25,953 nt of DNA from Candidatus Atribacteria bacterium (GTDB taxonomy: Bacteria > Atribacterota > JS1 > SB-45 > 34-128). Position 1 is the stretch's first letter, and each line of letters begins with the position of its first letter. The notes below the pieces were generated by a model that was not told the origin of the DNA, made no database searches, and saw nothing but the letters and a program-made list of their open reading frames with translations. The translations under genes were made by a program, and so were the position numbers. Location: positions 1 through 25,953 of the forward strand of contig DMCY01000023.1 in NCBI GenBank assembly GCA_003451675.1, read 5' to 3'. Positions 1 to 25,953 of this stretch are shown piece by piece.

Positions 1-101
1 CGATCCTTATTTACCTTATCCCGGTTAACTATCTTTCCGTTCCCCTGCATAATAGTTATTTGTGAATACCTCGTATGGGCGTCTATACCTATAGAATACA
101 T
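1..101 (-). CDS. IS110-family transposase, N-terminal fragment (cut by window edge)
   Basis: The minus strand reads ATG at 101 down to the window edge, giving about 33 residues that begin MYSIGIDAHTRYSQITIM. The short IGID motif followed by a His and a beta-hairpin-like stretch is the usual start of the RuvC-like DEDD domain of IS110 transposases, the Asp being the first catalytic acidic residue. A strong ribosome binding site (TAAGGAGGTG, minus strand) sits six bases before the ATG, which fixes the start. IS110 enzymes recombine DNA guided by a structured RNA made from the element's own non-coding end. The rest of the gene lies outside the window, so whether it is intact cannot be judged. 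Confidence 0.72.
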   Translation of the reverse strand, partial: MYSIGIDAHTRYSQITIMQGNGKIVNRDKVNKD

Positions 102-273
102 CTTGCACCTCCTTATGGGTTTAGGGTTTATCTTCCCCTATTTTACCACCTTACCTGAGGTGCATCTGGCTTTCATTTTACCTTTTTATTATATTTTTGC
201 AATCCTTCTCTGGTTATTTGTCTTATTACTAACCAAAGAAAGTATTATTAATATATAATATTTTTTCCTCTAA
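102..273 (-). other. Leader of the IS110-like element; possible bridge-RNA region
   Basis: About 170 bases without a gene lie between the IS110-like start codon and the 25-nt terminal sequence. On either strand there are short stems, for example CACCT/AGGTG at 147-162 with a six-base loop, and GGTTA/TAACC further out. In the IS110 group (IS621) the non-coding end upstream of the transposase encodes the bridge RNA, and its length is similar. Placing such an RNA here is inference from position and size; no homology or full fold could be computed. Confidence 0.3.
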
Positions 274-298
274 CTACCCCACTAAAGTTTACACTAAC
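274..298 (-). repeat. 25-nt terminal sequence, left copy
   Basis: This stretch is the exact reverse complement of 25323-25347. Read on the minus strand it begins GTTAGTGTAAACTTTAGTGG and continues into TTAGA, then diverges from the right copy. Its inner edge (298/299) coincides with the breakpoint of the truncated palindrome at 299-332, so it is probably the end of an inserted element. Confidence 0.7.
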
Positions 299-332
299 CC
301 AAAAAGTGCCTGGCACCTTTTGGCAACTTTTT
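299..332. repeat. 43-nt palindrome family, copy 1 (left arm truncated)
   Basis: Centre T at 311. The full 21-nt right arm (312-332) is present, but only 12 nt of the left arm (299-310) remain, with one mismatch. The missing outer left arm is replaced by the 25-nt terminal sequence at 274-298, as expected if a mobile element inserted into or beside the palindrome. The right arm differs from the other subtypes (GGCAAC outer segment). Confidence 0.85.
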
Positions 333-361
333 AGTAAGTTTGGGGGAGGAAGGGGGGTTTG

Positions 362-370
362 TGGTATAAT
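362..370 (+). promoter_or_regulatory. Extended -10 promoter for psuK-psuG
   Basis: TGGTATAAT matches the extended -10 form (TGnTATAAT) at 362-370, about 39 bases before the psuK ATG. No good -35 hexamer is visible at 16-18 bases, which is typical of extended -10 promoters. The ribosome binding site GGAGAAGG is at 392-399. Confidence 0.55.
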
Positions 371-408
371 GGAAAAAATATTATCGGTTTTGGAGAAGGT
401 TTTTTAAA

Positions 409-1494
409 ATGGTAATAACCAGAATAAGAGAGGAAGTTTTGAGTTCTCCGAGATTAAGTGATGGCCGAGGAAGATTTGGCGGGGTAGTGGTGATAGGTGG
501 AGCTAATATTGATTTGAGAGGCAGGCCTGCTGGAGAGGTGCTGGAAAGACATACGTCCAACCCGGGCAAGATAAATGTTGGTTCGGGAGGAGTGGGAAGG
601 AATATTGCCCATAATCTGGCTTTGCTTAATGTGCCGGTTACTTTGTTGAGTGCAGTAGGAGACGATGGAGAAGGGATAAGGATTTTGGAGGAGACCGGGA
701 AGGCTGGAGTGAAGACGGAGCAGATGATAATATCGGGAGAGCATCCTACCGGAATATATCTGGCCATATTAGATGAGATGGGTGAGATGGAAGTAGCGGT
801 CTCAGATATGCAGATTTTAGAGGAAATTACGGTGGAATATTTGAGGTCAAAGGCCTATCTGATTAAGGAGAGTAAGATAGTGGTGATGGATACTAATATA
901 CCGGAGGAGAGCATCGGATATGTGGTGGATTTGTGTAATAAAGTTAATGTTCCTCTTTTTATCGAGCCGGTATCGGTGGAGAAGGCTAAGAAGTTAAGGA
1001 AGATATTGGATGGGAGCGGAAAAGGAAGGGGAAGCGGAAGATGGGTTATTGCTTATATAACTCCGAGTGAAGATGAGCTGGAATCAATTTTGGGGGTGGA
1101 GCCGGAGAGAGATAGCGACGAGGATGAAGGTATAGAAGATGTAGATGTAGATATGGCGAAGGCGGCAGAGGAACTAAGGCGCAAGGGGGCAAAGAATGTG
1201 ATTGTCACTTTAGGAAAAAGAGGAATATATGTCTCTTGTGGCGGGGCTGGCGAAAGAAGGAAAGAGGATTGGAACAAATTTATGGCACCCTACAGGGGCG
1301 AAGTAGTGGATGTAACCGGGGCTGGAGATGCGCTGGTAGCCGGACTGGTTTATGGAATTTACAAGGGATATTCTCTGGAGATGGCGGCAAGATTTGGCCT
1401 GGGGGCGGCGGCTTTGACTATTTCTACAAAAGAGGCAGTAAGGAGAGATTTAAGAGAAGGATTATTGAGAAGCAGGATAGAAGAGGAGAAATAA
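409..1494 (+). CDS. psuK: Pseudouridine kinase (PfkB family)
   Basis: A PfkB/ribokinase-family sugar kinase of 361 residues that most likely phosphorylates pseudouridine to pseudouridine 5'-phosphate in the cytoplasm. The N-terminal signature GGANIDLRG is followed by NPGKINVGSGGVGRNIAHNL, the substrate-binding loop typical of PsuK. The anion hole and catalytic motif GAGD is at residues 304-307. The pathway assignment rests on the next gene, 43 bases downstream, which is a clear pseudouridine-5'-phosphate glycosidase; kinase and glycosidase usually form this pair. The ATG at 409 is preceded by GGAGAAGG with nine-base spacing. Two charged, low-complexity stretches (about residues 198-206 and 228-245, the latter rich in Asp/Glu) look longer than in other family members. 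Confidence 0.88.
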   Translation: MVITRIREEVLSSPRLSDGRGRFGGVVVIGGANIDLRGRPAGEVLERHTSNPGKINVGSGGVGRNIAHNLALLNVPVTLLSAVGDDGEGIRILEETGKAGVKTEQMIISGEHPTGIYLAILDEMGEMEVAVSDMQILEEITVEYLRSKAYLIKESKIVVMDTNIPEESIGYVVDLCNKVNVPLFIEPVSVEKAKKLRKILDGSGKGRGSGRWVIAYITPSEDELESILGVEPERDSDEDEGIEDVDVDMAKAAEELRRKGAKNVIVTLGKRGIYVSCGGAGERRKEDWNKFMAPYRGEVVDVTGAGDALVAGLVYGIYKGYSLEMAARFGLGAAALTISTKEAVRRDLREGLLRSRIEEEK

Positions 1495-1537
1495 GAAGAG
1501 GAGAAAGGAAAAGGAGGAAGGTTGTTATAAATTAATT

Positions 1538-2506
1538 ATGAGTGCAAGTGCGAGGGTGAGTGGAAAAAGATTTTTTGATTTTAAAGATGAAGTAAAAGAG
1601 GCCCTGGAAGAAGGGAAGCCGGTGGTGGCTTTAGAATCGACTTTAATATCTCATGGGTTTCCTTATCCGGAAAATTTAGAGGTGGCTGGGCAAATGCAAG
1701 AGATTATACGAGGATGTGGAGTTGTGCCTGCCACTATCGCCATAATTAGAGGAAAGATAAAGGTAGGTCTGACGAGGGGTGAGCTGGAATTTATGGCGAC
1801 TTCTAAAGATATTATAAAAGCCAGCAGGAGAGATTTGGCAGTGATAGCAGCTAAAGGTTTAAATGGAGCTACTACGGTAGCGGCAACTATGGTGGTGGCG
1901 GAGAAGGCCGGGATAAAAGTCTTTGCAACCGGCGGAATAGGGGGAGTGCATCGGGGAACAGAGAAGACTTTTGATATATCGGCAGATTTGCAGGAATTGG
2001 CGCGGACCCCGGTAGCCGTAGTGTGTAGCGGGGCAAAGTCGATACTTGATTTACCTTTGACCAAGGAATATTTAGAAACCATGGGAGTACCGGTGATCGG
2101 ATTTGGAAGTGAAGAACTGCCCGCTTTTTATTGTCGGGAGAGCGGACTAAAAGTTGATTATGTGGTAAATGATGAGAAGGAAGCAGTGGGGATAATGAGA
2201 GCTATGCAGGATTTAGGATTAGGAGGGGGAATGATTATTGCTAATCCTGTTCCTGAGGAATATGCCCTTTCAATGGAGTATACGAATGAAATGATAGAAG
2301 GGGCGGTTAAGGCGGCAGAGAAAGAAGGGATAAAAGGAAAGAACTTAACCCCTTATTTATTGAACAAGATAAAAGAATTAACCGGAGGCAAAAGCCTGAA
2401 AGCCAATATTGAGCTGGTAAAAAACAATGCTCGGGTAGCCGCAAAAATCGCTTACGAACTAAAAAGTTTCCCAAAGGTGCCAGGCACCTTTGGGAAACTT
2501 TTTTAA
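1538..2506 (+). CDS. psuG: Pseudouridine-5'-phosphate glycosidase
   Basis: PsuG (indigoidine synthase A/YeiN family) reversibly cleaves the C-C glycosidic bond of pseudouridine 5'-phosphate to uracil and ribose 5-phosphate. The diagnostic VVALESTLISHGFPYPENLE block lies near residues 28-47, with the conserved Glu at 33; IGGVHRG and KSILDLPLT blocks follow. It is coupled with psuK just upstream. A purine-rich AAGGAGGAAGG at 1511-1521 is somewhat far from the ATG. The last 14 residues (KSFPKVPGTFGKLF) are encoded by a 43-nt palindrome at 2461-2503, with the TAA immediately after it. The natural C-terminus has therefore been replaced or extended by a repeat insertion; the catalytic body appears complete. 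Confidence 0.93.
   Translation: MSASARVSGKRFFDFKDEVKEALEEGKPVVALESTLISHGFPYPENLEVAGQMQEIIRGCGVVPATIAIIRGKIKVGLTRGELEFMATSKDIIKASRRDLAVIAAKGLNGATTVAATMVVAEKAGIKVFATGGIGGVHRGTEKTFDISADLQELARTPVAVVCSGAKSILDLPLTKEYLETMGVPVIGFGSEELPAFYCRESGLKVDYVVNDEKEAVGIMRAMQDLGLGGGMIIANPVPEEYALSMEYTNEMIEGAVKAAEKEGIKGKNLTPYLLNKIKELTGGKSLKANIELVKNNARVAAKIAYELKSFPKVPGTFGKLF
2461..2503. repeat. 43-nt palindrome, copy 2 (inside the 3' end of psuG)
   Basis: A perfect palindrome of 21-nt arms around centre A (2482), arm AAAAAGTTTCCCAAAGGTGC plus C. It lies entirely in the psuG reading frame and encodes its C-terminal tail. With its trailing T run it could also serve as a factor-independent terminator. Confidence 0.95.
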
Positions 2507-2629
2507 CTTTTTAGTACATAGGATAAATTTGGTGTCGGGAGCCTAATAAAGTATGTGGATAAAATAAGGTGTGATATAATAAAATTGTGTAAGAAGAATT
2601 CAATTTTTATATTGAGGTCGGCGAATTTA

Positions 2630-3031
2630 ATGATTGGTAACGAAAAGATTAATATTATAAAAAATATTTTAGTGCAGGCATTTAGCCCTTATCTAATTTA
2701 TATTTTTGGTTCTACGGTAAAAAATAGAGACAGAGGAGAAAGCGATATAGATATTGGTATTCTGACTGATAGAAGAGTAGACGAGTACGAATTATTTATT
2801 CTATCTCAAAAATTAGCAGATATTTTAAAAAAGGAAGTAGATCTTATAGATTTGAATAAGGCTTCAACCGTTTTCAAAATTCAAATTATAAAAACAGGAA
2901 AATTAATCTATAATTCTAATAATCTAAAGAAAATGTATTTTCAGATAAGGACCATAAAAGATTACGCAATCTTAAACGAGGAAAGACAAGAGGTAATAGA
3001 TAAAATTAAATCAAGGGGTGCTCGAATATGA
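2630..3031 (+). CDS. Minimal nucleotidyltransferase (MntA-like antitoxin)
   Basis: A small protein of about 133 residues with the pol-beta-type nucleotidyltransferase signature IFGSTVKNRDRGESDIDIGI: Gly-Ser followed by Asp-x-Asp. The closing segment (VDLIDLNKAS and later GKLIY) is typical of MNT proteins that act as antitoxins by AMPylating a HEPN ribonuclease toxin. An open frame extends upstream to GTG 2555, but ATG 2630 gives the usual family length. The stop overlaps a following ATG (ATGA, 3028-3031), the arrangement expected for a translationally coupled HEPN partner. That frame stops after nine codons, so the toxin is absent here. Base composition is more AT-rich than the flanking enzymes, consistent with horizontal arrival. 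Confidence 0.75.
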   Translation: MIGNEKINIIKNILVQAFSPYLIYIFGSTVKNRDRGESDIDIGILTDRRVDEYELFILSQKLADILKKEVDLIDLNKASTVFKIQIIKTGKLIYNSNNLKKMYFQIRTIKDYAILNEERQEVIDKIKSRGARI

Positions 3032-3057
3032 TCGATTTTGAAGGACTAAATACCTAA
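3028..3057 (+). pseudogene. Possible remnant start of a HEPN toxin gene
   Basis: An ATG overlapping the stop of the MNT gene opens a nine-codon frame (MIDFEGLNT) before TAA. HEPN partners commonly begin at exactly this overlap. With only 55 bases before the next gene, at most a stub remains. This could equally be chance. Confidence 0.2.
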
Positions 3058-3086
3058 ATAAAAATATTGATTTAAGAGGAATTTTT

Positions 3087-4325
3087 ATGGAAATAGTTAT
3101 TGTGGGGGCTGGCCCGATAGGATGTTATATAGCACAGTTGTTGAGGAAATGCGGGATTAATAGCTTTAGAATTATTGAAGAACACGATGAGGTAGGCAGG
3201 CCGGTAAGGTGTGCCGGGATTGTGGGCAAGCCGGTTTTCGAAGATAGTTTAATACCTTTATCGAGAGGTTCTATATTAAATCAGATTAACGGAGCCTTAT
3301 TTTTTTACCGGGGAGATAGTTTTAAGATAGAAAGGTCCGGGGTAGCTCTTGTAGTTGACAGGGAGAAGTTTGATAAAGAGTTGAGCCAGGGATTAGAAGT
3401 GGAATATGGGAGAAGATTACTGGAGATAGAGGAAGAAGGAGAAGGCGATGGAAGTAGGTATCGGCTAAAGACCAATCAGGGCGATATCTGGGCTGATATA
3501 GTTATTGGAGCTGATGGACCGCAGTCCCGGGTGAGAAAGTTTATAGATTCGAAGGGAAAAGTAAAAGAGGAAAAAAGAGGAAGCGAGGCGAAAAAAAATG
3601 GTAGTAGTGGCAGTGATGGCATTGATGGGATTGATGGCATTGATGTCTCCGGGGAAACTAAATTTTATAAAGGGGTCCAGTATAGAATAAAATTAGAAGA
3701 TTTAAAAGGCTTAGAAGATGATTTTTTTTCCGGGGAGTTGACCCGGATATATATGCGGGAAGGAATCCCTTTTTTTGTGTGGATTATCCCTGAAGGAGAC
3801 GGAATTATACGATTAGGGGTAATTGCAGAAAATGGACGCAGAGAGTTAAAGCGAGTGATAGAAGAAGAAGGGATAAAAGGTGAAATTATCGATAGATTAG
3901 CCGGGATTATTCCGATAGGACTGTGCCGAAGTGTTTACAGAAAGGTAGCGGTAGTGGGAGATGCAGCCCGGCAGGTAAAACCTCTGACCGGGGGAGGAAT
4001 TTATTACGGGATGAGGGCGGCCGATATTCTGGTGGAGTGTATTCAGGAAGGTGCGCTGGCCGAATATGACAAGAGATGGAAGAGTAAATTTGGCAGAGAA
4101 ATTAAATTTGGACTGTGGGCCAGGAAAGTTTACGAGAGATTAAATAAAGATGAGCATGAATTAGAGGATATTTTTTTGTTGTTTAAAGAGAATGCAGAAT
4201 TTATCGAGCAGGCGGCAAATTTTGAAAACCATTCTTTAGTATTTAGGGAGGCATTTAAGAGGCCGATGATATTTATGAAAGCCGGTAAAATTTTGGGGAG
4301 GAATATAGGGAAGATCTTATTTTAA
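3087..4325 (+). CDS. Geranylgeranyl reductase family FAD-dependent oxidoreductase
   Basis: A flavoprotein of 412 residues. The N-terminal Rossmann motif GAGPIG (7-12) binds FAD. It is followed by GRPVRCAGIVG, the signature of geranylgeranyl reductases and digeranylgeranylglycerophospholipid reductases, and later by VVGDAARQVKPLTGGGIYYG, the second FAD motif. These enzymes saturate prenyl chains of lipids, quinones or polyprenol carriers; the substrate here is unknown. Between about residues 153 and 192 there is a hydrophilic insert containing a DGI repeat encoded by a nine-base tandem repeat. The ATG has AGAGGA upstream, and rmlA follows after 27 bases, so they are probably co-transcribed. 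Confidence 0.82.
   Translation: MEIVIVGAGPIGCYIAQLLRKCGINSFRIIEEHDEVGRPVRCAGIVGKPVFEDSLIPLSRGSILNQINGALFFYRGDSFKIERSGVALVVDREKFDKELSQGLEVEYGRRLLEIEEEGEGDGSRYRLKTNQGDIWADIVIGADGPQSRVRKFIDSKGKVKEEKRGSEAKKNGSSGSDGIDGIDGIDVSGETKFYKGVQYRIKLEDLKGLEDDFFSGELTRIYMREGIPFFVWIIPEGDGIIRLGVIAENGRRELKRVIEEEGIKGEIIDRLAGIIPIGLCRSVYRKVAVVGDAARQVKPLTGGGIYYGMRAADILVECIQEGALAEYDKRWKSKFGREIKFGLWARKVYERLNKDEHELEDIFLLFKENAEFIEQAANFENHSLVFREAFKRPMIFMKAGKILGRNIGKILF
3615..3645 (+). repeat. 9-nt tandem repeat coding for (DGI)n
   Basis: Three units of GATGGNATT plus a partial fourth, in frame within the FAD oxidoreductase and encoding DGIDGIDGID. The period is a multiple of three, so copy-number changes would not break the frame. 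Confidence 0.8.
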
Positions 4326-4352
4326 AGGGAATAAGAGGAGGGAGAAATTAAA

Positions 4353-5423
4353 TTGAAATCAATTATTCTTTGTGCAGGAAAAGGCACTCGCCTTAGACCA
4401 CTAACTCATACGAGCGCTAAACATTTAATTCCCATTGTCAACAAACCAGCACTTTTTTATGCGATAGAGGCGATTAGGGATTGCGAAATAAAAGATATTG
4501 GCATAATCATTGGAGAGACCGGAGAAGATATAAAGAGAGAGCTTAGAGAGGGTGGTAAGTGGGGAGTGAATATTTCTTACATCGAACAGAAGGAAGCCCT
4601 GGGTTTAGCTCATGCGGTATCAGTGGCGCGTGATTTTTTGGGAGAAGATAAATTTTTGATGTATTTAGGGGATAACCTTTTAAAGAACGGGGTAGAAAGA
4701 TATGCGGATAAATTTATTCAAGGGAATTATAATGCCTTTGTATTATTGACTGAAGTGAATGACCCGAGGCAATTTGGAGTTGCTGAGTTGGAAGAGGGAA
4801 GAGTTGTACGAGTAGTGGAAAAACCTAAAGAACCAGTCAGTAATTTAGCTTTAATAGGGGTTTATTTTTTTGATAAAAATGTTCATCAGGCTATTGGGAG
4901 CATAAAACCTTCGGCCCGGGGGGAATTGGAGATTACCGATGCCATTCAGTGGATGATCGATAAGGGCTATAAAGTGGGAGCTGAAGTAATTGGGGGCTGG
5001 TGGAAAGATACAGGTAAGCCGGATGATGTTTTGGAAGCTAATCGCTTAATTTTAGAAGATATTGAGAGAGATATTGGTGGGGCGAAAGTAGTGGATGAAG
5101 CCTCTCAGATTTTAGGAAGGGTAAAAATCGGAAAAGGTTCAGAGATTATAAACTCTAAGATATTGGGCCCGGTGATAATCGGAGAAAAGGTCAGGATATT
5201 AGATTCCTATGTCGGTCCCTTTACTTCTCTTTCTGAAAGAGTAGAGATAATCAAAAGCGAAATTGAGTACAGTGTAGTTTTAGAAGAGAGTAAATTGGAA
5301 TATATAAAGGGACGAATGCAAAGATGCCTGATAGGCAAGGGCGTGAGAGTTTACCACTCTAAAGACCTGCCCCGGGTGTACGAATTTACCCTTGGCGACC
5401 ATAGCAAAGTCGGCCTATTATAA
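4353..5423 (+). CDS. rmlA: Glucose-1-phosphate thymidylyltransferase, long form
   Basis: A sugar nucleotidyltransferase of 356 residues that most likely makes dTDP-glucose from glucose 1-phosphate. The N-terminus carries the nucleotide-binding loop GKGTRLRPLT. Later come LGDNLL (metal-binding Asp), VVEKPKEP and GGWWKDTGKPDDVLEAN. The C-terminal third is a left-handed beta-helix-like region, which marks the long RmlA form rather than the short one of O-antigen clusters. The start is TTG at 4353, supported by GAGGAGGGAG at 4335-4344. No rmlBCD genes are in the window, so the end sugar is not known; it may feed the surface polysaccharide genes at 13-18 kb. Confidence 0.85.
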   Translation: MKSIILCAGKGTRLRPLTHTSAKHLIPIVNKPALFYAIEAIRDCEIKDIGIIIGETGEDIKRELREGGKWGVNISYIEQKEALGLAHAVSVARDFLGEDKFLMYLGDNLLKNGVERYADKFIQGNYNAFVLLTEVNDPRQFGVAELEEGRVVRVVEKPKEPVSNLALIGVYFFDKNVHQAIGSIKPSARGELEITDAIQWMIDKGYKVGAEVIGGWWKDTGKPDDVLEANRLILEDIERDIGGAKVVDEASQILGRVKIGKGSEIINSKILGPVIIGEKVRILDSYVGPFTSLSERVEIIKSEIEYSVVLEESKLEYIKGRMQRCLIGKGVRVYHSKDLPRVYEFTLGDHSKVGLL

Positions 5424-5427
5424 AGAT

Positions 5428-5470
5428 AAAAAGTTTCCCAAAGGTGCCAGGCACCTTTGGGAAACTTTTT
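5428..5470. repeat. 43-nt palindrome, copy 3, between convergent genes
   Basis: Perfect palindrome, centre A (5449), arms identical to copy 2. It begins five bases after the rmlA stop and its last T is the first base of the complement of the stop codon of the minus-strand outer-membrane gene. An A-tract, GC-centred stem and T-tract on both strands fit a bidirectional terminator between convergent genes. Confidence 0.95.
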
Positions 5471-8400
5471 TAGAAGGAAGAGCCTAAAGTGATGTAGATA
5501 TCATATCCGTGGGGGTCGGCCAGGGCTTTGGCTGCCCCCAATCTTAGGGTAAAGGAAGAGTTGTATTGGTAATTAAAGTCTGCTTTTAGTTCTGCTCCGA
5601 TACTGGATTTAAAATCCTGCCAGATAGAATTAATTTCATTATTTTCGGTATTTATATTTATGCTGGAGTTGGAGTTGGAGCTTTCCCAGGCATTTCCGAT
5701 ATCGATAAAGAGGTCACCAGAAAGTCTTTCTAAAAAGATGGAGAGAGGGCCAAGTTTAAGGCTGTGCTCAATGTTGGCTAAGGGGAAACGATATTCTAAG
5801 CTGGTTAAGATAAGATTATTCCCTTCAAGGGTGGCATGTTTGTAACCCCGCAGAGAGAAGGTATTCACATCAGTATTACTAAGATTATCTGATGAATAGT
5901 TACTTCCTAATTTAAATTTTTCCCCGTCCAAACCTGATTCTAATATACTTGAAGAGCTGGTGCCAGCTACCAGGCGAAGAGCCAGGACCTGATGAAGTGG
6001 AGGCAGGGGAATAAATTTCCTGCCATCAAATATTAATTTATCAAAAGTATAATCACCACCCAGGGCTTTATCAGCATGTTCGTAGGTTAGAGAGAAAGAG
6101 TTGCCCAGTTCGGGACTGATAGAGAATCCATATTTTTCTGCATCAGAATAGGAGTAGCCTAGTCTCAGGCTACCGATTTTCTCCTGGTTAGCATTTAGTG
6201 GAGATGATGATGTGTTAGTGTCAGTAATGGATGATTTTTCGTATTGATAGCCGAGAAAAAATATCTGTCGATAAGGACGCGAATTTGTATTTGTGGTGAA
6301 GTCAGTCTGTCCTTTAAATGGGAAATAAATATTTACACCGGATTTTCCCTCTTCCCACCAGGAGGTTTGAGTTTGGGAAGATAAAATAGCATTTCCAGAT
6401 AGACAAAGATTAACAATAGGGAAGTGGCTATAATTATAATAATTGAAGTTGTAAGATAGGTTATTATTGAGTATCCCATAAGTAACGCTTAAGGGAAGAG
6501 AATGAAATCCCAGTACATCCTTTAATTCAGTTGAAAAACCAACTCCCAGGTCGTTTTCAGTGAGTTGAGCAGCGGGAATCCAATAGGTGGGCGGCCAGAA
6601 GGAGGCTAAAGGATGGTAAGGGTGGATCGGGTAATTACTTTTAGAATTAGAAGGGGTATTTAGGCCTTTATTGAATTGTTGTGCTGCCATAATTGGGGGC
6701 TCAGTACATTCTATTTCTATTTCTGTCCACTGATTGAGGTCTGTGTTTGGGTTCGAGTTTGGGTTTAGGTTTAGGTCCACTTTCATAAGGTGCAGTTCAT
6801 ATCCTGTGGCGTGATATTCGATAAAGGCTAGCTGGCTGCCATCGGGAGAGATGGCGGGCTGAAAGGATCCACCCAGGACATTGGTTATCTGATATAATTT
6901 TTTATCGGAAAGCGAAAAGGCAAAGATGTTATAAAATCCGGTACGGTCTGAGGTAAAGAAGAGATATTGGCCATCGGGAGACCAACAAGGGCTAATATCA
7001 ATAGATTTATCGCAAAAGATGGGCTGGAGAATAGAATTACCGATATTTTCGAGGTCAAGATTTAAGATACATATATCCTGATGACCATGGCGCCAGGCAG
7101 AAAGGGCTATCCTGTCCCCTTTGGGAGACCAGGATGGTTGAGATAATTGAGTACCATCTCGAAAATCTGTTAGATAGACAATGTCTTCTTTGGTAATTAG
7201 TTTATAGGTGGACTGGTTTTCATTAATTGATGAGCTTGGGGAAGGTAAATTAATTAGAGCTAAATTATTTGTTCCTGATTGATTAATTACTGCCACGATT
7301 TGAGGATTATCTGGGTTAGGTGACCAGCTGGGATCGCGAGCTCGCAGCCCCTCAGAAAGGCGGGTCTCTTTTTCTGTTTTTAGGTCGAACAAATAAAGGT
7401 CATAAAGTTTATAAAATTGCTCATAATCGTCTAATTTAGCATAAATTATTTTAGAACCGTCAGGAGATATGCTGAAAGAAGAATCCCGACCATAAGTTCT
7501 TTTAATTAAAGGCTCGTTTTTAATAGAATGAGGAGTTAAGGGAAGAGAAGGACTTAAAGGGTCGATAATTTGAATGAACGGATAGGAATGGGGTGTAGAA
7601 ACCTTAACTACTATTTTGTCTCCATCGGGGGTAGAAATCCAGCGCGGGTAATCGACCCAGTAATTGTATTTAGTTAATTGCTGGGAAGGAGTAAGATTTT
7701 TTTGAGAGAGAATTTTTTGCGCCTGGAGTTGATATTTCTCTTTTAAGTGGTCTTCCCAGGTTTGATATAGTTCGTTCAAGTTCAGGCCTATCGCTCTTTT
7801 TACGGCATAGTTAAACCCTAAATAGGGATATTCACAGAAAATTTCACTCATGGCAATTACTTTATCTTCTCCGTATTTTTGAGCTATAAAATGGATAAGG
7901 GATTGACCATAGATATAAGGTGCGGTACCGTCAGGCCAGGAAGTAAGATAATAGCCGCTTATCTGATCCAGAGTGTTAAATTGGTCTTCTAGGGCGGCCA
8001 TACGAAGATACATATCGTAGCGAGAATCTATTCCACGGCCTCCGGTGGTAAATTTAGTTTCATTATAAACTGCTAATCCTTCGATTGACCACATGGGCTG
8101 GAGGGCATTGGGAGTGAGTATCTGACCGAAAAGAGCGCGCAGGGCGGTTGTGAGTCCGGCGGTTATCTCGAAATGAGCCAGGTGGGTGTATTCGTGAGTG
8201 ATTACCATTTTAAGCCAGCTTTTAAATTTCATATCAAAGGATTTGGCGGTGGGGGCAGTCAGGGAGAGGCGAATCACCCGATGAGGGAAAGAGGAGGCAA
8301 AACCCAGGGCATAATCAGAAAAATCTTCCATAATTATGGCCATCTTTTGCAGATGATGATGCTTGTTGGGCGAGCCGAGCTGGGCATTAACCTGGTGGTA

Positions 8401-8643
8401 GGTTTCCTCGGCAATATCAGCTACCACTTGAGCTAATTGTTCGTTATTGTAACTAAAATCTTCATCATTTTGTTCATTGTTTTGCAATTTAGAAAAATAG
8501 ACTGAAAAATGAGGGCTTTCCAAGACCTGCCAATTTAAGCCGGGATTATAGCGAACAGCCTCCACACTCATAACTAATGGCGAGTATATTACTAAAAATA
8601 TTATAATAATGATATAAATAAAAAAAATTATTTTATTTTGCAT
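5470..8643 (-). CDS. Outer-membrane fusion: gluzincin metallopeptidase, TolB-type propeller, Omp85-like barrel
   Basis: A 1057-residue exported protein. Residues 1-30 form a hydrophobic signal sequence (MQNKIIFFIYIIIIIFLVIY). A zinc peptidase domain follows with HEYTH at 150-154 and a third ligand in WSIEGLAVYNE (Glu188), as in the peptidase MA-like clan. From about 331 to 620 there are at least six WSPDG/SPDGS-type blades of a TolB/PD40 propeller. From about 680 to the end lies a beta-rich barrel with FSLRGY (near 931) and LEYRFPL, LFIDIGNAW, as in the Omp85/BamA surface-antigen family, ending in the C-terminal Phe expected of outer-membrane barrels. An upstream GTG at 8688 lies within the adjacent palindrome and is not credible; ATG 8643 precedes the signal sequence. 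Substrate and role are unknown. Confidence 0.82.
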   Translation of the reverse strand: MQNKIIFFIYIIIIIFLVIYSPLVMSVEAVRYNPGLNWQVLESPHFSVYFSKLQNNEQNDEDFSYNNEQLAQVVADIAEETYHQVNAQLGSPNKHHHLQKMAIIMEDFSDYALGFASSFPHRVIRLSLTAPTAKSFDMKFKSWLKMVITHEYTHLAHFEITAGLTTALRALFGQILTPNALQPMWSIEGLAVYNETKFTTGGRGIDSRYDMYLRMAALEDQFNTLDQISGYYLTSWPDGTAPYIYGQSLIHFIAQKYGEDKVIAMSEIFCEYPYLGFNYAVKRAIGLNLNELYQTWEDHLKEKYQLQAQKILSQKNLTPSQQLTKYNYWVDYPRWISTPDGDKIVVKVSTPHSYPFIQIIDPLSPSLPLTPHSIKNEPLIKRTYGRDSSFSISPDGSKIIYAKLDDYEQFYKLYDLYLFDLKTEKETRLSEGLRARDPSWSPNPDNPQIVAVINQSGTNNLALINLPSPSSSINENQSTYKLITKEDIVYLTDFRDGTQLSQPSWSPKGDRIALSAWRHGHQDICILNLDLENIGNSILQPIFCDKSIDISPCWSPDGQYLFFTSDRTGFYNIFAFSLSDKKLYQITNVLGGSFQPAISPDGSQLAFIEYHATGYELHLMKVDLNLNPNSNPNTDLNQWTEIEIECTEPPIMAAQQFNKGLNTPSNSKSNYPIHPYHPLASFWPPTYWIPAAQLTENDLGVGFSTELKDVLGFHSLPLSVTYGILNNNLSYNFNYYNYSHFPIVNLCLSGNAILSSQTQTSWWEEGKSGVNIYFPFKGQTDFTTNTNSRPYRQIFFLGYQYEKSSITDTNTSSSPLNANQEKIGSLRLGYSYSDAEKYGFSISPELGNSFSLTYEHADKALGGDYTFDKLIFDGRKFIPLPPLHQVLALRLVAGTSSSSILESGLDGEKFKLGSNYSSDNLSNTDVNTFSLRGYKHATLEGNNLILTSLEYRFPLANIEHSLKLGPLSIFLERLSGDLFIDIGNAWESSNSNSSININTENNEINSIWQDFKSSIGAELKADFNYQYNSSFTLRLGAAKALADPHGYDIYITLGSSF

Positions 8644-8661
8644 ATTCTCATACTTCTTTCC

Positions 8662-8704
8662 AAAAAGTTTCCCAAAGGTGCCTGGCACCTTTGGGAAACT
8701 TTTT
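8662..8704. repeat. 43-nt palindrome, copy 4 (3' side of RAYT)
   Basis: Perfect palindrome, centre T (8683), arms identical to copies 2, 3 and 7. Its last T forms part of the complement of the RAYT stop codon (8704-8706). On the minus strand it sits 18 bases upstream of the outer-membrane fusion ATG and contains a spurious in-frame GTG. Confidence 0.95.
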
Positions 8705-9585
8705 TATAAAAATAGGGTTATTTTAATATGATTTAGCCAGAGCTGGTATATACGATCAGAGATTAAATTTCTATCCACCTTTTTACATATTTTTAGTACG
8801 CTTGGGCTGGTCATGTGTAGAGAATTTGCTACATCTTTTACTCTGTAACCCTCTTTTACTAATAAATATACAAGCAAATGTTTTAATCGTTTATTGGTTT
8901 CTATGTCTCCAATTTGTTCTTTTGTTTTCCTTAATATATTTTCTATATTTCTGGGCGATTTATTTTGTATTTGATTTGAGGTTATTTTAGTGACATTTTG
9001 GAGGATTTTTTCTGTTTCTAGGCCATCTTTTTGAATATTTTCTTTTACGAAATTTATAAAATTTTCTGGACTGGTTTGACAAAGTGTTAATAATTCCCGA
9101 ATGTTCAGCCATAAGGGAACGTTTTTGTTTTGATTTTGATTAGAGAGAAAATATTGAAAACTACTCCAAGGATATTCTTCGGGAGAATCCACTAATCCGG
9201 CCTCTACCGGATTTAGGCTAATATAAGAGGCTACGCTATATAGGTATAGGGAATTTAAAATAAGATGACTTTTGTAACGGTCTTGTAATAAATGCCCCTT
9301 CCTTATGTGTCTTATGTTGAACCAGTGGGCATAAGAGGAATTTAAAAACTGCATGGCTTGAGAAAGATTTGCTTCTTCTGTCTTTAGAAGTAGGTGGAAG
9401 TGAGTATCCATTAGTACATAGGAAAATAGGTGAACTTTGTGAAAGTTAACAATTTTTTGTAGAAGTTGTAGAAATTTATTTCTATCTACATCATCAGTAA
9501 ATATGTCAGTTCCTTCCACACCCTTACCAATTATATGATAAATAGCATTTTTATCTTCTATCTCTGTCCTATTTCTTCTTGCCAT
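8704..9585 (-). CDS. REP-associated tyrosine transposase (RAYT, Y1/HUH family)
   Basis: A 293-residue single-strand DNA nuclease of the Y1 transposase family. MARRNR is the usual RAYT start. The HUH pair is THFHLLL, following SYVLMD. The catalytic Tyr is in SYISLNPVEAGLV, the counterpart of the family's YIHLNPVRAGLV, followed by EEYPWSS. The C-terminal third carries a helix-turn-helix (EGYRVKDVANSLHMTSPSVL) like that of longer DnaA-tail RAYTs. The open frame extends to 9660 inside the neighbouring palindrome, but ATG 9585 fits the family. No frameshift or missing key residue is seen, so the enzyme may be active. It is the most likely agent for the palindromes found throughout the window. Confidence 0.9.
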   Translation of the reverse strand: MARRNRTEIEDKNAIYHIIGKGVEGTDIFTDDVDRNKFLQLLQKIVNFHKVHLFSYVLMDTHFHLLLKTEEANLSQAMQFLNSSYAHWFNIRHIRKGHLLQDRYKSHLILNSLYLYSVASYISLNPVEAGLVDSPEEYPWSSFQYFLSNQNQNKNVPLWLNIRELLTLCQTSPENFINFVKENIQKDGLETEKILQNVTKITSNQIQNKSPRNIENILRKTKEQIGDIETNKRLKHLLVYLLVKEGYRVKDVANSLHMTSPSVLKICKKVDRNLISDRIYQLWLNHIKITLFL

Positions 9586-9646
9586 AATATAAACATTATA
9601 TCCTTTATAAATAAATAGTTCAAGGGATTTCAGCATAGAAACAGCT

Positions 9647-9689
9647 AAAAAGTTTCCCAAAAGTGCCAGGCACTTTTGGGAAACTTTTT
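9647..9689. repeat. 43-nt palindrome, copy 5 (5' side of RAYT), covarying variant
   Basis: Perfect palindrome, centre A (9668). It differs from copies 2-4 at one position in each arm (core AGTGCCAGGCACT instead of GGTGCCAGGCACC), so the change is compensated and the stem is preserved. Confidence 0.95.
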
Positions 9690-9703
9690 TAAATATAATT
9701 TTG

Positions 9704-9733
9704 TTGGAGTTTTAAAAATAAGTAGTGTATAAT
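9704..9733 (+). promoter_or_regulatory. Putative promoter for the amidohydrolase
   Basis: TATAAT at 9728-9733 with a weak TTGGAG at 9704-9709 (18-base spacer), about 47 bases before the start codon and just downstream of palindrome copy 5. Confidence 0.45.
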
Positions 9734-9780
9734 TGATTTTAGTTGTGTATTTCGAATATTCGAAAGGAAAGTTGGAGAGA

Positions 9781-10905
9781 ATGGCTCAACAGAAAACCAT
9801 AGTTACAGAAGTAGTAAAAAAAAGAAAAAAAAGTGAATTGTGGTTTTATATTATAATCATCATATTATTGGCGATGATGTTTTTGTGGTATCTCCGGCAA
9901 ATGGGGTATTTGCCCTTATGGATAGACAACCAACCTTCGAATCTTATTGCTGAAATGGACCCAGACACTAGAGATAGGAGGGCAGATTTTAAAATTATAA
10001 ATGCCCACGAACATGTTCAATCCTTCAGCAATATTCCTCTTCTTCTTAAAGTGATGGAAGATTGCCAGATGGAAAAAATGATTATGTTGGGAACCTCAAA
10101 ATTTACTTTTTATCTAAATCCTAAATATGGTTTTAGTGAATATGATAAGAATAATGAAGAAATAATAAATATAAGCAAAAAATATCCCGATAAATTTATA
10201 GCATTATGCACGATCGATCCCCGCGATGAAGATAAGCTGGAAAAATTAAAGAAATTTATCGCTGATGGAGCCAAAGGCTTGAAATTGTATAATGGTCATG
10301 GCTATTTCTATGATAATTTTTTTCATCTTCCTCTTGATGATCCCGGGATGATGGAGGTATATCAATATTGTGAAGGGCAGGGGATACCCATTCTTTACCA
10401 TATAAATAGTGGTCGTTTTTTAGATCAAATGGAGAGAGTTTTGCAGGCCTTTCCTGATTTAGTAGTTGTTGCTCCTCACTTTATCTTGACTTCCAGAAAT
10501 CTTACACTCTTAAGCAGACTCCTTGATACTTATCCCAATTTATACACTGATATAAGTTTTGGTCATCCCGATTTTCAAGTTGCTGGATTTAAGAGAATTT
10601 CTTATAATGCTGTAGCTTTCCGGGAATTTATGCAGAAATATCGTAACCGTATAAACTTCGGTACAGATATAGTAATTACCTCTTACCGGGCGAAGAGCAG
10701 GAGCTATATTGATGATATTACATTAAGTTATTTTGATATGTTAGAAAAAGAGGAGTTTACTTTACCGGATTCGATTTATAAGATGATGAGCAAAAAAGCC
10801 CGGGAACAAACTGACCCCAATACAGTGTACAGAGGACTTAATCTCGATGACGAGACCTTGAGAATGATTTACCATGATAATGCAGAAAGGATTTTCGGAA
10901 AATGA
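9781..10905 (+). CDS. Membrane-anchored amidohydrolase-2 family metal-dependent hydrolase
   Basis: A 374-residue protein with a positively charged N-terminus (VKKRKKSELW) and a single hydrophobic segment at about 18-36, then a TIM-barrel hydrolase domain. Metal-site motifs are all present: HEH (76-78), His207 in ILYHINSGR, His233 in VVVAPHF and Asp296 in NFGTDIV. This matches the amidohydrolase-2 group (PF04909-like), usually cytosolic; here positive-inside topology predicts that the catalytic domain faces the periplasm. The substrate is unknown. ATG 9781 is preferred over the GTG/ATT-rich extension upstream because AAAGGAAAG and GGAGAG precede it. It stands alone with its own promoter, between the RAYT unit and the lipoprotein gene. 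Confidence 0.72.
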   Translation: MAQQKTIVTEVVKKRKKSELWFYIIIIILLAMMFLWYLRQMGYLPLWIDNQPSNLIAEMDPDTRDRRADFKIINAHEHVQSFSNIPLLLKVMEDCQMEKMIMLGTSKFTFYLNPKYGFSEYDKNNEEIINISKKYPDKFIALCTIDPRDEDKLEKLKKFIADGAKGLKLYNGHGYFYDNFFHLPLDDPGMMEVYQYCEGQGIPILYHINSGRFLDQMERVLQAFPDLVVVAPHFILTSRNLTLLSRLLDTYPNLYTDISFGHPDFQVAGFKRISYNAVAFREFMQKYRNRINFGTDIVITSYRAKSRSYIDDITLSYFDMLEKEEFTLPDSIYKMMSKKAREQTDPNTVYRGLNLDDETLRMIYHDNAERIFGK

Positions 10906-11076
10906 AATGACACATAAAATAAAATAGATAAAAACCTTCAGAATCATCAGAACCAGAGGTATCCCATATTCATATTATTATTTACAGCAAGATACCGATC
11001 AAATGATACTAAAGCAAATCTTAACTCACCTTATAACGAATCGAGAAAATATTTGAAGAAAGGAATATATTAAGAG

Positions 11077-12891
11077 ATGAAGAAATTTTTTGTATTATTA
11101 TTTGGATTAATTATTTTAGTATTAATGGGGGGATGCCAAAGCCTGGTAGATTTTTTCCCTTTTTTAAACCGTGCACCGATTATAATTTCTGAACCTGCTA
11201 TCACCGCTACAGAGAATAATCAATATTCTTATCAGTTAGAAGCAAAGGATCCCGATGGTGATAGCCTAACTTATCTTCTTGTCCTCTGCCCAGAGGGTAT
11301 GAGTATTGATAGCGAGAGTGGTTTAATATCCTGGACACCGACGAATGATCAGGTAGGAATTCATCCGATAATTGTGGAAACTTCTGATGGCAAACAGAGC
11401 GATACTCAAAGTTTTGAAATTGAGGTTATCAATGTAAATAATCAACCCCAAATCCTTTCTTATTCTCCTACTAATACTAATATCGAAATCAATGAGGGGG
11501 ATTCGGTAAAATTTGAAATCCAAGCTCAGGATATTGACTTAAACGTAACTTTAAGTTATCAATGGTTATTAAATGGAAAGAAAGTATCAAGCTTTAGCGT
11601 TTTAGGAAATGATTCAAAAAGCAGTTGGATTTATTCTGCCGGTTATGGAGATTACAACCAGAAAATAGTAAAAGTATTAGTGAACGATGGAGAATTGGAA
11701 AATTATGTGCAGTGGAATATAACAATAAATGATATTACTTCTCCTGCCCAGCCTACTTTAGGTGCCATAACTTCACCAACTAATATTTCAACCCAAATAT
11801 TATCCGGTACTAAAGAGGCGAGTTCTTCGATTTTAATTAACGGAACAGAAGCAGTTCCTCTTAATTCATCAACCGATTGGTCTTACTCTTACAATCTCTC
11901 TGAAGGAATCAACAATGTCTCTATTACTTCCCGTGATGCCGTTGGCAACGAAAGTTCCGCAATAACTGTAACAATAGAATATGATCCTAATATCTATGTA
12001 GATGCAGCCAATACCACTGGAATTGAAGATGGAACCCAAACCCACCCCTTTAATACCATAACCGAGGGAATAGAGGCAGTTGTTTCCGGAAAATCAGTTA
12101 TGGTGACCGCAGGGACTTATAACGAACAGTTGATAATAAATAAAGAAATAACTCTTCAGGGGACAAGTCAGGGCAATACTTTTATTACCGGAAGTAGTTT
12201 AACCGAAAATTTAATAAGTTTAGAAGCAGATAATATTACTATATCTGGTTTTACCATCGATGGCGATAGCAGTACCAGCACCGGAATTTATTTTGACAAT
12301 TGTTCCTATATAAATATAAATAATAACTTAATAAAAAATAATAAAGATTATGGTATAAGCTATATTAATTCAGCTCCCGTAATTGAAGGCAATAATATAG
12401 AGAATAATAGTAGTAGTGGGATAAAGGTTGCAACAAACGGTGTGGGTATAATCCGAAACAATTCTATAGTATCTAATCAGCATGGAATACGCACCTATGG
12501 AGATTCTTCTCCCGAAATTACCAGAAACAATATTAGCAATAATAATACAGGAATTTATTGTCGAGAAAGTGCTGCTCCAATTATTTCTTATAATACAATT
12601 GGCAATAATTCTGGTTATGGAATTCTTATTGATAATGCTTTGGGCAATTTAGTTAATCCGGATATCGGAGGTGGAGATGGGAAAAGTGATGGTTATAATA
12701 AAATTATCGGAAACTCTACTCATGGTGTTAGTAATGAAACTACTCATAATATTATGGCGAAAAATAACTGGTGGGGAGACGCCGCTGGCCCAAAATATCC
12801 ATATCACACCTCAAGTAGTGGTGACTGGGCTTATTGGAACGGAGCCGGCAGCGAAATTATCTTCACCCCTCATTTAACTATCGAGCCCTAA
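11077..12891 (+). CDS. Surface lipoprotein with Ig-like domains and a right-handed beta-helix
   Basis: A 604-residue exported protein. The N-terminus MKKFFVLLFGLIILVLMGGC is a lipoprotein signal with Cys20 as the likely lipidated residue (Met instead of Leu at -3). Residues about 30-115 form a putative Ig/cadherin-like domain (NRAPIIISEP, PDGDSLTY, GLISWTPT). About 120-215 is a second one, and 220-300 a third Ig-like module (SGTKEASSSILING). From about 305 to 590 there is a right-handed parallel beta-helix of the periplasmic copper-binding/pectate-lyase type: DGTQTHPFNTITEGIEA, then repeated GI.....I.NN coils, ending in AKNNWWGDAAGP. No lyase catalytic set is evident. It probably binds polysaccharide or acts in adhesion. 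Asn-rich ladders are strong. Confidence 0.78.
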   Translation: MKKFFVLLFGLIILVLMGGCQSLVDFFPFLNRAPIIISEPAITATENNQYSYQLEAKDPDGDSLTYLLVLCPEGMSIDSESGLISWTPTNDQVGIHPIIVETSDGKQSDTQSFEIEVINVNNQPQILSYSPTNTNIEINEGDSVKFEIQAQDIDLNVTLSYQWLLNGKKVSSFSVLGNDSKSSWIYSAGYGDYNQKIVKVLVNDGELENYVQWNITINDITSPAQPTLGAITSPTNISTQILSGTKEASSSILINGTEAVPLNSSTDWSYSYNLSEGINNVSITSRDAVGNESSAITVTIEYDPNIYVDAANTTGIEDGTQTHPFNTITEGIEAVVSGKSVMVTAGTYNEQLIINKEITLQGTSQGNTFITGSSLTENLISLEADNITISGFTIDGDSSTSTGIYFDNCSYININNNLIKNNKDYGISYINSAPVIEGNNIENNSSSGIKVATNGVGIIRNNSIVSNQHGIRTYGDSSPEITRNNISNNNTGIYCRESAAPIISYNTIGNNSGYGILIDNALGNLVNPDIGGGDGKSDGYNKIIGNSTHGVSNETTHNIMAKNNWWGDAAGPKYPYHTSSSGDWAYWNGAGSEIIFTPHLTIEP

Positions 12892-12911
12892 CTTTATAAA
12901 GAAAAATTCCA

Positions 12912-12954
12912 GAAAAGTGTCCAAAAAGTGCCTGGCACTTTTTGGACACTTTTC
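12912..12954. repeat. 43-nt palindrome, copy 6, divergent arms
   Basis: Perfect 43-nt palindrome around centre T (12933) with arms GAAAAGTGTCCAAAAAGTGC plus C. Core and length match the family, but the outer arm differs (GTGTCC). It lies 21 bases after the lipoprotein gene stop and may act as its terminator. Confidence 0.95.
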
Positions 12955-13055
12955 CGAGACATATTTTTCATTTTTGCGCTTGCTTGAAAAATGGTTGTGT
13001 GGTATGTTATAAAATATAGAAAGATAGGCTAAAATATGGGAAGGGGAGAGGAATT

Positions 13056-14153
13056 ATGGTTGAGATAAGAAAAAATAAAAACGGTATAAATACGTTGGAT
13101 TTAGATGGAGATTTTTCTGAGCTGGATAAAGCCAATATGATAGAGCTGTTAGAGGAATTTCCGCAGAAGATGCGAGATGCCTTGCGTTTGGGAGAGGAGT
13201 TTGCTATTCCTGCCCCCGCACCCGCCCGAAATTTTAAAAATATCGTGGTATTAGGAATGGGTGGCTCAGCTATCGGCGGAAATCTACTATCTGATTATTT
13301 AGCCGATGAATTATCAATACCCATCGTGGTTATTCGCGGTTATAATATCCCCAAATTCGTAGATGAAAATTCTTTGGTTTTCGCAGTCAGTTATTCGGGA
13401 AATACCGAAGAGACTCTCTCTGCCTTAAAGAAATGTCTGGATGCCAAAGCAAGAGTTATTACACTAACTTCAGGGGGCAAATTAGCAGTTCTTGCCCAAG
13501 AGAATAACTTTCCGGTGATTAAAGTCCCGGCAGGGATTCAACCTCGAGCCGCCATTTCTTATCTGTTTTTTCCAGTATTAAAAGCATTAGAAAGGCTGGG
13601 TTTAATAAAAGAAAGAAGTGACGAGATAGAAGAAACGCACAATATTTTGCGGGAACTTTCCAGGGAATATAGCGTTAAATCTCCCATCAAAAACAATTTT
13701 GCCAAAAAAGTAGCTCTGAGCCTCTATCGGCATCTGCCCCTGGTTTACGGTTCTGAAGGATTATTGAAGGCAGTGGCGATGCGATGGAAGACCCAAATAA
13801 ATGAAAATAGTAAATGGCCCTGTTTTTGGAATATATTTCCCGAACTTGACCATAACGAAATAGTAGGCTATGAGATAGAAAATAAGATAAACCGACAGGT
13901 TAAAATTATTTATCTTCAAGACAAAGAAGGGCTTTTGAGGGTAGAGCAGAGACGGAAAATTACCCGTAAGATTATCGAAGACAAAGTAGCCGAGTTTATA
14001 GTTTGCCCTACCAAAGGTAAAGGAAAAATGGCCCGCATGTTTTCACTAATTTTCTTAGGCGATCTGGCGAGCTATTATTTAGCAATATTAAATCAGGTTG
14101 ACCCGTCGCCGGTAGCCTGCATAGAAGATTTAAAGAAAGAATTAGCTAAATAA
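13056..14153 (+). CDS. Bifunctional phosphoglucose/phosphomannose isomerase
   Basis: A 365-residue SIS-domain isomerase of the PGI/PMI type, interconverting fructose 6-phosphate with glucose 6-phosphate and mannose 6-phosphate. Motifs in order: GMGGSAIGGN, SYSGNTEETL (phosphate-binding Ser/Thr loop), QPRAAISYLFFP, and the active-site stretch NENSKWPCFWNIFPELDHNEIVG with the catalytic Glu and His. Length is close to the family norm. ATG 13056 follows AAGGGGAGAGG. It links central sugar phosphates to the nucleotide-sugar and envelope genes nearby (rmlA, tagO, epimerase). Confidence 0.9.
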   Translation: MVEIRKNKNGINTLDLDGDFSELDKANMIELLEEFPQKMRDALRLGEEFAIPAPAPARNFKNIVVLGMGGSAIGGNLLSDYLADELSIPIVVIRGYNIPKFVDENSLVFAVSYSGNTEETLSALKKCLDAKARVITLTSGGKLAVLAQENNFPVIKVPAGIQPRAAISYLFFPVLKALERLGLIKERSDEIEETHNILRELSREYSVKSPIKNNFAKKVALSLYRHLPLVYGSEGLLKAVAMRWKTQINENSKWPCFWNIFPELDHNEIVGYEIENKINRQVKIIYLQDKEGLLRVEQRRKITRKIIEDKVAEFIVCPTKGKGKMARMFSLIFLGDLASYYLAILNQVDPSPVACIEDLKKELAK

Positions 14154-14290
14154 ATTAACAAATTAGTAAATTAAGGAATTAATGAATTGATTAAATTGAT
14201 TAATCGGTAAATTGGAGAATTGGTCAATTGGCCAGTTGGTAAATTGATACATAGGCAAATTGGTGAATTAATAATAAACAGGAGAATATC
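14154..14290 (+). repeat. Degenerate AATTGGTAA-type word repeat
   Basis: The gap between the isomerase and tagO is made of imperfect direct repeats of 8-10 bases built on AATTG/GGTAAATT words (for example AATTGGAGAATTGGTCAATT). No gene or clear promoter is seen apart from the ribosome binding site AGGAGAA used by tagO. Confidence 0.6.
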
Positions 14291-14293
14291 TAT

Positions 14294-15217
14294 TTGAAAT
14301 ATCTAGAAGTTGGCGTTATTGCCTTTATAGTTTCTTATATTTTAACTCCCTACATGGCTCATGTAGGGAAAAAACAGAATATGGTGGATATGCCCGGTCA
14401 CCGTAAGATACACGAAGAAGCTATCCCTAATTTGGGAGGGATAGTTATTTTTTTTGGATTTTTACTGAGTCTGCTATTTGTGGTGCAGATAGAAGGACAA
14501 GTTAAAGCCCTCTTGATAGGTGGGGTAATCATTTTGTTATTAGGAGTGGTAGATGACATAGTAGACCTTTCTCCCAAGCATAAATTCATTATTCAAATGG
14601 TTCCTGCCTTGATAGTGATTATATATAACAGTGATTTAATAAATAGTTTTATAGTTAATCAATTAAAAATTTTTGATCTGTTAGGTTATCTTCTTTATCC
14701 CATCTTAATTTTTTGGATAGTCGGAGTTACCAATTCCATCAATATAATAGATGGATTGGATGGACTGGCCTGCGGAGTTTCGATAATTAGTTTAATAGCT
14801 TTTTTTATTTTAGGATTAAGACAAAATTTTGAAATTATTAATCTGGTATCAATTACCCTGGTAGGGAGTATGTTGGCTTTTTTAAGATTTAATTTTTACC
14901 CGGCCAAAATCTTTTTGGGGGATTCCGGCAGTACTTTTGCCGGTTTTATGTTAGCCTCTGTAGGGGCTTTGTGGGTATTAAATAGTGGAAATACCTTTTT
15001 TATTTTAATTCCTATTATTATTCTGGCTCTACCTATTTTTGATACCCTGTTTGCCATCTGGAGGAGATACAGAGGTCATCATCCCATATTTCAGGCCGAT
15101 AAAGGGCATCTCCATCATCGACTTTTAGCTCGAGGGATATCTCATAAAAATGTTGTGCTTATCTTGTGGGGAATAAGCGCCGCTTGCAGCATAATCGCCC
15201 TTGTATTAGCGCTTTAA
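14294..15217 (+). CDS. tagO: Undecaprenyl-phosphate GlcNAc-1-phosphate transferase (WecA/TagO)
   Basis: A 307-residue polytopic membrane enzyme of glycosyltransferase family 4 that transfers GlcNAc-1-phosphate to undecaprenyl phosphate, starting lipid-linked polysaccharide synthesis on the cytoplasmic face. All catalytic motifs are intact: GVVDDIVDL with Asp87-Asp88, NSINIIDGLDGLACG, AKIFLGDSGST and the sugar-selective loop HHPIFQADKGHLHHRL, which favours WecA/TagO over MraY. The start is TTG 14294, with AGGAGAA at 14279-14285 and no better ATG nearby. It is followed by an epimerase and a WecG-like fusion, whose family partner acts on the TagO product. Confidence 0.9.
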   Translation: MKYLEVGVIAFIVSYILTPYMAHVGKKQNMVDMPGHRKIHEEAIPNLGGIVIFFGFLLSLLFVVQIEGQVKALLIGGVIILLLGVVDDIVDLSPKHKFIIQMVPALIVIIYNSDLINSFIVNQLKIFDLLGYLLYPILIFWIVGVTNSINIIDGLDGLACGVSIISLIAFFILGLRQNFEIINLVSITLVGSMLAFLRFNFYPAKIFLGDSGSTFAGFMLASVGALWVLNSGNTFFILIPIIILALPIFDTLFAIWRRYRGHHPIFQADKGHLHHRLLARGISHKNVVLILWGISAACSIIALVLAL

Positions 15218-15220
15218 TGT

Positions 15221-15263
15221 AAAAAGTTTCCCAAAGGTGCCAGGCACCTTTGGGAAACTTTTT
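15221..15263. repeat. 43-nt palindrome, copy 7, between tagO and the epimerase
   Basis: Perfect palindrome, centre A (15242), identical in sequence to copies 2 and 3. It begins four bases after the tagO stop. It contains an in-frame GTG (15237) that artificially lengthens the next gene. Confidence 0.95.
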
Positions 15264-15284
15264 GTGGCAGAAAGGAGAAGAAAC

Positions 15285-16346
15285 ATGAAATTAAACAAGA
15301 GAAAAGAACAAGTAAGTGAAAATAAAAAGACCACCGTGTTAGTTACCGGTGGGGCGGGCTTTATCGGTTCACACATTGTGGATTTGCTCATCAAAAATAA
15401 TTATAAAGTTGTGATAGTTGATGACTTATCTTCCGGCAGAGAGGAAAATATCAACCAAAGGGCTCGGTTTCATAAATTAGATATCAGAGACCAGAAAGGA
15501 TTGGTTAAAGTATTTGAGCAGGAAAAACCTGATTATGTATGCCATGAAGCCGCCCAGATTAGCGTATCTTTTTCCGTAAGGGACCCTTTATTTGATGCGC
15601 AAACCAATATCCTTGGTTCATTAAATTTATTGCAATGCTGCGTTAATTACCAGGTCAAGGGAATAGCCTTTGCCTCTAGCGGAGGGACTATTTATGGGGA
15701 ACCAGAGCATTTTCCCATTACTGAAGATTATCCTTTCAGTCCCCAATCACCTTATGGAATCAGTAAGGTTGCAGTTGAGCATTATCTTGATTTTTATCAG
15801 AAAAATTGCCATCTCCCACATGTAGCATTAAGATATGGAAACGTCTATGGACCCCGGCAGGATCCTTATGGTGAGGCCGGAGTTATCGCTATATTTATAG
15901 AAAGGATGCTAAAAGGCGAGATTCCTACTATAAATGGTGATGGTGAATATATCAGAGATTATATTTATGTAGAAGATGTGGCTCAAGCCAATTTACTCGC
16001 TCTTCAAAATATGGTAAAATTATCTAAAGTTGTTCAGAAAAAAGAAAAAGAAAAAACCAAAGAAGAAGAAAAAAAAGAATCTGAAGTAAAAGCTGGAGCC
16101 GAAGTTAAATTTAACGGCTTCAATCTGGGGACAGGAATAAGTGTTTCGGTAAATGAAATCTTTTATCTTTTAAAGGAGATTATAAAATTTCCTCATTCGG
16201 CGCATTATGGACCTCCCAGAGCAGGGGATTTAAGGAAGAATATTCTGGATTGCCACTTAATCAAAGATGTTTTAGGATGGCAGCCAAAGTTTGACTTTTC
16301 AGCGGGTTTAGAAAAGACAGTTAACTGGTTTAAGGAGAATATTTAA
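15285..16346 (+). CDS. NAD-dependent NDP-sugar epimerase (UDP-glucose/GlcNAc 4-epimerase like)
   Basis: An extended short-chain dehydrogenase of 353 residues. The NAD motif is TGGAGFIGSH near residues 20-29. The catalytic pair is Tyr157 and Lys161 in SPYGISK, with the Ser in ASSGGTIYGE. ALRYGNVYGPRQDP and RDYIYVEDVA are typical of GalE-like epimerases; the exact sugar cannot be read from sequence, though UDP-GlcNAc would fit the TagO neighbour. The frame opens at GTG 15237 inside the palindrome, but ATG 15285 with AAGGAGAAG before it is the credible start. A Lys/Glu-rich insert (about residues 245-275, including EKEKTKEEEKKESE) interrupts an otherwise conserved domain. Confidence 0.85.
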   Translation: MKLNKRKEQVSENKKTTVLVTGGAGFIGSHIVDLLIKNNYKVVIVDDLSSGREENINQRARFHKLDIRDQKGLVKVFEQEKPDYVCHEAAQISVSFSVRDPLFDAQTNILGSLNLLQCCVNYQVKGIAFASSGGTIYGEPEHFPITEDYPFSPQSPYGISKVAVEHYLDFYQKNCHLPHVALRYGNVYGPRQDPYGEAGVIAIFIERMLKGEIPTINGDGEYIRDYIYVEDVAQANLLALQNMVKLSKVVQKKEKEKTKEEEKKESEVKAGAEVKFNGFNLGTGISVSVNEIFYLLKEIIKFPHSAHYGPPRAGDLRKNILDCHLIKDVLGWQPKFDFSAGLEKTVNWFKENI

Positions 16347-16527
16347 TAATTAGTTTTAATTTTATAAATTTACCCTAAAAAGAAGGAATCTAAGATGCTT
16401 TTATCGTATTAAGATAATTGGATTGAGCAGAAAAAAGATTAAAAACAGAAAAAACAGAAAGAACAGAAAGATAAGACAAAAATAAGGATAAAAAAATAAA
16501 AGAAATAATGAAGGAAAATATATTTAT

Positions 16528-18204
16528 ATGTTAGAAACCGGAATGATGTTTAAAATCGCAGGTATTATTATATGCAGTGTGCTGATGGTCATCCTGGGGA
16601 GGGTAGACAGAAAGAAAAGACTTCCCACAGGAGTTAAATTGATATTTCAAGTTTTAATTTCTTTAGTTATAATTTATTCTGGAGTTAAAATAGAATTTTT
16701 GCGGGCTCCTTCCTCATCGGGAGGATATCTTTATCTTAGCTATTTATCCATCCCTCTAACCGTAATCTGGCTGATAGGTATTACTAATTCTATCGGCCAG
16801 GCAGATGAACTGGGAGAGATCACTCCCTATATTGTTTTTATCGCCTCATTAACTTTTTTAGTGGTCTCTCTGGTCCAGAGGCAGGGATTAATTTTGGCAG
16901 AAGCGCTATCTTTGATTATGGCGGCGATTTCATTTATTTTTATCAAATATATCCCCCGAGGAAAATTTTCTTCCTATTATATGTCTTTTGGATTTATACT
17001 AGCAGTGATTGCTATTGTGGGTGTATCCAAGAGCACAGCAGCTTTAACTTTGTTGATTCCTCTTTTAATTTTAGGCGTACCGATTATAGACAGCTCTTAT
17101 TCTATTGTGGCTAATTATGCTCGTCAGGAAAGCCCAGGTCCGGGTATGGAAAAATATCCTTTATTTTCGGAGAGCGGGAGCAGGAGTAGGTTACGTCAGA
17201 AGCTGCAATCTTATGGATTTTCAGCTCAAGGAGCGAATTTAACCATTATTGGGGTTTCTCTCTACTTAAGTTTATCAGCTTTTATTATTTCTATATATCA
17301 AAATTTCTATCTACTATTAACCCTGACTGCTTTTGGTTGGGTGGTTTTTGAATTACTGAAGAATAAGGTTCGGTCAGAGGAATTAATTATCGGAAGAGAT
17401 ATTGGGACCAGCCGCATAAAACTCTTTCAGGTGGGAATTGACCAGGTAGACAATCAAAAAACTATTCAAAAAATAGAAGAATTTATAGTTTCTAAAAAAC
17501 CTCATCAGATAGTTACTCCGGATACTTTGGCTGTATTGCGAGCAAGGAAAGACCCTGAATATCAGGCCATATTAAAATCTGCAGATTTGGTTACTCCTGA
17601 CGGAGCAGGTATTTTATGGGCTACCACGACTCTAAATTGTCCTTTACCTGAAAGGGTAACCGGTATAGACATAATACATAATATATGCCGATTGGCTGTC
17701 AAAAAGAGGTATTCTTTATATTTATTAGGTTCTTATCCCGGTGTGGCCAGGGAGGCCGCCTTAAATTTAATCAGGAAATATCCGGGAATAAAAATAGCTG
17801 GAACCCATCATGGTTATTTTGGGTGTGAAGATTCTCAAAATTGTGAAGATGTTAAAAATGGCAATAGCGATAGGAATAAAGAGGAAGAAGAGATTATTAC
17901 GGAGATTAAAGAAAAGAGACCTGATATATTGCTGGTGGGAATGGGTGTACCCAAACAAGAAAAATGGATTAATAAAAATTTGAACAGATTAGATGTTCCA
18001 GTCTGTATAGGGGTGGGAGGAAGTTTTGACGTCCTTTCCGGCAGGATACCGCGGGCACCATTATGGATGCAAAGACACGGAATGGAATGGATTTATAGAT
18101 CGATTAAGCAGCCAAATAGGGTTTTACGAATTTTAGCCCTTTTTTACTTTATCTGGTTGGTAATTTTAGGGAAAATGATTTATTTTCTAAAAGAAGTAGA
18201 TTAG
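16528..18204 (+). CDS. Degenerate WecA/MraY-like membrane domain fused to WecG/TagA glycosyltransferase
   Basis: A 558-residue fusion. Residues 1 to about 285 are polytopic and recognisably derived from the WecA/MraY fold (LIFQVLISLVIIYSGVKIEF, IPLTVIWLIGITNSI, GVPIIDSSYSI). The catalytic motifs are lost: VDD is VDR (27-28), the NxxNxxDGxDGL block is NSIGQADELGE, the GDSGS block is missing, and the HLHHRL loop is replaced by SRSRLRQKL. Residues about 300-540 form an apparently intact WecG/TagA/CpsF transferase: VTPDTLAV, TPDGAGILWA, GSYPGVAREAA, GTHHGYF, GMGVPKQEKWI, GVGGSFDVLSG, RAPLWMQRHGMEWIYR. This family adds ManNAc or ManNAcA to undecaprenyl-PP-GlcNAc. The membrane part may hold that lipid substrate. 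Following GTHHGYF is an 18-residue charged insert. Confidence 0.83.
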   Translation: MLETGMMFKIAGIIICSVLMVILGRVDRKKRLPTGVKLIFQVLISLVIIYSGVKIEFLRAPSSSGGYLYLSYLSIPLTVIWLIGITNSIGQADELGEITPYIVFIASLTFLVVSLVQRQGLILAEALSLIMAAISFIFIKYIPRGKFSSYYMSFGFILAVIAIVGVSKSTAALTLLIPLLILGVPIIDSSYSIVANYARQESPGPGMEKYPLFSESGSRSRLRQKLQSYGFSAQGANLTIIGVSLYLSLSAFIISIYQNFYLLLTLTAFGWVVFELLKNKVRSEELIIGRDIGTSRIKLFQVGIDQVDNQKTIQKIEEFIVSKKPHQIVTPDTLAVLRARKDPEYQAILKSADLVTPDGAGILWATTTLNCPLPERVTGIDIIHNICRLAVKKRYSLYLLGSYPGVAREAALNLIRKYPGIKIAGTHHGYFGCEDSQNCEDVKNGNSDRNKEEEEIITEIKEKRPDILLVGMGVPKQEKWINKNLNRLDVPVCIGVGGSFDVLSGRIPRAPLWMQRHGMEWIYRSIKQPNRVLRILALFYFIWLVILGKMIYFLKEVD

Positions 18205-18499
18205 TAATCGATAGTAGATAATGCTTAATAAGTAAATGATGATTAATTGGAATATCTATAGGCTATATAGATATAAAATATTAATTAATTTAGTATTTTA
18301 GTATTAATGCATTATTATAATGGCGATAGATAATAGAATTGTAATATTACCGATCTGTCTATTTGCTTATTTTTACAGTCTTAAAATCTTAATGCTAAAA
18401 TAATTAAACCGCCCCTCAATATATCTTAGACAAGCATCACCCTTTATTTTATATAAGGATCCGTTTTTTTGATTAATCAATTAAACAAGGAGATAGTAG
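18205..18499 (+). other. AT-rich leader before mreD
   Basis: A 295-base gene-free stretch with no homology I recognise. It contains a 9-bp AT stem (18252-18260 with 18266-18274), a TATAAT at 18316-18321 without a good -35 box, and AAGGAGAT before the mreD ATG. mreB and mreC, normally upstream of mreD, are not present. Confidence 0.5.
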
Positions 18500-18988
18500 A
18501 TGATAATTTTGCTTAAAGGTGCAATAATTGTAATTGCCTTACTAATTCAACTTACCCTTATTAATTCGATTACTATTCTGGGATTAAAGCCTGATTTGAT
18601 AATGGTAGTTGTAGTCGTTTTTTCCTTGCTGAAGGGAGAAAAAGAAGGGACTATCTCCGGATTTGCTTCCGGCCTTTTGCAGGATATTTTTTCTACCGGC
18701 TTCTTAGGAATAAATGCTTTGGCAAAGACAGTGATAGGTTTTACCTGTGGAATTTTGAAAGAAAAAATCTTTCATGAACATATATTATTTATTATTCCGG
18801 TAATAACTTTTATTGCATCATTTATGCAAAGTATTTTAATTTTTTTGCTATTACGTGCTTTCGGATTCGAATATAACCTGGGCTGGAGTTTAAAACAGGT
18901 AGCCCTCCCAGAGGCATTATATAGCAGCCTGCTATCACCCTTTATCTTTTTAGTAATAAACAAACTTTTCCAGATGATTAAAGAATAA
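18500..18988 (+). CDS. mreD: Rod shape-determining protein MreD
   Basis: A 162-residue hydrophobic protein with about five membrane segments. The pattern LKPDLIMVVVVVFSLLKGEKEGTISGFASGLLQDIFS and FLGINALAKTVIGF is the MreD signature (substrate-binding-domain-like membrane fold shared with energy-coupling S components). It is part of the elongasome that steers lateral peptidoglycan synthesis. ATG 18500 follows AAGGAGAT. mrdA comes next after 69 bases, and rodA after that, the standard order. The usual mreBC partners are not adjacent. Confidence 0.88.
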   Translation: MIILLKGAIIVIALLIQLTLINSITILGLKPDLIMVVVVVFSLLKGEKEGTISGFASGLLQDIFSTGFLGINALAKTVIGFTCGILKEKIFHEHILFIIPVITFIASFMQSILIFLLLRAFGFEYNLGWSLKQVALPEALYSSLLSPFIFLVINKLFQMIKE

Positions 18989-18994
18989 AAATTA

Positions 18995-19035
18995 AAAAGT
19001 TAACCAAAGGTGCCAGGCACCTTTGGTTAACTTTT
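18995..19035. repeat. Palindrome copy 8 (TTAACC subtype), before mrdA
   Basis: A perfect 41-nt palindrome around centre A (19015), arm AAAAGTTAACCAAAGGTGCC. It shares its arm with copy 9 only. It lies between mreD and mrdA, 22 bases before the mrdA ATG, so a stem here would sit just upstream of the ribosome binding site GAGGAG. Confidence 0.95.
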
Positions 19036-19057
19036 GCCATTAAATTGAGGAGCAATT

Positions 19058-20821
19058 ATGAGGGAATCTTCTACAGTTCCAGAAGATGTAAAACAACGTC
19101 TAAATTGGTTATTAATTTTTATTATAATATGTTTTACAATTTTAGTTATCATTTTATGGTATTTGCAGATGATTAAAGGGGAGGAATTTAAGGAAAGGGC
19201 GGTAAAGAATTGTATCCGTTCTCTGGTAGAAGATGCGCCACGGGGAAGGATTTATGACCGCCAGGAGGAATTATTAGTTACCAATCGTCCGGCAGTACTA
19301 GTTTCTATAATCCCGGCAGAAGTCGATAATTTAGAAAAGCTGAGTGGAAGGTTAAGTAGAATAATAGGTATTTCTCCGGAAGAAATTGCGTTAACAGTAA
19401 AAAATTACCGGGGAAACCCTTTTAAACCGCTAAAAATTCTGGATGACTGTAAGACAAACAAAATAATAGAGATAGAGGAGAGGAAAGATGAATTAAAAGG
19501 AGTAGTTTTAGAGGTTAAACCTCGGAGGGATTATCTTTACCATGATTTTGCAGCTCATAGTTTAGGATATGTGGGAGAAATAGATAAAGAAGAGTTACAA
19601 AGATTAGGTAATCCAAAATTTCAAGGAGGAGATATTATAGGAAAGGCCGGACTGGAGAAATATTATGATGATATTTTGAGAGGGGAAAAAGGAGGGAAGG
19701 AAGTCGAAGTTGATGCCTCAGGCCAGGAGATAGCTACTTTATTATACCAAAAACCAGTTCCGGGCGAAGATCTAGTTTTAACTATCGATAGAGATTTACA
19801 GCTCTACGGAGAAAATTTACTCTTTGACAAAAAAGGTTCCATTATAGTAAGTGACCCTAACAGCGGCGAAATATTGGCTTTAGTTAACAGGCCTTCTTTT
19901 AATCCTAATTTATTTGCAGACGGAATTTCCCATTCTGATTGGCAAAGGCTTTCTTCTGATACCGATTACCCTTTGACTAACCGAAGTGTTCAGGGTGTTT
20001 ATTCACCTGGTTCGATATTTAAAGTGGTTACAGCGATAGCCGCTCTGGAAGAAGGAGTTACCGATAGGAAAAGAAAGATTTATTGTTCGGGAAGTTTCGA
20101 ATTAGCTGGCCAGGTCTTTACTTGCTGGAAGGAGACCGGACACGGGAGTTTAAGTATTGTAGATGCGATTGCTTATTCCTGTAATATCTATTTTTATACT
20201 TTAGGAAAAGACCTGGGGATTGAAAGGTTTAATAAATATATGCAGAAATTTGGATTAGGAGAAAAAACAGGTATTGATCTACCTGCAGAAGCTATGGGGA
20301 TAATTCCTTCTGCCCAATGGAAAGAGAGAGAAGTTAAAGAAATCTGGTTCCCTGGTGATACTATAAATCTTTCTATCGGTCAGGGATATCTTTTATTAAC
20401 CCCTTTGCAGGTGCATAATCTTATTACTATTATCGCTACAGAAGGGGAAGTTTACAAGTTGCATTTAGTAAAAAAGATAATTTCTGCCGACGGTAAAATT
20501 GTAAAAGAAATTATACCGGAAATTTATAGAAAAGTAGACTTTTCTCCAGATACATTTAAAATAATCAAAGAAGGATTAAGGCAGACTATATTAAAGGGGA
20601 CAGGCTGGAGGGCAAATATTAAAGAGTTAGCGATAGCAGGGAAGACCGGGACAGCTCAAAACCCCCAGGCGGAGACTCACGCCTGGTTTATCGGGTTCGC
20701 CCCTTATGAGAATCCAGAAGTTTGTATCACCGTTTTTTTAGAAAATGGAGGAGCAGGCGGAGAAGCAGCCGCCCCCATAGCCCGAGCTATGCTGGAAAAA
20801 TATTTTAATATTAAAAATTAA
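19058..20821 (+). CDS. mrdA: Penicillin-binding protein 2 (peptidoglycan transpeptidase)
   Basis: A 587-residue class B penicillin-binding protein that cross-links peptidoglycan in the elongasome with RodA. One transmembrane segment lies at about 17-37. A PBP dimerisation domain follows, starting with EDAPRGRIYDRQEELLVTN, then the transpeptidase domain with the three active-site motifs: Ser319-Ile-Phe-Lys322, Ser374-Cys-Asn376 and Lys529-Thr-Gly531. All are intact. Length is near the norm for PBP2. ATG 19058 has GAGGAG upstream. The TAA stop ends at 20821, one base before palindrome copy 9. The gene is thus closely bracketed by two palindromes of the same subtype. Confidence 0.93.
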   Translation: MRESSTVPEDVKQRLNWLLIFIIICFTILVIILWYLQMIKGEEFKERAVKNCIRSLVEDAPRGRIYDRQEELLVTNRPAVLVSIIPAEVDNLEKLSGRLSRIIGISPEEIALTVKNYRGNPFKPLKILDDCKTNKIIEIEERKDELKGVVLEVKPRRDYLYHDFAAHSLGYVGEIDKEELQRLGNPKFQGGDIIGKAGLEKYYDDILRGEKGGKEVEVDASGQEIATLLYQKPVPGEDLVLTIDRDLQLYGENLLFDKKGSIIVSDPNSGEILALVNRPSFNPNLFADGISHSDWQRLSSDTDYPLTNRSVQGVYSPGSIFKVVTAIAALEEGVTDRKRKIYCSGSFELAGQVFTCWKETGHGSLSIVDAIAYSCNIYFYTLGKDLGIERFNKYMQKFGLGEKTGIDLPAEAMGIIPSAQWKEREVKEIWFPGDTINLSIGQGYLLLTPLQVHNLITIIATEGEVYKLHLVKKIISADGKIVKEIIPEIYRKVDFSPDTFKIIKEGLRQTILKGTGWRANIKELAIAGKTGTAQNPQAETHAWFIGFAPYENPEVCITVFLENGGAGGEAAAPIARAMLEKYFNIKN

Positions 20822-20862
20822 AAAAGTTAACCAAAGGTGCCTGGCACCTTTGGTTAACTTTT
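20822..20862. repeat. Palindrome copy 9 (TTAACC subtype), after mrdA
   Basis: A perfect 41-nt palindrome around centre T (20842), arms identical to copy 8 and only the central base inverted. It starts directly after the mrdA stop and lies 39 bases before the rodA start. Confidence 0.95.
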
Positions 20863-20901
20863 GGTAAAGTTTTGTGCCGGGATCTACCTGGAGGATAGAA
20901 G

Positions 20902-22011
20902 TTGAAAGAAAAATTAGATAGATTAACTGAAAATTTAGATTATACTTTACTGTTTGCGGTTGTAGTTCTCTGTTTTTATGGCCTACTAGTGTTATACAGT
21001 TCAACGCGCCTGGCGACCACCGAGGGAAGTGACCCCTATTTTTTCGTAAAGCGGCAGTTCTTATGGATGTTGTTAGGATTTTTGTTTTTGATAGTTATAC
21101 TTTTTATAGATTATCATCACCTGGAGAATTATGCCCGATTTATATATTTTTTGGTTATCGTTTTACTTATTATGGTTATAGTCTTTGGTAGGTCAACTTA
21201 TGGGGCAAGGCGCTGGCTGGCTATAGGGCCTTTTGACTTTCAGCCATCGGAGTTTGCCAAAATTGCTTTAATAATCTTTTTAGCGGATTTTTTATCTAAA
21301 AACAAACCGAAATTGGATAATTTTTTCTATTATCTACTGTCATTTGCTTATACCGGGTTGTTAATTTTATTGGTGTTTATGCAGCCAGATTTGGGCACTT
21401 CTTTAGTATATTTAGCTATTCTTATAATAATGTTGTTTGCAGTAGGGGTTAAGATAAAATATTTAGTTTTTACTTTTTTAGTAGCCCTATCTTCTATCCC
21501 GGTTTTGTGGATTTTTCTAAAAGATTATCAGAAAAATAGATTAATTTTATTTTTAAATCCTAACCTGGATCCTTTAGGGGGTGGCTATAATGTTATCCAG
21601 TCGAGGATTGCCATCGGTTCAGGAGGTTTCTTAGGGAATGGAATCTTTAGCGGTCTGCAAAGTCAGTTAAATTTTTTGCCCGCTCAACATACTGATTTTA
21701 TATTTTCAGTAGTAGGAGAAGAATTAGGCTTTTTAGGAGCCATCTTTTTATTAGGACTTTATGTAATAATATTGTGGAGAGGAATAAAGATTACTTTAGA
21801 GGCTAGAGATTTATTAGGAAGTTTATTGGCTACCGGTGCCGTATCGTTTTTATTTTTTCATATAGTAGTGAATATTGGAATGGCTATGGGGATGTTGCCA
21901 GCTACCGGACTACCCCTGCCTTTTTTAAGTTACGGCGGAAGTTTTATGATATCTAACTTAATAGTAATAGGGATATTGCTAAATGTGGAATTGCATAAGG
22001 TAAAGTGGTAA
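20902..22011 (+). CDS. rodA: Rod shape-determining protein RodA (SEDS glycosyltransferase)
   Basis: A 369-residue polytopic SEDS-family peptidoglycan polymerase, the partner of PBP2. Family landmarks in order: YGLLVLYSSTR in the first membrane segment, FDFQPSEFAKIALI, MQPDLGTSLVY with the conserved Asp, RIAIGSGGFLGNG, LPAQHTDFIFSVVGEELGFLGA and LPLPFLSYGGSFM. The start is TTG 20902, preceded by GGAGGATAG at 20890-20898. The stop overlaps the first unit of a 16-nt tandem repeat. Confidence 0.93.
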   Translation: MKEKLDRLTENLDYTLLFAVVVLCFYGLLVLYSSTRLATTEGSDPYFFVKRQFLWMLLGFLFLIVILFIDYHHLENYARFIYFLVIVLLIMVIVFGRSTYGARRWLAIGPFDFQPSEFAKIALIIFLADFLSKNKPKLDNFFYYLLSFAYTGLLILLVFMQPDLGTSLVYLAILIIMLFAVGVKIKYLVFTFLVALSSIPVLWIFLKDYQKNRLILFLNPNLDPLGGGYNVIQSRIAIGSGGFLGNGIFSGLQSQLNFLPAQHTDFIFSVVGEELGFLGAIFLLGLYVIILWRGIKITLEARDLLGSLLATGAVSFLFFHIVVNIGMAMGMLPATGLPLPFLSYGGSFMISNLIVIGILLNVELHKVKW

Positions 22012-22045
22012 CTTGGTTAGCTGGTAACTTGGTTAGCTGGTTAGG
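22007..22045 (+). repeat. 16-nt tandem repeat at the end of rodA
   Basis: Two exact units of GGTAACTTGGTTAGCT (22007-22022, 22023-22038) plus a partial third. The first unit includes the rodA TAA. The word GGTTAGCTGGTTA recurs in the gap at 24321-24474. Confidence 0.85.
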
Positions 22046-22445
22046 AAGGAAATTACCAAGATGCGAGTTATTTTAGTCGTTAGTGAATAGTGATAGTTGC
22101 TAGTTAGCGGATAGCGGATAGCGGATAGAAAAACAGTGATAAGTAATCTGTAATAAGTTACAGGTTGCAAGGTGCAAGTTACGAGTAGGATGGAACAGTA
22201 TCGCGTATTGCGTATCGAGCGAGTATCGCGTTTACGCCCCCTCACCCTAACCCTCTCCCTCGGAGGGGAGAGGGAATAAAGAATCTGTATATTTTGATTT
22301 ATTTTATATACTATGAGCTATAATACGATATTCGCCTTTATTCTGGATTCTGGCTTCTGGCTCCTGAATTCTATTTATTTACAAAATACGAGATATGAAA
22401 AAAAATAAATTCCGGATTCATTTATTATAAATCAAGGAGAAGAAT
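22046..22445 (+). other. Gene-free stretch of short degenerate repeats
   Basis: About 400 bases without a credible gene. It holds three exact AGCGGAT units at 22106-22126, TATCGCG/GTATCG words around 22199-22231, the CCCTCTCCC hairpin at 22251-22274, and TTCTGG words near 22340-22370 (TTCTGGATTCTGGCTTCTGG). AAGGAGAAG at its end is the ribosome binding site of the next gene. Such word-like filler suggests repeated slippage or small duplication. Confidence 0.6.
22251..22274. repeat. CCCTCTCCC / GGGAGAGGG inverted repeat
   Basis: A nine-base-pair stem (22251-22259 with 22266-22274) preceded by CCCCCTCACCCTAAC. The motif CCCTCACCCTAACCCTCTCCC with a complementary arm is one I recognise as a common intergenic repeat in many unrelated bacterial genomes. 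It is GC-rich against an AT-rich background. Confidence 0.75.
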
Positions 22446-24266
22446 TTGAATAGTTTAAATATTAAAAAAATATTATTTGAAGAGTTATTAGATAAGGTAG
22501 AAAAACCGGGGAGATATACCGGTAAAGAATTTAATGAGATAATAAAAGAAGAGGATGCATCCACTGTTAAAATAGCCTTAGTTTTCCCTGATTTATATGA
22601 GATCGGGATGAGTTATTTGGGATTTAAAATACTATACGAGATTATTAACAAGAGAGACGATGCTCTGGCTGAGCGAGTCTTTTCACCTGCTGTAGATATG
22701 GAAAAACTGCTAAGAGAACGACAGATACCCGTTTTTTCTTTAGAGACCTACAGATCTTTAAATTCTTTTGATATAGTTGGATTTACTATTCAACATGAAT
22801 TATGTTATTCCAATATCCTAAATCTTCTCGAACTTGGGCATATACCCTTAAGGTCGGAAGAGAGAAAAGAAGATGACCCCCTGATAATTGCCGGTGGACC
22901 AGGGGCCTTTAACCCAGAACCCTTATCCCGTTTTATAGATTTATTTGTAATCGGAGAAGGAGAAGAGATTGTCGGTGAAATTATAGAAGTGTATAAAAGA
23001 TGGAAAGAAAAAAAACAGAGCCGAGCTAAACTTTTAGAAGAATTAGCCCGGATAGAAGGGATTTATATTCCGTCTTTCTATGAAATAACTTATTTTAAAG
23101 ACGGAAGGGTTAAATCGGTTAATCCTAAAAAAGAAACCTATTACCCAGTAATTAAAAAGCAAATTATTTCTAATTTTGATAAAGCAGCATATCCTCTTTT
23201 TCCCATTGTTCCTAATATCGATGTAGTCCACGATAGAATCACCCTGGAAATTTTTCGAGGGTGTACCCGGGGGTGCCGTTTCTGTCAGGCAGGGATGATT
23301 TACCGCCCGGTAAGGGAAAAATCGGTCGATACTTTAATTGGATTGGCTGACGAAATTCTTGCCCATACCGGATACGAGGAGATATCCTTGTCCTCTTTAA
23401 GTTCAAGTGATTATAGTGAAATAGAGAGCTTGATTACTAAATTGGTGGACCGATTTGAAGAAAAAGGAGTGGGAGTTTCCCTGCCTTCTTTAAGGATAGA
23501 TTCCTTTTCTGTTGCTTTAGCCCAGCAGGTCCAGAGAGTCAGAAAGGCCGGTCTTACCCTTGCCCCGGAAGTAGGAACTCAAAGGTTAAGAGACGTGATA
23601 AATAAGAATGTTCAGGAAGAGGACCTGTATTCTTCGATAAGAGCAGCTTTCGAGAGAGGGTGGAGGAAGATAAAACTTTATTTTATGGTTGGCCTGCCCA
23701 CCGAGACCGAAGAAGATGTGGAAGGAATAGTGAGACTGGTTAGTAAAGTTGACCGCATGGGGAGAGAAATAACCGGAAGAAAGATCAGTATAAATATTAG
23801 CGTGTCTGCTTTTGTGCCTAAACCTCATACTCCTTTTCAATGGGAAGCCCAGGAAGAGAGGGAGATATTGTCTGAAAAAGTAAGATATTTGAAGAATAGA
23901 TTAAATTGGAGGAACATTTCTTTCAGTTACCCAGATATTGACCGTAGCTATCTGGAGGCAGTATTTGCCCGAGGAGATAGAATATTAGGTGAAGTATTAG
24001 AAAAAGCTCACTATCTGGGATGTAAATTTGATGCATGGAGAGAACAGTTTGATTTTGAAGCCTGGCAGCAGGCCTTTAATGATTGCGGGCTTAATATGGA
24101 ATTTTATGCTAACAGAGCGAGGAAAGAAGATGAGATTCTACCCTGGGACCATATCTCCTGTGGAGTTAAAAAAGAATATTTACTTGAGGAGAAGAAGAAG
24201 TCTTTAAGGGGAGAAACAACTCCTGATTGTCGTTTTGAGGATTGTACGGGGTGTGGAGTATGTTAA
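22446..24266 (+). CDS. Radical SAM protein of the TIGR03960 type
   Basis: A 606-residue radical SAM enzyme. The N-terminal region (about 35-190) is a cobalamin-binding-like Rossmann domain (VALVFPDLYEIGMSYLGFKILYEI, IAGGPGAFNPEPLSRFIDLFVIGEGEE). The iron-sulfur motif is C273xxxC277xxC280 in RGCTRGCRFCQ, followed by SLSSLSSSDYSEIE and APEVGTQRLRDVINK. A Cys-containing tail (DCTGCGVC) closes it. The family is widespread, of unknown reaction, and almost always adjacent to the DUF2344 protein, as here; a role near tRNA or rRNA processing has been suggested because ribonuclease G and ribosomal-protein genes often follow. The start is TTG with AAGGAGAAG upstream. Confidence 0.88.
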   Translation: MNSLNIKKILFEELLDKVEKPGRYTGKEFNEIIKEEDASTVKIALVFPDLYEIGMSYLGFKILYEIINKRDDALAERVFSPAVDMEKLLRERQIPVFSLETYRSLNSFDIVGFTIQHELCYSNILNLLELGHIPLRSEERKEDDPLIIAGGPGAFNPEPLSRFIDLFVIGEGEEIVGEIIEVYKRWKEKKQSRAKLLEELARIEGIYIPSFYEITYFKDGRVKSVNPKKETYYPVIKKQIISNFDKAAYPLFPIVPNIDVVHDRITLEIFRGCTRGCRFCQAGMIYRPVREKSVDTLIGLADEILAHTGYEEISLSSLSSSDYSEIESLITKLVDRFEEKGVGVSLPSLRIDSFSVALAQQVQRVRKAGLTLAPEVGTQRLRDVINKNVQEEDLYSSIRAAFERGWRKIKLYFMVGLPTETEEDVEGIVRLVSKVDRMGREITGRKISINISVSAFVPKPHTPFQWEAQEEREILSEKVRYLKNRLNWRNISFSYPDIDRSYLEAVFARGDRILGEVLEKAHYLGCKFDAWREQFDFEAWQQAFNDCGLNMEFYANRARKEDEILPWDHISCGVKKEYLLEEKKKSLRGETTPDCRFEDCTGCGVC

Positions 24267-24530
24267 TCAATTATTAGCTAATTAGCCAATTGATTAACAT
24301 ACTCAGTTACTTAGTTACCCGGTTAGCTAGTTAGTTGGTTAAAAATAGGAAGAAAGACATGAAATACAAATTACAAGTTAATATAGTTACCCGTTTACAC
24401 AATTTGCCAATAAATAATTAGTTTAAGAATTAGTTGGTTTAATATTAATTTCTTAACTAACTAACCAGCTAACCAAAGAAGAGATATGAATTTATAATTG
24501 TTAGATCGATCAAGAAAGGAATTAAATAGT
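24267..24530 (+). other. Gap with an imperfect inverted repeat
   Basis: About 260 bases without a credible gene. A 22-nt inverted repeat with two mismatches pairs 24321-24342 (GGTTAGCTAGTTAGTTGGTT...) with 24453-24474. The same GGTTAGCTGG word occurs at the rodA end. AAAGGA at 24515-24520 serves the next gene. Confidence 0.6.
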
Positions 24531-25250
24531 TTGGAACAATTAGTCAGAGTAAAATATTGTAAAGACGGACCAATTAAATATATTTCCCATTTAAATCTGG
24601 CCCAGGTTTTTACCCGTGCTATAAGAAGAGCCGATATCCCTGTGGTTAAATCCGAAGGTTTTAACCCCCGGTTTAGAATATCTTTCGGTCCCCCTTTACC
24701 CTTGGGAATAAGCAGCACATCTGAATATTTAGATATTCGGTTAAAAGAAGAGGTAAAAACCGAGGAGTTAGCAGAGAAGTTAAACCGGGTCTTACCTCAG
24801 GGGTTGAAGATATTACGAGCTAAAATAATCCCTTCTTTTACCGATTCATTAGTCAAAATAATTGATAAAGCTTCTTATATTATCACCCTGAAAATAAAGG
24901 AAGTATTGTTAGATTCAGCAGCTAAAAATCAAGAAGATGAATTAAGAAAGCTGAAGCAAGAGATAGAAAAAAATAATAAAAGATTTTTAAATTTGGACGA
25001 AATTATCGTAGAAAAGCAGACTAAAAATGGGATTAAAATGGTTGATATAAAGCCTTCGGTTTTAGATATAAAGGTACAGAAATTTAAAAGCCCGATTTTA
25101 AAGCTTAACTTGGAAATAAGGATAGGGCAGCAGGGAAATTTAAATCCCCGCTATGTGGCAAAGGCCTGGATTTCCAATTTTGCAAATAGCTTTGATATCA
25201 TCCAGATACATCGTGATGGTTTATATGTAAAAGGTGAAGATGTTATTTAA
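24531..25250 (+). CDS. Radical SAM-linked protein, DUF2344 (TIGR03936)
   Basis: A protein of about 239 residues whose N-terminus (LVRVKYCKDGPIKYISHLNLAQVFTRAIRRA, then FNPRFRISFGPPLPLGISS and SEYLDIRL) matches the TIGR03936/DUF2344 family. It is the standard partner of the preceding radical SAM protein; in other genomes the two are fused or adjacent, so a joint function is expected though unknown. The frame is open from TTG 24498, but TTG 24531 with AAAGGA ten bases upstream gives the family's usual start (MEQLVRVKY). Confidence 0.85.
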   Translation: MEQLVRVKYCKDGPIKYISHLNLAQVFTRAIRRADIPVVKSEGFNPRFRISFGPPLPLGISSTSEYLDIRLKEEVKTEELAEKLNRVLPQGLKILRAKIIPSFTDSLVKIIDKASYIITLKIKEVLLDSAAKNQEDELRKLKQEIEKNNKRFLNLDEIIVEKQTKNGIKMVDIKPSVLDIKVQKFKSPILKLNLEIRIGQQGNLNPRYVAKAWISNFANSFDIIQIHRDGLYVKGEDVI

Positions 25251-25322
25251 GTATCAGAAAATCTATATAAAAAATTTCTATTAAATTATTAAAATACTGT
25301 TTTAAATATTAAGTTTAAATTT
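25251..25322 (+). other. Short AT-rich gap before the right insertion sequence
   Basis: Seventy-two AT-rich bases between the DUF2344 stop and the right 25-nt terminal sequence. I see no gene, hairpin or promoter in it. Confidence 0.5.
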
Positions 25323-25347
25323 GTTAGTGTAAACTTTAGTGGGGTAG
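25323..25347 (+). repeat. 25-nt terminal sequence, right copy
   Basis: Exact reverse complement of 274-298. Here it reads GTTAGTGTAAACTTTAGTGG and on, preceded by T, so TGT may be the true end, as is common for IS3/IS481-type elements. Sequence inside diverges from the left copy after CTAGA/TTAGA. Confidence 0.7.
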
Positions 25348-25349
25348 CT

Positions 25350-25385
25350 AGATAGGAAGAAAAAGCTACTTTTCTATCTTTTTTT
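25350..25385 (+). terminator. Hairpin with T run just inside the right insertion sequence
   Basis: AGATAG (25350-25355) pairs with CTATCT (25374-25379), with an inner AAAAG/CTTTT stem and a one-sided five-base bulge, followed by a run of seven T. It would stop transcripts entering the element from the DUF2344 gene. Confidence 0.45.
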
Positions 25386-25675
25386 CTCTTTCTTAGCTCG
25401 ATACTATATACTCAATACTCGATACTGTTTTTTTTGTGGTGCTGCGCCAAGACATTGTATCCACTCCAGTTGCCAATCTGTACTGAAACTTTATCTAGCA
25501 TTATTGGTATCACAAATCTAATGCTACTGTCAACATCTACTCTTTTCTAATCTGAAGATGAGCCTGAAAGAAGCTCTTGATAGACAGAAAGTTTGACAGG
25601 CCCTGTTAAGTGAGTATCTACTAAACAGGGCAGGCTAAAGGTAAGAGTCATAATAGCTATATTATGGTGATAACT
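25386..25675 (+). other. Leader of the right insertion sequence, with a strong hairpin
   Basis: About 290 bases without a recognisable gene. CGATACT words recur near 25398-25430. A stem of GCCCTGTT (25600-25607) with AACAGGGC (25624-25631), extended past an A-A mismatch by AGT/ACT, lies 44 bases before the transposase ATG. This length is unusual for an insertion-sequence leader. Confidence 0.5.
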
Positions 25676-25953
25676 ATGAATGACCCACAATTAAGCAGTA
25701 TTGTTGAAGTAAAGAGGTTTTTGAAAGAATCGGAGGTAATAGAATTTAAAAAGAGATTTCGGAAGGAGGCATATGAATGGATAGAAGAGGCACTGGAAAG
25801 GTTTGATTATTTAAACTTGGGCAAGAAAGAAAAGGCTTAATAAAGAAGTACATAGAGAAAGTAACCGGATATTCCCGGCCCCAAGTTACCAGACAAATAA
25901 AGGAATACAGGGAAACCGGGCGAGTGAGAGTGAAAGAATATAAAAGAAATAAA
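25676..25953 (+). CDS. IS481/rve-type transposase N-terminus with a -1 frame break (cut by window edge)
   Basis: ATG 25676 opens a 54-codon frame (MNDPQLSSIVEVKRFLKESE, then EAYEWIEEALERFDYLNLGKKEKA) ending at TAA 25838-25840. In the -1 frame the sequence continues from GGC 25834 without stop to the window edge: GLIKKYIEKVTGYSRPQVTR, then QIKEYRETGR. Together they read as the helix-turn-helix N-terminus of an integrase-core transposase, whose relatives carry GYSR.Q.TRL and YR.TG in one frame. The switch falls at GAA-AAG-GCT, an A-AAG type slippery site as in IS3-type -1 frameshifting, so it may be programmed; a one-base deletion or base-calling error is also possible. The catalytic domain is outside the window. 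Confidence 0.6.

Follow-up and report, generated by a model that had tools for sequence, protein, structure and literature searches.

The fusion gene and its neighbourhood

The window analysed here is a stretch of 25,953 nucleotides from a Candidatus Atribacteria bacterium (contig DMCY01000023.1, assembly GCA_003451675.1). On its plus strand, a TagO/WecA-type gene and a nucleotide-sugar epimerase gene are followed by a fusion gene, in which a degenerate membrane domain of the PNPT (polyprenyl-phosphate sugar-1-phosphate transferase) type is joined to a WecG/TagA-type glycosyltransferase (GT):

14294..15217, plus strand: intact TagO/WecA-type phosphoglycosyltransferase, the probable source of the lipid-linked acceptor
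15237..16346, plus strand: nucleotide-sugar epimerase (NAD-dependent) encoded between TagO and the fusion, with its real start likely at 15285, the first codons lying within a repeat
16528..18204, plus strand: fusion gene (558 aa) of a pseudo-WecA/TagO membrane domain and a WecG/TagA glycosyltransferase, an open reading frame matching PF00953 and PF03808
16528..17376, plus strand: pseudo-PNPT membrane domain (residues 1-283), with equivalents of TM3-TM10 and one extra helix, without TM1-2
17392..18201, plus strand: WecG/TagA-type glycosyltransferase domain (residues ~289-558), including a C-terminal appendage

The fusion frame has the coordinates given in the preliminary description of this locus. 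Pfam assigned its residues 11-165 to Glycos_transf_4 (PF00953, 42.7 bits against a cut-off of 27) and residues 352-535 to Glyco_tran_WecG (PF03808, 214.6 bits), and public databases already list the two domains for this protein. TagO, which had been described as intact and two genes upstream, indeed carries all four catalytic motifs and matches PF00953 with 135 bits. The gene between the two is GalE/RmlB-like, with scores below the curated cut-offs listed; given an epimerase at this position, the donor of the GT may not be UDP-ManNAc.

The membrane half is 24% identical to the TagO of the window (BLASTP), and the alignment begins at TagO residue 69. The first 68 residues of TagO, comprising TM1-2 and the first cytoplasmic loop, which are present in WecA, TagO and MraY, have no counterpart in the fusion, and the loop motif DxPxxRKxH..PRxGG is missing. 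An overlooked upstream start that would give back TM1-2 was ruled out, since an in-frame TAA stands at 16489-16491, 5' of the fusion start. A longer start therefore does not restore these helices, and the start is not mis-called.

Degenerate catalytic motifs of the membrane domain

Alignment with the TagO of the window showed that VDD has become VDR, NSINIIDGLDGLA has become NSIGQADELGEIT, GDSGS has become FSSYY and HLHHRL has become RLRQKL. The altered sites are as follows:

16606..16611, plus strand: D27-R28, degenerate DD motif (VDD to VDR; from the alignment)
16786..16818, plus strand: residues 87-97, NSIGQADELGE, degenerate NxxNxxDGLDG loop with a conserved clade-specific replacement (alignment and conservation)
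16954..16983, plus strand: residues 143-152, PRGKFSSYYM, a shorter loop in place of GDxGS (alignment)
17188..17205, plus strand: residues 221-226, RLRQKL, degenerate HLHHRL (alignment)

The loss of every catalytic motif from this half, noted before for the single gene, extends to the whole aligned set. In a joint alignment that included 20 fusions from Atribacterota, that of the window and those of 19 genomes (L081-L092 and L094-L100), DD, NxxNxxDGLDG, GDxGS and HxHH were each broken in 20/20, whereas all four were intact in 22/22 TagO-type rows. A pattern scan of 120 of the 285 homologs, window protein included, found no DGxDG, GDxG(S/A), HxHH or GxxDD. Individual residues are retained: at D27, the opening position of the DD motif, 15/20 fusions have D and 5/20 have N, N87 is kept in 20/20 and D93 in 18/20, and the surviving structural or partial residues include G24, W81, N87, D93, G155, K168, P178, P185, D188, L226 and G230. 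The domain thus shares with the PNPTs (WecA/TagO/MraY, PF00953, DPAGT1) the predicted fold of TM3-TM10 and scattered structural residues such as G24, W81, P178, P185 and G230, and differs from them in its four broken motifs and in the attached GT. From these changes we infer that it would be without phosphoglycosyltransferase activity.

Predicted fold, conservation and selection

Structure prediction, which had been suggested as a check on the locus, returned a WecA/MraY fold for the membrane half, so that the refuting outcome named for this check, the lack of such a fold, did not arise. The scaffold, earlier described as kept, is accordingly recognizable in the predicted fold, minus TM1, TM2 and the first-loop motif. 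The better model was built on an alignment (A4) that includes 22 TagO rows, so its likeness to MraY is partly built in. In the first model, which was made from fusions only (pLDDT 70.3), the match to MraY persists, and TM9 runs without the helix break seen at residue 182 of the better model.

Conservation was scored from 14 of the 20 Atribacterota rows, six near copies being left out. The region with the highest scores is located as follows:

16978..17127, plus strand: TM8 and TM9 (residues 151-200), with P185 and D188 of TM9 invariant in 20/20 fusions (conservation)

TM9a (0.91) and TM8 (0.88) rank top among the helices, and TM9b scores 0.71; the others are TM5 and TM6 (0.77 each), TM3 (0.70), TM7 (0.68), TM4 and TM10 (0.65 each) and TM11 (0.53). 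The GT domain (0.69) is less conserved than TM8, TM9a and the cytoplasmic loop CL5 (0.83). The membrane half also contains clade-specific conserved polar stretches, namely TNSxxQ, TP and QGLxxAExLS.

The dead half had a median dN/dS of 0.142, compared with 0.152 in the GT half and 0.100 in TagO, as calculated with our own counting script for 28 non-independent pairs from eight loci (L005 and L009, without a complete gene, were left out). The dead domain is under purifying selection, and dN/dS cannot separate lipid binding from structural constraint. Motifs broken in 20/20 fusions and selection that nevertheless continues are the combination by which a pseudoenzyme would be recognized, and the sequences of the membrane half point to one, in agreement with the preliminary description.

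The loss of all four motifs might also be expected of a decaying relic, part of a pseudogene. No internal stop was found in any of the 19 full-length fusion matches, the dN/dS is 0.14, and the two halves diverge alike (51-94% identity to the window for the N-halves and 54-92% for the C-halves, 19 rows). Open frames and dN/dS thus counter a pseudogene for the Atribacterota clade, and we regard it as extremely improbable. Since the domain is well preserved despite its lost catalytic parts, it probably has another job, such as holding a lipid-bound substrate.

The glycosyltransferase half

The GT half agrees with the family profile and the fold of WecG/TagA/CpsF (GT26), and scores 176.1 bits against the TarA equivalog NF041710, below the curated cut-off of 350 bits. 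It was mapped on T. italicus TagA. As a check on the mapping, the aligned PDB chain has E, Q, K and E at TagA positions 203/209/212/216, matching the engineered mutant in PMC6493773; these positions correspond to W513, M519, I522 and I526 of the fusion. TagA residues T37, D65, R83, Y137, Q167, E168, R214 and R221 are kept in 20/20 fusions and R224 in 19/20. Three of the sites are located as follows:

17515..17532, plus strand: TPDTLA (residues 330-335), with TagA T37 kept, N39 replaced by D332 and E41 by L334 (20/20 fusions)
17599..17601, plus strand: D358, the equivalent of TagA D65, the proposed catalytic base (PMC6493773; 20/20 fusions)
18118..18129, plus strand: R531 and R534 of the C-terminal appendage (TagA R221 and R224; 20/20 and 19/20 fusions)

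This half had been described as simply complete, but it is not fully canonical, as the motif TxN(P/A)E reads TPDTL in 20/20 fusions. N and E are both retained in nine standalone WecGs, eight of which come from other Atribacterota genomes and the ninth from Halalkalibacter. In TagA, N39 was modelled beside the acceptor GlcNAc, and D65 was proposed as the base (PMC6493773). Because the catalytic residues are kept and the changed positions include N39, modelled near the acceptor, as well as E41, the fused GT looks active, with its acceptor side altered. It differs from TagA/TarA and WecG (WecB/TagA/CpsF, GT26; PDB 7mpk, 7n41, 5wb4, 5wfg), which have TxN(P/A)E and no integral membrane domain in front.

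The TxD form is shared by some standalone proteins. In a sample of 88 sequences, it was present in 36/36 fusions, seven of them partial proteins judged by eye, vs 21/52 standalone proteins, among which it is over-represented because all of these (every second match of a list and chosen ones) lie near the query. Two of the standalone TxD rows, P0148 and P0174, begin inside the domain and may be truncated. With D in 21 of the 52 sampled standalone members, N39 is not taken as defining WecG/TagA/CpsF. Standalone TxD-type WecGs such as P0151, P0154 and P0229 have TxD(S/A) in place of TxNxE, as in the fusion, and unlike the fusion have no membrane domain in front.

The dead domain could be a mere membrane anchor for the GT, its fold a historical leftover without a ligand. 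TagA activity has been proposed to be restricted to the membrane, where contact would convert an inactive dimer into an active monomer (PMC6493773), and fusion to a WecA-like protein would be a natural choice. A single helix would be enough, however, and the GT has a C-terminal membrane appendage of its own, so anchoring alone would be redundant. Moreover, TM8, TM9a and CL5 exceed the GT domain in conservation, and dN/dS is similar in the two halves, whereas a pure anchor would be expected to drift more. We consider this explanation unlikely, although it deserves to be kept in mind.

Distribution and linkage with TagO

The fusion was found in 22/50 Atribacterota genomes, full-length in 19 and as pieces at contig ends in three. 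No standalone WecG was detected with a protein query in any of these 22 draft genomes, and in the four of them searched with PF03808 the fusion alone matched. The draft state of the assemblies limits such counts of absence. Of the 28 genomes without the fusion, 20 carry a standalone WecG. In 18/22 fusion genomes, no more than 3 kb separate TagO from the fusion; in the remaining four (G035, G037, G041, G047), the contig extends no further than about 1.6 kb upstream of the fusion. A TagO row was obtained for 19/20 standalone-WecG genomes, on another contig in 17 and more than 0.5 Mb away on the same contig in two, a contrast with the fusion genomes that is limited by contig breaks.

The UDP-GlcNAc 2-epimerase WecB (PF02350) was searched in 25 chosen genomes of the 50. 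TagO adjoins WecB in all nine non-fusion genomes tested. WecB was matched in 12/16 fusion genomes tested, never within 3 kb of TagO, and had no match in the other four. TagO thus shows a switch of partner between the two groups, with WecB as neighbour in 9/9 and the fusion as neighbour in 18/22 genomes. One genome, G045, carries a TagO of the fusion-genome type (L130 3112-4050, minus strand, 68% identical to that of the window); no fusion was detected in this genome, and the 3 kb downstream of TagO hold V-ATPase-like genes, as judged by eye, where the epimerase and the fusion would otherwise stand. Such a TagO therefore does not always need the fusion. G039 has a fusion-type TagO at the beginning of a contig, again without a detected fusion.

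Linkage in 18/22 genomes would suit an allosteric or oligomerizing partner of TagO, which binds TagO or senses its lipid-linked product and tunes the first step. MraY and DPAGT1 dimerize, and feedback by lipid II on MraY has been proposed to act at the dimer interface (PMC10914600, PMC6218659). The proposed lipid II site at that interface involves Y21 and T23 (PMC10914600), close to the N-terminus and in the region that the fusion lacks. Dimerization with TagO, as considered in the preliminary description, is weakened thereby as far as an MraY-type heterodimer is concerned. The TagO of G045, present without a detected fusion, also speaks against such a partnership, which appears improbable to us.

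A second fusion family

Partial proteins with a similar membrane tail (judged by eye) were noticed among the 120 of 6487 matches listed in a search with the GT half, and a follow-up search gave at least 22 proteins, 20 of them 581-613 aa long and two of them (P0257, P0261) named Armatimonadota/Armatimonadetes. Like the fusion of the window, this ~600 aa family (P0241-P0261) combines a dead WecA-like N-half with a TxD-type WecG. Unlike it, the family shows, in the alignment, hydrophobic stretches at the positions of TM1-2; PF00953 is not called in 21 of the 22 listed proteins, and other residues are conserved. P0261 alone among nine scanned reaches the PF00953 cut-off (28.9 bits). The 20 rows aligned from this family again have all four motifs broken: DD keeps its second D in 20/20, RR occupies the place of DGLDG in 19/20, and one H of HxHH is retained, followed by E. 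The absence of TM1-2 from the fusion of the window and the broader occurrence of such proteins, with this second dead-fusion family among them, go beyond what had been described before.

The two families keep different residues, N87/Q91/S148 in Atribacterota and RR and HE in the other, so nothing points to one specific ligand common to both. This bears on yet another explanation, in which the N-half has acquired a different catalytic or transport activity on lipid-linked sugars. Its fresh clade-specific polar stretches might be taken as a sign of one; no catalytic constellation is recognizable, however, and conservation of different residues in the two families argues against it, so that we hold a new activity to be very unlikely.

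In the GT tree, the two fusion families fall in two clades, and at least three changes are required for the fusion and two for TxD; the AU test gave p 0.251 for a single fusion clade (P0148 and P0174 added) and p 0.449 for a single TxD origin, values that neither reject nor establish either of these. In the N-half tree, from which 8 truncated and 11 near-copy rows were left out, a 99/99 branch separates both families from 22 TagO rows. Because long branches meet in this tree, a joint origin of the two families is not settled by that branch. As the same branch parts the fusion N-halves from the TagO rows, a recent tandem duplicate of the neighbouring TagO is not supported as their source.

WecG was matched in 105/151 Chloroflexota genomes, where 17 places, picked mostly for a long open frame, were examined. 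None of 16 ORFs matching the GT half matched the fusion N-half or TagO (BLASTP), and the sole N-half/TagO match among the 17 places is a separate gene. Judged by eye, two long frames of G055 resemble high-GC overlaps in which the WecG begins internally. Other architectures were seen: P0157 and P0176 have two WecG stretches apiece, five Chloroflexota proteins (L134, L135, L136, L138, L139) have WecG with a long C-terminal tail containing two STAS-like stretches, and in L142, also from Chloroflexota, a GT2-like glycosyltransferase precedes the WecG domain in a single ORF (the latter two by eye).

Proposed role of the dead domain

PNPTs are thought to accommodate the lipid chain at the intramembrane TM5/TM8/TM9 side of the fold. 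We propose that the N-half is a pseudoenzyme which would retain this side and would have lost the Mg, UDP-sugar and catalytic residues. It would fix the GT permanently at the cytoplasmic face of the membrane and most likely cradle the polyprenyl-PP-GlcNAc produced by the neighbouring TagO, to which the GT would attach the second sugar. The donor could be UDP-ManNAc or the product of the adjacent epimerase, and the acceptor is likewise putative. Lipid binding and substrate presentation by the N-half are the inferred part of this proposal. Presentation of Und-PP-GlcNAc would be in keeping with a TM8-TM9 region that is still there and with the change on the acceptor side of the GT. The analysis itself showed the broken motifs, the predicted fold, purifying selection, TM8-TM9a conservation, kept GT catalytic residues next to an altered acceptor-side motif and TagO linkage in most fusion genomes, and detected no standalone WecG beside the fusion. 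Observations against the proposal are that TM9b, which lines the MraY cleft, is conserved at 0.71 only, that the GT has a membrane appendage of its own, that the two families keep different residues, and that G045 has a fusion-type TagO without a detected fusion. The last of these lowered our confidence slightly, and we now see the chances of anchoring with cradling as close to even, leaning in its favour. More tentatively, the pseudo-phosphoglycosyltransferases of at least two phyla might form a family of lipid-carrier receptors, which take polyprenyl-PP-sugar from TagO and hand it to a fused GT with a changed acceptor motif; we put this forward as possible rather than probable.

The WecA/PNPT and WecG halves belong to known families, and the conserved dead PNPT module is new. 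Among the matches listed in an open-licence PMC full-text search, no title or opening of an abstract mentioned a PNPT domain without activity or a fusion of PNPT and WecG. If confirmed, the module would be a conserved pseudoenzyme form of the essential antibiotic-target fold of MraY/WecA/TagO/DPAGT1, and would suggest a possible coupling of the first two steps of lipid-linked glycan assembly. If it is a lipid-carrier receptor, the PNPT fold would have a separable lipid-binding function. A 2016 review points out that the way in which MraY accommodates the long polyprenyl chain lacked direct evidence (PMC5039524), and a catalysis-free version of the fold would be a clean test system for this. 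By its domain architecture, the fusion would also mark a surface-glycan route in the Atribacterota, most of which are uncultured, and in some Armatimonadota at least.

Other features of the window

The palindromic repeat GGTGCCAGGCACC occurs at seven sites of the window (305, 2476, 5443, 8677, 15236, 19009 and 20836, the one at 305 with a mismatch). None is expected from shuffled sequences, and the repeats are likely REP-like elements. They add false N-terminal MPGTFGKLF tags to mechanically called ORFs, for example 5470-8688 and 15237-16346. At 8704-9660 (minus strand) lies a gene for a Y1-type (IS200-like, PF01797) transposase that is extended at its C-terminus and could be the REP-associated transposase of these repeats. 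The gene at 5470-8688 (minus strand) encodes a protein of 1072 aa with a Peptidase_MA-like region (below the cut-off), a PD40 propeller and parts of an Omp85-type barrel, which suggests an outer membrane. A TIGR03960 radical SAM gene and its TIGR03936 partner are separate adjoining genes at 22446-25250, downstream of mreD, PBP2 and rodA.
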